Shown here piece by piece: positions 1-64,000 of a DNA stretch of 64,000 nucleotides. The stretch spans positions 1 to 64,000 of the forward strand of contig SAKE01000026.1 in the NCBI GenBank assembly GCA_004017275.1, read 5' to 3'. A program made the position numbers and the translations under genes. The notes under the pieces are model-generated. The model did not search any database. It had not been told where the DNA came from and saw only the letters and a program-made list of their open reading frames with translations. Each line of letters starts with the position of its first letter. Position 1 is the stretch's first letter. Source of the DNA: Mesorhizobium sp. GTDB taxonomy: Bacteria; Pseudomonadota; Alphaproteobacteria; Rhizobiales; Rhizobiaceae.

Positions 1-60
1 AAAATCACTCCGATAGGAATCCCACAGATTCAGTCAAAATCTGAACCGCTCTAGATAGAC

Positions 61-95
61 AAAGGCACCCGCCGTCAGGCGGGTGCCTTTGTGCT
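61..95 (+). terminator. Rho-independent terminator of an upstream gene outside the window
   Basis: GGCACCCGCC-gtca-GGCGGGTGCC followed by TTT; perfect 10-bp stem. Confidence 0.7.
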
Positions 96-122
96 TTCAT
101 CGAAATGTCCGCGGGACAGTGC

Positions 123-1079
123 CTATTGGGCGAGAAAACCAGTGATCAGCTTGACGGTGGCGTCGGGGTTTTCCTCCATGATCCAGTGACCGGAGTCCGG
201 CACGATGCCGCCCGTGACATCGGTGGCAACAAGCCGCAGGATATCGGCCTGCGTGGTGCCGGCGGATTTTTCACCGCCAACTGCCAGCACCGGCATGGTC
301 AGTTTGCCGCCGGCGGCGAGCATCGCCCGGTTGTCGATCGCGTCCTGGTCAAAGGCCTTGAACTGCTCGAAAGCGTCGTGCATCGCATGCGGGCGTGCAT
401 AGAGTTTGGCGTAGTGCCTGCGCGTTGCCTCGTCGATCTTCTTGGGGTTGGCCGACAGCTCGTTGTAGAAGCGGTCGAGATAGATGCGCTCGCGACCCGC
501 GACCAGCCGCTCCATGTCCGGGCCGCGGAAGTTGAAGTGCCAAAGCAGCGGGCTTTGCTTGATCTTTTCCCAGTCGCCGATTCCAGGCAGCGGCGCATCG
601 ACGATGACCCATTTGGTGATGCGCTTGGGATATTGCGCGGCAAGCGCATAGCCGACCATGTTGCCGATGTCGTGGGTGACCAGATCAGCCTTGTCGATCT
701 TCAGAGCATCCAACACGCCGGCGACGTCGACGGCCTGATTCTTCTTGGTGTAGCCTGCTTCCGGGTGAGCCGACAGACCCATGCCGCGCAGATCCGGCAC
801 GACGACGGTATGATCCTTCGCAAGTGCCGCCGCCGCCGCGCCCCACATGTCTCCGGTATCGGCAAAGCCGTGCAGCAGCACGACGGCGGGACCCTTTCCG
901 CCGACGCGCACATAGAGTTTGGTGCCATTGGTTTCGACGGACTGCGTCTTGAAACCCGGTGGAAAAGAAACGATGCGTGCCGTAGCCGGCAAGGTAACAA
1001 GAAGCACACCCAACACGGCCAACACGGTCTTGCGCATAGCGTTCTCCAGAGACGTCGGAGGCCCCAAGCCTTCGTTCAT
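123..1079 (-). CDS. Alpha/beta hydrolase with N-terminal signal peptide (start may be the internal MRKTVLAVL)
   Basis: ORF; VVLLHGFADTGDMW, DIGNMVGYALAAQYP nucleophile-elbow-like region, DSGHWIMEE. Confidence 0.85.
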   Translation of the reverse strand: MNEGLGPPTSLENAMRKTVLAVLGVLLVTLPATARIVSFPPGFKTQSVETNGTKLYVRVGGKGPAVVLLHGFADTGDMWGAAAAALAKDHTVVVPDLRGMGLSAHPEAGYTKKNQAVDVAGVLDALKIDKADLVTHDIGNMVGYALAAQYPKRITKWVIVDAPLPGIGDWEKIKQSPLLWHFNFRGPDMERLVAGRERIYLDRFYNELSANPKKIDEATRRHYAKLYARPHAMHDAFEQFKAFDQDAIDNRAMLAAGGKLTMPVLAVGGEKSAGTTQADILRLVATDVTGGIVPDSGHWIMEENPDATVKLITGFLAQ

Positions 1080-1183
1080 GACTATCTCCTAACAGGCTTT
1101 TCACCCGGCGTATGGTGAAAGAATCAAAGAGGGCGCAGCAAACGCCGCGCCCTCGTATCAATTCCCGAAGATGAGCCGTTTTT

Positions 1184-2458
1184 TTAGCTGGCGGCTGCCT
1201 GCGCCTTGCGCGCTTCCTTCATGTTCGGCAGGAACACGGTTAGCAGTCCAAGCAGCGGCAGATACGAGCAGATCTGGAAGACGAAATCGATGCCCTTCAT
1301 GTCGGCGACGACGCCGAGCACGGCCGCCGCAATGCCGCCCATGCCGAAGGCAAAGCCGAAGAAGATGCCGGCGATCATGCCGACGCGGCCCGGCACCAGC
1401 TCCTGCGCGAAGACGACGATGTTGGAGAAGGCCGACGACAGGATCAGGCCGATCAGCACCGTCAGCACCATCGTCCATTCCAGATTGGCGTAGGGCAAGG
1501 CCAGCGTGAAGGGCAGCACGCCGACGATGGAGAACCAGATCATCGCCTTCTGGCCGTAGCGGTCGCCGAACGGGCCACCGAGCAGGATGCCGAGCGCCGA
1601 GGCGCCGAGGAACAGGAACAGCATGACCTGCGACATCTGCACCGAAACGCCAAACTTATGGATCGAATAGAACGTGTAGTAGCTGGCGAGGCTGGCGATG
1701 TAGGCGTTCTTGCTCAGCACCAGCAGTGTCAGCACGATCAATGCATTCATGACCTTGCGGCGCGGAAAGGGCGAAACGAAGCTTGCCGTCTTGCGCGTGC
1801 CCTGCGCGGCGCGCAGCCGGCTGTACCAGCCGCCGACCTGCCACAAGACGATGATGCCGATCAGCGAGCCGACGGCGAACCAGGAGATGCTGGTCTGGCC
1901 GAACGGCACGACGATGAAGGCGGCCAGCAGCGGCCCCATGGACTGGCCGAAATTGCCGCCGACCTGGAACAGCGACTGCGCCAGGCCAAAGCGGCCGCCG
2001 GAGGCGAAGCGGGCGATGCGCGAGGATTCCGGATGGAAGATCGCCGAGCCGATGCCGATCAGCGAGGCGCCGATCAGAAGCAGCAAATAGTGCCCGGCAT
2101 AGGCGAGCACGATCAGGCCGATCAATGACGACGCCATGCCGTAGGGCAGCGAATAGGGCATCGGCCGCTTGTCGGTGATCATGCCGATCACCGGCTGCAG
2201 CAAGGATGCGGTCACCTGGAAGGTGAAGGTCAGGAGGCCGATCTGCCAGAAGTCGAGGCCGTAGTTCTCTTTCAGCAAGGGATAGATGGCCGATAGCAGC
2301 GACTGCATGATGTCGTTGATGCAGTGGCAAAAGCTCACCGCCAGGATAACGGTGAAAGCCGTCGCCTGGGCGGAAGCGTGACTGGTGCTCGCCTGTGGCG
2401 CGACGCTGGCGGCTGTCGTATCGGTCAAGGTAGGCTCCGTGGTCTTTTTGGCGGGCAC
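1184..2458 (-). CDS. MFS transporter, fosmidomycin-resistance (Fsr)-like
   Basis: 424-aa ORF, 12-TM-like hydrophobicity, FCHCINDIMQSLLSAIYPLLKENYGLDFWQIGLLTFTFQ. Confidence 0.85.
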   Translation of the reverse strand: MPAKKTTEPTLTDTTAASVAPQASTSHASAQATAFTVILAVSFCHCINDIMQSLLSAIYPLLKENYGLDFWQIGLLTFTFQVTASLLQPVIGMITDKRPMPYSLPYGMASSLIGLIVLAYAGHYLLLLIGASLIGIGSAIFHPESSRIARFASGGRFGLAQSLFQVGGNFGQSMGPLLAAFIVVPFGQTSISWFAVGSLIGIIVLWQVGGWYSRLRAAQGTRKTASFVSPFPRRKVMNALIVLTLLVLSKNAYIASLASYYTFYSIHKFGVSVQMSQVMLFLFLGASALGILLGGPFGDRYGQKAMIWFSIVGVLPFTLALPYANLEWTMVLTVLIGLILSSAFSNIVVFAQELVPGRVGMIAGIFFGFAFGMGGIAAAVLGVVADMKGIDFVFQICSYLPLLGLLTVFLPNMKEARKAQAAAS

Positions 2459-2541
2459 ACCCGCAGGGCAATCTGGCGGACGCTCCTGTAGAGCGCTTTA
2501 GGGAAGGTGCCTTATAAGCTGCTTGCGGCACGACTTCTTTC

Positions 2542-3465
2542 GTGGTTTGGTCCAATAGTTTCGCAAGTGGGCCATATGAGATGCCGCACGGCAAAGAAAT
2601 CTTTCACGCCGGCAATGCCAATCTCGGTCAGTTGCACGAGAGCCGCTGGCAGTGGCTGGAGCAAGTGGCCGGGCCGGCGGTGGCGCTGCCGACCGAATAC
2701 CCGGACGGCTACCGCGTGCCGCAGCATCGTCACAGTCGCAGTCAGTTGCTGCATGCGCTGGTCGGTGTGGTGCTGGTGACGACGCGGTATGGGCGCTGGA
2801 TGGTGCCGCCCGACCACGCGATGTGGATACCAGCCGGCACCGAGCATTCCGTCGAAATGCTGGGCGATGTCTCGATGCGCTCGGTCTATGTCATGCCGCA
2901 GGCGATCCCCGGGTTGCCCGAGGGCTTACGCGTCGTCGGCGTCACCGACCTGATGCACAGCCTGATCGTGGAATCGGAAAAGCTGCCGCAAGGCGGTGTG
3001 CTGGAAGGGCGCGGCGGGCTGATCATGAACCTCCTGCTGCACGAAATCCCGACCCTGCCTGAACGGCCGCTCGGCCTGCCGTTCCCGTCCGATCCCAGGC
3101 TGTCGGCGCTGTGCCGGCGCTTCGTCGCCGCACCGTCGCCGCACGCGACGATCGATGAGTGGGCCGATGCCGCCGGCATGAGCCGCCGTTCCTTCACCCG
3201 CGCCTTCCAGCGTCAGACCGGCCTGTCGCTGTCGACATGGCGCCAGCAGGCCTGCCTGTTCGCGGCGCTGCCGCGGCTGGCCGACGGCGAGCCGATCACC
3301 AGGGTGGCGCTCGACTTGGGCTATGACAGCGTGCCGGCGTTCATCACCATGTTCAAGCGCATGCTGGGGACCTCGCCACGCGGCTATATGCGCGGCGCTC
3401 GCGAAAGCGTGGAAGTCGCTCGTCGCCTGATCGGCCCGGTTCGATTGGAAAGCCCTGCGCCGTAG
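2542..3465 (+). CDS. AraC family transcriptional regulator (start possibly 2581)
   Basis: cupin-like N-terminus and C-terminal HTH: AGMSRRSFTRAFQRQTGLSLSTWRQQ, LDLGYDSVPAFITMFKRMLGTSPRGY. Confidence 0.88.
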   Translation: MVWSNSFASGPYEMPHGKEIFHAGNANLGQLHESRWQWLEQVAGPAVALPTEYPDGYRVPQHRHSRSQLLHALVGVVLVTTRYGRWMVPPDHAMWIPAGTEHSVEMLGDVSMRSVYVMPQAIPGLPEGLRVVGVTDLMHSLIVESEKLPQGGVLEGRGGLIMNLLLHEIPTLPERPLGLPFPSDPRLSALCRRFVAAPSPHATIDEWADAAGMSRRSFTRAFQRQTGLSLSTWRQQACLFAALPRLADGEPITRVALDLGYDSVPAFITMFKRMLGTSPRGYMRGARESVEVARRLIGPVRLESPAP

Positions 3466-3479
3466 CGGAGGCTGCTGTT

Positions 3480-4415
<936 letters not shown>

Positions 4416-4570
4416 GCACCGTTCCTGGTGGAGGATGGAGAGGCCTGACGGACTCGCCTGCGCCCTTTCACCGGGCTTTTAGCGGCCCGCGCCGGTATTG
4501 CAAGCGTCGAGATCGGGAATCCGCCGGCTAAACTCAAGAAAGCTCCATGCCATCGCCGGCCTGCAACATT

Positions 4571-5236
4571 TCAGCCCGCCTTGCCGCCGAGCCAGGCCGC
4601 GAACTGGTCGATGGTCTGGTCGGCGATCATCTGCATGGTGGCCGGCGAAACCCCCTTCCAGCTGTCGCCGCCCCCGCTGGCGCCGGAATTGACAGAAGGC
4701 GCCTTCTGCTGGCCGTTGATGCGGTGCAGGCGATTGCCGGCCGGATCGTAGACGTCCCAGACATAGATGACGGTGGTATCGGTGCCTTCGGACATCGTCG
4801 AGAAATAGCCCTTCAGCACATGCGTCGCGGTCTGGTCGGCGCTGCCGGCGAGCGTGATGCCGCGCTGCCTGGCGCGGGTCTGCAGCTCCGCCGTCAGCGG
4901 TGTCGCGGCTTCCACCGAAGCGCCGACGATCGGCGCGATCTGCAGGCGGGTCTTCGCCAGGATGGCAGCGCTCTGGGCTGACGGGGCAGGTGCGGCGGTG
5001 GTTGCGGGAGCGCCCGCCGTGCTGGTGGCGGCCGGTGCGGTTACCGTGGCCGCGCCGCTCCCTGACGTGGCGGGCGGCGTCTGGGCCGATGTCGCCGGCG
5101 GGGTGATCGCCGACGGTTCGAGCACGTCCTTTGCGTTGGTGCAGGCGGTCAGAGCCAATGCCACAAGCAATGACACGGTCGTCACATGCGATCGTCTCAT
5201 TTGCCTTCTAACTCCTTGGCGAAGAACGCCTCCCAT
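4571..5236 (-). CDS. Putative lipoprotein, hypothetical (start probably MRRSHVTTVSLLVALALTAC near 5200)
   Basis: ORF with lipobox-like LALTAC and Ala/Pro/Thr-rich linker. Confidence 0.7.
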   Translation of the reverse strand: MGGVLRQGVRRQMRRSHVTTVSLLVALALTACTNAKDVLEPSAITPPATSAQTPPATSGSGAATVTAPAATSTAGAPATTAAPAPSAQSAAILAKTRLQIAPIVGASVEAATPLTAELQTRARQRGITLAGSADQTATHVLKGYFSTMSEGTDTTVIYVWDVYDPAGNRLHRINGQQKAPSVNSGASGGGDSWKGVSPATMQMIADQTIDQFAAWLGGKAG

Positions 5237-5243
5237 TGTGGAT

Positions 5244-6395
5244 TCACTGTACGATCAAGTCGAGATCATGGCGGGACAGCGGCTTGGGCTGGGATTCGGT
5301 GGTCAGGTAGGTGCGGCCAAGCGTCATCGCCGTCTCGGTATCGGAATCCATGATGATCATGTGGGCGAACAGCGTCATGTTCGGCGCGATCGGTTCGGGG
5401 TTGCCCTGGTAGAACATCGGCATGTCCATCCAGGACGGCGTGAAACGGGCGCCGACCGAGTAGCCGCAGGCGTTCAGCCGGTGCTTGGTCAGGCCGTGCG
5501 CCTCCATGGTGCGGGCGTGGGCATCGAACACGTCGCCGAAGCTGTTGCCCGGCGTCATCGCCTTTTCGACGGCCAGAAGCGCTGCGCGGGCGGCATCGAA
5601 CAGCTCCTGATGGCGCTTCGACACCTTGCCGGTCAGCACCGTGCGCATCATCGGCGCGTGGTAATGGTTGAAGACGCCGGCCCATTCGAGCGTCAGCTGG
5701 TCGTTCTTGGTCAGCTTGCGGCGGCCGGCCTTGTAGCGGCACAGCAGCGCGTCGACGCCGGAGCCGATGATGAACTCGTTGGCCGGATAGTCGCCGCCGC
5801 CGGCAAAGATCGCGCCTTGCATCGCGGCCAGGATCAGGGCTTCGTCGCCGCCCTGCTTGATCAGCGGCAAAGCCGCGTCGAGCGCATCGTCGGAGAGATT
5901 GGCGGCCTTCTCGGCCTTGGCGATCTCGGCCGGGCTCTTGAACAGGCGCAACCGGCCGACGATGCCGGACGCATCGGCGATCTGGCCGAAGGTTTGCAAC
6001 TGCTCATCCAGGCGGCGACCATTGAAGGCGGTCAGGCCGTGGGTGTCGTATTCGACCCCGATGCGGGCGCCGAGCAGGTCGAGCTCGTTGAGCAGATTGC
6101 GCAGGTCGACCGCCGGATTGGCGCCGTTGCGGTCGGTCCACAGAACGATGTTGTCGATGATCGAGGTCTGGCGCGCCTGGCGCAGATCGGCCGAACGGGT
6201 CAAAAGCACCATCGAACCGTCGGCCTTCACCACCAGGCACTGGAAGAAGCAGAAGCCGAACGTGTCGTAGCCGGTCAGCCAGTACATGCTTTCCTGCGCG
6301 AACAGCAGGATGGCGTCGAGCTTCTTCTCGGCCATCTCGATCATCAGCCGGTCGCGCCGCGCATCAAATTCCGATCGTTCAAAATGCAGCGCCAT
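5244..6395 (-). CDS. M24 family Xaa-Pro peptidase
   Basis: 383 aa; creatinase N-domain plus M24 fold sequence (LTLEWAGVFNHYHAPMMRTV, GNSFGDVFDAH). Confidence 0.88.
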   Translation of the reverse strand: MALHFERSEFDARRDRLMIEMAEKKLDAILLFAQESMYWLTGYDTFGFCFFQCLVVKADGSMVLLTRSADLRQARQTSIIDNIVLWTDRNGANPAVDLRNLLNELDLLGARIGVEYDTHGLTAFNGRRLDEQLQTFGQIADASGIVGRLRLFKSPAEIAKAEKAANLSDDALDAALPLIKQGGDEALILAAMQGAIFAGGGDYPANEFIIGSGVDALLCRYKAGRRKLTKNDQLTLEWAGVFNHYHAPMMRTVLTGKVSKRHQELFDAARAALLAVEKAMTPGNSFGDVFDAHARTMEAHGLTKHRLNACGYSVGARFTPSWMDMPMFYQGNPEPIAPNMTLFAHMIIMDSDTETAMTLGRTYLTTESQPKPLSRHDLDLIVQ

Positions 6396-7300
6396 TATTC
6401 CCTCTCCAAAACGATCGCCGAGACCTGCCGGCCGTAATCGGGCTCCTTGCGGTGCGTGGTGCGCCGGTAGGAGTAAAACAGATCTTCCTCGGCATAGGTG
6501 CAGCGGCCGAGGCCCTCTGCCGTCACGCCGGCTTTAGCCAGCCGGTCGACCGTGTAGCGGTTGAGGTCGAACATGGCATGGCCGGCGTTGGCGGAGGGTG
6601 CGAAATAGCCGATGTTTTCAGCGTCTGCCTCGACAAAGCGGGCGACGAATTCCGGCCCGACCTCGTAGTTTTGCGGACCGATCGAGGGGCCAAGCACGGC
6701 GACGGTGTTTTCGCGTCGGGCGCCGAGGCTTTCCATGGCGAGGAGGGTGTTTTCGAGCACCCCAGTGAAGGCACCTTTCCAGCCGGCATGCGCGGCGCCG
6801 ATGATGCGTGCCTGGGGGTCGGCAAACAGTACCGGGCCGCAATCGGCGGTCGAGGCGCCGATGGCGATGCCTGGCCGGTCGGTGACGATGGCGTCTGCCT
6901 TGGGGCGCTCGCCGGCAAAGGGTTCCCGGGCAATGACGACATCGGGCGAATGGATCTGCCAGGCGGTCAGCAGATGGCTCGCCGGCACGCCCATCCAGGC
7001 AGCGACACGGGCGCGGTTCTCGGCCACCAGCGTCTGGTCGTCATTCGATCCGGTGCCAATGTTGAGACCCTGGTAGATGCCGTCGGAGACACCGCCGACC
7101 CGGGTAAAATAGCCGTGGCGGATGCCTCGTGCCTGCGCCTTGTCCAGCAGCGGCGACCGAACGGGATCCGGTTTGGTCAGATTCAGCATGCGGGCGTTGT
7201 TGTCCGTGTGGGTGGTTTCGTCAAGAAGAAGGTGCTTCGTCGAGAACAGGCGCTGCAAAGCGCGGACGGGAGATTGGGAGGGGCGGCGGTGAAAAGTCAA
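6395..7300 (-). CDS. pgeF: Peptidoglycan editing factor PgeF / polyphenol oxidase (YfiH) family
   Basis: TADCGPVLFADPQARIIGAAHAGWKGAFTGVLENT signature; start codon upstream of MLNLTKPDPVRS is uncertain. Confidence 0.9.
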   Translation of the reverse strand: MTFHRRPSQSPVRALQRLFSTKHLLLDETTHTDNNARMLNLTKPDPVRSPLLDKAQARGIRHGYFTRVGGVSDGIYQGLNIGTGSNDDQTLVAENRARVAAWMGVPASHLLTAWQIHSPDVVIAREPFAGERPKADAIVTDRPGIAIGASTADCGPVLFADPQARIIGAAHAGWKGAFTGVLENTLLAMESLGARRENTVAVLGPSIGPQNYEVGPEFVARFVEADAENIGYFAPSANAGHAMFDLNRYTVDRLAKAGVTAEGLGRCTYAEEDLFYSYRRTTHRKEPDYGRQVSAIVLERE

Positions 7301-8385
7301 TCCGCCTCGGCAAAGGGCCGAACCGCCACGCCGCGAGGCAGCACCGCAAGCACCTTGAACAGATCGCCCATGGCTTGCGGGCCGGCGAGGCGCTCGACGG
7401 CCTCAGTGATCTTGTCACGCGCCGCCTGGTCGGCATCGGCGCCGAGCCGGCCGGCGCGCTCCAGGATACCCATGCCGAGCAGGAAATCGCCCTGCCTCGT
7501 CAGATGGGCATCGAGGCCATGCGCACGCACGATTGCGGCAAGGGCGGCGAAATCGACATGAGTGGTGAGGTCGGCCTCACCGGGATTGGCCAGCACATCT
7601 TCGTGATTGTGGCTGCGCAAGGCCTGCAGCGTGTCGCCGACACCCGGCTGCAGATGGCCATAGTCGAGGAACAGGCCGGCGCCGCCTTGGCGGGCTATTC
7701 GTTCGGCGATGGCCGCCATCAGCGCTGTACGGGCCGGCGCGATCTCGACGATCGCACCGTGCGGCGCTTCCGCGGCATCGGCGGGCAGCAGCGCCGGGTC
7801 GACAGAGCCTGCGCCGGCGAAGAAGCGCAGCTCGTTGGCGTCGTCGAGGCCGACCATGCGCTCGCGCCAGCCGGCGCCAGCGCGGACGAACTGGCGGATG
7901 GGCACGGCGTCGAACAGTTCGTTGCCGACGATGAACAGCGGTTGTTGTGGCAAGGTCTCGATGGTTTCGTGCCAGCCAATCGCGAAGGGTGTGACGCCGA
8001 GCGTCTGTTTCTGGACATCGGTCAGGCGCGGGCTGGTCTCGATCATGGCGAAGGCAGCACCATTGGCCAGATCGGGATCAAGCCGCGATAGCGTGCGCAG
8101 CATGTCCTTCATCAGCGTGCCGCGGCCGGGTCCGATCTCGGCGATGGTGGTCGGCTGCGGCCGGCCGCTCGCCAGCCAGGCCTGGTATATCCACACGGCG
8201 ACCAACTCGCCGAACATCTGGCTGATCTCGGGCGCGGTGATGAAGTCGCCGGCCGCACCAAAAGGCTCGCGCGTCATGTAGTAGCCGTCCGCCGGGTCGA
8301 ACAGGCACAGCGCCATGTACTCGTTGATCGGTATCGGCCCCAGTGCCTCGATCAGGTCGACGATGCGGGTTTTCAGCCGTGTCAT
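7297..8385 (-). CDS. SAM-dependent methyltransferase, NDUFAF7/MidA family
   Basis: [60 protein letters not shown]; start overlaps the lgt stop (ATGA). Confidence 0.9.
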
Positions 8386-9236
8386 GCCGGCTGCGGCTGT
8401 TCCACCGGCTTGGCTGTCGCCATCGCCCAGATGCCAGCCAGCACCATCGGGGTGGAAAGGATCATGCCCATGGTCAGCCAGTTGGTGCCGAGGAGATAGC
8501 CGAGCTGCTGATCGGGCTCGCGGAAGAACTCGACGAAGATGCGCGACAAGCCATAGCCGCAGATGAAGGCGCCGCCGACGAAGCGCGGCGTCTTCAGCTT
8601 GAGGCGCGAATGGGTGAGGATGCGCAGCACGAGGAACAACACCACACCTTCGAGCAGTGCCTCGTAGAGCTGGCTCGGGTGGCGGGCAAACGGCCCGCCA
8701 TTGGGAAATTCGAACGCCCAGGGCACGTCGGTTGGCCGCCCCCACAGCTCGGAATTGATGAAGTTGGCGACGCGCACCAGGCCAAGGCCGACCGGCACGC
8801 CGGCCGCCACGACGTCGAACAGCGACCATGTACGGATGCCGCGCTTGATCGAAAACAGCGTCATGGCCAGGATGACGCCGAGCAGGCCGCCATGGAACGA
8901 CATGCCGCCTTGCCAGACCGCGAAGATATCGAGCGGGTGGGCGATGTAACGCGGCAGATCGTAGAACAGCACATAGCCGGTGCGGCCGCCGAGCACGACG
9001 CCGATGGCCGCCCAGACGATGAAATCGTCGAGATCCTCCGGCTTCATCGGCAGGACGCCGTTCGGCCAAAGCTTCGCATTGGCGGCGAGCCGCTTAGCAT
9101 ACCACCAGGCGAACAGGATGCCGACGATGTAGCCGACGCCATACCAATGCACCGCCAGTGGCCCGATCTGGATGAGGATCGGGTTGATGTTGGGGAAGGG
9201 CAGGGAGGCCAGCGGCAGCAGGAAATAGTCGTTCAA
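8382..9236 (-). CDS. lgt: Prolipoprotein diacylglyceryl transferase (probable TTG start)
   Basis: [50 protein letters not shown]; the 9347 start of the ORF call looks over-extended. Confidence 0.94.
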
Positions 9237-9402
9237 CGGGGAACTCTCGGTTGCGAACGCGTTTGGGCGCGGACCATGCGGCAGGGTTTTGGCAGGGTCA
9301 AGGCAAGGTGGACGCACCCGACTTGATGCCGCAGCGAGGCGCAACATGCTTGCATTCCGTGCGCAGCGCCACTAACTCAATTCCAGCAAGCGAGGATTTG
9401 CC

Positions 9403-9705
9403 ATGTCGACCGGACCGAACCGCATTCTCGATGAATTCGCTAAGCTGATGACCGACGCCGCCGGCGCCGCCCAGGGCGTGCGCCGTGAGGTGGAGACCGC
9501 CTTCAAGGGGCAAGCCGAACGTATTCTCAACACCATGGACGTGGTGCAGCGCGAAGAGTTCGAAGCCGCGCGCGAGATGGCCGCCAAGGCCCGGGAGGAA
9601 AACACCCGCCTTGCCGCCCGTATCGAGGCACTCGAGGCGAAGCTTGCCGAACTGGCCGGTGACGCCTCACCGGCGACGGCAGCCAAGCCCCGCGCAAAAA
9701 AATAA
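9403..9705 (+). CDS. BMFP/UbiK-like accessory factor
   Basis: 100 aa; coiled-coil MDVVQREEFEAAREMAAKAREENTRLAARIEALEAKLAEL. Confidence 0.85.
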   Translation: MSTGPNRILDEFAKLMTDAAGAAQGVRREVETAFKGQAERILNTMDVVQREEFEAAREMAAKAREENTRLAARIEALEAKLAELAGDASPATAAKPRAKK

Positions 9706-10050
9706 TCGTTAAACTTTTCCACATAGCCCGATCCTGAAAAGCGCTTTGCCGTGAATCGTTTAACGGCATTGCATGAATCTTTGTGACAGCGGCTTTCCAC
9801 ATGCGAATGACGCAGTGCGAAAAATTGGGCTGTTCACGCGACTCCCGATCAATAGACTGAATTTGTTGCATGATTCGGAGCAGGGTCATGCGACCGGGCG
9901 GTGGGGTCCGGTCTGGGGTCTTTGCGTCGAGAAGTAGTCTTTTGCGCGAAGAAAGTCCTGGCCGTCCGAGTTCTAGACAAGATTGTTCGTTGTGTGTGCC
10001 CTCCCGCGGAGCGTGTGGCGGCGCTCGTACAGAACGACAGGAAGCATTCC

Positions 10051-10551
10051 ATGGAACTTCTCGAACTCGAATTTTCCCGCGAAATCCATCCGGTGGATGT
10101 TATCGAGCAGGTGGCCCACAACAACGACTGGTCCTTTGAGCGGGCCGGCGACGACGAGATTTCGATCTCGGTTGCCGGAAGCTGGACCGACTATCACGTC
10201 TCCTTCTCGTGGATGGAGGATTTCGAGGCGCTGCACCTGGCCTGCGCCTTCGACATCAAGGTGCCGGAGACCCGCGCGCTGGAAGTGATGCGGCTCTTGT
10301 CGCTGATCAACGAGCAGATGCTGTTTGGCCATTTCGATCTCTGGGAGCAGGAAGGCGCGATCATGTTCCGCCAGTCGCTGCTTTTGGCCGGCGGGGTCGA
10401 GCCGTCGAGCCAGCAGGTTGAAGTGCTGCTGTCGTCGGCGCTGGAAGCCTGCGAATGCTATTTCCAGGCTTTTCAGTTCGTCGTCTGGTCGGGAACCTCG
10501 GCCAAGGACGCACTGGCCGGCGTGCTGTTCGAGACCTACGGCAACGCCTGA
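10051..10551 (+). CDS. YbjN domain-containing protein
   Basis: MELLELEFSREIHPVDVIEQVAHNNDWSFERAGDDEI with YbjN-type pattern. Confidence 0.85.
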   Translation: MELLELEFSREIHPVDVIEQVAHNNDWSFERAGDDEISISVAGSWTDYHVSFSWMEDFEALHLACAFDIKVPETRALEVMRLLSLINEQMLFGHFDLWEQEGAIMFRQSLLLAGGVEPSSQQVEVLLSSALEACECYFQAFQFVVWSGTSAKDALAGVLFETYGNA

Positions 10552-10564
10552 GCCAAAAACCAAG

Positions 10565-10924
10565 ATGAGTTCGAACAGCGAGCGCAAGCCCGAGATCAGT
10601 TTTGCCGATTTCGATCGTGTCGACATTCGCGCCGGCACGATCGTAGAAGTCGAGCCGTTCCCCGAGGCGCGCAAGCCCGCGTTCAAGCTGAAGATCGATT
10701 TCGGCGCCGGCATCGGCATCAAGAAATCGTCGGCGCAGATCACCAAATACTATACGCCGGAGACGCTGATCGGCCGGCAGGTGTTCGCGGTGGTCAATTT
10801 CCCGCCGCGCCAGATCGGGCCGTTCATGTCGGAAGTGCTGACGCTGGGTTTTCCCGACGATGAGGGCGCCGTTGTGCTCGGCGCCATCGAGCGCAGGGTG
10901 CCGGATGGCGGCAGGTTGTTTTAG
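10565..10924 (+). CDS. csaA: tRNA-binding protein CsaA-like
   Basis: ISFADFDRVDIRAGTIVEVEPFPEARKPAFKLKIDFG ... VVNFPPRQIGPFMSEVLTLGF. Confidence 0.9.
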   Translation: MSSNSERKPEISFADFDRVDIRAGTIVEVEPFPEARKPAFKLKIDFGAGIGIKKSSAQITKYYTPETLIGRQVFAVVNFPPRQIGPFMSEVLTLGFPDDEGAVVLGAIERRVPDGGRLF

Positions 10925-11943
10925 GCTGCCAGCTTCCGCGTCGTGCCCAGCGCTTCCTCGACCGTGTCGAGAAACATCTCCGCACAGGCTTTCCAGCTAT
11001 AGCGCATGGCGCGTTCGCGCGCCTGCGCGCGGTCGACGTTGAGCGCGGCGAGTGAGGCTTCGCGCAAATCGTTAGACACCGCGCCGCCAAAACCGTCACC
11101 GACAATGTCGATCGGCCCGGTCACCGGATAGGCAGCGACCGGCGTGCCGCTGGCCAGCGCCTCGATGATGACGTTGCCGAAGGTGTCGGTGCGGCTGGGG
11201 AAGACGAAGACGTCGGCCGAGGCATAGATCTCGGCCAGTTCGTCATTGGGGCGATGGCCGAGGAAATGCGCTTGCGGATACTTCGCCTTCAGCCTGGCAA
11301 GCTCGGGGCCTTCGCCGACGATCACCTTGCTGCCGGGCAGGTCTAGGTCGAGGAAGGCAGAGAGGTTCTTTTCGATGGCGACGCGGCCGACGCAGAGGAA
11401 GACCGGGCCGGGGAAGCCGAGATCCTTCTTCTTGTCCGGGCGGAAATGATCAGTGTCGACGCCGCGCGTCCAAGGCCGCAACTTGGTGAAGCCGCGCGCC
11501 GCAAGGTCGTCTGCGAGCGACTGGGTGGCAACCAGCGTGCCCTGGCCGGAATTGTGGAAATCGCGCAGCCAGCGATAGGCCCAGCTTTCCGGCACCGGCA
11601 GGCGGGCGCTGAGATATTCGGGAAAGCGGGTGTGATAGCTGGTGGTGAATGGCCGGCCGGCATTGCGGCAATAGCGCCGCGCCATGATGCCGAGCGGACC
11701 TTCGGTGACGATGTGGATGTGGTCGGCCTTGCCGGCGTCGATCAGGCGCGCGACATGGCCGGGCGTGGTCAGCGCTAGCCTGATGTCGGGATAGGTCGGC
11801 AGGGGCAAGGTGCGAAAGATGTTGGGCGTCAGGAAATCCACCGCGACATCGAAGGATTTCAGCGTTTCGGTGAGCCGCTCCAGCGTGTGGACGACGCCGT
11901 TGACCTGCGGGCGCCAGGCGTCGGTGACCATCAATATGCGCAT
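10921..11943 (-). CDS. Glycosyltransferase family 1/4 protein
   Basis: MRILMVTDAWRPQVNGVVHTLERL, VGRVAIEKNLSAFL, FPSRTDTFGNVIIEALASGTPVAAYPV. Confidence 0.93.
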   Translation of the reverse strand: MRILMVTDAWRPQVNGVVHTLERLTETLKSFDVAVDFLTPNIFRTLPLPTYPDIRLALTTPGHVARLIDAGKADHIHIVTEGPLGIMARRYCRNAGRPFTTSYHTRFPEYLSARLPVPESWAYRWLRDFHNSGQGTLVATQSLADDLAARGFTKLRPWTRGVDTDHFRPDKKKDLGFPGPVFLCVGRVAIEKNLSAFLDLDLPGSKVIVGEGPELARLKAKYPQAHFLGHRPNDELAEIYASADVFVFPSRTDTFGNVIIEALASGTPVAAYPVTGPIDIVGDGFGGAVSNDLREASLAALNVDRAQARERAMRYSWKACAEMFLDTVEEALGTTRKLAA

Positions 11944-12152
11944 GGCGGCCCTTTGGCTGAAAGGTCGACGGTTGCCTTGAGACGATGCCGGAACGGCGAC
12001 CAGCCTGCTGCCCTCGCTTCGCTCCAGCGCACCTGGGCGGGCACGGGGTCGAAGTGAGGCGGCAAGGCCGAATCAATGGAGGTCGCGCGCTTCATGCGCG
12101 CTCTTGACCATGGTTTCATGACGGGCGGATGAAGCCTGCCAGCACCGCCGCG

Positions 12153-13568
12153 CTAGGCCGGGACCTTGATGACGGCGCGAAGTCCACCGAGCGGGCTGTC
12201 GTCGAGGGTGATGTCGCCGCCGTGGCTGCGGGCGATGTCGCGGGCAATCGAGAGGCCGAGCCCGGTGCCGCTGGCGTCGAGGTTGCGGGCCTCGTCGAGC
12301 CGCACGAAGGGTTTGAACACGTCTTCGCGCCGGTCGGCGGGAATGCCCGGACCATCGTCGTCGATGGTGACCAGCAGCGAGCCGCGGCCATGGGTGGCGT
12401 TGACCTCCACCGTCTTGGCATAGCGGAAGGCGTTGCCGATGACGTTGGACATCAGTCGGGCAAAGGCGTTCGGCCGCACATGCACATCAGGGTCGCCGGC
12501 AAGCGTCGTCGACAGCTTACGCTTGCGCAGCCTGGCCTCCTCGTCCAGTTTCTCGAAATAGGCCTCGAGATCGAACCGTCCGGCATGTTCCGAAGCCTCG
12601 CCGCGGGCAAAGGCGAGATAGCCTTCGAGCATCGACTGCATGTCGTCGATGTCCTGGTCGAGTGCCGCCTTGGTCTCGGCCTTGCCGCCGGAAAGCGCCA
12701 GCTGCAGCTTGAAGCGGGTGAGGATGGTTCTGAGATCATGGCTGACGCCGGTCAGCATGGCGGTGCGCTGCTCGATCTGGCGCTCGATGCGCTCGCGCAT
12801 CTGGATGAAGGCAAAGCCGGCGCGGCGGACCTCCTCGGCGCCGCGTGGCCGGAAGTCGCGCGGCATCGGCCGGCCCTTGCCGAAGCTTTCGGCGGCTTCG
12901 GCAAGCGTCAGGATCGGCCGGATCTGGTTGCGCAGGAAGGGAATGGCGATCATCAGGAGCACCAGCGATGTGCCGACCATCCAGATCAGGAAGATGTGGG
13001 TGTTCGAGGCATAGGCCTGGCTGCGGCGCACGAAGACGCGCAGCACCTTGCCCTCGAGCTGGACGCGCACCTCGACGATGTTGGAATTGCCGACCGTGTC
13101 GATCCAGAACGGGCGGTTGATCTGGCGGGTGATCTCGGACGAGAGAACGTCGTCGAGGATCGAGAAGAACGGTTTGGGTCCTGGCGGCGGCAGCGGGTCG
13201 GGCGGCAAAAGGTCGACCTTCAGCTGCATGCGATCCTGGGCGATGCGGATGATGTTGGTGTAGTCGGCGTCATGCGGGTAGGTCTCGATCAGGTCGATGA
13301 TGGCGGCGATGTCGCGCACGGTGGCTTGCGACAGGCGCTGCGTCACGGTTGCCCAATGCCGTTCCATGAAGACGAAGGCGACGACCGATTGCAGCAGGAT
13401 CATCGGGGCGATGACGATAATCAGCGAGCGGGCATAAAGCCGCTTGGGCATATAGAGCGAGACGAGGCGCCAGAACCGGTTCCAGGCGCGCGGCACCGCC
13501 TTCAGCGTCCGCGCGGCGCGTGCGCTCAAGCCGCCATTGCCCGGCCGTTGCAGTTGCGTGGTTGCCAT
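12153..13568 (-). CDS. Sensor histidine kinase (EnvZ-like ATP-binding protein)
   Basis: TM, HAMP-like segment, TGVSHDLRTILTRFKLQL H-box, DDDGPGIPADRREDVFKPF, GTGLGLSIARDIARSHGGDI. Confidence 0.92.
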   Translation of the reverse strand: MATTQLQRPGNGGLSARAARTLKAVPRAWNRFWRLVSLYMPKRLYARSLIIVIAPMILLQSVVAFVFMERHWATVTQRLSQATVRDIAAIIDLIETYPHDADYTNIIRIAQDRMQLKVDLLPPDPLPPPGPKPFFSILDDVLSSEITRQINRPFWIDTVGNSNIVEVRVQLEGKVLRVFVRRSQAYASNTHIFLIWMVGTSLVLLMIAIPFLRNQIRPILTLAEAAESFGKGRPMPRDFRPRGAEEVRRAGFAFIQMRERIERQIEQRTAMLTGVSHDLRTILTRFKLQLALSGGKAETKAALDQDIDDMQSMLEGYLAFARGEASEHAGRFDLEAYFEKLDEEARLRKRKLSTTLAGDPDVHVRPNAFARLMSNVIGNAFRYAKTVEVNATHGRGSLLVTIDDDGPGIPADRREDVFKPFVRLDEARNLDASGTGLGLSIARDIARSHGGDITLDDSPLGGLRAVIKVPA

Positions 13569-13617
13569 TCGCTCTTTTCGCTTGTCTGCAGCCGTTCAGC
13601 CGGCCGCAGGCGGCATT

Positions 13618-14337
13618 CTATTCCACGCTCAGCCGATACCCAATACCGCGCACGGTCTGCAGCCATACCGGATTGGACGGATCGCGCTCGATCTTGCGGC
13701 GCAGCCGGTTGATCTGGACGTCGATGGTGCGCTCGCCGACTTCCGAATCGTCGCCGACAAGCTCGTGGCGTGGGATGGTTTCGCCGGCACGCGCGGCGAA
13801 GATCGCCAGGATCTCCTGCTCGCGATCGGTCAGCTTCAGCGCCTCGCCGCCGCGCTTCAATTCGCGCCTGGCGATCTGGAAGGTGTAAGGGCCGAAAACC
13901 AGCTGCTCGACTTTGGGCGTCGTCGCCGGGCCGCCGCGGCGCAAAATGTTGTTGATGCGCAGGATCAGCTCGCGCGGATCGAAAGGCTTTGGCAGATAGT
14001 CGTCGGCGCCGGCCTCCAGCCCTGAGATGCGGCTGTCGGTCTCCGACAGCGCCGTCAGCATCAGGATCGGTACGTTCTTTTCGGCCCGCAGCGACTTGGT
14101 CAGGTCGACGCCTGTCTCGCCGGGCATCATCACGTCGAGCACCAGAAGGTCGAAGTCGAGGCCGGCAAGCTTGCGCCTGGCTTCGCCGGCATTGCCGGCG
14201 ACGGTGACGCGAAAGCCGTTTTCGGTCAGATACTGCTTGAGAAGATTGCGGATGCGGGTGTCGTCGTCGACCACAAGCAGATGCGGCGCGTCGTCGTCCG
14301 GTGCGGCCGCGTGATCGACCCGTTCAGTGCTCTCCAT
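13618..14337 (-). CDS. OmpR-family response regulator (PetR-like by context)
   Basis: HLLVVDDDTRIRNLLKQYL, LLVLDVMMPGETGVDL, C-terminal wHTH VGERTIDVQINRLRRKIE; ORF extends to 14367 but MESTERV is the likelier start. Confidence 0.9.
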   Translation of the reverse strand: MESTERVDHAAAPDDDAPHLLVVDDDTRIRNLLKQYLTENGFRVTVAGNAGEARRKLAGLDFDLLVLDVMMPGETGVDLTKSLRAEKNVPILMLTALSETDSRISGLEAGADDYLPKPFDPRELILRINNILRRGGPATTPKVEQLVFGPYTFQIARRELKRGGEALKLTDREQEILAIFAARAGETIPRHELVGDDSEVGERTIDVQINRLRRKIERDPSNPVWLQTVRGIGYRLSVE

Positions 14338-14872
14338 GGCTTTTCCCTGACATTTTTGCGGACCCAACGTCGATCTGCGCCCTCAGTTCCGGATTGACCA
14401 TCGCTTCGAGGAACCGTTCCACCAGGGTCCGTTCGGTTATTCCGGAATCTCCTAATGCAGCATGTAATGCAGCATGGATGCGGCGCGACTGTGGCCGCGC
14501 CAGCGCCAGCGCCAGCGCACGGCCCTTGGCCGTCGGGTAAAGCTCGCGCTGGCGGCGGTCGCGTGGACCTTGCAACTGCACGACATGGTCGGTGTCGATC
14601 AATTGCTTCAGCACGCGGGCCAGGCTCTGCTTGGTGATCTTCAGCACGTCGAGCAGTTCGGCGACCGTCAGGCCCGGCCTGCGATTGACGAAATGCAGCA
14701 CCCGGTGGTGGGCGCGGCCGAAACCGTAATCGGCAAGGATCTGGTCCGGATCGGAGGTGAAGTCACGATAGGCGAAGAAGAGCAGCTCGATGAGGGCGAA
14801 GTCGATACCGTCCTCGACTGACATCGCGGTCCTGATGGGTTTCCCGGCTGCGTGGCTTCGATCCGTCATCAT
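14324..14872 (-). CDS. MarR family transcriptional regulator (PetP/LdtR-like by context)
   Basis: FGRAHHRVLHFVNRRPGLTVAELLDVLKITKQSLARVLKQLIDTDHVVQLQGPRDRRQRELYPTAKG. Confidence 0.88.
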   Translation of the reverse strand: MMTDRSHAAGKPIRTAMSVEDGIDFALIELLFFAYRDFTSDPDQILADYGFGRAHHRVLHFVNRRPGLTVAELLDVLKITKQSLARVLKQLIDTDHVVQLQGPRDRRQRELYPTAKGRALALALARPQSRRIHAALHAALGDSGITERTLVERFLEAMVNPELRAQIDVGSAKMSGKSHGEH

Positions 14873-14891
14873 TTCTCCGTATGGAAGAGAG

Positions 14892-14916
14892 ATTATGTCA
14901 GTACTATTGACGTAAT
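14892..14916. promoter_or_regulatory. Candidate MarR operator palindrome
   Basis: ATTATGTCAGTA-C-TATTGACGTAAT; 10 of 12 arm positions complementary; just upstream of the marR start. Confidence 0.55.
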
Positions 14917-15114
14917 TTCCCTGCAATGGTAATTTTTGACAAGCTTTTGGGCGGATTGCGAACGAAAAGGCAAGGGAAACCGGGTTTTCCGGAATTTCCT
15001 GAGTTTGCCACAGCGCAATTATCCGCCTACGCTCCAGCATAAAGACCGCTTTGGGCGGCCGACACGAACACACAACGATATAATTATGCGGGCAGCCACC
15101 CGCGGGAGGTTACC

Positions 15115-16008
15115 ATGGCATCCGTTCCCTTCGACCAACTGGACGGCTTCATCTGGATGAACGGCGAATTCGTTCAATGGGGTGACGCCAAGATCCACGT
15201 GCTGACCCATGGCCTGCATTACGCGAGCGCCGTCTTCGAGGGCGAACGCGCCTATGGCGGCGAGATATTCAAGCTCAACGAACATACCGAGCGCCTGCAT
15301 GAATCGGCCCGCCTGCTCGGCTTCAAGATTCCCTATTCGGTGGCCGAGCTCAACGACGCCTCCACCACGCTCCTGAAGAAGCAGGGTTTCCAGGACGCCT
15401 ATGTCCGGCCGATCGCCTGGCGCGGCAGTGAGCAGATGGGCGTTTCGGCGCAGAACAACCGCATCAACTGCGCCATCGCCATCTGGCAGTGGCCGAGCTA
15501 TTTCGATCCGGCGCAGAAGCTGAAAGGCATCCGCCTCGACGTGGCGGAATGGCGCCGGCCCGACCCGCGCACCGCGCCTTCCAAATCGAAGGCCGCCGGC
15601 CTCTACATGATCTGCACCATGTCCAAGCATGCCGCCGAGGCCAAGGGATATGCCGATGCCATGATGCTCGACTGGCGCGGCCAGGTCGCCGAAGCGACCG
15701 GCGCCAACATCTTCTTCGTCAAGGACGGCAAGATCCACACGCCCAAGCCCGATTGCTTCCTCGACGGCATCACTCGCCGCACGGTCATTGGGCTGGCCAA
15801 GGATCGCGGCCTGGAGGTCATCGAACGTGCCGTCCTACCGGAGGAACTCGAGGGCTTCGAGCAATGCTTCCTGACCGGGACGGCAGCGGAAGTGACACCG
15901 GTTTCGGAGATTGGGCCTTACCGATTCGAGGTCGGTGAAATCGCCAAGAACCTTATGAATGACTATTCTGCCGCCGTTCAACCCAAGCATGCGATCGCAG
16001 CAGAATAA
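15115..16008 (+). CDS. ilvE: Branched-chain amino acid aminotransferase
   Basis: FIWMNGEFVQWGDAKIHVLTHGLHYASAVFEGERAY; class IV aminotransferase; RBS GGGAGG. Confidence 0.95.
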   Translation: MASVPFDQLDGFIWMNGEFVQWGDAKIHVLTHGLHYASAVFEGERAYGGEIFKLNEHTERLHESARLLGFKIPYSVAELNDASTTLLKKQGFQDAYVRPIAWRGSEQMGVSAQNNRINCAIAIWQWPSYFDPAQKLKGIRLDVAEWRRPDPRTAPSKSKAAGLYMICTMSKHAAEAKGYADAMMLDWRGQVAEATGANIFFVKDGKIHTPKPDCFLDGITRRTVIGLAKDRGLEVIERAVLPEELEGFEQCFLTGTAAEVTPVSEIGPYRFEVGEIAKNLMNDYSAAVQPKHAIAAE

Positions 16009-16034
16009 CGAAAGTCACAACTTTTTTAGCAAGC

Positions 16035-16062
16035 AGGGGCGGTTTTAGGGCCGCCCCTTTTA
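16035..16062 (+). terminator. Terminator of ilvE
   Basis: AGGGGCGG...CCGCCCCTTTT hairpin with T-tract. Confidence 0.8.
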
Positions 16063-16153
16063 TTTAAGCGTTTCTGCATTTGACTTTCGTCCAATTCGGC
16101 GTCTCATGATGGTGTCGGCCCGGGAGGCTGGCAGCTATGGAGGGACTAATCAT

Positions 16154-16471
16154 ATGGACATGAACACGCTTCTTCCGATCATCATACAGGTGATTACGGG
16201 CATCATCGGTGGTCAGGCGGTCGGTGCGGCGCTCAAGACGGCGGCGATGGGTCAGCTTCCCAAAATCCTGGGCGGAGCCATTGGCGGCGTCGGCGGTGCG
16301 GCGATCCTCGGCAGCCTGCTCGGCGGCGGCGCGGTCGATCCGGCGGCTGCTGCAGCAGCAACGAGCGGTCTCGGCAGCGCGCTGAACCTGCAGAACATCG
16401 TCGGCGGCGCCGGCGGTGGTGCGATTCTGACCGGCATTCTCGGTGCGGTCATGGGTGCCATGAAGAAGTAA
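16154..16471 (+). CDS. Small Gly/Ala-rich hydrophobic protein, hypothetical
   Basis: MDMNTLLPIIIQVITGIIGGQAVGAAL...LGAVMGAMKK followed by a terminator. Confidence 0.7.
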   Translation: MDMNTLLPIIIQVITGIIGGQAVGAALKTAAMGQLPKILGGAIGGVGGAAILGSLLGGGAVDPAAAAAATSGLGSALNLQNIVGGAGGGAILTGILGAVMGAMKK

Positions 16472-16490
16472 ACGGCCATCCGGTCTGTTC

Positions 16491-16516
16491 AAATGGGCGG
16501 CTTCGGCCGCCCATTT
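16491..16516 (+). terminator. Rho-independent terminator
   Basis: AAATGGGCGGC-TTCG-GCCGCCCATTT perfect stem with TTCG tetraloop. Confidence 0.8.
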
Positions 16517-16605
16517 CCGTTAGCGCGACTGACTGTTTGTCTTTCGAGGGTGGACGCCTTTTGCCTGCGCCTCTACATCACCGCGGGAACATCGAAAGGA
16601 CGATC

Positions 16606-17244
16606 ATGGGTCAGCTCAATGCCGGCGTCGTGCCGGTCACTCCGTTCCAGCAGAATTGCACCATCCTGTTCGACATGGATGACAAGCACGGTGTCGTCGT
16701 CGATCCGGGCGGCGACATCGACAAGGTGCTGGCGGTGCTAAAGGACAATGTGATATCAGCCGGTGCGATCTGGATAACGCATGGCCATATCGACCATGCC
16801 GGCGGCGCTATGGAGTTGAAGGAAGCGCTCGGCGTCGAGATCATCGGCCCGCATGAGGCCGACAAGCCGCTGCTCGACAATCTGGAAAACCAAGGCAGGC
16901 GTTATGGCATCGTCGGCGCGCGCAACTGCGTGCCCGACCGTTTCCTGACCGAAGGCGAGACCGTGTCGTTCGGCGGCCATATGTTCGAGGTGTTGCATTG
17001 CCCCGGCCACGCACCCGGTCACGTCGTCTACTACAACCGCGCGGCCAAGTTCGCCCATGTCGGCGACGTGCTGTTCCGCGGTTCGGTGGGCCGTACCGAC
17101 TTGCCGGGCGGCGACCATGCGGCGCTGATCGCCTCGATCAAGGACAAGCTGTTGCCGCTCGGCGACGACATCGGCTTCATCTGCGGCCATGGTCCCGGCG
17201 GACGTTTTGGCGAGGAACGGCGGACCAATCCATTTCTCGTTTAG
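16606..17244 (+). CDS. MBL fold metallo-hydrolase (glyoxalase II-like)
   Basis: ITHGHIDHAGGAMELKEALG (HxHxDH), CPGHAPGHVVYYNR, FICGHGPGGRFGEERRTNPFL. Confidence 0.92.
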   Translation: MGQLNAGVVPVTPFQQNCTILFDMDDKHGVVVDPGGDIDKVLAVLKDNVISAGAIWITHGHIDHAGGAMELKEALGVEIIGPHEADKPLLDNLENQGRRYGIVGARNCVPDRFLTEGETVSFGGHMFEVLHCPGHAPGHVVYYNRAAKFAHVGDVLFRGSVGRTDLPGGDHAALIASIKDKLLPLGDDIGFICGHGPGGRFGEERRTNPFLV

Positions 17245-17283
17245 GGTGTGCCGACATCGTCGACCCCAAGTCACGCTGAAAAC

Positions 17284-17325
17284 AAAAAAGCGCTGGCCTT
17301 GCGGTCAGCGCTTTTTTGTTTTGGG
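17284..17325. terminator. Bidirectional terminator between convergent genes
   Basis: AAAAAAGCGCTGgcc-ttgc-ggtCAGCGCTTTTTT with A/T tracts on both sides. Confidence 0.85.
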
Positions 17326-17340
17326 CAGGGAAGCCCTGGT

Positions 17341-17772
17341 TTAGTTCGCAGTGCAGAAATGCTGTTCACCGTCATTGCCGGTGAACGTGCCGGTACGGGA
17401 ATTGAAGGTGCGGTAGCGGTCCGAGCAGTATTCGTACCAGTCCCGCGTCCACGGCTCGGCATAACGATCGGCGTAAACCACCCGCGGCTCCGCATAGTAG
17501 CGGCGGACCGGGGCCGGGCGGACCACCACGTCACGATCGTAGTAACCGTCATCGTAGTAGCGGTCGGCGTCGGGCGGCGGCCGGTCATTGGCCAATGCAC
17601 CACCGATCAGCGCGCCAGCCGCAAGGCCGAGGACGCCGGCGGCAATGGCATCGCCGTTGCCGTGATGGCCATGATGACGGCGCCAGTCGCGCGCATTGGC
17701 GGCGGGCAAGGCCGTGAGCGTGGTGGCAGCCACGGCAGCGGCCAGGACGGCGGTTTTGAAAATTCGGTTCAT
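17341..17772 (-). CDS. BA14K family protein
   Basis: signal peptide and C-terminal DWYEYCSDRYRTFNSRTGTFTGNDGEQHFC. Confidence 0.88.
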   Translation of the reverse strand: MNRIFKTAVLAAAVAATTLTALPAANARDWRRHHGHHGNGDAIAAGVLGLAAGALIGGALANDRPPPDADRYYDDGYYDRDVVVRPAPVRRYYAEPRVVYADRYAEPWTRDWYEYCSDRYRTFNSRTGTFTGNDGEQHFCTAN

Positions 17773-17957
17773 GTCGGTCTCCTTCGTGCCGGCCCGTGTA
17801 GTTTCGGGGGATGCGGTCCGGCTTTACCAAAGACTAATATGCAACCGTGGCTGAACGGGGGCTGAACGGATTTCGGCGCGTTGATTCAAAACAAGCGTCA
17901 AAGACCACACGCTCTCAAGAGAGCGGAAGCGTCTGCCGTCGCCGGCCTGGAGCCGGC

Positions 17958-18170
17958 TCAGCCGACCGACAGGTTGACGGCTTTCGGACCCTTGCCACGC
18001 TTGTCCGGCTCGGTGTCGAACGACACTTTCTGGCCGTCCTCGAGACCGGGAAGACCGGACGCCTGCACGGCTGAAATATGGACGAAAACATCCTTCGCGC
18101 CATCATCGGGCGTGATGAAGCCGAAGCCCTTGGCATGGTTGAAGAATTTGACGGTGCCGGTCTGCGGCAT
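17958..18170 (-). CDS. Cold-shock protein (CspA family)
   Basis: [59 protein letters not shown]1/RNP2 motifs. Confidence 0.96.
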
Positions 18171-18320
18171 GGGAAGCTCCTTTGTCCCATAAACTCCAGT
18201 CTCGGGCCGGCAGATGCCCGAATGGAAATTTGTCCTTTATTTTAGCGTCATCGGCAAGAGAAAGTTTTAAAGGCGCCTCAAGCGCGTCGCGACATGCATT
18301 GGTCTACGTTTTCGGAACGA

Positions 18321-18350
18321 AAAAGGCGCGACGAAGATCGCCGCGCCTTT
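18321..18350 (-). terminator. Terminator downstream of the second csp gene
   Basis: AAAGGCGCG...CGCGCCTTT inverted repeat with A-rich flank that is T-rich on the minus strand. Confidence 0.65.
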
Positions 18351-18433
18351 CAAAATTCAAATCCCTCTCCAAGCCAGGTTCAGGCATTGGAGCCTCCGTC
18401 GCGCGTCCGAGAGACGTGCGGCGCGCCGATGGC

Positions 18434-18646
18434 TCAGGCTGCGCGGAGATTGACGGCCTTGGGACCCTTGCCCATGCGATCCGGCTCGACGTCGAAGGTG
18501 ACCTTCTGGCCGTCGACAAGCGTGCGCAAGCCGGAAGCCTCGATCGCGGAGATATGGACGAACACATCCTTGGCGCCGCCGTCGGGCGTGATGAAACCGA
18601 AGCCTTTGGTCGCGTTGAAGAATTTAACGGTGCCGGTCTGGGCCAT
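18434..18646 (-). CDS. Cold-shock protein (CspA family), tandem paralog
   Basis: [56 protein letters not shown]. Confidence 0.96.
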
Positions 18647-19138
18647 TGGGGAAACTCCTTCACCCGTTCAGTCTTTGGTGGTCCCGCCCGCCGCCTGGCG
18701 CAATGGGCAAGTCCCGGTGGTTGCTTCGGCAGTCATGCATTGGTGCATGGTCAAACCCCCCGCCGAAAACGGGGCCGTCAGAGATTCACAGTATCGGGGA
18801 AAGGTCGTCCAAAACGTTCCGCTCTCCGGGTCGCAAATGCCCGAACACGGAATTTATCGCACGGAAACGTGATGGTTGCAAGATACCGCCGCGGGCCGCC
18901 GCAGTGGCGTATCCCGACGCATGGATCGACTGACCTGAACATCGATCGGCCCGGCATAGGCTTGCTTGCCGGCCGGGTCATCGGCCAGAACCGAGCCACG
19001 AATGGGCCAGATGTCGGGGCGGGCTGATGTCGCCTGCAGGTCCAGGTGACGTTGTCGACATGGGTGATCAAACGGGGATTGCATTTGGCAGGGGAATGGC
19101 GAGGATCGGTTCCAGAGACGCGATCGTGGGAGATCATC

Positions 19139-19561
19139 ATGAAATTTCTGGCGGCAATCTTTTCGCGGCAGGGTTTTGCCATCCTGTTGCTGTCGGCAAT
19201 TCTTGCCGCCTGCACCGTCGTCGTCGATGATGACGGACCGGGGCCGCACCCGCGTCCGCCACGGCCCGAACCGCAATATTGCAGCAAGCAGTACGAGCCG
19301 GTCTGTGCCCGGCGTGGCGGCGACCGCCAGACCTTCGCCAATGCCTGCCTTGCCGACCGGGCCGGCTACCGGATCGTCCGCGACGGTCCGTGCCGCGACG
19401 GCGGTGATGGCGGTGGCGGTGGCGGTGGCGAAGAGCAGACGTTCTGCACCCGCGAATATGCGCCGGTGTGCGCGCGTCGGCACGGCGAGATGCGTACCTT
19501 CCCCAATGCTTGCGAAGCCCGTGCCTCGGACTATCGCGTCGTTGACGACGGACCGTGCTGA
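19139..19561 (+). CDS. Two-domain Kazal-type protease inhibitor-like lipoprotein
   Basis: lipobox SAILAAC; two repeats CSKQYEPVCARRGGDRQTFANACLADRAGYRIVRDGPC and CTREYAPVCARRHGEMRTFPNACEARASDYRVVDDGPC. Confidence 0.88.
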   Translation: MKFLAAIFSRQGFAILLLSAILAACTVVVDDDGPGPHPRPPRPEPQYCSKQYEPVCARRGGDRQTFANACLADRAGYRIVRDGPCRDGGDGGGGGGGEEQTFCTREYAPVCARRHGEMRTFPNACEARASDYRVVDDGPC

Positions 19562-19816
19562 GGGCAGGAAGCCGACATCGTTGAGCGCCTGGCTCCTGCA
19601 TGGGACTGTGCAGGCTCAACGTCGCGAGAGAGGCTTGCGGTTGCTATCAGGCAACTCCGGCGATGTCGCGCCCTTGAATCTCCTCTCGGCATGGCTTAGG
19701 TCCGGCAAGCGGACAAACACGGCAGGTTTCCCATCAACAGAGATCAGAGACGAGCGGCGCGCGCGGGAACCAGGTCTGGCGCTGGCGGACAGCCACCGCT
19801 AGGGCTCGACCAGCGC

Positions 19817-21451
19817 GTGCAGCAGGCGCTGCAGCTGCATCAGGCCGGGCGCCGGCAAGAGGCCGAGGCGATCTATCGGCAGGTGCTGGTACAAAAGGCC
19901 AATCATGCTGCAGCGGCGCATTTCCTGGGGCTGCTGCTGCACCAGACCGGGCGCAGCGCGGAGGGGCTGGACCTGATCGACCAGTCGGTGCGCTTGCAGC
20001 CCGGCAATCCAGATTTTCAAAACAATCTCGGCACCGTGCTGCGCGACCTCGGTCGGGTCGCTGCTGCCGTCGACTGCTTCCGCAAGGCGGTGACACTGCG
20101 GCCCGATCAACTGGCGGCGCGCGACAATCTCGGTTCATCGCTGAAGCAGCTTGGCCAGTTCGAGGGCGCCGAAGAGATCTATCGCGGCACGGTCGGTCGC
20201 AATCCCTTCCATGTCCGCGCCCGCATCGGCCTTGCCGAAACGCTGCAGGAAGCCGGACGGCTCGACGAGGCGCTCGCCGTCTTCCGCGAGGCGCTGACGA
20301 TCCGGCCCAAAGATGCCGAGCTGCTGCACGGACTCGGCGTCGGGCTGATGGAAAAGGGCAAGCTCGACGAAGCAGCCGACCTTTTCCGACAGGCGCTGGC
20401 GGTCGACCCCGGCATGGCGAGAGCCTGGCTGATGCTGACGCAAGTCAAGCGCCAGAAGGAGCGCGACAGCGAGCTTGCCGGCATGGAGGCCCAGCATGCC
20501 AAGGCGCCGCAGGACAGCCTGGCGCGCATGCAGCTGTCCTTCGGTCTCGGCAAGGCCAATGACGATCTCAAGGATTATGGCAGGGCCTTCGACTATTTTG
20601 CCGAAGGCAATGCGATCCGCCGCAAGGGTATCGACTACGACCCGGCCAAGACCAGGGCTGAGTTCGAGGCGATGAAGGTAACCTTCGATGCCGGCTTCTT
20701 CGAAAAGCACAAGCCTAGCTCAGTCAGCGACGACACGCCGATCTTCGTCGTCGGCATGCCGCGCTCTGGCACGACGCTGGTCGAGCAGATCATCGCCAGC
20801 CATCCTCAGGTCTACGGCGCCGGCGAGCTCAGCATCCTGAAAACGGCGGTCGGCAAGCAGTTTCCGCTGACCATGAAGGGCGGCTTTCCCGCCGGGATAG
20901 CCGACATGCCCGACAAGGCTTTTGCCGAGGCCGGCGAGGCCTATCTCGACATGCTGCACGCCCGCTATCCCGGCTTCAAGCACGTCACCGACAAGATGCC
21001 GGGCAACTTTCTGCTCGTCGGCTTCCTGCATCTGATGCTGCCGAAAGCCAGGATCGTCCATTGCGCGCGCGATGCGGCAGCCACCTGCCTGTCGATCTAC
21101 AAGGTGCATTTCCGCGGCGACAGCCATCGCTATGGCTACGATCTCGGCGAGCTCGCCGACTTCCACAATCTCTACACCGACATCATGGCGCATTGGCACA
21201 CGGTGCTGCCTGGTGTGGTGCACGATGTGCGCTATGAGGATTTCGTCGCTGACCAGGAAGGCCAGACGCGGGCTCTGATCGCCCATCTCGGCCTGCCCTG
21301 GGACGATGCGGCGCTGTCCTTCCACGAAACCGACCGGCCGGTGCGCACGGCGTCGGCCGCGCAGGTGCGCCAGCCGATGTATCAGGGCTCGGTCGATCTG
21401 TGGAAACGCTATGGGGACCGGCTCAAGCCGCTTCTGGATAGGCTGGATTAG
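19817..21451 (+). CDS. TPR repeat sulfotransferase
   Basis: N-terminal TPRs, then DDTPIFVVGMPRSGTTLVEQIIASHPQVYGAGEL (PAPS-binding sulfotransferase motif); GTG start. Confidence 0.92.
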   Translation: MQQALQLHQAGRRQEAEAIYRQVLVQKANHAAAAHFLGLLLHQTGRSAEGLDLIDQSVRLQPGNPDFQNNLGTVLRDLGRVAAAVDCFRKAVTLRPDQLAARDNLGSSLKQLGQFEGAEEIYRGTVGRNPFHVRARIGLAETLQEAGRLDEALAVFREALTIRPKDAELLHGLGVGLMEKGKLDEAADLFRQALAVDPGMARAWLMLTQVKRQKERDSELAGMEAQHAKAPQDSLARMQLSFGLGKANDDLKDYGRAFDYFAEGNAIRRKGIDYDPAKTRAEFEAMKVTFDAGFFEKHKPSSVSDDTPIFVVGMPRSGTTLVEQIIASHPQVYGAGELSILKTAVGKQFPLTMKGGFPAGIADMPDKAFAEAGEAYLDMLHARYPGFKHVTDKMPGNFLLVGFLHLMLPKARIVHCARDAAATCLSIYKVHFRGDSHRYGYDLGELADFHNLYTDIMAHWHTVLPGVVHDVRYEDFVADQEGQTRALIAHLGLPWDDAALSFHETDRPVRTASAAQVRQPMYQGSVDLWKRYGDRLKPLLDRLD

Positions 21452-21486
21452 CAGCCTGGTTACAGTTTAGCTGAAGCCCCAAGCTT

Positions 21487-21667
21487 CGTCATCCAGGGCG
21501 GAGCAGCCGCGAAGCGGCGTCGCGGAGACCAGAGAATCCATTCCGTGACCTTGATCGAAGGATGCAACGGGCAGAATTCTTCACCGTTTTCAATGCCTTA
21601 ACGTCACGGCATGGATCCTATGGTCTGCGCCGCGTCGCTTCGCTCCTTGCTCCGCCATAGGATGACG
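21487..21667. repeat. Long palindromic dispersed-type repeat (about 65-bp inverted arms, about 51-bp centre)
   Basis: 21487-21550 cgtcatccagggcggagcagccgcgaagcgg...ccgtgacc is imperfectly inverse-complementary to 21602-21667 cgtcacggcatggatcc...ataggatgacg. Confidence 0.8.
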
Positions 21668-21776
21668 ACGCGATGGGCGCTTAGGTTAAGAGCAAGAAAG
21701 CGCCGCGCGAAAGGAGCTCGCGCGACGCGCTTGGAGTATTTTATTTCGTGTGCAGGCCACCTTGGGCCGGGCGCGC

Positions 21777-22130
21777 CTACAGCTCCATGAATGGCTTGAA
21801 GCCGCCGAAGATCATGCGCTTGCCGTCGAACGGCATAGGCCCCCAATCGGGTGTCAAGCGCGGGTCTGCCATCACCTTGGCCATGACGGCATCGCGGCTT
21901 TCCCGCGATTCATAGACGGCCCAGGAGAAGACGACGATCTCGTCGTCCTTGGCCTGCACGGCACGCGGGAAGGACGTGACCTCGCCATAGGGCACGTCGT
22001 CGCCGATGCATTCGACATAGGCGAGCGCGCCGTGTTCCATCCATATAGGGCCTGTGAGATTGGCCAGCCTCTTGTAGTCGTCGAGTTTTGCCTTGGGTAC
22101 GGCGAGCACGAAGCCATCGACATAGGACAT
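21777..22130 (-). CDS. DUF1428 family protein
   Basis: MSYVDGFVLAVPKAKLDDYKRLANLTGPIWMEHGALAYVECIGDDVPYGEVTSFPRAV. Confidence 0.9.
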   Translation of the reverse strand: MSYVDGFVLAVPKAKLDDYKRLANLTGPIWMEHGALAYVECIGDDVPYGEVTSFPRAVQAKDDEIVVFSWAVYESRESRDAVMAKVMADPRLTPDWGPMPFDGKRMIFGGFKPFMEL

Positions 22131-22204
22131 TTGGGGTCTCCTCCTGGGAGTTCACAGGGCCTCACCGGCGCTGGCCGGTGAGGGGCTTGGCCACTGGCGA
22201 TAGA

Positions 22205-22633
22205 TCAGGCTTTCTTCACCGGGGCGTTCATCGCCCACTCGACGCCGAACGGGTCCCGCATATTGCCCCACTGGTCACCCCAGAACATGATTTGGAGCGG
22301 CACAGCGACTTCGCAGCCGGCATCGACGGCGCGCTTCCACCAGGCCTCGATTTCGTCGCTGCCGAGGTGAAGCTGCATGGTGTAGCCCTGCGGTTTGACG
22401 GCGGGCATCCCGTTTTCGGGATAGAAATCGGAGAGCATCAGCGTCGAGCCGTTGATGTGGAGGTGAATGTGCATGGTGCGGCCTTTTTCGTCCGCCGGAT
22501 AGGCAAAGACTTGCTCCGCGCCAAAGGCCTTCTTGTAGAATTCGGCGGCCTTGAAGGCGCCGTCCAGTTGCAGATAAGGGGTCAATCCGCCGAGCACTTT
22601 GGCCGCGGGCTGAACGGGGGTCTGATCGGTCAT
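22205..22633 (-). CDS. VOC family protein (PhnB/glyoxalase-like)
   Basis: LTPYLQLDGAFKAAEFYKKAFGAEQVFAYP ... FWGDQWGNMRDPFGVEWAM; start at MTDQTPV. Confidence 0.88.
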   Translation of the reverse strand: MTDQTPVQPAAKVLGGLTPYLQLDGAFKAAEFYKKAFGAEQVFAYPADEKGRTMHIHLHINGSTLMLSDFYPENGMPAVKPQGYTMQLHLGSDEIEAWWKRAVDAGCEVAVPLQIMFWGDQWGNMRDPFGVEWAMNAPVKKA

Positions 22634-22869
22634 GTCTTGCTCCTCTTTGCGTTTGGCCTTGCGAGCCATAGGACGGATGAGGTGACGGCGATCCTACATG
22701 GCGGCGAAATTTTTTCGGGCCGGTCCTGGATCGGCCGGGCAACCGATGTGCTTGAACGAGGGCGTGAAATGAACTTGCGTCGGCAGGCGCCAATCAGAGC
22801 GCAATTCTCGCGGCACGCAGGCTAGAACAGCTGGACCATCCGGTGCTTCCTCAACCCTCCGAGGCGACA

Positions 22870-23484
22870 ATGATCCTCTATTATCAGACCCACTCACCCT
22901 TCGCGCGCAAGGTGCTCGTCTTCGCCCATGAGGCCGGCATTGCCGATCGGCTCGAGGTCATTCATCACGAGACCAGTCCAACCTTGCGCAATGCTCGTGT
23001 CTACGCCGAAAATCCCCTCGGCAAAGTGCCGGTGCTGTTGCGGCCCGACGCGTCGCCGATCTTCGATTCCGATGTCATCTGCGCCTATCTCGACACGCTG
23101 CATGACGGCCACAAATTGCTGCCGCAAGACGGCGAAGCCCGCTGGCAGGCGTTGCGGCTGCAGTCGGTCGCCCAGGGCCTCGCGCAGACAGGCATCGCCT
23201 TGCGCTGGGAGACAGAGAGGAGACCCAAACAGCTACGCTATGGCGCTCTCGCCGACGGATACCGGGAAAAGGTCGAGGCGAGCTACGACTGGATCGAAGG
23301 CACGCTGGACGACGAGGCGCCGCTCCATGTCGGCCATATTGCCTTGGCCACCACGCTGTCCTGGATGGCGTTTCGCCACCTTCCGCCTTTCCGCTCACGG
23401 CCACGGCTGACGCGCTGGTTCGACGCTTTCGAAAAGCGCGTGTCGATGCAGGCCACGCCGCTTTCGGGCGATACGCATGACTGA
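22870..23484 (+). CDS. Glutathione S-transferase family protein
   Basis: MILYYQTHSPFARKVLVFAHEAGIADRLEVIHHE...NPLGKVPVLLRPDASPIFDSDVICAYLD. Confidence 0.9.
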   Translation: MILYYQTHSPFARKVLVFAHEAGIADRLEVIHHETSPTLRNARVYAENPLGKVPVLLRPDASPIFDSDVICAYLDTLHDGHKLLPQDGEARWQALRLQSVAQGLAQTGIALRWETERRPKQLRYGALADGYREKVEASYDWIEGTLDDEAPLHVGHIALATTLSWMAFRHLPPFRSRPRLTRWFDAFEKRVSMQATPLSGDTHD

Positions 23485-23499
23485 CTGGCGATGCCTCGG

Positions 23500-23673
23500 T
23501 CAGGGTGCTCTGCGGATACGAGGGCCGTTCTGCGAATCGATGACGATTTCGGGCCAGCCGATATCCTTGCGCAGTTCGATCGGCAGCGAAAGCAGGACCC
23601 GCTCGCTGCGATGGCGGGCGCGGGTGGCGGCGTAACGGGTGGCGATGCGGCCTATGGATGACAGAATGGACAT
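23500..23673 (-). CDS. Small DUF1127-like protein
   Basis: MSILSSIGRIATRYAATRARHRSERVLLSLPIELRKDIGWPEI. Confidence 0.65.
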   Translation of the reverse strand: MSILSSIGRIATRYAATRARHRSERVLLSLPIELRKDIGWPEIVIDSQNGPRIRRAP

Positions 23674-23821
23674 GATGCTTTCTCCTCGGTTGAAGCCGGC
23701 ATCATTGTGTCGGCATTCCAAGGACGCGGCAGGTTCAGGCGATCCGACAGACCGTCGAAATTTTTTGTAGTTGCCTCCTTAGTCAGTAGGCCCGAAGCGG
23801 GATGTTTCTAACGCGGTAGCT

Positions 23822-24121
23822 TCAGGCAGCAGTCTCTAACCGCTCGATCGTCTCAAGATCGGCCTTCTTCGCCTCTCCTTCGACGGCAAGGTCGAAGCTC
23901 GCCTGCATATTCATCCAGAACTGCGGCGTGGTTCCGAAGAATTTCGCAAGGCGCAACGCGGTGTCGGGCGTTACCGGTGTCGTCTCACTGGCCAGGCGCT
24001 CGATGCGCGTGCGAGGCACATGCAGCTTTTTGGCCAGCGTGTAGGGCTTCAGACCGAGCGGCACGAGATATTCCTCGCGGAGAATTTCTCCGGGATGGAT
24101 AGGGGGGGTGATGTTCAGCAT
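23822..24121 (-). CDS. higA: HigA-family antitoxin (XRE HTH)
   Basis: MLNITPPIHPGEILREEYLVPLGLKPYTLAKKLHVPRTRIERLASETTPVTPDTALRLAKFFGTTPQFWMNMQASFDL. Confidence 0.95.
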   Translation of the reverse strand: MLNITPPIHPGEILREEYLVPLGLKPYTLAKKLHVPRTRIERLASETTPVTPDTALRLAKFFGTTPQFWMNMQASFDLAVEGEAKKADLETIERLETAA

Positions 24122-24135
24122 TTTAAACCCTGTCT

Positions 24136-24447
24136 TCAATGATAGTCCGTGATTTCAACATCCTCGGCTTGCCCTTCCACCCAACGAAAGCAGACGCGAA
24201 ACTGGTCGTTGATGCGGATCGAATGCTGACCCGCACGGTTACCCTTCAGCCGCTCAAGCCTGTTGCCGGGAGGTGTCTTCAGATCAGACAGTTCGGCTGC
24301 GTTGTCGATCATGAACAGCTTCCGCTGGGCTGAGCGGACAAGGTCCGATGGGAAACCCTTCGGAGCCTTACCGTTCGAAACGGCTTCGCTGATCTTGTCC
24401 TTGAACGAGCGTATCATCTGCCGATCCGGATGATCGTACCATCGCAT
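24136..24447 (-). CDS. higB: RelE/HigB-type toxin
   Basis: MIRSFKDKISEAVSNGKAPKGFPSDLVRSAQRKLFMIDNAAELSDLKTPPGNRLERLKGNRAGQHSIRINDQFRVCFRW, immediately upstream of higA; the MIRSF start is plausible. Confidence 0.93.
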   Translation of the reverse strand: MRWYDHPDRQMIRSFKDKISEAVSNGKAPKGFPSDLVRSAQRKLFMIDNAAELSDLKTPPGNRLERLKGNRAGQHSIRINDQFRVCFRWVEGQAEDVEITDYH

Positions 24448-24550
24448 GATACGCTTCCGAAGTCAAGAAGACGTCTCACAGAATGATACGAAAACTCCAG
24501 CTTGCCCTCGGCCAACCGGAACTTCATAGCAGGGCATTTTTGCCCGCCAC

Positions 24551-26077
24551 TTAGCCAGCGCCCTCAGCCACCGAGCGGAAGAAATCCTCGGGGTCCTCGA
24601 CTTCGGTCAGCCGCCGCTTATCGATCAACCAGAAGCGATTGCCGATGGCGCGGATGAAGGAGCGGTCGTGTGAGGCGAGCACGCAGCTGGCCTGATGCGC
24701 CAGGAGCTCCGCTTCCAGCGCTTCCTGGCCGTCTATGTCGAGATGGTTGGTCGGCTCGTCGAGCAGATAGAAGTTGGGATTGGCGAGCCTCAGCGCCAGC
24801 ATCATCAGCCGCGCTTTCTGGCCACCGGACAGCGCACCGATCTTTTTCTCTTGCATCTCGATGACCACGCCGGCACCGGCCAGCAACGAGCGGGCGCGCT
24901 GCTCGCCGACATCGTAGCGACGCGAGACCATTGCCAGCGGCGTGTCGTCGCCGCTGATGCCCGACAGCGCCTGGTCGCTGTAGCCGAGCACCGTGGACGG
25001 CGTCACCTTCACATTCCGCACCGTGTCCGGTTCGATGATGGCATTGCGGATCAAGGTGACGAAGCGTGACTTGCCGACGCCATTGCGGCCAAGCAGCACG
25101 ATGCGGTCGCCCTGGCAGATATGGCGCTTGCCGGTCCGAAACAGCAGCGTGCCGTCGGGCGTCTCCACCGCCGCGTCGTCGAGCGTGATCAGCACCTTGG
25201 CGTGGGTGCCGCGATTGGCCAGTTTTATGGCGCCGGCCGATTTCTCGCGGTGCGCCGGGTTCGCCGCTTCCTCCAGTTTTTCGGCGCGCTGGTTGAGCTG
25301 CTTGGTCTTCACCGTCAGCAGGTCGCTTCCCGAATTGATGCCGATGTTGTTGAGCTTGGCGGCTTGCTTTCGCAGTTGCTGGGCGACCTTCATGTCACGC
25401 TGGAATTTGCGCTCGTTCGAGGCGTCGACGTCGTCGAGCGACTGCCTAGCGCGAGAGTAAGGCAGCGCAAACACCGGCGATTGTTCCGGGCGCAGGAACA
25501 GCGTCCGGTTAGTGGTGGCGTCGAGAAAGGCGCGGTCATGGCTGGCGATGACGACCGGCACCTCGCGCGGCAGCGCGTTTAGCCAGGTTTCCAACTGGCT
25601 GATGCGGGCAAGGTCGAGATGGTTGGTTGGTTCGTCGAGCAGCAGCACGTCCGGATCGGTGACCCAGACGCGGGCGATCAGCGCCTGCCTCTGCCAGCCG
25701 CCGCTCAGCGCCTGCATTGGCCGCTCGCGCATCGCCTCCGGCACGTCGAGCGAATCCAGAACCACATCGACGCGCCACAGCTCGCTTTCTGCCTGCTCCG
25801 GCGGCAAGGTTTCCGCCACCACTTGGTGGAACGTACGGCTGAGAAGAGCCGGAGCAACGGATTGCTCGACATGGCCGACGCGCAGGCCGCGCGTACGGGT
25901 GATGTCGCCGGAAGTCGCTTCCATGTCGCCGGTCAGGCATTTCAGCAAGGTCGACTTGCCGCGGCCGTTGGCGGCAACAATGCCGAGCCGGTCGCCGGTG
26001 CCGATAGTGAGGTCGAGATTGGCAAACAGCGGCGCACTCATGGTGATGCCGAGGGATTTGAGGCTGATCAGGGCCAT
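24551..26077 (-). CDS. ABC-F family ATP-binding protein (start approximate, at MALISLKSLG)
   Basis: two ABC cassettes: GIVAANGRGKSTLLKCLTG / LSGGWQRQALIARVWVTDPDVLLLDEPTNHLD and LLGRNGVGKSRFVTLI / LSGGQKARLMMLALRLANPNFYLLDEPTNHLD. Confidence 0.93.
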   Translation of the reverse strand: MALISLKSLGITMSAPLFANLDLTIGTGDRLGIVAANGRGKSTLLKCLTGDMEATSGDITRTRGLRVGHVEQSVAPALLSRTFHQVVAETLPPEQAESELWRVDVVLDSLDVPEAMRERPMQALSGGWQRQALIARVWVTDPDVLLLDEPTNHLDLARISQLETWLNALPREVPVVIASHDRAFLDATTNRTLFLRPEQSPVFALPYSRARQSLDDVDASNERKFQRDMKVAQQLRKQAAKLNNIGINSGSDLLTVKTKQLNQRAEKLEEAANPAHREKSAGAIKLANRGTHAKVLITLDDAAVETPDGTLLFRTGKRHICQGDRIVLLGRNGVGKSRFVTLIRNAIIEPDTVRNVKVTPSTVLGYSDQALSGISGDDTPLAMVSRRYDVGEQRARSLLAGAGVVIEMQEKKIGALSGGQKARLMMLALRLANPNFYLLDEPTNHLDIDGQEALEAELLAHQASCVLASHDRSFIRAIGNRFWLIDKRRLTEVEDPEDFFRSVAEGAG

Positions 26078-26325
26078 TGTGATTTTCTCTGGTCTTGCCG
26101 GAGACAACTCCGGATGCACTTTGACGGTGCGCGTGCTGGCCATCAGGCTTGGCGTTGCGGCACCACGAAGGGCAGACCAAAAAATCGAAACGGGAAAAAC
26201 CCGGACCGTCCCTGGTCAGCCCTGCAAGCAAGCTCGCAGGGCAGAAATCGGGCCACGCTGACGATGGTGACGAGAAAAATCGAACACGCAGCCCTCCTTT
26301 CAAGACGTTCGAGTGTGGGGAGCGA

Positions 26326-27231
26326 TTACACCAAAGGGGGTGTGGATGGCAAGACTGCCACTTTCATGCGGTGCGGGAACGGGTCCAGCACCAGTATGCA
26401 GCCGCCAATGATTGCTGCCGCGCCGACCACCTGGATGATGGTCAGTGATTCACCTAGCACGATCGTTCCGGCCAGCACCGCGATCGTGGTCACGGCGAAT
26501 TCCACACTGATCGTCTTGGTTGCGCCGATGCTGGAAACCAGCCGGAAATAAACGACATAGGTCAAGGCGCTCATCACGCAGGCGAGAAGGCCGAGATAGA
26601 GGAAGTCGATGGCGCGCGGCATGGCAGGCACCGGTACGGCCAGCAGCAACGGCAGCGTCATCAGGCCACCGAACAGGAAGGCGGAGCCAGTGAGTTCGAA
26701 CGAGCCGGCCGAGCGCAAATGGCGGTTGGCGTAATTGCTGCCGAAGGCGGCAGCAAAGGAGCTGAACAGCGAGGCGGCGCAGCCAAACGCGAAGGATGAC
26801 GTGACCGGGACGGCGGGAAAGCCGACCAGAACGGCGATCCCTGCGGCGCCGAGCAGCAGGCCGGCCAGCCCGCGAACGGTCATACGTTCAAGCCCCCACA
26901 ACTGACCGAGGATCATCGAGAACATCGGGATCGCGGCAACAAGAATAGCTGCCATCGCCGAGCCGATGCGTGGAGTGGCGTAGGATAGTCCGACCAATTG
27001 TGCGGCAACCGTTGTCGCTCCGATCACGGCGAAGTGCTGCCAGCCGGCGCTGAAGTCGAGCCGCCGCCGCGTCGCTGCTGCAAGCAGGAAGAGCGTGATA
27101 CCGGCGAACAGCGACCGCAAGGTGACCGCGCCGACCCAGCCGAAGGCATGCACGACCTTCAGAAGGACAAGGAACGACATGCCCCAGGTGATGGCCAGGA
27201 AGATGTAGGCGGCGATGTCCTTGGGTTTCAT
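26326..27231 (-). CDS. DMT superfamily EamA transporter
   Basis: 301 aa, about 10 hydrophobic segments; MKPKDIAAYIFLAITWGMSFLVLLKVV. Confidence 0.88.
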   Translation of the reverse strand: MKPKDIAAYIFLAITWGMSFLVLLKVVHAFGWVGAVTLRSLFAGITLFLLAAATRRRLDFSAGWQHFAVIGATTVAAQLVGLSYATPRIGSAMAAILVAAIPMFSMILGQLWGLERMTVRGLAGLLLGAAGIAVLVGFPAVPVTSSFAFGCAASLFSSFAAAFGSNYANRHLRSAGSFELTGSAFLFGGLMTLPLLLAVPVPAMPRAIDFLYLGLLACVMSALTYVVYFRLVSSIGATKTISVEFAVTTIAVLAGTIVLGESLTIIQVVGAAAIIGGCILVLDPFPHRMKVAVLPSTPPLV

Positions 27232-27329
27232 GATGTGGCGAGTTTCGGAAGGAAGGCCAGGATGGCAACGCCCGTATAGGTTCCACCCGCAACTGGCAAG
27301 GCTGAGCCAGAGTCAGGAGAAAGAGCTTT

Positions 27330-30485
<3,156 letters not shown>

Positions 30486-30554
30486 GTCCCGAATATGGGA
30501 TTTCCTGGCCAAAATGGAAAGAGTGCGATGAGGTGAGGCGTCTCGCCGGATGCG

Positions 30555-30580
30555 GCTCCTGACAGAAGGCTGTCAGGAGC
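30555..30580. other. Perfect 11-bp hairpin in the DUF2778-uvrB intergenic gap
   Basis: GCTCCTGACAG-AAGG-CTGTCAGGAGC. Confidence 0.7.
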
Positions 30581-30610
30581 AAACGGTGGTCGCGTGCCTA
30601 TCCGGAAGGA

Positions 30611-32206
30611 TCAGGCGCCACGTGCGTTGTCCGCCGCCACGCGGGTCGGCGACCCATTCAGGCGTGGCACCACGACAAGGCGTTTGATTTTGCCCTTCTT
30701 GTAGGCAGCGAGGAAGCGCGCATAATCCTTGAAGGCGACGCAGCCGCTGGACTGGCCGTAGCGGCCCCGAAGCAGATACGTATGGGCCAGAAACCCGTCG
30801 CGATTGTATTTGTTGCGGCCATCGACCGGTGTCAGGCGCAAGGCCTCCACACCATGAAAGCGCGTCTCGCGCAGCGAAAGATTGTAGGTGTTGGGCGGTG
30901 TCGGTCCGCGGTTCTTCTGGTCGGCATAACGCGGCTGGTCCACCATGGCGCCGACGCCCGAATGCGCCTCGAGCCTCGAGCCGTCAGGCATGTAGACGGT
31001 ACCGGCGCTAATGTCGTAGACGGCGACGCCGTTGCCGGCTCCGCTTCTGGACCCCGGCGAGTTGAACAGGTTCTTGAATGCCTTGCCGAGGCCACCCGAA
31101 GGCATGTCCGGCTTGGCATAGGCCAGCACGTCGCCGCCATCGGCCGGCCGGCCTTGCCGCGCCGGCTTTGCCGGTTGGGTCTGCTGGACAGTCTCACGCG
31201 CCGACTTCGGCTGCTGGACGGGCTTGGGCTGCTGCTGCACGATTTTGGGCTGCGGCGCGTCGAATTGCGGGCGCCGGGTCGGCAATGGCACGTCGTCGGT
31301 CAGCGCATCCGGCAGTGAGGCGGAATCGCCGGGTTGATCCTGCTGGGTTTCGACGGGCGAAACCGCGATATCAGCCGACGATTCCTCGATCGGCAGCGGT
31401 GAGGCAAACGCCTCGTCGTCGACTGGCAGCGACTGCACGAGGGCAAGCGCCAACTGCGAATTGTCTGGCGTATCGGACTGGGCAAAGCCCATCGGTTGCG
31501 GCGCGGTCTGCACGACTACCGAGCCGGTATCCAGCCGAGCGAAGCGCTCGGCCGCCGGAGCCGGAATGTCGTCCGACAGGCTGGCCATGACCTGAACGGA
31601 TGGCACCAGCGACGCCTCGGCAATTTGCGGTGCGATGGCGGAAATGACAGGGCGTGCCGGCGCGTTGGCCGCGACAGCGGGTTTTGCGGCGCCGGCAAAG
31701 GCAGCGGCCAGCTTCATCGGCGACAGCGACGCTTCCATGCGTTCGAAGCGCTCCTGCGACTTCGACTTTACGGCGGCAGGCACCAGCTTTGTCTGCGCCA
31801 CGAGGCGTGCGGATTTCACCGCCGGCGGGCTCACTCGGGCAAGCTTGAAGCAACTGGCGCCGCACTGCACGGCATGGTCGTGCAGCGCCTGTGCGCCGCC
31901 ATGGGCATTGGCCACCACGAAGGGGGCTCTCAGAAAATGCTGTTTGAGCGGATCGGCAAGGGCGAACGAGCCCGGCATCGACAGCGTCTGGGGCAGGCCG
32001 CCCGAAGTCGCCGACAGCGACGCGCCGACTGAACTGAGGCTGGCCATGGTGCCGATCAGCCAAAGGCCGATGGCGGTGCCGACGCAGGGCACAGCGACCC
32101 AGCGGACGATCCGGCCAGCACTCGAAGAAGAGGATCGTGGCGCGTCGATGAACTCACCGCCCTCACGCTGTCCCCGGATTTTTTTGTGTGTACTCAACAA
32201 CGCCAT
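30611..32206 (-). CDS. DUF2778 (Tlde1-like, L,D-transpeptidase-like) protein with N-terminal TM and proline-rich linker
   Basis: C-terminal VYDISAGTVYMPDGSRLEAHSGVGAMVDQP...GPTPPNTYNLSLRETRFHGVEALRLTP...HTYLLRGRYGQSSGCVAFKDYARFLAAYKKG. Confidence 0.85.
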   Translation of the reverse strand: MALLSTHKKIRGQREGGEFIDAPRSSSSSAGRIVRWVAVPCVGTAIGLWLIGTMASLSSVGASLSATSGGLPQTLSMPGSFALADPLKQHFLRAPFVVANAHGGAQALHDHAVQCGASCFKLARVSPPAVKSARLVAQTKLVPAAVKSKSQERFERMEASLSPMKLAAAFAGAAKPAVAANAPARPVISAIAPQIAEASLVPSVQVMASLSDDIPAPAAERFARLDTGSVVVQTAPQPMGFAQSDTPDNSQLALALVQSLPVDDEAFASPLPIEESSADIAVSPVETQQDQPGDSASLPDALTDDVPLPTRRPQFDAPQPKIVQQQPKPVQQPKSARETVQQTQPAKPARQGRPADGGDVLAYAKPDMPSGGLGKAFKNLFNSPGSRSGAGNGVAVYDISAGTVYMPDGSRLEAHSGVGAMVDQPRYADQKNRGPTPPNTYNLSLRETRFHGVEALRLTPVDGRNKYNRDGFLAHTYLLRGRYGQSSGCVAFKDYARFLAAYKKGKIKRLVVVPRLNGSPTRVAADNARGA

Positions 32207-32644
32207 GCAACCAATCTCGCTTCAATCGGTTTTCCCCGTACGTGGCCTTGAGAGCCGCGACGACCATTCTGTGAGTGATCCCAGGTGGTCCCCGACGCGT
32301 TTGCCGCGCCTGTAGTTGGTTGCCGATTGCTTCAAAATATGGACAAAGTTGGTTAATCAATCCCTCTCAAAACCAAGCACGAGATGTGGATTTGGGCCAA
32401 ATCAGGCTTCGTCCACGGCCAGGAAAGTGGTGTTGTCGCCCTTCCGACCTGGTTTTGCTGCCTGTTTTTGGAGGCCGAGTCAAGCAAAACGGCCCTTGCT
32501 AATTTTTACGCAGCGCTTTCCAGCGACAAATGCAGCGAAGCGATTGCCAGCAGGAATTGTGTAAAATGGCGCCTGTCGCCGGGCGAAACTGTTGCCCTGC
32601 CTGCCACGATTTTCCGCGGGACGGCCGCCTCAAAGCAACCGCAC

Positions 32645-33910
32645 TCAGTTGAACCAAAGCGCAAACGTCAAAAACCCGCCGCCGCCAAACTGGCGCTGGA
32701 TCTGTTCGAAATCGTCACTGGTCAGGATCGTGCCGCTTTCAAGATAAGGCGCGATGGCCGGGCCGGTGATCGACAGCACCAGGTCGAAGTTTTTCGGGTC
32801 GTCGAAGAAGCGCTTCATGTTGATGCCCAGGCCGGTACTGGCGGTGACGCGGAAATGCGGTAGCAGCTTGCGGCCTTCCAAAAGATCCTCAGCCATGGTC
32901 AAGGCGGCGAGCCAGGCCTGGATCTGCTCCTCGCCGACTTCGAGGCCGGTGAGCGGGTTCTCGCCCTTCTGCTGCGGTCCCGGCAGCCATTCGCGGTCAT
33001 TGTCGGTCTCGGCGCGGATCGCCTTCCAGTCCTCGCGCGACAGCCGGATCATCTCCAGCAGATGGCGGCGTGCCGCTTGCCGGCGCTCCGGCTCGACCAC
33101 CGGCCAGTTGACGAGGTGCACCATCGAGATGAAATCGGCGATGCGCCACTCCGAAGAGAAGATGCTGCTGCCCATGTCGCCGGCCGGCGGCACGAGAATG
33201 TCCTGCAACGGCAGTTTGGCGCGTGGGAACAGCATGTGAAACGAGCCGTCGAAGGTGCTCCTGAAATCATGCGCTAGCCAGAAATCGGCCTGCGCCATCA
33301 GAAATTCGGCGTAGCCCTGCAGCCAGTACCCATCGGCGCGGTCGAAGCGGAATGCCAGTGTGGGAACGGCGGCGTCCGATGTGATGCCGCCGCGAGACAG
33401 CGAGGCCATGATGGCCGCCATGCTCTCGTCCGGCGCGATGGTGCCGTCCTCGTTGAGATCGATGCCGATATGGGTGAGGTCGATGACCATGCCGATATCG
33501 GCATCGGCCGGCACCGACGCAAACGTGGCCGCGGATTTTTCCAGCCGGTCGCGGAAGGCGACCAGGATGGCGCGGAACTGCTCGTAGGTCAGCGGCTCGG
33601 GGTTGGGATTGTCCGGCACCGGCAGCCGCATCAGCGGCAGCATGAAGGATTGCGGGCTTTCGAAGCCATGGCGGTGCAGGCCGGTGGCCAGGATTTCCAG
33701 TGCTGTGAAGAACTCACCCGCGCCGGCGGCATAGGCGGAAGCCGGGTCTTTTGGCGCGGCGGCCTCCAGCGTCGACAGGGCAGTGTCGCGCGCGGCCACG
33801 GTCTTCGCCTCGAACAGTGCGGTTGCCGCTTCCGGCATTGCCGCCGACGCAGAAGACAGCGGCAGGAGCAGAATGAAAGCGGATGTCAGCAGGCCTGCCA
33901 GTCGTGTCAT
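32645..33910 (-). CDS. Secreted hypothetical protein with one EF-hand-like loop
   Basis: signal peptide MTRLAGLLTSAFILLLPLSSASA; DLNEDGTIAPDE calcium-loop-like motif. Confidence 0.78.
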   Translation of the reverse strand: MTRLAGLLTSAFILLLPLSSASAAMPEAATALFEAKTVAARDTALSTLEAAAPKDPASAYAAGAGEFFTALEILATGLHRHGFESPQSFMLPLMRLPVPDNPNPEPLTYEQFRAILVAFRDRLEKSAATFASVPADADIGMVIDLTHIGIDLNEDGTIAPDESMAAIMASLSRGGITSDAAVPTLAFRFDRADGYWLQGYAEFLMAQADFWLAHDFRSTFDGSFHMLFPRAKLPLQDILVPPAGDMGSSIFSSEWRIADFISMVHLVNWPVVEPERRQAARRHLLEMIRLSREDWKAIRAETDNDREWLPGPQQKGENPLTGLEVGEEQIQAWLAALTMAEDLLEGRKLLPHFRVTASTGLGINMKRFFDDPKNFDLVLSITGPAIAPYLESGTILTSDDFEQIQRQFGGGGFLTFALWFN

Positions 33911-34015
33911 CTTTCCCCCCGATATTGTCGCGCAGCACAAATATACACCATTTGCAGCGCCGCGCTTCAACCCGCCCGGCGGACGGTCTACACAGGGCAA
34001 ACAATTGGGCATCGC

Positions 34016-35110
34016 GTGTCGAATTATCCGCTTCCCTACAAGCTGTCCTGGCTGCCGCGTTTCGTGAAGCCGTCGCTCGTCGGCGACGCACGAGACTTTG
34101 CGCCGATGGCGGGAACGCTGATGGATCCGCCGCCCAAGGGGACGGTGCGGCTTGCCTTTGTCGGCGACATCTCGGCGGTGGCTAACCGCAGCGCGCCGGA
34201 TTGCGATCCGGAGATCAAGGCGTTGCTCGGCGCTGCCGATCTGGTGATCGGCAATTGCGAAAGCCCTGTCGTGGACAGAGCAAGCGCGGTGATGGGCACG
34301 AGGCTCGGCACGCATCATGCGATGAGCGACCGGTTCCTAGCCGAGGCGCTGGCGGCGGCCGGTATTTCGCGCGAAAAGCTCGTGCTGTCGCTGGCCAACA
34401 ACCATGTGCTCGACCAGGGTGTCGCCGGTTTCGACGAGACGGTCGCGGCGCTGGGGCGGCTCGGTATCCGCACGGTGGGTCTCGTCGCCGACGGTCCGGT
34501 GGTGCCTGTCCAGGTCGGACCGCTTGATATCGGCTTTGCCGCCTTCACGCTGTGGCGCAACGCCGATGAAAACCTGTTCACCGGGCGCGTATCGATGGAC
34601 AGCGATCCGGCGCACTGGCCGCGCGATGGCGTCGATCTTCTTTGCGCCGTGCCGCATTGGGACTGGGAGTTCCGGCATTTTCCGCGCGCCGAGACACGAG
34701 CGCTGGCCAGGCGGCTGGCCGGGCAGGGTATCGGGCTGATCGCCGGCCATCACGCCCATGTCGTGCAGCCGGTGGAGCGGATCGACGGCACGATCGTCAC
34801 CTATGGGCTCGGTGACTTTCTGGGTACCGCCTTTGCCCGCCAGCCATGGCCGGGTCGTATTGGGTCTATTTTCATTGTCGATGTCAGTGCCGACGCCGGC
34901 ACCCGCGGCACGATCGCGTCCTACCGGCTGCATCCCTTCATGCGCCTGCGCACCGGCGATCATGAGCGGCTGGTGATGGTGGAGACATTGGAAGGAGCGA
35001 TCAGGGGAAAGGTCGAGGGTCGATTGGGCGCGATCTTCCCTTCTCCCCCTGTGGGAGAAGGTGGATCGGCGCGTAGCGCCGAGACGGATGAGGGGTGCTG
35101 GAGGAAATGA
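34016..35110 (+). CDS. CapA family protein (GTG start; C-terminus runs into a repeat)
   Basis: TVRLAFVGDISAV, LVIGNCESPVV, LSLANNHVLDQGVAGFDETVAAL, IAGHHAHVVQPVERIDGTIVTYGLGDFLG. Confidence 0.88.
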   Translation: MSNYPLPYKLSWLPRFVKPSLVGDARDFAPMAGTLMDPPPKGTVRLAFVGDISAVANRSAPDCDPEIKALLGAADLVIGNCESPVVDRASAVMGTRLGTHHAMSDRFLAEALAAAGISREKLVLSLANNHVLDQGVAGFDETVAALGRLGIRTVGLVADGPVVPVQVGPLDIGFAAFTLWRNADENLFTGRVSMDSDPAHWPRDGVDLLCAVPHWDWEFRHFPRAETRALARRLAGQGIGLIAGHHAHVVQPVERIDGTIVTYGLGDFLGTAFARQPWPGRIGSIFIVDVSADAGTRGTIASYRLHPFMRLRTGDHERLVMVETLEGAIRGKVEGRLGAIFPSPPVGEGGSARSAETDEGCWRK

Positions 35111-35233
35111 GGCGTTAGCGATCCAACGCCAGCGACGTCCGGTGTGTTTGAAATTTGTGAGTATTGCCAAGCTGGAACACCCCTCATCCGACCGAGCTTC
35201 GCTCGGCCACCTTCTCCCACATGGGGAGAAGGG
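35038..35233. repeat. Pair of inverted palindromic repeat arms
   Basis: 35038-35100 cccttctccccctgtgggagaaggtggatcggc...gatgaggggtgctg vs reverse complement of 35176-35233 cccttctccccatgtgggagaaggtggccgagcgaagctcggtcggatgaggggtgtt. Confidence 0.85.
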
Positions 35234-35279
35234 ATCACCGCTCCATCCGGCTGGCATCAATTCGATAAAACTGGTTATC

Positions 35280-36275
35280 ATGAGTTGGTCAAGGCGGGGG
35301 GTGGCGGTGGAGACAACGGATTTCATGCCTGGCGAAACAGTGATCGCCGGCATCCGGAAAGACATCGAGGCCTATGAGGCGGCGAGGGCGTCGGCGGTTC
35401 GGCAGGTGCGGTGGCGGGTGCCGGTGTTCGTCGGGCTTGTGCTGGTCGCCGTGGTGCTGGTCGCGTGGCTATTCAACAAGGTCGCCGACCCCAACGAGCA
35501 ATGGTTCTCGACGCCGCATGTGTTCCTCTATGTCATAGGCTTCGCGGCTTCGATCCTGCTCTACTTCCAGGCCAGGAAACCGGCGACGCGGCTGCAACAA
35601 TCGTTCCGCGAAACGCTGCTGCCGATCATCTTCGGCTTCATTAGGGATATGCGCTACCAGCATGGCGTGACGCCGAATTCCTTCGACCGGTTGCCGCGCA
35701 CGGCGGTTGGTCCGTTCAACCGGCAGGCTTTCGACGACATCGTAGCGGGCCGCTATGAAGGATTTCCGTTCGAACTCTACGAGGCGGAACTGCGCGAGGG
35801 GGCGGGCAAAGGCTCATCGACGGCCTTCAAGGGCGTCATCGTCGCCTTCGAGACGATCGCGCCGTTCCCGGGCATATTGGTGGCGACGCGGCGGACCAAC
35901 GCGGTCATCAGCTTCTTTCGCGGCATCTTCGCCAGTAAGCTGCAAGAGTTGTCCAGCGGCGATGCTTTGCTCGATGCCGCCTACGAGTTCCGCACCGACA
36001 ATCTCGGAGCGGCACAGCCATTGGTGAGCGGCCGGCTGGCGCAGGCGCTGAAATGGCTTGGCGAAACCTGGCCGGACGACCCGGCCCGCGTCGCGCTCAA
36101 CGGCGGCGATGGGTTCCTGCTGCTGCCGCAGACGAAGAACTTCTTCGAGCTGCCGGATATCTCGGTGCCGCTAGACTACACCCGGCATGTCGCGCCGATG
36201 ATCGCGGACATGGGCGCCATGCTGGCGACCGCAGCGCTGGTGCGAAAGATAGGCGCGAAGGACGTGATCGGTTGA
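35280..36275 (+). CDS. DUF3137-like membrane protein
   Basis: two TM helices then FIRDMRYQHGVTPNSFDRLPRTAVGPFNRQAFDDIVAGRYEGFPFELYEAELREG; start may be 35325. Confidence 0.82.
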   Translation: MSWSRRGVAVETTDFMPGETVIAGIRKDIEAYEAARASAVRQVRWRVPVFVGLVLVAVVLVAWLFNKVADPNEQWFSTPHVFLYVIGFAASILLYFQARKPATRLQQSFRETLLPIIFGFIRDMRYQHGVTPNSFDRLPRTAVGPFNRQAFDDIVAGRYEGFPFELYEAELREGAGKGSSTAFKGVIVAFETIAPFPGILVATRRTNAVISFFRGIFASKLQELSSGDALLDAAYEFRTDNLGAAQPLVSGRLAQALKWLGETWPDDPARVALNGGDGFLLLPQTKNFFELPDISVPLDYTRHVAPMIADMGAMLATAALVRKIGAKDVIG

Positions 36276-36281
36276 TCGCTG

Positions 36282-36776
36282 TCAACAGTCGAAGCCGTAT
36301 TTGTCGCGCATGTAGTCCGCTTCTTCTTTCGACATTTTCTTGAACATCACACAGACGGTGAAACTGCCGACCTGACGCCCACCGCTTCTGTATCCCCAGT
36401 CGGAAATATCGTCCCTGGTGAATTCTATGTTCTGGCCGAGGACGACGTTGTGCACTCCCTCCGGCTGGTTTGCCAATATGCCGACAAAACCGGTCTCGGT
36501 GCGGCGGAACGGTATGACCCAGAAGTGTTCGGTGACGTTCCCGTCCCGCACCTTGACCTTCAACTTGAACCTGTCTGTCCCAGGGGGCGGAGCCTCGGAC
36601 AAGGCGAGGAATTCATCCAGTCTGGCGCGCGCCTTCGCGGTAGCCAAAGCCATATCGGGATCGTCGGGGGTAAAGATGACCGTTTTGTCGTCGCCCGGAT
36701 CCACGCCTTGTGCGCCGGCCAATCCCGGAGCAAGCGCCAGCATCAGGGATATCATGGCCCGGACTGCAAGCTTCAT
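36282..36776 (-). CDS. DUF2314 domain-containing exported protein
   Basis: signal peptide; FKLKVKVRDGNVTEHFWVIPFRRTETGFVGILANQPEGVHNVVLGQNIEFTRDDISDWGY. Confidence 0.85.
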   Translation of the reverse strand: MKLAVRAMISLMLALAPGLAGAQGVDPGDDKTVIFTPDDPDMALATAKARARLDEFLALSEAPPPGTDRFKLKVKVRDGNVTEHFWVIPFRRTETGFVGILANQPEGVHNVVLGQNIEFTRDDISDWGYRSGGRQVGSFTVCVMFKKMSKEEADYMRDKYGFDC

Positions 36777-36885
36777 GGAAGGCCCCCCTTCATCGTAACG
36801 GTCGACACCATCCTGCATCCATTCCTGGTTTGCAACCTGAGCGCGAGTTTGATCCGCTTCGGAGTGGCGGTTTTGAACTGATCCA

Positions 36886-36928
36886 TGAAACAAAATGTGT
36901 ATCGATGACCGGTCGACAGTTTGTTTCG
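36886..36928. promoter_or_regulatory. Candidate operator-like inverted repeat
   Basis: TGAAACAAAATGT ... ACAGTTTGTTTCG, 13-bp arms with 11 matches. Confidence 0.35.
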
Positions 36929-37223
36929 TGATGCCGCTCGAGACGGATTGCGGCGGCCGCGCCGTGATCGAAACCGCCCGCCACAATCCGGCTAAACGAC
37001 TCTTTTCGCGGATAGAAGTGGGCTCATCGGGGGAGCCGAAGCGGCCTGAAATGGTGTCGGCAGCAAGCAATGTGTCGGAATTAAGCCTATGATATTGTTT
37101 GCGAAAATACACCCAACGTGATTTGCGGAGGCGGCGCTTTCCGTTCCAGTTTCTGGCCGTCCGGTGCTGTCGTTTCCCATGGTGGCAGCCCCGGAAAACC
37201 GAAACAGCACGGAGTGCTTACCA

Positions 37224-37466
37224 ATGAAAAAGACCCTCGCAACCACCGCCGCTCTGCTCGCCTTCCTCGGCACGGCCTATGCCGCGACCGTTCAGGGCAC
37301 CATCCAGGCCGTCGACCCGACGACCAAGTCGATCACCCTCGACGACGGCAAGATCTACCAGTTGTCGCCGGAAGCGACGGTCGGGAAACTGAAGGTTGGC
37401 GCCAAGGTGGCGGTGACTGTCGATGACAAGACCGGCATCGTGACGTCGATCAAGAAGGCCTCGTAG
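37224..37466 (+). CDS. DUF1344 domain-containing exported small protein
   Basis: MKKTLATTAALLAFLGTAYAATVQGTIQAVDPTTKSITLDDGKIYQLSPEATVGKLKVGAKVAVTVDDKTG. Confidence 0.88.
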   Translation: MKKTLATTAALLAFLGTAYAATVQGTIQAVDPTTKSITLDDGKIYQLSPEATVGKLKVGAKVAVTVDDKTGIVTSIKKAS

Positions 37467-37497
37467 ACACGAAAGTAATTATCAGCTTTCGATGTTG

Positions 37498-37624
37498 GCG
37501 CTGCCCCTCACCCTTACCCTCTCCCCGTGAACAACGGGGAGAGGGGGGCGTCAGCGTTGGAGCTTCTCTCTTCTCCCCGTCTCTTACGGGGAGAAGGTGC
37601 CGGCAGGCGGATGAGGGGCGGCGC
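37498..37624. repeat. Compound palindromic repeat (two internal hairpins enclosed by an outer inverted repeat)
   Basis: CCCTCTCCCCGT-gaaca-ACGGGGAGAGGG and CTTCTCCCCGT-ctctt-ACGGGGAGAAG, enclosed by gcgctgcccctcac / gatgaggggcggcgc. Confidence 0.8.
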
Positions 37625-37742
37625 TAAGATCTGAGGACATTCGGTCCACATCCCGGTCCGGCAGCTGATCTGACGCGGCACGCTGCGCCGCTATGGTTTT
37701 TGCCAAAGAGCCGCGCTATCCCTTGGCCAACGGGGGATATTC

Positions 37743-39365
37743 ATGGCTGATGGACAAAAAGGATTTCGCCTGTCGCGGCGATTGCTGCTGGGTGCGGCTG
37801 TCGTCGGCGGTGCGGTGCTGTGGGGCGGCAACACCGTGGCGCGGTTGGCGCGCGGGCCTTCGGGGCCAAAGAACGCCGGACGGATTGCCGATATCGACGG
37901 CATCGCGCTGCCGCTGCAGCCGCCGGACAATGCGCCGGCCTTCGATGCTTCGCTGCCCTGGTCGGCAAAAGGCGGCGACATCAACGATGCCAGCGGCCTG
38001 TCGATGACGCCGGTCTACGGCGTGGTCGAGGTCAGCGAGGAAGAGCACATCGCCAAGGCGCTGGCCTTTGCGCGCGCCAATGGCTTGAAAGTCTCGCTGG
38101 CGGCCATCCGTCATTCGATGGGCGGGCACGCCTTCGACGACAACGCGCTGGTGCTCGACCTCAGAAAGTTCAACAAGGTGACGGTCGACGCCGCGGCGAA
38201 GACCATGACGCTGCAACCGGGCGCGCGCTGGCACGACATCCAGAACCTTCTGCATCCGCACTTTGCGGTAAAAGCCATGCAATCAACCGACATTTTCTCC
38301 GTCGGCGGCTCGCTGTCGGTCAATGCGCACGGCATGGACCATCAGGCGGGTTCGGTGGCGGGCTCGATCCGCTCGATGCGGGTGATGCTGGCCGACGGTT
38401 CGGTGGCGACCTGCTCGCCGACCGAGAACACCGATCTTTTCCGCCATGTCGTCGGCGGCTACGGGCTGTTCGGCGTGGTGCTGGAGGCGACGCTCGATAT
38501 CGTCGACAACGCCGTCTATCGCACCTCGCGCGAAATCATCAAATCGGACGATTTTCCGAAATTCTTTGCCGAGGTGCTGGAGCCGAACAAGGATATCGGC
38601 CTGTTCTACGGACATCTGTCGACGGCGCCCGGCAATTTCCTCGAGGACATGATCGTCTACCGCTATGACAAGGTGGCCGAGCAGCCGCCGGCCGATCAAC
38701 CCGAGATCGGCGAACCGGGTTCAGTCGGGCTGAAGCGGGTGATCATCAATCTGGCGAAGTGGGGCAGCCTGTTCCAGGAGTTGAAATGGTTCACCGAAAA
38801 GACGCTGGAGCCGAAATTCGAAAGCTGCACGGTGGCGCGCAGCTCAGCCATGGCCGAGGGCGAGGCCTGCCTCGTCACCCGCAACAACCCGATGCACGAT
38901 TCTGTGCCCTATCTCTTCAACGATCAGATGGAAGAGACCGACATCCTGCATGAATATTTTATTCCACGCGCCGCGTATGTCGAATTCATCACGGAAGCCC
39001 GCGAAATCCTGCGCAACCAGACGCTGCCGGTGCTCAATGCCTCCGTGCGCATCGTCCACAGGGAGGATGTTGCGCTAAGCTACGCGCCGGAGCCGGCCTA
39101 TTCGCTGGTGCTCTATATCAACCAGCCGACCGATGCCGGCGGCAATGCCAGGATGCGGGCGCTGACACGGGCGCTGATCGACGTAACGATCAAGCATGGC
39201 GGACGGTTCTTCCTGCCCTATCAGTTGCATTACACGGCCAAGGAGTTGCTGGCCTCCTATCCTGAACTGCCGGCCTTCCTGGCGGCGAAGCGGCAATATG
39301 ACCCGACGGAACTGTTTTCCTCGACCTTCTACCGTGCCATCAAGGCGCTGAGCGGGGTGGCGTAG
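37743..39365 (+). CDS. FAD-binding oxidoreductase with Tat-like signal
   Basis: RLSRRLLLGAAVVGG; SLAAIRHSMGGHAFDDNALVLDLRKFNKVTVDAAAKTMTLQPGARWHDIQ (PCMH-type FAD domain). Confidence 0.9.
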   Translation: MADGQKGFRLSRRLLLGAAVVGGAVLWGGNTVARLARGPSGPKNAGRIADIDGIALPLQPPDNAPAFDASLPWSAKGGDINDASGLSMTPVYGVVEVSEEEHIAKALAFARANGLKVSLAAIRHSMGGHAFDDNALVLDLRKFNKVTVDAAAKTMTLQPGARWHDIQNLLHPHFAVKAMQSTDIFSVGGSLSVNAHGMDHQAGSVAGSIRSMRVMLADGSVATCSPTENTDLFRHVVGGYGLFGVVLEATLDIVDNAVYRTSREIIKSDDFPKFFAEVLEPNKDIGLFYGHLSTAPGNFLEDMIVYRYDKVAEQPPADQPEIGEPGSVGLKRVIINLAKWGSLFQELKWFTEKTLEPKFESCTVARSSAMAEGEACLVTRNNPMHDSVPYLFNDQMEETDILHEYFIPRAAYVEFITEAREILRNQTLPVLNASVRIVHREDVALSYAPEPAYSLVLYINQPTDAGGNARMRALTRALIDVTIKHGGRFFLPYQLHYTAKELLASYPELPAFLAAKRQYDPTELFSSTFYRAIKALSGVA

Positions 39366-39380
39366 ACGTTAGGAGACTTC

Positions 39381-40004
39381 ATGCGCAAGGTATCAGCCGC
39401 GGCACTCACCCTCATCGCGCTGTGCGCTGGACCGGCCGGAGCCGGGGATCTCAAGGCCTTCAAGCTGACCATCGACGGTGTGACGGTCGACATCGATCCC
39501 GGCGAAAGCGCAGACGTGACGCTGCCCGGCGGCAAGCAGAGCAAGGTCACGCTCGAGCGCAACGACTTCGCCACCTTTTCCGGCAGCGATTTTTCCTTCG
39601 TCCACCCCAGCAGCATTTCGGTGACCAAGACCGATCTCGGCGATGATATCACGCAGTATCTGATGGCGTCGGCGCTCGGCACGATCGTCGTCGTACAGGA
39701 ATACGGCAAGATGAATCCGGTGTCGCTCAACCAGCTGATGCTACAGGAAATGACCAAGGAATCGGTGCAGGCCGGCGCCACGCTGACGCAGAAGCCGACC
39801 ACGCGCAAACTCGCCGACGGCAAGGAACTGACCGGCATCCGCGCTGAGGTGAAGACGCGTACCGACACCGCCGATTTCGAGATCGTCGGCTTCGGCCTTG
39901 CCGATCGAGGGCTGCTGTTCATCACCCGCGTTGCCGGCGAGGACGCGGCCACCGAAAAACCGCTGATCGACAAGTTCTGGGAAAGCTTGAAGATTAAGCT
40001 GTAA
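39381..40004 (+). CDS. Exported hypothetical protein
   Basis: signal peptide MRKVSAAALTLIALCAGPAGAG; 207-aa ORF. Confidence 0.75.
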   Translation: MRKVSAAALTLIALCAGPAGAGDLKAFKLTIDGVTVDIDPGESADVTLPGGKQSKVTLERNDFATFSGSDFSFVHPSSISVTKTDLGDDITQYLMASALGTIVVVQEYGKMNPVSLNQLMLQEMTKESVQAGATLTQKPTTRKLADGKELTGIRAEVKTRTDTADFEIVGFGLADRGLLFITRVAGEDAATEKPLIDKFWESLKIKL

Positions 40005-40011
40005 GGGGAGA

Positions 40012-40533
40012 CTAAAGCCCCTTCGGCACCAGTCCTGCCAGCCAATTCACGGAGCGTTTCGCGGCGTCGGCGGTCGCCGAGGCGGCGCGGCCAAGATCGG
40101 TCTTGACCACGGCGTAGCCGTTTTTCGTGCGATAGAGCACGCTGGTTCCGCCATCGACCACTTGTTCATAGGCGACAGGCCGGGCGGCGTCCGCTTCCAT
40201 GGCGGTCGTCGGCGAACCGACTGGGACGCTTGGCCGGTGGCTCAATTCAGGCGGCAGCGGGCTTTCGGTTCCGACAACCCGGCTGGCGGGCTTCAGTTCC
40301 GGGCGCGATGCGGTCGCGGCCAACTCAGAGGAGGACGACGAGCCCTTGGTGCGGCAGATGCCGGAGACGAGCGGATAGTTGAAATTGCGCTCGTGCAGCA
40401 TCTGGCTTTTCATCGCCGCTTCGCACTCGGCGACGGTCGACCACTTGGCCGGCGTCTCGCCGATATACTCGCAAAGCTTGGCGTCGCAGTCGCAGCCGAC
40501 GATGGTCATGGCGACAAGGGCGGTCTTGATCAC
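40012..40533 (-). CDS. Hypothetical protein with N-terminal Cys-rich segment (probable GTG start)
   Basis: VIKTALVAMTIVGCDCDAKLCEYIGETPAKWSTVAECEAAMKSQML...; convergent with the preceding gene. Confidence 0.65.
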   Translation of the reverse strand: MIKTALVAMTIVGCDCDAKLCEYIGETPAKWSTVAECEAAMKSQMLHERNFNYPLVSGICRTKGSSSSSELAATASRPELKPASRVVGTESPLPPELSHRPSVPVGSPTTAMEADAARPVAYEQVVDGGTSVLYRTKNGYAVVKTDLGRAASATADAAKRSVNWLAGLVPKGL

Positions 40534-40575
40534 GGTCTTGTCCCTTCGAGATGCAACCCGGCAACCCATGCATGT

Positions 40576-40620
40576 GCATGTCGTGATCCCAAAACCGGTT
40601 CCCACTTTTGGGCGACATGC
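40576..40620. repeat. Dispersed hairpin family, copy A
   Basis: GCATGTCG-tgat-CCCAAAA-ccggttcccac-TTTTGGG-CGACATGC. Confidence 0.85.
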
Positions 40621-40725
40621 AACACTCCATCGCGCGCGAACAAGGCGGGATTTGGCCGCGATTGTGAAATGAGCGTGGCGGATCGTTCGAGGAGGCCGAT
40701 CTTTGCGGGACGTGGCCGAAAGGCC

Positions 40726-41856
40726 TCAGTAATCGTAGATGTGTTCGAGCCTTGCGCCTGACTTGATCAGCGCCGGCAGGACGAGATGCAGCTTGCGCAC
40801 GGCGACGGTCATTCCTGTGCGGCGCGTTGCCGGATCGGCTGGCATCGGATAGCTGAACAGGATGCGCATGCCCTCGGGGACGGCGATCGAATCGGTGGAC
40901 AGCACGGTGACCATGATCTCGTCATTGCCGCCGATCTCGACGAAGGACACGCCCTTGTCGATCAGGCGCGGGATCATTTCGGTGAAGACCTGATAGCGCT
41001 TTGTGACGAAGATCGTGCCGTCCGCCCCCAGATCGCGTTCGAGCAACGTGTCGGGCTCGTTGCGGGTGGCTTCGCCGACCGGCCCCTTGGCCCAGACATG
41101 GATGTCGAGCAAGGCGGGGTTCATCGTGGCGGTCAGCGCCTGCTTGATCAGGTCGGCATAGCCCTGCTTGATGGTGTCGGCGAGGCCGAATGCCAACTTG
41201 CGTTCGCTGGTGCGGACGGAGCTGTCGCCCGGCGCCGGCTGCACGGCAAACAGGCCGGCCCGCTTTTGCGCATAGGGGAACTGATACCACGGCACCTGAT
41301 CGAGGAATTTGGCATAGTCGACCGCCACCTTGGCCTGATAAATATCGGCGGCAGTTCGCTTGCCTGATATCGCTTCGGTGATGCGACCGACCGTGTTTTC
41401 ATAGGCCCACTGCAGGATATGCTCGATCGAGTGGCTGGTACCGATGATGACCAGCATCTGGTGGTTGGCGTAATTGAATTTGTAGGGAGAGCTGGCGCGG
41501 ATAACCATGGCGTAATCCTGCCAGAAGCGGCCGACATAGGACCAATAGGGGAAGCCGCTCGGCTGGTCCTTGTCGACGAAGCCGGCATATTCGCGTGCGG
41601 CGTAGACGATCGCCCATTCCGGATAGGTGAGGAAGGTCGATTCTTCCGGCCGCTGGTAGAAGGGGATCTCGGCGCGGACCTTGTCGGCCAGCGCCTTGGG
41701 CGGGGCGCCGTCGGCAATGCCGGGCAGCGGCGTCTTGTCGAGCGACGACGTCGTCAGGAAGCCGTAGCTCAGCCCGGCGATCGGGATGAGGATGACGATG
41801 ACGATCAGCCAGAGGATCGTCTTGACGATGCGCTTCAGCCAGCGAAACAGGAACAT
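40726..41856 (-). CDS. Hypothetical membrane-anchored protein
   Basis: 376 aa; N-terminal TM LKRIVKTILWLIVIVILIPIAGLSYGFL; no family recognised. Confidence 0.8.
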   Translation of the reverse strand: MFLFRWLKRIVKTILWLIVIVILIPIAGLSYGFLTTSSLDKTPLPGIADGAPPKALADKVRAEIPFYQRPEESTFLTYPEWAIVYAAREYAGFVDKDQPSGFPYWSYVGRFWQDYAMVIRASSPYKFNYANHQMLVIIGTSHSIEHILQWAYENTVGRITEAISGKRTAADIYQAKVAVDYAKFLDQVPWYQFPYAQKRAGLFAVQPAPGDSSVRTSERKLAFGLADTIKQGYADLIKQALTATMNPALLDIHVWAKGPVGEATRNEPDTLLERDLGADGTIFVTKRYQVFTEMIPRLIDKGVSFVEIGGNDEIMVTVLSTDSIAVPEGMRILFSYPMPADPATRRTGMTVAVRKLHLVLPALIKSGARLEHIYDY

Positions 41857-41862
41857 GCCCGA

Positions 41863-42297
41863 TCAGGCCGTGGCGAAGTGTTCGTGTATGCGTTTGGCCA
41901 GCCAGAAGCCGACATAGACGGCGAAGCCGCCAATGACGATGTGCGGCAGGTTGGCGAAGAAGCGGGCCGGGAATTCGATGTCGTTGAGGGAGCGGAAGCC
42001 GTTGATGAAGATGCCGGCATCGAGGCAGCCGGAACCGGTGATCAGCCCGAGCACGCCGTCGAACAGATAGACCGAACCGAACAGCTTGAAATAGAACACC
42101 GCCTGGCGGTGCGAGATGAAGGCGGCGGCCAATGCCCAGACGCCGGAGAAGGCGTGCAGCAGATCGTCATACCATTGCAGCGAGAACAGGCCGAACAGAT
42201 TGCCGTCGGCATCGTTGAACGCCGGTATGTAGCCGATTGCGACGACGCCGAAGAACAGGAAAGCATAGGCAATGGCAAGCTTCTGGATCAGCGTCAT
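41863..42297 (-). CDS. Small multi-TM membrane protein, hypothetical
   Basis: MTLIQKLAIAYAFLFFGVVAIGYIPAFNDADGNLFGLFSLQWYDDLLHAFSGVWAL...; four hydrophobic segments. Confidence 0.82.
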   Translation of the reverse strand: MTLIQKLAIAYAFLFFGVVAIGYIPAFNDADGNLFGLFSLQWYDDLLHAFSGVWALAAAFISHRQAVFYFKLFGSVYLFDGVLGLITGSGCLDAGIFINGFRSLNDIEFPARFFANLPHIVIGGFAVYVGFWLAKRIHEHFATA

Positions 42298-42402
42298 GAA
42301 GTCCCCCCTCGAAGAGCCCGCCTGAAAACAGACTCTGACCAAGCGATACTAACCGATTTTAGCGCGCGGTGAAACGGCGCTCGCAAGATCGTCGGCAAAG
42401 GA

Positions 42403-42463
42403 GATCAGGGAGGCCAAAAGACAGTCGGCGCCGGGATTTCTCCCAGCGCCTCCCTGTCAGATC
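42403..42463 (-). other. Nested/competing inverted repeats, candidate structured RNA 3' end on the minus strand
   Basis: minus strand GGCGCTGGGA-GAAA-TCCCGGCGCC hairpin (10 bp, GNRA loop) flanked by competing arms AGGGAGGC/GCCTCCCT and GACAG/CTGTC. Confidence 0.45.
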
Positions 42464-42846
42464 AGGACACGGTCGCGGCAGCAACTTCCGTAAAGTCGTC
42501 GCGCCTTGCCGGCCTTGATTTTGACGGTCCTGCCAGTCCGCAACCCGAAAGCAGCGTCCGTTCGGGACCACGCTGGTCTCCACCCTTGCGGGCTTTGCCC
42601 TGCGCACCATCGAAGGTTTTTGCCGTCCTTCATGGCAGCATCGGTCCGCCGTCGGCGTTGGCACGCTTTCCGCGGCCCCGTAGGTCTCGGCTCCGTCCCT
42701 CGAAACAGGCAAGCCTGCTCTCGCTTCGGGCCGTACGGGCCTCAGGAAATCCGCCTTTCACTTCGCCTTTCGGCTGGGCGATCGGTAGCCGCCTGAGATG
42801 GGTTTAACGTACGCCGGGTAAGGGTCCTGGGGAATGGCCGTGGGCC

Positions 42847-42855
42847 TGTGGATAA
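42847..42855 (-). promoter_or_regulatory. Consensus DnaA-box sequence TTATCCACA (isolated)
   Basis: plus strand TGTGGATAA. Confidence 0.4.
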
Positions 42856-43019
42856 CGGGATTATCGGGGATCAACCAGGGATAGTCGGATTTTCCTTGCC
42901 CGCCATGATGAGCGGCCTCGGCGGACATTCGGCCCTTGCCCTGCAGGCGGGTGCGGGCTTCAATGCCGGCAAAGGATTCGAGGTGCCGAGCGCTCCGATA
43001 TCCTTGCGGGAGGGTTTGC

Positions 43020-43958
43020 GTGAAAGTCGGGGTGGTTCTCAATCCGATTTCCGGCGGCGGCTGGCTGAAACGGCATTGGCCTGAAGTCGCCGCTTCGCTG
43101 AAGAAGCACTTTGGCGAATTCGAGCTGCGCGAAACGCAGGCGGAAGGCGATGCGGAAAGACTGGCAATCGATCTTGCGATGAGCGGCTTCGACCTGGTGA
43201 TCGCGGCAGGTGGCGACGGCACCGCCAGCGAAGTGGCCGACGGGCTGCTGCAGGCGTCTAGGGAAAGCGGCCGGACCACCGAGCTTGGCCTCTTGCCCTG
43301 CGGCACCGGCATCGATTTCGCGCGCGGGCTCGGACTGCCGAAAGAGGTCGATGCCGGGCTGAAGCGGATCGCCGAAGCCAAGGCCCGCAAGGTCGATGCC
43401 GGACGCATCTGCTACATCGACGATCATGGCGCGCTGGCCAGCCGTCACTTCATCAACATCGCCAGCCTTGGCCTGTCCGGCGCCACCGACCGCGCGGTCA
43501 ATGCCGACAAGCGCAAGGGCAGGATGTCGGCCAAGGCGCTGTTCCTGTGGCGCACGGTGGCCGAGTTCATCCGCTACCGCTTCCAGGACGTCAGGATCAC
43601 CGTCGATGACGGTGCGCCGGTGGTAGCGCGCATGGCGCTGGTGGCGGTCGCCAACGGAAAATTCTTCGGCGGCGGCATGATGATCGCGCCGGATGCCGAA
43701 CTGACCGACGGCCAGTTCGACATCGTCATCCTGCGCGCCGCCGGCAAGCTCAGGTTGATCTGGGATATAAGGCTGCTCTATGGCGGCCGTCACCGCAACC
43801 ATCCTGCGATCACCATCCTGCGCGGCAGGAAAGTGATGGTGGAACCGCTGGGCGACGTCGAGAAGAACCGCGCCCTGGTCGACATAGACGGCGAGTCGCC
43901 AGGACGCATACCAGCGACCTTCGAGATCCTGCCCGGCGCGTTGACGCTCAGATACTGA
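43020..43958 (+). CDS. Diacylglycerol/lipid kinase family protein (GTG start)
   Basis: VGVVLNPISGGG, VIAAGGDGTASEVADGL, GLLPCGTGIDFARGLGLP. Confidence 0.92.
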   Translation: MKVGVVLNPISGGGWLKRHWPEVAASLKKHFGEFELRETQAEGDAERLAIDLAMSGFDLVIAAGGDGTASEVADGLLQASRESGRTTELGLLPCGTGIDFARGLGLPKEVDAGLKRIAEAKARKVDAGRICYIDDHGALASRHFINIASLGLSGATDRAVNADKRKGRMSAKALFLWRTVAEFIRYRFQDVRITVDDGAPVVARMALVAVANGKFFGGGMMIAPDAELTDGQFDIVILRAAGKLRLIWDIRLLYGGRHRNHPAITILRGRKVMVEPLGDVEKNRALVDIDGESPGRIPATFEILPGALTLRY

Positions 43959-44037
43959 TTCAAGCCGTTGACAGATTGATTCAGATGGATCCGCCAATCC
44001 ATCCAACGCGCTGAAATCGCTCAATATCTGCTGGGCG

Positions 44038-44955
44038 TCAGACTTCCAGTCTGGCCGGAAAACCAGGCGCGCGCAGGTCGGTGCCGACGGCATCTTCCAG
44101 CAATTTGACGATCTGGGTTGACCAGGCGCCGCCGCCATAGGCAGCCTTGCCCTGCTCGAAAATCGCGTTGACCCGCGAAGTCAGGTCAAGCGGCACGCCT
44201 GACTGTTCGCCCATGGCGAGCGCGAAGCCGAGGTCCTTCAGCGCCAGGTCCATGGTGAAGCCGATGTCGTAGGAGCCATTGAGGACGAGCTGGCTTTCGG
44301 TCTCGTGGACGAAGCTGTTGCCGGAGGAGGCAACGATGGCGTGGTAGGATTGGGCGAGGTCGAGCCCGCTTTGCTTGGCCAGCATCAGCGCCTCGCCGGC
44401 GGCGACGAGATGGATGAAGGCCAGCATGTTGGTGATCACCTTGATCGCCGCCGCCGAGCCGACCGCACCCATCAGGAACGACTTCGCGCACATCGCTTCG
44501 ATGGCCGGGCGATGACGCTCGTAGAGCGCGGCATCGCCGCCGACCAGCGCGGTGATCTTTCCGGCTGCCGCCAGATGCACGCCGCCGGTGACCGGGCATT
44601 CCAGTGTCTCGACGCCTTTCGCCGAGGCGAGGGCTGCCAGACGCAGAATCTCGTCGCGGCCATTGGTCGACATCTCGATCCAGGTGCCGCCTTGGGGCAG
44701 GCCCTCAAGCAATCCGCCGGGGCCGGCCAGCACCGCTTCGCTGACCTTCGGCGAGGGCAGGCAGGAGATGGCGTTACCGGCCCGCGCCGCGGTCTCCGCC
44801 GGGCTGCTCGCGGCGGTGGCACCGAGCGCCACCAGGCGCGCGACGGCGGCGGGATCGCGGTCGAAGACGGTGACGGCAAAGCCGTTGCGGATCAGGCTGG
44901 CGGCAAGGTTGCCGCCGAGATGGCCAAGGCCGACGAAGGCGTAGCTTTCGCTCAC
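44038..44955 (-). CDS. NAD(P)-dependent oxidoreductase, 3-hydroxyisobutyrate dehydrogenase-like (GTG start)
   Basis: AFVGLGHLGGNLAASLIRNGFAVTVFDRD, GGTWIEMSTNGRDEI, IKVITNMLAFIHLVAAGEALMLAKQSGLD. Confidence 0.9.
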   Translation of the reverse strand: MSESYAFVGLGHLGGNLAASLIRNGFAVTVFDRDPAAVARLVALGATAASSPAETAARAGNAISCLPSPKVSEAVLAGPGGLLEGLPQGGTWIEMSTNGRDEILRLAALASAKGVETLECPVTGGVHLAAAGKITALVGGDAALYERHRPAIEAMCAKSFLMGAVGSAAAIKVITNMLAFIHLVAAGEALMLAKQSGLDLAQSYHAIVASSGNSFVHETESQLVLNGSYDIGFTMDLALKDLGFALAMGEQSGVPLDLTSRVNAIFEQGKAAYGGGAWSTQIVKLLEDAVGTDLRAPGFPARLEV

Positions 44956-46166
44956 GGCATCAACGGCGTCTGCATCATCTGCAGATGCAGGTCCTTGCCC
45001 GTATAGGGGTGCGCGTCGCAGACCGCCTCGTTGAGCTCGACGCCGAGGCCGGGCTCCTTCGAAGGGATGACGTTGCCGTCCTGCCACTCGATCTTCTTCT
45101 TCAGCAGCGTGGCATGGAAACCGTCCCACTGCTTCAGCGATTCCAGGATGAGGAAGTTGGGCAATGTCACCGCCAGCTGGATGTTGGCGGCGCCGACGAT
45201 CGGCCCGCAATAGCAATGCGGGGCGACCTGTATGTGATAGGCCTCGGCCATGGCGGCGATTTTCTTGGTTTCGAGGATGCCGCCGGAGCGGCCGAGATCC
45301 GGCTGCAAAATGGTCGCGGCGCGGTTCTCGATGACGCGGGCGAATTCGAACTTGGTCGTCAGCCGCTCGCCGGTGGCGATCGGGATCGAGGTCGCGCGGG
45401 CCACTTGGGCCATGACCTCAGGCATGTCGGGCGGCACCGGCTCCTCGAACCACAAGGGATCATAGGGCTCGATGGCGCGCGCCATGCGCAGCGCACCCGA
45501 CGCGGTGAACTGGCCGTGCGTGCCGAACAGGATGTCGGCGCGGGTGCCGATCGCTTCGCGGATTGCCTTGATCATGCGGGTGGAGACATCGATGTCGATC
45601 AGGCGCGGCTGATGGCCGTCGAAGGCGGTGTAGGGGCCGGCCGGGTCGAGCTTGACGGCATTGAAACCCTGCTCGACATATTCGAGCGCACAGGCGGCGG
45701 CGAGATCGGGGTCGTTGTAGACGTTCTTGCCGTCGGGCGCGTCCTCGGAATGGACGCTGCCGGTGTGCGGATAAAGGTAGGTGTAGGAGCGCAGCGTTTC
45801 GTGCACCTGGCCGCCGAGCAGTTTGTAGACCGGCTTGTCGGCTTCCTTGCCGATGATGTCCCAGCAGGCCATTTCCAGCGCCGAGAAGCAGCCCATGCCG
45901 GACACATCGGGCCGCTGGGTGAAGCCGGACGAATAGGCGCGGCGGAAGAAATTCTCGATATCGTGCGGATCGCGGCCGACGAGATAGCGCTCGGCCATGT
46001 CCTCGATCATTCTGACCGTGACATGGGCGGAGAAGGTGGCGTTATAGGCTTCGCCATAGCCGACGACGCCGCCATCGGTGGTCAGCTTGACGAAGATGAA
46101 ATACTTGCCGCCGATGCCGGGCGGCGGGTTGCCGACAACCCAGGTCTTGACGTCGGTGATCTTCAT
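44952..46166 (-). CDS. Mandelate racemase/muconate lactonizing enzyme (enolase superfamily) dehydratase
   Basis: MKITDVKTWVVGNPPPGIGGKYFIFVKLTTDGGVVGYGEAY; FGTHGQFTASGALRMARAIEPYDPLWFEEPVPPD; 4-bp overlaps with both neighbours. Confidence 0.92.
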   Translation of the reverse strand: MKITDVKTWVVGNPPPGIGGKYFIFVKLTTDGGVVGYGEAYNATFSAHVTVRMIEDMAERYLVGRDPHDIENFFRRAYSSGFTQRPDVSGMGCFSALEMACWDIIGKEADKPVYKLLGGQVHETLRSYTYLYPHTGSVHSEDAPDGKNVYNDPDLAAACALEYVEQGFNAVKLDPAGPYTAFDGHQPRLIDIDVSTRMIKAIREAIGTRADILFGTHGQFTASGALRMARAIEPYDPLWFEEPVPPDMPEVMAQVARATSIPIATGERLTTKFEFARVIENRAATILQPDLGRSGGILETKKIAAMAEAYHIQVAPHCYCGPIVGAANIQLAVTLPNFLILESLKQWDGFHATLLKKKIEWQDGNVIPSKEPGLGVELNEAVCDAHPYTGKDLHLQMMQTPLMP

Positions 46167-47779
46167 TTTTGGTCCTCCAGAACCAGTTCGGCGCCCTTCC
46201 AACCGGTCATGATCGCGGCGGCGTTGGTGTTGCCGGTGATGTTGTCGGGAAAGATCGAGGCATCGATGACGCGCAAGCCTTCGAGGCCATGCACCTTGAG
46301 GCGGGGATCGACGACGGCGCGCGCGGGATCCGGCCCCATGCGGCAGGTCGAGACCGGGTGATAGACGGTGCCCGAGCGTTTCCGGAAATCCTGGACCAGA
46401 TCGGCGTCTGAGGTGACCGACGGACCGGGCAGCACCTCTTCCTCGATGATCTCGGCCATTGCGGGCATCGAGGCGATCTTGCGCACGAACTTCACCGCCG
46501 CCAGCATCTCCTCGACATCGGCGTTTGTGGAGTAGGCATTGGCTGTGATTTTTGGATAGTCGCGCGGATTGGCCGAGCGGATCATGATCTCGCCACGGCT
46601 CGACGGGCGGCAGTTGGACAGGCCGATGGAAAAGCCGGGCCATGGATCCGGCGTCAGGATCGGGCGCTCGCCGCTTTTGGGAATGACGGTCGAGAAGGCC
46701 TGGAAATAGAGCTGCATGTTGGGCCGCATCGCCGCCGGGTCGGTGCGGAAGAAGCCGCCGGCATTGTTCATCGACAGCGACAGCGGTCCGGAGCGGGTCA
46801 GGATATACTGCATGCCGACCAGCAGCTTGCCCCACCAGGGACGCAGCGTCTGGTTGAGGGTCGGCAGCCGGCCCTTGAAGGTGTAGTTGATGCCGACATG
46901 ATCCTGCAGATGCGCGCCGACATTCTCGTTGGCATGGAGGACGGGAATGCCCAGACCACCAAGCAGAGCGGAGGGACCGACGCCCGACAGTTGCAGCAGT
47001 TGCGGCGAGTTGACCGAACCGCCTGACAGGATGACTTCGCGGCCGGCACGCGCCGTCTTCGTCTCGCCATTCTGCAGATATTCGACGCCGACGGCGCGCT
47101 TGCCCTCGAACAGCACCTTGGTCGCCAGCGCCTTCATCTCGACACGAACATTCCCGCGCTTCATCGCCGGGCGCAGGAAGGCGCGCGCCGCCGACATGCG
47201 GCGGCCGTTGCGGGTCGAGATCTGGTAGACGCCGACGCCTTCCTGGGCCGCGCCGTTGAAATCCGGGTTGAGCGGCAGGCCGGCCTGCTGACCAGCGGCG
47301 AGATAGCGCTTGGTCAGCGGGTGGACGGCGTTCGAACAGTCGGTGACGTGCAGCGGGCCGCCGACACCACGCCACGCATCGGCGCCGGCCTGGTTGTCTT
47401 CGAGCGCCTTGAAGGCGGGCAACAAATCGTCATAGGCCCAGCCGGGATTGCCGGCGGCTGCCCAGGCGTCGAAATCCTCGCGCGCACCCCTGATCCACAC
47501 CATGGCGTTGATCGAGCTCGAACCGCCCAACAACTTGCCGCGCGGCCAGTGGTCGGCATTGCCGGCGAGGCCGGGATCCGGCTCGGCCTTGTAGTTCCAG
47601 TTGACGTCAGGATCGAAGAAGGTCTTGCCGTAGCCGAGCGGCATCTGCACGTAGAAGCGACGATCGGTGCCGCCGGCCTCCAGAACCAGCACAGAGAAGC
47701 GGCCGGAAGCCGACAGCCTGTCGGCCAGGACCGAGCCGGCCGAGCCGGAGCCGACGATGATGAAATCATAGGTCTGCAT
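46163..47779 (-). CDS. GMC family oxidoreductase (choline dehydrogenase-like)
   Basis: MQTYDFIIVGSGSAGSVLADRLS, HWPRGKLLGGSSSINAMVWIRG, YHPVSTCRMGPDPARAVVDPRLKVHGLEGLRVIDASIFP. Confidence 0.95.
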   Translation of the reverse strand: MQTYDFIIVGSGSAGSVLADRLSASGRFSVLVLEAGGTDRRFYVQMPLGYGKTFFDPDVNWNYKAEPDPGLAGNADHWPRGKLLGGSSSINAMVWIRGAREDFDAWAAAGNPGWAYDDLLPAFKALEDNQAGADAWRGVGGPLHVTDCSNAVHPLTKRYLAAGQQAGLPLNPDFNGAAQEGVGVYQISTRNGRRMSAARAFLRPAMKRGNVRVEMKALATKVLFEGKRAVGVEYLQNGETKTARAGREVILSGGSVNSPQLLQLSGVGPSALLGGLGIPVLHANENVGAHLQDHVGINYTFKGRLPTLNQTLRPWWGKLLVGMQYILTRSGPLSLSMNNAGGFFRTDPAAMRPNMQLYFQAFSTVIPKSGERPILTPDPWPGFSIGLSNCRPSSRGEIMIRSANPRDYPKITANAYSTNADVEEMLAAVKFVRKIASMPAMAEIIEEEVLPGPSVTSDADLVQDFRKRSGTVYHPVSTCRMGPDPARAVVDPRLKVHGLEGLRVIDASIFPDNITGNTNAAAIMTGWKGAELVLEDQK

Positions 47780-47961
47780 GATGGTCTGGCCGGCTCCGGA
47801 AATCTGGCCGCAGCCTAGACGCGACGGGTCGACCGCGTCGCCGCGCCATCCGGCATCAGTTGTGAAAAAAGCGACCGTCGAACTGGTCGGGTTTGCGGGG
47901 ATTCCCGACAATCGCGCTTGATATCTAGGTTCTCGACAGCCTATGCGATGGGATCGTTTTG

Positions 47962-48008
47962 GCGCATGATTTTTTCCGAAAAGTCTGCAACTTTTCGGAA
48001 TCATGCGC
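47962..48008. repeat. Dispersed hairpin family, copy B (upstream of purC)
   Basis: GCGCATGATT-tttt-CCGAAAAG-tctgcaa-CTTTTCGG-AATCATGCGC. Confidence 0.88.
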
Positions 48009-48037
48009 TGGCCACTCTGCGGAAGGCAGGAAATCAT

Positions 48038-48979
48038 ATGCGAACCCTCCCTGACGCGTTCATCCCCGAACTGCCGGGCCATTACAGCGGCAAAGTCCGC
48101 GAAAACTACGACCTTGCGGATGGCAGGCGTATCATCATCGCCACCGACCGCCTCAGTGCATTCGACACCATCCTGACCTCGATCCCTTACAAGGGAGAAA
48201 TCTTGACGCAGACGGCGCGCTACTGGTTCGAGGACACCGCCGATATCTGCCCGAACCATGTTCTCGAATACCCCGACCCGAACGTCGTCGTCGGCACCAG
48301 GCTCGACATCCTACCAGTCGAGATCGTCGTGCGAGGATATCTGGCGGGAACCACCAGCACCTCGATCCTGACGCGCTACAAGCGCGGTGACCGCGACATG
48401 TATGGCATCCGCCTGCCGGACGGCCTGCGCGACAATGAGAGGCTGGCCGAACCGATCATCACGCCGACCAGCAAGGCCGCGCATGGCGGCCATGACGAGC
48501 CGCTGTCCAAGGCCGAGATCCTCGAACAGGGCCTGCTTACGCCAACGCAGTGGGAGACGGTATCGGACTACGCCTTGCGGCTGTTCGCCCGTGGCCAGCA
48601 GCGTGCCACTGAGCGCGGCCTGATCCTCGCCGACACGAAATACGAATTCGGTACCGATAAGGACGGGACCGTCATTCTTGCCGACGAAATCCACACGCCC
48701 GACAGCAGCCGGTACTGGATCGCGGCGGGCTACGAACAGGCGCTCGCCGACGCCAGCCGGCCGGAGAGCTTCGACAAGGATTTCATCCGCTCATGGGTCT
48801 CGGCGCGGTGCGATCCCTATAGCGACCCGATCCCCGAGATACCCGACGAGATCGTCGAACAGGCCTCGCGGGTCTACGCACAGGCCTATGAGGCGATCAC
48901 GGGCAAGGAATTTTCTCCGGACCTTTCCGGGGATAGCGTGCTCGATCGCATTCGCACGAACCTCAGGCGCTACTTCTGA
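48038..48979 (+). CDS. purC: Phosphoribosylaminoimidazolesuccinocarboxamide (SAICAR) synthase, about 313-aa form
   Basis: [65 protein letters not shown]. Confidence 0.95.
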
Positions 48980-49103
48980 TCAACCTTCGCCGGGTGATGC
49001 GAACTGCCGTCTTCCACCGATGGCCATGCCCAGGGCTGCGAACTCGGGTTAGCGGGTTCCTTCGGAGCCTTCGCCGGCGCTTTGGCTGACGAAGCATCAA
49101 ACG

Positions 49104-49126
49104 AAAAACCCGCCTCTGCGGCGGGT
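49104..49126 (-). terminator. Minus-strand intrinsic terminator with no annotated upstream gene
   Basis: minus strand ACCCGCC-gcaga-GGCGGGT-TTTT (stem 49108-49126, U-tract at 49104-49108). Confidence 0.65.
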
Positions 49127-49367
49127 CATTGGCGCAAATCAGCACCATAGGCAAATATGTACCATAGCTGACGGCAACGAGTCAAGAAAAAATTCCTATC
49201 GCAAAAAAAGCTGCCCGGCAAAAAAGCTGCCGACACCGCCGAACTGGCTGTCGTCGGGTCTTTTGTTAAGCTGAGTTCGGAGCCCTGTGGCCATGTCGTG
49301 GCGCGTTGACCTTCCGGCGCCGTGACGATACGGGATCGAGGGCAGCCGGTCTCGAAGGATTTCTCGC

Positions 49368-49763
49368 ATGGTGCACTACGCTGAAGGACGGCCGCTCGGC
49401 GATCTGACGCTGCGCACGCTGGCCATGCCTTCGGACGCCAATGCCGCGGGCGACATTTTTGGCGGCTGGGTGATGGCGCAGATGGACCTGGCCTGCGGCA
49501 TCCGCGCCGCCGAGCGCGCCAAGGGCCGCGTGGTGACGGCGGCGGTGAAAGAGATGTCGTTCGCCAAGCCGATGAAGATCGGCGACACGCTGTGCATCTA
49601 CACCCATGTCGAGCGCGTCGGCCGCACCTCGATGACGCTCAAGGTCGAAGCCTGGGCGCAGCGCTATCTCTCCGACCTGATGGAAAAGGTTACCCATGCC
49701 GATTTCGTCATGGTGGCGCTGGATGGCGAGGGTAAGCCGAAGGCAGTTCCTGCCGAAGGCTGA
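49368..49763 (+). CDS. Acyl-CoA thioesterase (YciA-like hotdog)
   Basis: PLGDLTLRTLAMPSDANAAGDIFGGWVMAQMDLACGIRAAERAKGRVVTAAVKEMSFAKPMKIGD. Confidence 0.93.
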   Translation: MVHYAEGRPLGDLTLRTLAMPSDANAAGDIFGGWVMAQMDLACGIRAAERAKGRVVTAAVKEMSFAKPMKIGDTLCIYTHVERVGRTSMTLKVEAWAQRYLSDLMEKVTHADFVMVALDGEGKPKAVPAEG

Positions 49764-49873
49764 CGGAAGCTATTTCTCGCAGGCCTTTGTAACCGTGCCC
49801 GTGGGGAAAACGCGTTGCGCGACATCCAATGGTTGCCTCCATGCCCGATTCCATGGGCGTTGGAGGAGAGACA

Positions 49874-50068
49874 ATGCGTCAACACATGCTGAACGGTTGG
49901 CTTGTGGCAGCCCTGGTCGCGCTGACCTGCCTGCTCGGTGTGACAGCTTATGCGGAGGTGAGGGAAGACATCTCGCGCATTGCCTGCACACACGACCACC
50001 AGTCCTCTGGCGAGCGGGTCGCGCGGTGCGATATCTGTGCCACGGCGCGATGCGCGTCAGGTGTCTGA
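49874..50068 (+). CDS. Small secreted or membrane protein, hypothetical
   Basis: MRQHMLNGWLVAALVALTCLLGVTAYAEVREDISRIACTHDHQ; signal-peptide-like. Confidence 0.4.
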   Translation: MRQHMLNGWLVAALVALTCLLGVTAYAEVREDISRIACTHDHQSSGERVARCDICATARCASGV

Positions 50069-50215
50069 GCGCAGCCGTCGGACGACGGGCATGAGGGCAA
50101 TGCTTTAGCGAGCACAGTGCGTGCTATCGGGCAACGATCCGAGCGACCGAAAGGGAATCTTGGATCAGGCCAAACCAAAATCACCACAAGCTGCATTCCT
50201 TGCAACACAAGGGCT

Positions 50216-50623
50216 TCAGGCGTGCATGCCGTCAAATTTCTCGCGCGCCGCCTTGACGCGCGTGGTGTTTGCGCGCGCCCATTCGCTCAGTGCGCTGACG
50301 GGGATCAGCAGCTCGTGGCCGAGCTCGGTCAGCTCATAGTCGACACGCGGCGGGATGGTCGGGAACACGGTGCGGGTGACGAAGCCGTCACGCTCCAGCC
50401 CGCGCAAGGTGGTGGTCAGCATCTTCTGCGAGATGCCGCCGACGGCTGCGCGCAACTCGTTGAAGCGCAGCGGTCCGTCGCCCAGCTTGCCGACGACCAG
50501 AACGGTCCATTTATCGCCGACGCGCTGCAGGATTTCCGAGATGGCGCGGCAGTCCTCGGAGCGGTGGGGGTGCCTCAGTAACAAAAAGGTGCCTTCTTGT
50601 GCATCGCGTTTCCAGTATCTCAT
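50216..50623 (-). CDS. HxlR family transcriptional regulator
   Basis: EDCRAISEILQRVGDKWTVLVVGKLGDGPLRFNELRAAVGGISQKMLTTTLRGLERDGFVTRTVFPTIPPRVDYELTELG. Confidence 0.95.
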   Translation of the reverse strand: MRYWKRDAQEGTFLLLRHPHRSEDCRAISEILQRVGDKWTVLVVGKLGDGPLRFNELRAAVGGISQKMLTTTLRGLERDGFVTRTVFPTIPPRVDYELTELGHELLIPVSALSEWARANTTRVKAAREKFDGMHA

Positions 50624-50674
50624 ATAGCGCAGGTATCCAAATGATACCAGTATTTCCTGCAAGGAGAGCCCCTT

Positions 50675-51280
50675 ATGTCCAAACCCAAAATTGCCATCGT
50701 CGTCGGTTCGACGCGCGCCGCGCGCTTCGCCGATGTGCCGACCCAGTGGATCGCCAAGATCGCCAGGTCGCACGCCGATATCGACGTCGAGATCGTCGAC
50801 CTGCGCGACTTCCCGCTGCCCTTCTTCGACGAGGTCGCATCCTCTGCCTGGGCGCCGTCGCAGAACGAAGTGGCACAGCGTTGGCAGAAAAAGGTCGCCG
50901 AATTCGACGGCTTCATCTTCACCGCCGCCGAATACAATCATGGCCCGACGGCCGTGTTGAAGAACGCCATCGACTACGCGGCCAATGAATGGAACAAGAA
51001 GTCGGCCGGCTTCGTCGGTTATGGCAGCGTCGGTGGTGCTCGCGCCGTCGAACAGCTTCGCCTTCATGCCGTTGAATTGCAGATGGCCCCGGTCAAGTCG
51101 GCCGTCCATATTGCCTGGGGCGATTTCCTCGCGGTGCGACAGGGCGAGAAGAAGCTGGAAGATTTCGAGCATCTGAACCAGGCCGCCACGGCGCTGGTCA
51201 ACGACGTTGCGTGGTGGGCCAAGGTGCTCAAGGCAGCGCGCCAGGCCGATGCCGTCGCCGAGGAAGTCAAGGCGGCCTGA
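50675..51280 (+). CDS. NADPH-dependent FMN reductase family protein
   Basis: KIAIVVGSTRAARFADVPTQWIAKIA, FIFTAAEYNHGPTAVLKNAIDYA. Confidence 0.92.
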   Translation: MSKPKIAIVVGSTRAARFADVPTQWIAKIARSHADIDVEIVDLRDFPLPFFDEVASSAWAPSQNEVAQRWQKKVAEFDGFIFTAAEYNHGPTAVLKNAIDYAANEWNKKSAGFVGYGSVGGARAVEQLRLHAVELQMAPVKSAVHIAWGDFLAVRQGEKKLEDFEHLNQAATALVNDVAWWAKVLKAARQADAVAEEVKAA

Positions 51281-51338
51281 CCGCCGGTTCGAATTATCCT
51301 CCCAAGGATCTGGGCGGCGCTTGCGCCGCCCCTTTCAA

Positions 51339-52148
51339 TTACAGCGGCTCAAATCGAAAGCTGGCGTCGGATCGGACGACGCGGCCAATGCCGGGCGAAT
51401 CCAGATGCGCGCCGGCAACGAAACAATGATCGTCGGCTGCAAGCGCCAGCAACCGCAGCCGGCTTTCGCGCGCCCGGTCCTGATCGGCATCGAATTCCCA
51501 CGTCACCTCAGGTCGATCGAACTGAAGCGATGGGACGTGAACCGTGTCGCCCCAAATCAAAATGCGTTCGCCGCCGCTCGAAACACGAAAGCAGCTGTGT
51601 CCCGCTTCATGGCCATGAGCGTCGACAATGTCGACATGCGTCCCGATACGGTCTCCGGCTTCAAATGGTTCCGCCATGCCGTGAAATCGTTCAAGCCGCG
51701 CTTCGGCGCGAAAAAGGCCGAGTTCTTCCCTAGGAACAAGCAAGCGCGCCAGGCGCGGGAAGGCGTTCCGGCCGTCGGCAAGCACAAGACCATGGATGTG
51801 GTCGAGATGCGTATGGGTGAAGTAGACGGCGCGGATTCGCCCGGCATCGATGCCAGCTTCGTCCAGCGCCTCGGGAAGTCGGCCCATGGTGGGATGCCAG
51901 GCATTCGAGGCGCCGGTGTCGACTAAGATGACCTCATTTCCATCGTCAATCGCGAAGGCATTGACGGAAAGCCTGAGTTGACCACCGGCCAACGGGACTT
52001 GTTCCGGCAATTCATCGCCAAATGGCTTGTTGCCGTGTTGCCGAAGCCGTCCGATCGGCATGTCGACATAGCCATCGCGCAAGGAGGTGATGCGCAAGTC
52101 ACCAAGATTGTAGGTCGAATGAAGGTCGCCCGAAGCTATGCGGTGCAT
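51339..52148 (-). CDS. MBL fold metallo-hydrolase (lactonase-like)
   Basis: VILVDTGASNAWHPTMGRLPEALDEAGIDAGRIRAVYFTHTHLDHIHGLVLADG. Confidence 0.92.
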   Translation of the reverse strand: MHRIASGDLHSTYNLGDLRITSLRDGYVDMPIGRLRQHGNKPFGDELPEQVPLAGGQLRLSVNAFAIDDGNEVILVDTGASNAWHPTMGRLPEALDEAGIDAGRIRAVYFTHTHLDHIHGLVLADGRNAFPRLARLLVPREELGLFRAEARLERFHGMAEPFEAGDRIGTHVDIVDAHGHEAGHSCFRVSSGGERILIWGDTVHVPSLQFDRPEVTWEFDADQDRARESRLRLLALAADDHCFVAGAHLDSPGIGRVVRSDASFRFEPL

Positions 52149-52220
52149 TTTTTCCGATCCGTTCTGTAGACAATCGACCGTCTGCGATCGGCCGCGTCGG
52201 CAACTCGCCGTTGATTCGAT

Positions 52221-52625
52221 TTATGCCATTTGTGCGTGCGTCGCCGGCCTCGGCCGGATGATGCAGTCAGCGAGGCGATCCATCTCGTTCAACTCATCGG
52301 CGTGATGCTGGCCCCACTGGCAGAGCGCCAGAAGGATCGGCTCGAGGCTGAGGCCGAGACCTGTCGCCGAATATTCGACGCGCGAGGGCACTTCCGCGAA
52401 GATCTCGCGGCTGACGAGGCCGTGCTCCTCCATTTCGCGAAGCTGCTGGATCAGCACTTTCTGGGTGATGCCCGGCATCAGCGCCTTCAGCGCCGACAGC
52501 CGCCGGGGACCGTCGAACAGGTGGTAGAGGATGACGGCCTTCCAGCGGCCCGCAATCACTTTCAGCGCCCGTTCCGCCGGCAGCATCGGCAGTCTTTTGA
52601 TGGGCATTTTCTTGGAATTGGGCAT
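52221..52625 (-). CDS. HxlR family transcriptional regulator
   Basis: ERALKVIAGRWKAVILYHLFDGPRRLSALKALMPGITQKVLIQQLREMEEHGLVSREIFAEVPSRVEYSATGLG. Confidence 0.93.
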   Translation of the reverse strand: MPNSKKMPIKRLPMLPAERALKVIAGRWKAVILYHLFDGPRRLSALKALMPGITQKVLIQQLREMEEHGLVSREIFAEVPSRVEYSATGLGLSLEPILLALCQWGQHHADELNEMDRLADCIIRPRPATHAQMA

Positions 52626-52722
52626 GGTCACCTCCTGGTCAGCAGGGGACAAAAGCGTGTGTAGTCGAGGCTCCGCAGATAATGGCAAACAGCGGCCGAT
52701 GCCAGTGCGATCGGAGTTTGCC

Positions 52723-53784
52723 ATGAAAGCCATTCAACTTAGCCGCTTCGGCGGTCCCGAGGTGCTGGAGGTGGTCGACCTGCCGACACCGGTGCCGCAG
52801 GCTGGCGAGGTGCTGATCCGGGTGCATGCCGCCGGGATCAACTTCTTCGAAGTGCTGATGCGGGCGGACCGCTACGCGGTGACGCCGCAACTTCCCATGA
52901 TCCCTGGCGTCGAGGCGGCGGGCATCGTCGAGTCCGTCGGACACGGGGTCGATGCGGCGCTGCTGGGAATCCGCGTGGCGGCGCCGCTGTTCATGTCATC
53001 GCGTCCTCACGGCGGCTATGCGGAGCATGTGACGATGTCAGCCGATCTCGCCGTGCCGCTGCCGGATGCGCTTTCGTTCGAGAATGCGACGGCGTTGATG
53101 GTGCAGGGGCTGACGGCCCTTCATCTGCTTCGGCAAAGCCTGCCCGACGGCAAGGCGGTGCTGGTGCCGGCCGCGTCGGGCGGTGTGGGATCGTTGCTTG
53201 TCCAACTGGCCAGGCTGAAGGGCGCACGCCAGGTGATCGCTGCCACCGGCGGCAAGGCCAAGCTCGATCTTGCTCTGTCGCTCGGCGCCGATGCCGCGGT
53301 CGATTACACCAAGCCGGATTGGCCCGTTCGCGTCCGCGACGTCACGGACGGCGAGGGCGCCGACATCATCTACGACACAGTCGGCGGCGCGATGACGGCT
53401 GCGTCGCTGCAGGCTCTGGCGCCTGGCGGCGAACTGGTGTTTGCGGCGCTCGGCCGCTATGCGCTCGCCGCTTCAGACCTGGAGACGATGATCGGCCGCA
53501 ACCAGTCGCTGAGAGGTTTCGCGCTGCTGCCGCTGCTGTCTCCCGACGTGCTGAGAGCCGGCTTGTCCGAACTGTTCCAGTTGGCGGCAAGCGGCCGGCT
53601 TCGGGTCGCGATCGGCGGCCGCTTCCTGCTCGATCAGGCCGGCGAACCGCCTGCTGGACGAGCGCCGCTCGACAGGGAAGGTTGTGCTGGTGCCCTAGGA
53701 TCGCATAGCGAGGATACGGCACGCCAATCGGGATTGGACCTCTACATCGATGGTCCTGCCATCTGGTTCCGCCCTTTGCCCTGA
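52723..53784 (+). CDS. Zinc-type/quinone oxidoreductase (MDR family) with a likely frameshifted C-terminus
   Basis: MKAIQLSRFGGPEVLEVVDLPTPVPQAGEVLIRVHAAGINFFEV; the standard C-terminus RLLDERRSTGKVVLVP* is present in another frame, ending at 53698. Confidence 0.88.
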   Translation: MKAIQLSRFGGPEVLEVVDLPTPVPQAGEVLIRVHAAGINFFEVLMRADRYAVTPQLPMIPGVEAAGIVESVGHGVDAALLGIRVAAPLFMSSRPHGGYAEHVTMSADLAVPLPDALSFENATALMVQGLTALHLLRQSLPDGKAVLVPAASGGVGSLLVQLARLKGARQVIAATGGKAKLDLALSLGADAAVDYTKPDWPVRVRDVTDGEGADIIYDTVGGAMTAASLQALAPGGELVFAALGRYALAASDLETMIGRNQSLRGFALLPLLSPDVLRAGLSELFQLAASGRLRVAIGGRFLLDQAGEPPAGRAPLDREGCAGALGSHSEDTARQSGLDLYIDGPAIWFRPLP

Positions 53785-53807
53785 TATATCCGGCTGCCAT
53801 CCGACAC

Positions 53808-54734
53808 ATGAGTGAAGCCGTGAAGACATCCAGCCTGACCGGCGCCGTTTCCCCGATGATCCCGGTGCTCGTATGCGCGCTGGCGATCTTCCTGCTGTCG
53901 GGGATGGATGCGGCGATGAAGACCCTCGTTATTGCGGTCGGCGTCTACAACACCTTGCTGTGGCGCAGCATGGTCGCGACCGTCGTTGCGGGTGCTGTCT
54001 GGTCGGCAGGGTCGCGCTCAAAGCCAACCTTTCAGGTGCTGAGGCTGCATGCTCTGCGTGCCGCAATTGTCGGCATTGTGCTGATATCCTTCTTTTGGGG
54101 TCTCGCCAGACTGCCGCTCGCGGAGGCGATCGGGCTCAGCTTCGTCGCGCCCTTGTTTGCGCTCTTCCTCGCCGCGCTGCTGCTGGGCGAGCGGATCCGG
54201 CGGCAGGCTGTCTGGGCATCGCTGGCCGGCATCGCCGGCGTTGCGATCATCATGGCCGGCCAGTTCGGGCAAGCGAGCTATTCGCAGGATGCCATGCTCG
54301 GCACGGCAGCGGTGCTCGTATCGACGGTGTTCTACGGCTACAATCTGATCCTCGCCCGGCAGCAAGCGCAGTTGGCCAAGCCGATCGAGATCATGCTGTT
54401 CCAGAACCTTTGCGTTGCGATCTTCCTTGGCCTCGCGGCACCCTGGCTCGCCGTCGCCCTGCCGACCGATCTATGGCTGCCCCTGGCCGGGGTGACGGTG
54501 CTGTCGCTTGCCGGGCAATTCCTGATGAGCTGGTCCTACGCCCGCGCCGAGGCGCAATATCTGATCCCGACCGAATACTCGGCCTTCATCTGGGCGGTTG
54601 CGCTTGGCTGGTTCTTCTTCGGCGAGGAAGCGGCCTGGACCACGCTGACCGGAGCGTGCCTGATCGTCGCCGGCTGCCTGATCGCCGCACGGGCAAATCC
54701 CAGGCTTGCCGAGCCGATCGAAGCGGCGGTTTGA
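53808..54734 (+). CDS. DMT superfamily EamA transporter
   Basis: 308 aa, 10 hydrophobic helices, LPLAEAIGLSFVAPLFALFLAALLLGERIRR. Confidence 0.9.
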   Translation: MSEAVKTSSLTGAVSPMIPVLVCALAIFLLSGMDAAMKTLVIAVGVYNTLLWRSMVATVVAGAVWSAGSRSKPTFQVLRLHALRAAIVGIVLISFFWGLARLPLAEAIGLSFVAPLFALFLAALLLGERIRRQAVWASLAGIAGVAIIMAGQFGQASYSQDAMLGTAAVLVSTVFYGYNLILARQQAQLAKPIEIMLFQNLCVAIFLGLAAPWLAVALPTDLWLPLAGVTVLSLAGQFLMSWSYARAEAQYLIPTEYSAFIWAVALGWFFFGEEAAWTTLTGACLIVAGCLIAARANPRLAEPIEAAV

Positions 54735-54778
54735 GACACAAGTCCGCCAGGAGATCCCCATTGGGTCGTGTCGGCGCG

Positions 54779-56287
54779 TCACTCGGGAAGACCGGCCTTG
54801 CGAAAACCATCAACGAAATGCTCCTCTATGGCGGCGTCGCGAAACGGCTCCGTCATGACCCAGTGGCGGGTTGTGAAATGCGGGTTGCTGATGAGGAACA
54901 TTTCGACTTCCGCGCGCGCCTCGTCGATCCGGCCGAGTTGGGCCAGGCTTGCCGCCAGAAAACGGCGTGAGCTTGTGCGATAGGTCTCGTCCCTGCGCAG
55001 TGTCTCGACGGCGGCTTCGTATTCGCGCGCCGCATATTGCGCCTGGCCGAGCGTCAGATAATACCAGCTTGCCGGAAACGGGTTCAGCCGGAACGCCTTG
55101 CGAATTTGCTCGAGGCCCACATCGACACGCCCGGCCAGCACCGTGATGTCGGACAATGTCGCCCAGGCGTCGGCTTCGTTCGGATCGAGTTCGAACGCCT
55201 TGGCGAATTCGGCATCCGCCTCGGAAAAACTGCGTTCATAGGCAAGCAGGTTGCCCAGGACCCAGTGGCAGCCGGCATCGTTGGGATCGATCGCCACGGC
55301 CTTGCGCGCCAGCTCCAAGGCAACGCTACGGTTTGGCTCGACGGGTTCGCCCCAATGCACCCATCCCATCCAGTGGTTCATGGCAAGCCAGCGATAGGCC
55401 TCGGCGTATTCCGGATCGAGCGATACCGCGCGCGTCAGCATCAAATGCGCTTCGCGCGCCGTCTGTGGCGAATCGTCGATCAGCTTGCGAGCCCGCACAC
55501 AGAGATCGTAGGCCTCGAGATTTTGCGGCCGATTGCGCGGCGGCGGCGCGCGCAGCCGGCCGAGCAGCGCCTCCACGATCTTGGCCGTCACCTCGTCCTG
55601 AACGGCAAAGATATCCTCCAGGCCGCGATCGAAGCGCTCCGCCCATAGATGTTCGCCGCTCACCGCATCGACCAGCTGTGCGTTGATGCGCACGCGATCG
55701 GCGGCGCGTCTTGCGCTGCCTTCCAGCAAATAGCGCACGCCGAGATCCCCGGCTATTTCGCGCACGTCCATCGCTTTTCCCTTGTAGGCAAAGGTCGAGT
55801 TACGCGCGATGACGAACAGGCCGGAGATCCTGGACAGGTCGGTGATCAGGTCTTCGGTCAACCCATCGGCAAACGAGTCCTGCTCGGGATCGTTGCTGAA
55901 ATTGACGAAGGGCAGCACGGCAATCGATGGCTTGTCGGGCAGCGGCAATGGTTTTGGCTTGGTGTCACCGAGCTGTTCGACGGCCCCCGTGAAGCGGTAG
56001 CCGACGCGCGGAACGGTGGATATCCATTCGCCGCCGTTGTCGACTGGGCCAAGCAGCTTGCGCAGCTGCGCGATCTGGACGGTGAGGTTGCCTTCCTCGA
56101 CGGCTGTGCCCGGCCACGCCGCGTCCATCAACTCGGCCTTTCCGAGGATTTCGCCGGGCCGTCCGACGAGTGTTGCAAGCAGGCTCAGCCCGCGGTAGCC
56201 AACGGCAACGGGAACGTCGTTCCGAAGCAGCGTTCCCGCACCCGGATCAAGCACGAACGGACCAAAGGCAAAACGCGATCCCTGCAT
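54779..56287 (-). CDS. CadC-like winged-helix regulator with C-terminal TPR repeats
   Basis: N-terminal FAFGPFVLDPGAGTLLRNDVPVAVGYRGLSLLATLVGRPGEILGKAELMDAAWPGTAVEEGNLTVQIAQLRKLLG; SIAVLPFVNFSNDPEQDSFADGLTEDLITDLSRI. Confidence 0.92.
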   Translation of the reverse strand: MQGSRFAFGPFVLDPGAGTLLRNDVPVAVGYRGLSLLATLVGRPGEILGKAELMDAAWPGTAVEEGNLTVQIAQLRKLLGPVDNGGEWISTVPRVGYRFTGAVEQLGDTKPKPLPLPDKPSIAVLPFVNFSNDPEQDSFADGLTEDLITDLSRISGLFVIARNSTFAYKGKAMDVREIAGDLGVRYLLEGSARRAADRVRINAQLVDAVSGEHLWAERFDRGLEDIFAVQDEVTAKIVEALLGRLRAPPPRNRPQNLEAYDLCVRARKLIDDSPQTAREAHLMLTRAVSLDPEYAEAYRWLAMNHWMGWVHWGEPVEPNRSVALELARKAVAIDPNDAGCHWVLGNLLAYERSFSEADAEFAKAFELDPNEADAWATLSDITVLAGRVDVGLEQIRKAFRLNPFPASWYYLTLGQAQYAAREYEAAVETLRRDETYRTSSRRFLAASLAQLGRIDEARAEVEMFLISNPHFTTRHWVMTEPFRDAAIEEHFVDGFRKAGLPE

Positions 56288-56413
56288 AGGCGCATCTATA
56301 GCTCGTTTGGAAGTTTTGAGAACTATTTGGGAGGGCTTAATTACGGCGCCGTCCGTATCGCGCAGAATTCAACCTCATCGAGAGCCCAGGCCCTCAAACC
56401 ATAGGAGGTTGTT

Positions 56414-56668
56414 ATGACCAATACCCTCACCTCGGCCTTGCATTGTGCAGCGCGGCCGGGAACTCCTGTTGGGTCGGCGTCGCGCCGGCTCCTGAAGACC
56501 CTGCGAAGCATCATCGCGACCTTGTGCGAGCGGACCTGGCGCGAGCGGATACGCTTTCGCTGGCAGCTCAGGCAAATGTCGAAGGACAATCCGCATTTGA
56601 TCGACGATATCGGTCTGACGATCGAGCAGGTCGAGGGAGAGATCGCCAAGCCCTTCTGGGAACGATAG
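56414..56668 (+). CDS. DUF1127-like small protein
   Basis: C-terminal WRERIRFRWQLRQMSKDNPHLIDDIGLTIEQVEGEIAKPFWER. Confidence 0.8.
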   Translation: MTNTLTSALHCAARPGTPVGSASRRLLKTLRSIIATLCERTWRERIRFRWQLRQMSKDNPHLIDDIGLTIEQVEGEIAKPFWER

Positions 56669-56695
56669 AGCGAATGCCGCACATCGCGTGGACGA

Positions 56696-58006
56696 TCAGC
56701 GCACCGCCTCGCGGTGGGCGCCGGGCAGGCGGGTGGCGATCAGCTTGTCGATGCGGCGCCCGTCAAGATCGACCACCTCGAAGCGCCAGCCCTGCGCGTC
56801 GACGCATTCGCCGGTCGCCGGCAGATGGTGCATATGCGCCAGCACATAACCGGCGACGGTCTCGTAGTCGCGGTTTTCCGGCAGGTCGATGCCGAGAACG
56901 TCTGCCATCTCGTCGGCCTGCATGTAGCCGGCAAGCAGCCATGAGCCGTCCTCGCGCTTGACCGCGTTTTCCTCATCGCCGGCATCGGTGTCGGCCCGGA
57001 ACACACCGGTGATGGCTTCCAAAATGTCGGCAGGCGTGACGATGCCTTCGAAATGGCCGTATTCGTCATGCACCAGCGCCATCGGCACGTCGGATTCCTT
57101 GAGCTTCTGCAGCACATCCAGCGCGTCGGCCTGGTCGTAGACGATGGGGGCTTCGCGCACATGCCTGCGCGGGTCGAGCACGCGGCCGGCAAGCAACGCC
57201 GCCAACACGTCGCGCGTCTGGACGACGCCGACCATGACATCGACGCCGCCATCGCCAGCCGGCAGGCGCGAATGCTGGGTTTCCATCAAAAGCTTGCGGA
57301 TTGTCGCCTCGTCGGATTGCAGATTGATCCAGTCGACCTCGGTGCGCGGCGTCATCACGGCGCGCACGGCGCGGTCGCCAAGCCGCATGACGCCGGCGAT
57401 CATGCGGCGCTCGTCGGATTCGATAGTGCCATGATGCTCGGCCTCGGCGACCAGCATCTTGATCTCCTCGTCGGTGACCTTCTCCTCGCTTTCGCCGCGC
57501 TGGCCGAGCAGCCACAATATGGTGCGGCCGGAGAAGTCGAGCAGGAAGACCAGCGGCGCCGAGACGGTGGCGAGGATGGTCATCGCCGGAGCGACCTTGG
57601 CGGCGACGCGTTCGGGGTCTCGCAAGGCGATCTGTTTGGGCACCAGCTCGCCGACGATCAGTGAGAAATAGGTGATGACGGCGACGACGATGCCGACGCC
57701 GAGCGGATCGGCAACAGCTTCACGGATGCCGGCCGAGGCCAGGGACTGCGCCAGCCTTTCGCCGAGTGTAGCGCCGGAGAATGCGCCGGAGAGGACGCCG
57801 ACCAGGGTGATGCCGATCTGCACCGAGGAGAGGAACTTGCCGGGGTTTGAGCCAAGCTCAAGCGCGCGGCCGGCACCGCTGATGCCGCGGTCGATCATCG
57901 CTTTCAGCCTGGCTGGGCGCGACGAGACGATGGCAAGCTCGGACATCGACAAAAGGCCGTTCACACAGATGAGGACGACCACGATAGCGATTTCGACGTA
58001 TAGCAT
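56696..58006 (-). CDS. Hemolysin family protein (CNNM + CBS + CorC_HlyC; UPF0053)
   Basis: VLICVNGLLSMSELAIVSSRPARL, MTPRTEVDWINL, YGHFEGIVTPADILEAI. Confidence 0.95.
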   Translation of the reverse strand: MLYVEIAIVVVLICVNGLLSMSELAIVSSRPARLKAMIDRGISGAGRALELGSNPGKFLSSVQIGITLVGVLSGAFSGATLGERLAQSLASAGIREAVADPLGVGIVVAVITYFSLIVGELVPKQIALRDPERVAAKVAPAMTILATVSAPLVFLLDFSGRTILWLLGQRGESEEKVTDEEIKMLVAEAEHHGTIESDERRMIAGVMRLGDRAVRAVMTPRTEVDWINLQSDEATIRKLLMETQHSRLPAGDGGVDVMVGVVQTRDVLAALLAGRVLDPRRHVREAPIVYDQADALDVLQKLKESDVPMALVHDEYGHFEGIVTPADILEAITGVFRADTDAGDEENAVKREDGSWLLAGYMQADEMADVLGIDLPENRDYETVAGYVLAHMHHLPATGECVDAQGWRFEVVDLDGRRIDKLIATRLPGAHREAVR

Positions 58007-58110
58007 GACCGGTCAATAGCATTGCGGTGCGGCGTTGGAAAATAGTCCGGCGTGTTTTTTGGGAAAGGGGCCGGTTTTTCCGTCAGGCGCATCGCGGTGG
58101 TGAGGAACCG

Positions 58111-58497
58111 TCAGGAATTTGGCATTGCCCTGAAGGGACGGAAAAAGCCGACGACCAGCGACAGCTTTCCCTGCTCGGAAACACGGCACATGTCCATGCT
58201 GTCGGCGTCGCGAAATCCGTTTTCGCCCCTCTGTACCCAGCCAAAACGCAGGAAGTCATGATGAACATCGATCAAAGTGGTCCGTTCGAGCCAGAAGCCC
58301 GGGCGGGCTTTCAGCACCTGATCGATGTGTTCGAGCAGCGCCTCGGCTCCGGAGATATGCACCGTCGGATCGGTGTAGATGCCTTCCGGTTCGAATGAGG
58401 CGAACAACAGCCGGCGACGCTCTTCAGGCTCCGGGTCGAACCAGGCCTTGCAATAGGTATCCACCACACTTTCCGCGTCGAACATCAGAACTTCCAT
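58111..58497 (-). CDS. NTF2-like/SnoaL-type protein
   Basis: VVDTYCKAWFDPEPEERRRLLFASFEPEGIYTDPTVHISGAEALLEHIDQV. Confidence 0.82.
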   Translation of the reverse strand: MEVLMFDAESVVDTYCKAWFDPEPEERRRLLFASFEPEGIYTDPTVHISGAEALLEHIDQVLKARPGFWLERTTLIDVHHDFLRFGWVQRGENGFRDADSMDMCRVSEQGKLSLVVGFFRPFRAMPNS

Positions 58498-58539
58498 TTG
58501 AAATCGGTTGGCTGTCTCAGCCTGCAAGACCCGCGCGAA

Positions 58540-59241
58540 CTACTGTTTGAGCACGCCGACAATCGCCTCGCCGTCGGTGAAATAAGGATCTCCGCCGCCG
58601 TTGCGCCCGGTGGTTGTTGCGCCGATGCCTGCAATGTCGCTGGTCGCGATCAGCATGCCGGCGGTGGCCAGGTCGCGCATCAGGAAATCGCGCTCGGCAT
58701 CGATGTCGGGGCCGATATGGTGCGTGATGGCGCCGGTGTCGTGGCTGAGGCCGACGCCGCGGTCGAAGCTGGCGGAGCCCAGCCATAACGGCCGGCCGTC
58801 ATCACCGACAGCATCGGTTTGCCAGAGGCGGACATGATGCCGGCGATCGGCGCTGCCGCCAACCGGCTTTTCGAAGGCGAGGTCCTGTGCACGGCCGTCG
58901 AACAGCAGCCGGCTGACCGGCGCATCGGGGTAGGGGTGGTCGAACAGCACGCTTTCACCGATCTCGATCACGGTCTTCAAGGTCACGGCGTCGGCGGTGT
59001 CCCAGCCGGCGACGGCGAAGGCATGGATTACCTCCTTTCGCGTGCCGACAAGGCCGACATTGATGGGATCGCCTGGAATGCCTTGCGGCGTGTGCGTCAC
59101 CATCTCGAAGCGTTGCGTGCGAAAGCCGCGATCGCGGAATGTCCAGAATTCGGGTGCCGCGAAATAGGCGAGCGCCAGATAGGTGGCCAGCAGGGCGGCC
59201 ACCCAGATTGTAACGCGTCGCCGAAAGCTTCGTTGGCTCAT
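58540..59241 (-). CDS. LssY C-terminal domain-like protein
   Basis: DPINVGLVGTRKEVIHAFAVAGWDTADAVTLKTVIEIGESVLFDHPYPDAPVSRLLFDGRAQDLAFEKPVGGSADRRHHVRLW. Confidence 0.82.
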   Translation of the reverse strand: MSQRSFRRRVTIWVAALLATYLALAYFAAPEFWTFRDRGFRTQRFEMVTHTPQGIPGDPINVGLVGTRKEVIHAFAVAGWDTADAVTLKTVIEIGESVLFDHPYPDAPVSRLLFDGRAQDLAFEKPVGGSADRRHHVRLWQTDAVGDDGRPLWLGSASFDRGVGLSHDTGAITHHIGPDIDAERDFLMRDLATAGMLIATSDIAGIGATTTGRNGGGDPYFTDGEAIVGVLKQ

Positions 59242-59308
59242 TTGTCGCTGCTTTTACATGATCTTAATCCGCAATTGCTATCGAGGCTCTAACAAGAGGG
59301 GTGGTATC

Positions 59309-60523
59309 ATGGCGTCAATTCCGGGGTGTCTGGCTTCGGCTGGGCAGGTTTGGCGACGTTTCTTCGGGGATCGCTCGGGCAATTTCGCGGTGTTTTTCGC
59401 ACTTGCGCTTGTGCCGTTGACGGCCGCCGTCGGCGTTGCTGTCGACTATCACGATGCCTCGCAACTTCGCAGCCGGACCCAGGAGACCCTGGACGCGGCG
59501 GTGCTCGCGGGCGTGCTGAAATCAACGACGGACGATCAGATCAGACAGGCCGAGACGTTCTTCACCGCCCAAGCCGTAAACTATTGGGGTACCGCGCCGA
59601 CGGCGACCTTTTCCGTCAACAGCCAGGGCCAACTGACGGGAACGGCCCAGGGGATGGCGCGGTCCACTTTCGGTCTCGCCGACTTGTCCGTCAAGGTCAC
59701 CGCGACCGCCGCGGCGGCGGCCACATCCAAGGTCTGCATCCTGCTGGTCAACCCTTCGAAGTCGCAGTCCTTCCTGGTCAACTCGGGGGTGGCGCTGAAC
59801 GCCCCGCAGTGCGAGATTCACGTCCTGTCCACAGCAAACCCGGCTGCCATTTTCAACTCGGGCTCGACGCTTGGGGTCAAACGCACTTGCATCAAGGGCA
59901 AGGACATCATCAACAATGGCGGGATGTCGGTAGAGACGAATTGTGCCGCGATCTCCGATCCTTTCGCGAAATCGATGCCGAAGGTTTCCGTGGGCGCTTG
60001 CGACTTCAACAACCAAGTCTACAACCCAGGCAACGTCACCCTGCAACCGGGCGTCTATTGCGGCTGGACCAATTTCAATGGCAGCGGGAAACTGACGCTC
60101 AAGCCGGGTCTCTACATTATCAACAACGGCGGCATGACCTTCAACTCGGGCTGGACAGTCAGCGGTGCCGGCGTCACCTTCTACCTGGTCGACCAGAACG
60201 CGACGCTGACCTTCAACGGCAACGTCAACACGACGCTGTCGCCCCCCACCTCGGGAACCTATGCCAACATTCTGATGTTTGAGCCCGCTGGCTTGCCGAA
60301 CACGAACCTGCCAATCAATGGGACGAGCGGCAGCTCCATTCAGGGATTGCTGTATCTGCCCAGCCGGGACGTCACCATCAATTCCGTGTCGAACGTGAAC
60401 GCCGATAAAACCACGATGGTTTTCTCCTCCCTCATCTTGAACACGCTGAACTGGGTGGTCGCCCCAGGGGCCTTGGCCATGACAACGTCAGGCGGCGCGG
60501 GATCACCTAGGCTGATTCAGTAA
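59309..60523 (+). CDS. TadE/TadG-type protein
   Basis: FFGDRSGNFAVFFALALVPLTAAVGVAVDYHDASQLRSRTQETLDAAVLAGV; low-complexity Asn/Gly/Ser/Thr-rich repeat-like C-terminal region. Confidence 0.85.
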   Translation: MASIPGCLASAGQVWRRFFGDRSGNFAVFFALALVPLTAAVGVAVDYHDASQLRSRTQETLDAAVLAGVLKSTTDDQIRQAETFFTAQAVNYWGTAPTATFSVNSQGQLTGTAQGMARSTFGLADLSVKVTATAAAAATSKVCILLVNPSKSQSFLVNSGVALNAPQCEIHVLSTANPAAIFNSGSTLGVKRTCIKGKDIINNGGMSVETNCAAISDPFAKSMPKVSVGACDFNNQVYNPGNVTLQPGVYCGWTNFNGSGKLTLKPGLYIINNGGMTFNSGWTVSGAGVTFYLVDQNATLTFNGNVNTTLSPPTSGTYANILMFEPAGLPNTNLPINGTSGSSIQGLLYLPSRDVTINSVSNVNADKTTMVFSSLILNTLNWVVAPGALAMTTSGGAGSPRLIQ

Positions 60524-60544
60524 CAGCGCGCTTTTTGCGACGCT

Positions 60545-60742
60545 CCGTCCGATCGCGGTTTTCAGGGTGACAGCGTCGGCCGTATCCCATCCCGCCACGG
60601 GGAACCGTCTCGAAGCGCTGCGTGCGAAAACCGCGATCGTGAAACGTCCAGAATTCCGGTGCCGCGAAATAGGCCGGCGCCAGATCGGCCGCGCAGCCAC
60701 CAGTCAGGTCAATGCGCGTCGTCGCAGGCGTCGTTGGCTCAT
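60545..60742 (-). pseudogene. Internally deleted duplicate of the LssY-C-like gene at 58540-59241
   Basis: GWDTADAVTLKTAIG peptide and nucleotide match, e.g. cgtccagaattccggtgccgcgaaataggc / tgtccagaattcgggtgccgcgaaataggc, plus shared 5' end cgttggctcat. Confidence 0.8.
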
Positions 60743-60855
60743 GAATGCGGCTCGATCCGTGCGGTAGCGGTTGCCTGACGGACCCTGGAAATCAATGGTC
60801 AGCAGCGCGCAGCCGTTCTATCGTCGGCCATCGTTTTTGCGTGGGGTGAGCAGGA

Positions 60856-61569
60856 ATGGAGCGGAAGCCGGTGGGTCGCAGCTCGATGGCATTGACCGCC
60901 GACCTTGTCGCAAGGGTCGAGCGTATCGAACCGGATCCGGGTCCCGAGCCCGGAACGACCGAGCATACAGACGCGGAGTTCGATAGTCTTGTCGAGCAAC
61001 TCCTGTCGGAACATCGGCCGGAAGCGTTGTGGGTTTTTGCCTATGGGTCGTTGATCTGGAACCCCGAATTCGCCCATGTCGAGCAGCGCCCGGCCACGGC
61101 GCCGGGATGGCACCGCTCGTTCTGCCTGAAGCTGACCCGCTGGCGCGGAACCCGCGATTTGCCGGCCCTGATGCTGGCCCTTGACCGGGGTGGCAGCTGC
61201 AACGGCATCGTCTATCGGCTGCCCGCGGAAGACCATTTCGGGCAACTTGGCCAGTTGATGCGCCGCGAGATCGATGCCAACCCGCCAACCAACGTGCCAT
61301 GCTGGATCAAGGTCAGGACCAAGGACGGGCCGCTGCGTGCCTTGGCCTTCGTCGCCGCGCCAGACGGCATGGCCTATGCCGGACGATTGCCGTTGGAGCA
61401 GGTTGCCGACACGCTGGCGCGGGCTGCCGGTCATTGGGGCTCGTCGGCGCAGTATTTGTTCCGAACCGTGAGCAAGCTTGAAGAGAGCGGCATCCGCGAT
61501 AGGAATCTCTGGCGCATCCAGGATCTGGTGGCACGACAGATCGCCGCTTCAACCGGCGGCACCGATTAG
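60856..61569 (+). CDS. Gamma-glutamylcyclotransferase (ChaC-like)
   Basis: LWVFAYGSLIWNPEFAHVEQRPATAPGWHRSFCLKLTRWRGTRDLPALMLALDRGGSCNGIVYRLP. Confidence 0.93.
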   Translation: MERKPVGRSSMALTADLVARVERIEPDPGPEPGTTEHTDAEFDSLVEQLLSEHRPEALWVFAYGSLIWNPEFAHVEQRPATAPGWHRSFCLKLTRWRGTRDLPALMLALDRGGSCNGIVYRLPAEDHFGQLGQLMRREIDANPPTNVPCWIKVRTKDGPLRALAFVAAPDGMAYAGRLPLEQVADTLARAAGHWGSSAQYLFRTVSKLEESGIRDRNLWRIQDLVARQIAASTGGTD

Positions 61570-61581
61570 GCTGATCTCTTC

Positions 61582-62388
61582 CTAACGGCAAGCGCGATAA
61601 CCGCTCTTGCGGTTCTTGATGTCGAAATGGAAATGGTTGCGGTGGTCGTAATTGTAGCCGGGGCCGAGCACGGTGGTGAAATACTGGCAGCCGTCGGCGC
61701 GCACATTGTTGAGGAAACCGCGGGTGCGGAAGGCGAACAGGCCGGGCTTGCGCACGTCGATGTCGTCGCCATTGTTGAGCTCGATGCTCATGACGTCGAG
61801 CGCATTGCCCTTGCCGTGCTCGGACAAGACACCTTCGCCGGCGATCCTGCGGCAGGAATAGCTGGAGCCCTGGTGAATGGTCTTGACGCCGGAGAAATAA
61901 CGCCATCGGGCGGAGGGGACGAGTTCGTTCTTCGTCCAACCGGCAAAGGTGGCGGCCATGTCGCAGGTCAGCGTCGCCGCCGGCTTCATCTGGATATTGC
62001 CGATGGCCGAGACCTTGACCGGATAATCGATGCCGCACTGGCCTTCATGGATCGGCTGGACATCGGTATAGACGACATCGAGGCGCTTCAATTGCTGACG
62101 GCAGTCGGTTTCGCTGGTCGGCATCTGCTCGACCGGCGACATCGGCTCGTCCATGCGCGGATAGGCGGCCTGCGTCATATAGGGATTGGAGGGAACGAGC
62201 TTCTGCATGCCGGCGTATTGCGGTACCGCAGCCGTCTGCGAGCCGACGTCGACGGCCGGTTCAAGCGACAGCACGCTGCCCGTGTTGCAGGCGGAAAGTG
62301 CCGCGAGCGCAAGGCCGGTGGTCACCATTGCTGCATGTTTCGATCGGCGCGCGACGACGATAGACACGGCGCGAAATATTCCGGCCAT
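61582..62388 (-). CDS. Extensin family protein
   Basis: CRQQLKRLDVVYTDVQPIHEGQCGIDYPVKVSAIGNIQMKPAATLTCDMAATFAGW ... LSEHGKGNALDVMSIEL ... DHRNHFHFDI. Confidence 0.9.
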   Translation of the reverse strand: MAGIFRAVSIVVARRSKHAAMVTTGLALAALSACNTGSVLSLEPAVDVGSQTAAVPQYAGMQKLVPSNPYMTQAAYPRMDEPMSPVEQMPTSETDCRQQLKRLDVVYTDVQPIHEGQCGIDYPVKVSAIGNIQMKPAATLTCDMAATFAGWTKNELVPSARWRYFSGVKTIHQGSSYSCRRIAGEGVLSEHGKGNALDVMSIELNNGDDIDVRKPGLFAFRTRGFLNNVRADGCQYFTTVLGPGYNYDHRNHFHFDIKNRKSGYRACR

Positions 62389-62407
62389 TGGCGGAGTCCT
62401 GTCCCCT

Positions 62408-62427
62408 AACCTGATCCCGATCAGGTT
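62408..62427. promoter_or_regulatory. Perfect palindrome upstream of the extensin-family gene
   Basis: AACCTGATC-CC-GATCAGGTT, 20 bp upstream of the start codon at 62388. Confidence 0.45.
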
Positions 62428-62441
62428 CTACCTTGCCTGAC

Positions 62442-62484
62442 CATGATCTTTTCCGAAAACCGGTTCCCACTTTTCGGGATCATG
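62442..62484. repeat. Dispersed hairpin family, copy C
   Basis: CATGATC-tttt-CCGAAAA-ccggttcccac-TTTTCGG-GATCATG. Confidence 0.88.
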
Positions 62485-62585
62485 CTCAGATGTCCGGCAT
62501 TTTAGCGATCAAGGGTAAAGGAAAACTCAGCGCCCGCGTTCATGCCTGCGGCCGAATTGCGGCACGTGGTCTCGGCCAAGCGTGC

Positions 62586-63761
62586 TCACTGGCAGAACGT
62601 CCCGCCATGTCGGCGCGGTTCGAGATCGAGATGGAAATGCAGGGAGTGATCGGCATCGGCACCCGGTCCGAGCACGGTCTTGAATGGCCCGCAGGCGGCC
62701 TTGCGCACGGCGTCGAGGAATTTGGCGTCCTTCTCCGGCGGCACCGGGCCGACCTCGATCTTCCTGCCACCCGACAGCGTGAAGCTGGCGATGTCGAGCG
62801 CATTGCCGAACGCATGTTCCGACAGTTTTCGTGTGCCGTTGCGTGGCCGGCAGACAAAGGCCGATGCCTGGCCGATCGATCTCAGGTCGGCACCGAATTC
62901 GGCTTTCGCCGCCGGCTCGATGACATTGGCGGCAAAACGCGCCGTCGCCTCCGCCATCTTGCAGTTGAGCTCGGTGCCGGACCCAATGGCGACTGACTTT
63001 CCAAGGGACTTCAGCACGAGGGGATAGGGGATCGAGCAGCCGATCTCGGGGTTGCTTTCCGCCTTGTGCTCTTCGAATTCGACGCCGAGCGTCTTCAGCC
63101 GTTCGCGGCAAGCGACTTCCTCGGCCGGCATTTTCGCCTCGGGCAAGTCGTCCGATCGCGGGTCTGGAAGCATCTTTTCGTCGTCTGCATCGGCCGGCTT
63201 TTGCGACGGCTGCGGGGCAACGGCCGGCGGCTGAGCCTCGGGCTCCGTGATATCAGGCTTTCGCGTCGGCGTTGGCGCGACAGCTGGCGGTTCCGGCTCG
63301 CTTTCCACGGCTGACGGCTCCGGGGCTGACGGCTCGGGAAGTGCCTGCTTTTTCAGCTGGGATTTTTCTTCACCGACACGGTCGGGCGCTCCGGCGGTCT
63401 TTGGAGCTTCCGTCTTCTGCTCCTGCGTCTTTGCGGCGTCAGCCTTCGGAGCGTCCGCCGGGCGTGGCTGGGGCACCGGAATACCGGGCCTGGGCACCGG
63501 AACATCGGCAGGCGAGGGCAGCGGAGGCTGCGTTTTCTGCTGTGTCCGGGTCGGCGTGACCTGTCGGTGGCGTCGTGGTTTCAGACGTTTTGCGCCCCGC
63601 GGTTTCAATGGCTGGTCGGCTCGCGGTGTCAGCGGCTGCTCCACCCGCGGCGTCAGCGGCTGCCGACGGCGATGTTTGGCATCAGCCGGTGTCGCCAGCA
63701 GAGCCGTGACGGCCATGACCAATGCAATCCTGCATGTTCGGGAAAGGACAAGCGACGCCAT
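62586..63761 (-). CDS. Extensin family protein with long Pro/Lys/Arg-rich N-terminal region
   Basis: CRERLKTLGVEFEEHKAESNPEIGCSIPYPLVLKSLG ... LSEHAFGNALDIASFTLSGG ... DHSLHFHLDLEPR; signal peptide at MASLVLSRTCRIALVMAVTALLATPADA. Confidence 0.9.
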   Translation of the reverse strand: MASLVLSRTCRIALVMAVTALLATPADAKHRRRQPLTPRVEQPLTPRADQPLKPRGAKRLKPRRHRQVTPTRTQQKTQPPLPSPADVPVPRPGIPVPQPRPADAPKADAAKTQEQKTEAPKTAGAPDRVGEEKSQLKKQALPEPSAPEPSAVESEPEPPAVAPTPTRKPDITEPEAQPPAVAPQPSQKPADADDEKMLPDPRSDDLPEAKMPAEEVACRERLKTLGVEFEEHKAESNPEIGCSIPYPLVLKSLGKSVAIGSGTELNCKMAEATARFAANVIEPAAKAEFGADLRSIGQASAFVCRPRNGTRKLSEHAFGNALDIASFTLSGGRKIEVGPVPPEKDAKFLDAVRKAACGPFKTVLGPGADADHSLHFHLDLEPRRHGGTFCQ

Positions 63762-63825
63762 CGCCGTCAACGGCGCCAATGCAAAATAGGTTGCCTGCGC
63801 CGCATCACGAACGGTAACCACGTCG

Positions 63826-64000
63826 TTACGCGCCGATCGCTTCCAGCCCTTCCTCCAGCCAGTCGGCAAGCAGCGGCATGCCAAGCAGGTATTTTGCGGT
63901 GCGCTTGTTGGCGCGCTCGCGCGCCGTGGCAAGCGCGTCCGCCCATTCGGCGGCGTCGTAGTCGCCGCGACCGACCCAGGCCAGCGCGATCAGTTCGGCT
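63826..64000 (-). CDS. DUF3775-like protein, partial (N-terminus beyond window)
   Basis: minus-strand translation AELIALAWVGRGDYDAAEWADALATARERANKRTAKYLLGMPLLADWLEEGLEAIGA*. Confidence 0.65.
   Translation of the reverse strand, partial: AELIALAWVGRGDYDAAEWADALATARERANKRTAKYLLGMPLLADWLEEGLEAIGA

Follow-up and report, generated by a model that had tools for sequence, protein, structure and literature searches.

Three dispersed hairpins whose stems stay paired while their bases change are found in the window, that is, the whole 64,000-nt stretch of DNA that was analysed, part of a 6.58-Mb draft genome. The question raised by these loci is whether each hairpin is a structure kept at its site or a copy of a repeat. 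The preliminary description had taken the compensatory changes as an argument for selection on RNA or DNA secondary structure rather than simple repeat copying.

The positions reported for the three hairpins proved right (copy A, 40576-40620; copy B, 47962-48008; copy C, 62442-62484), and folding confirmed that they have one architecture in common: an outer stem, a one-sided bulge of 4 nt, an inner stem and a loop. The bulge sits on the 5' side of the hairpin, and each copy folds on either strand, the z values relative to dinucleotide-shuffled sequence lying between -3.0 and -5.8. Copy A consists of the outer stem GCATGTCG/CGACATGC, the bulge TGAT, the inner stem CCCAAAA/TTTTGGG and the loop CCGGTTCCCAC. 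Copy C is built from CATGATC/GATCATG, the bulge TTTT and CCGAAAA/TTTTCGG, and carries a loop identical to that of copy A. The described exchanges, GTCG/CGAC in copy A for GATC/GATC in copy C in the outer stem and CCC/GGG for CCG/CGG in the inner stem, are exact. Copy B, with the outer stem GCGCATGATT/AATCATGCGC and the bulge TTTT, differs in having a longer inner stem (CCGAAAAGT/ACTTTTCGG) and the loop CTGCA. Copies A and C share a core of 18 nt, for which 0.03 occurrences per window are expected by chance. When the window was scanned with a covariance model of the family with the filters off, A, B and C were the only strong matches:

40568-40626, plus strand: full model match of copy A (cmsearch, 71.8 bits)
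40576-40620, plus strand: hairpin of copy A (fold z -3.0 on the plus strand, -4.1 on the minus strand)
40592-40609, plus strand: conserved core of copy A, AAACCGGTTCCCACTTTT (exact match)
47956-48012, plus strand: full model match of copy B (cmsearch, 58.3 bits)
62433-62491, plus strand: full model match of copy C (cmsearch, 77.6 bits)
62457-62474, plus strand: conserved core of copy C, AAACCGGTTCCCACTTTT (exact match)

Copy A is flanked by the minus-strand genes 40726-41856 and 40012-40533, and copy B ends 25 bp upstream of the start codon of purC at 48038 (SAICAR synthetase; Pfam SAICAR_synt). Copy C separates two minus-strand genes, 61582-62388 and 62586-63932, each of which ends in an Extensin-like_C domain (Pfam PF06904); these neighbours are apparently a tandem pair. 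Two other repeats were seen in the window. Two sub-threshold matches to the Rfam cspA thermoregulator on the minus strand (17903-18223 and 18477-18721) overlap a 170-nt direct repeat of 78% identity and probably belong to adjacent cold-shock genes, and an 85-nt direct repeat of 88% identity (59099-59183 and 60604-60688) flanks an open reading frame at 59183-60523.

The covariance model was built from 14 host copies aligned by sequence alone. The search beyond the three known copies, which the preliminary description had proposed, was run on the host genome and, with up to 150 candidates scored, gave 143 matches at E<=1. A search of an 800-kb host sample with no such ceiling returned nearly the same matches for those stretches, so that about 140 copies should be near the true count in the host for the model used. 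Among the congeners, 23 of 24 have at least 86 model matches per genome. The more distant spread is patchy, the family being present in 23 of 289 alphaproteobacterial genomes. A 31-nt exact form was found in Mesorhizobium, Bradyrhizobium, Brucella/Ochrobactrum, Jiella, Rhodoplanes, Pseudolabrys, Methyloceanibacter and others, and 12 genomes with this form have 10 to 149 model matches each. The genomes of the Brucella loci L066 and L105 hold 115 and 149 matches. Plasmids carry relatives of the hairpin too, among them plasmids of Rhizobium, Sinorhizobium and Bradyrhizobium. One family copy, situated mostly between two predicted genes, was found in a sewage phage record (MW091529.1; L456 1501-1556). 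A literature search with the literal core sequence retrieved only unrelated human or mouse papers, and at the gathering threshold no Rfam family matched the hairpins.

The copies are largely intergenic. Only 6 of 121 overlap a coding sequence predicted by our purpose-written, non-standard codon-usage gene caller, in a genome that is about 86% coding; copy B is among these six because a false open reading frame runs through purC. Tandem, convergent and divergent intergenic regions are used at the expected rates (p 0.31), and within tandem regions the orientation to transcription is unbiased, with 31 copies sense and 44 antisense (p 0.17). Within the tandem intergenic regions 31 of 75 copies lie in the first fifth, on the side where the upstream gene ends (KS p 3e-4). 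This lean could fit the avoidance of promoters or a mild role at the 3' end or in the 3'-UTR.

For the anatomy of the family 122 host copies were extracted. They share the frame AAAACCG-N3..6-CACTTTT (the core can also be given as AAAACCG-N5-CACTTTT) and the 4-nt 5' bulge, and 89 of the 122 have a strict CCG...CAC loop, with 48 different centres. A T-rich tract precedes the stem; it is TTTGTTT-like in 56 copies, and TTTT is the commonest 4-mer there. The four-mers most often seen at the 3' end are TCTA and ATTA. Around the one loop frame the stems form at least eight subfamilies. Besides the stem of copy A these include GCAATTCC/GGAATTGC, GCATGATC/GATCATGC, GCAGGTTC/GAACCTGC, GCATCGGA/TCCGATGC, GCATGATG/CATCATGC and others. 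In some copies, e.g. C135:25388-25468, an extra hairpin replaces the 5' bulge, and this variant (GGACAAACGG...CCGTTTGTCC) was also seen at L010, L002 and L004. Units can be joined head to tail (C106:75909-76024 and C116:207493-207605). At the threshold applied, a second hairpin lies just upstream in 28 of the 122 host copies, about a quarter (1 in shuffled flanks). One such composite of about 108 bp, L039, runs from AAAGCGCG to CATTAG and has the linker TCTTTGTTTTT. Similar composites are also found on plasmids of Rhizobium, Sinorhizobium meliloti/medicae (S. meliloti pSymB) and Agrobacterium, whereas A, B and C are without hairpin I of the composites.

The compensatory change first noted among three copies was borne out across many. 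In the alignment of the 14 copies 94% of the cells pair and 11 of the 19 pairs change on both sides; none of 500 shuffles reached any of the five observed measures. When 119 copies were aligned with MAFFT and column pairs were ranked by a statistic that ignores phylogeny (APC-corrected G statistic/mutual information), the top six all lay on the diagonals of the two stems, while among the lower-ranking pairs linked subfamily markers score too. Covariation between subfamilies is real.

A different picture was obtained when individual sites were followed through the congeners. At the purC site ten genomes, the host among them, carry the element (copy B). The site is empty, with a clean joint, in the close relatives G045, G022, G051 and G049 as well as in species farther away, and further genomes hold a partly deleted element; no clear target duplication was seen. 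The orthologous site of copy A is empty, eroded or carries inserts inside the loop, depending on the congener, and congener G047 has no element where copy C would be expected by orthology. When 1.2 Mb of G047 was compared with the host, 5 of 20 sites with alignable flanks were clearly shared, and most of the others were without the element or rearranged.

The cleanest case is C86:2940-2998, where 62 bp are inserted between ACC and AGCC and GCTC stands at either side. A MITE is characterised by target-site duplication and terminal inverted repeats; here the GCTC found at both ends is at the same time the sequence in which the element itself ends at 3'. The insertion is present in the host and, in the same form, in G044, and is absent from 27 of 29 congeners examined, most of which have the joint ACCGCTCAGCC intact. 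The congeners that are occupied at this site differ in form, G044 having the simple one and G049 (L434) the one with the extra hairpin. Repeated insertion could explain the patchy distribution, but so could precise loss or recombination. Since orthologous sites are occupied in some genomes and empty in others, the copies are copy-paste insertions, and the contrast drawn originally between structural selection and simple repeat copying is not supported.

The arms of inserted copies mostly decay. At sites A, B and four others, small samples in which the arms were aligned by hand, 16 stem changes break a pair, 10 give G-U and 1 is compensated on both sides. We estimate that this split is about that of random single changes with an excess of transitions. 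Compared with the orthologs, the 33 double-sided cells among the 14 paralogs give a Fisher p of about 2e-7, calculated on cells that are not independent. Two levels thus have to be kept apart: compensatory change, on which the proposed structural selection was based, is found between subfamilies, and recent copy-paste with random mutations, which was to speak against it, is found within sites.

Taken together, the high copy number, the intergenic location, the precise insertion polymorphism, the compensated subfamilies and the uncompensated decay argue for a mobile repeat. We are fairly confident that the three hairpins belong to a mobile palindromic repeat of the Hyphomicrobiales (Rhizobiales) that is non-autonomous, about 55-60 bp long and of the REP/RIME kind. 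The copies look like small genomic parasites and not like regulatory RNA kept per site. Against a mobile repeat count the lack of a transposase among our search results, the lean toward 3' gene ends, the small ortholog samples, the one compensatory pair and the patchiness of the C86 insertion, for which precise loss or recombination could also account. Given the mobility, the arm decay and the unbiased orientation, selection on the hairpin most likely acts on propagation; an RNA function kept locus by locus is the less likely target.

RIME1, a 108-bp element of the same hosts with two large palindromes, is a possible relative of the two-hairpin form. About a quarter of the host copies resemble it in being made up of hairpin I, a linker and hairpin II; in contrast, A, B and C have a single hairpin, and the single unit moves alone and occurs well outside the Rhizobiaceae. 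The name stands for Rhizobium-specific intergenic mosaic element (Osteras et al. 1995, as cited in PMC2873474 and PMC2573895). The CcrM-associated intergenic repeats, CIR (Chen and Shapiro 2003, as reviewed in PMC2229807), are according to that description about 110 bp long, with two arms and a linker, intergenic and alphaproteobacterial. The composites agree with this description, and the restriction of CIR to intergenic regions is matched by the few overlaps with predicted coding sequences given above. In CIR a conserved GANTC would be expected in a terminal loop. Here, GANTC lies within 60 nt upstream of 34 of the 122 copies, an enrichment of about threefold (0.09 expected per copy), but is absent from most; GATTC is present in some hairpin I loops.

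Two Rfam families overlap with the hairpin family; their annotation is that of regulatory sRNAs of Brucella and not of repeats. The composites match the whole RF02600 model (BASRCI27) at E 1e-9, the best with 54.9 bits, and the reverse strand of copy A (40564-40631) matches it with 42.0 bits (E 1e-5), all below the gathering score of 59.8. In RF02599 (BASRCI408) a hairpin within the model aligns with one host single-hairpin copy, below the gathering score of 398. This overlap, noticed at L039 1429-1564 and L041 1495-1631, suggests that RF02600 and part of RF02599 may be copies of the mobile repeat.

The same overlap bears on an alternative in which the hairpin is an RNA structure selected by the host, such as a terminator, a 3'-end stabiliser or an sRNA, and in which the covariation results from selection at each locus. 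The strong covariation and the lean of the copies toward the 3' side of upstream genes agree with such a function, as does the alignment of the sRNA CI27 and part of CI408 with the repeat. Transcripts of both have been detected, and the sRNAs thereby confirmed, by PCR-based assays according to a review that does not mention repeats (PMC9751625). Read-through transcription would, however, account for the RT-PCR detection, and orientation to genes shows no bias. Moreover, orthologous copies break pairs or lose arms, and purC and other sites can do without a copy. In the modelled orientation the T-rich tract lies 5' of the hairpin, the common 3' ends are TCTA and ATTA and no T-run follows; an intrinsic terminator was rejected for this reason. 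We regard a host-selected RNA as quite unlikely. The compensated stems could also be the product of mutation itself if, by template switching in an imperfect palindrome, one arm is rewritten from the other with no selection on structure. Template switching in quasi-palindromes is a known mutational process and would be compatible with mobility. It is in keeping with subfamily stem changes that come as blocks of adjacent bases (GATC to GTCG) and with a host-specific change in copy B, GCTC to GCGC, that lengthens a perfect palindrome. Yet the arms at orthologous sites mostly diverge instead of being corrected, and the CCG...CAC frame, which is not part of the stem, is kept in 89 of 122 copies amid many different centres, which points to recognition of the element. 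As the source of the covariation, template switching seems unlikely to us.

A mobile repeat could be a classical REP mobilised by a RAYT, a Y1 tyrosine transposase. The size, the bulged hairpin, the intergenic sites, the dimers and tandems and the high copy number all resemble REPs. The GTAG and CGTC REPs (PMC3733652) are likewise short dispersed intergenic palindromes with dimers, and CGTC REPs are common in alphaproteobacteria and have no dedicated transposase (PMC3733652); they are reported to be missing in Brucellaceae, where the hairpin family is abundant. At the hairpin foot GTAG was found in 6 and 3 of 122 copies (6 and 13 after shuffling) and CGTC in 2 and 9 (6 and 9 after shuffling). 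Neither tag is enriched, and identity with GTAG or CGTC REPs was rejected. A profile search of the host for Y1_Tnp (PF01797) gave no match, although the positive controls were matched. In the genus, 7 of 61 genomes have Y1_Tnp, and none of the six of these loci that were scanned has a family copy nearby. We therefore consider mobilisation by a RAYT highly improbable. The translated open reading frames between nearby copy pairs, inspected by eye in four intervals, contained nothing suggestive of a transposase. The Bradyrhizobium repeats Br-REP1 and Br-REP2 (PMC5082802) are similar in being abundant intergenic palindromes that form composites with flanking palindromes; their printed consensus, compared by eye, differs in having neither the core nor the stems of the hairpin family.

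By analogy with the IS200/IS605 and REP systems, we infer that an enzyme acting in trans may copy the unit by recognising, probably in single-stranded DNA, the bulged hairpin together with the conserved CCG...CAC flanks of the loop. A source copy that is to succeed would have to stay foldable, whereas inserted copies would then drift; covariation between subfamilies would follow from the source copies keeping a foldable hairpin. Insertion beside short ends such as GCTC, the repeats' own 3' end, would give rise to the tandem arrays and to the two-hairpin composites (about 108 bp). We put forward tentatively, as a doubtful but possible extension, that an enzyme other than a Y1/HUH transposase of the known REP type inserts the hairpin of about 55-60 bp in, or next to, a tetranucleotide like GCTC, that the four bases common to the 3' end and the target chain the units into arrays and two-palindrome mosaics, and that RIME, CIR and the two Brucella 'sRNA' families are products of this process.

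The kind of repeat described here is already known; the useful parts are the clean insertion site, the overlap with Rfam sRNAs and the fact that no known transposase accompanies the family. Covariation in dispersed repeats can mislead, since compensated changes mark mobile subfamilies and are mostly lost within single loci. The overlap with RF02600 and RF02599 bears on the annotation of sRNAs in Brucella and rhizobia, and the clean GCTC insertion together with the empty sites of congeners offers a handle on REP-like mobility in genomes free of RAYTs. If the extension proposed above is true, one mobile system would lie behind RIME, CIR and the two 'sRNA' families of Brucella.
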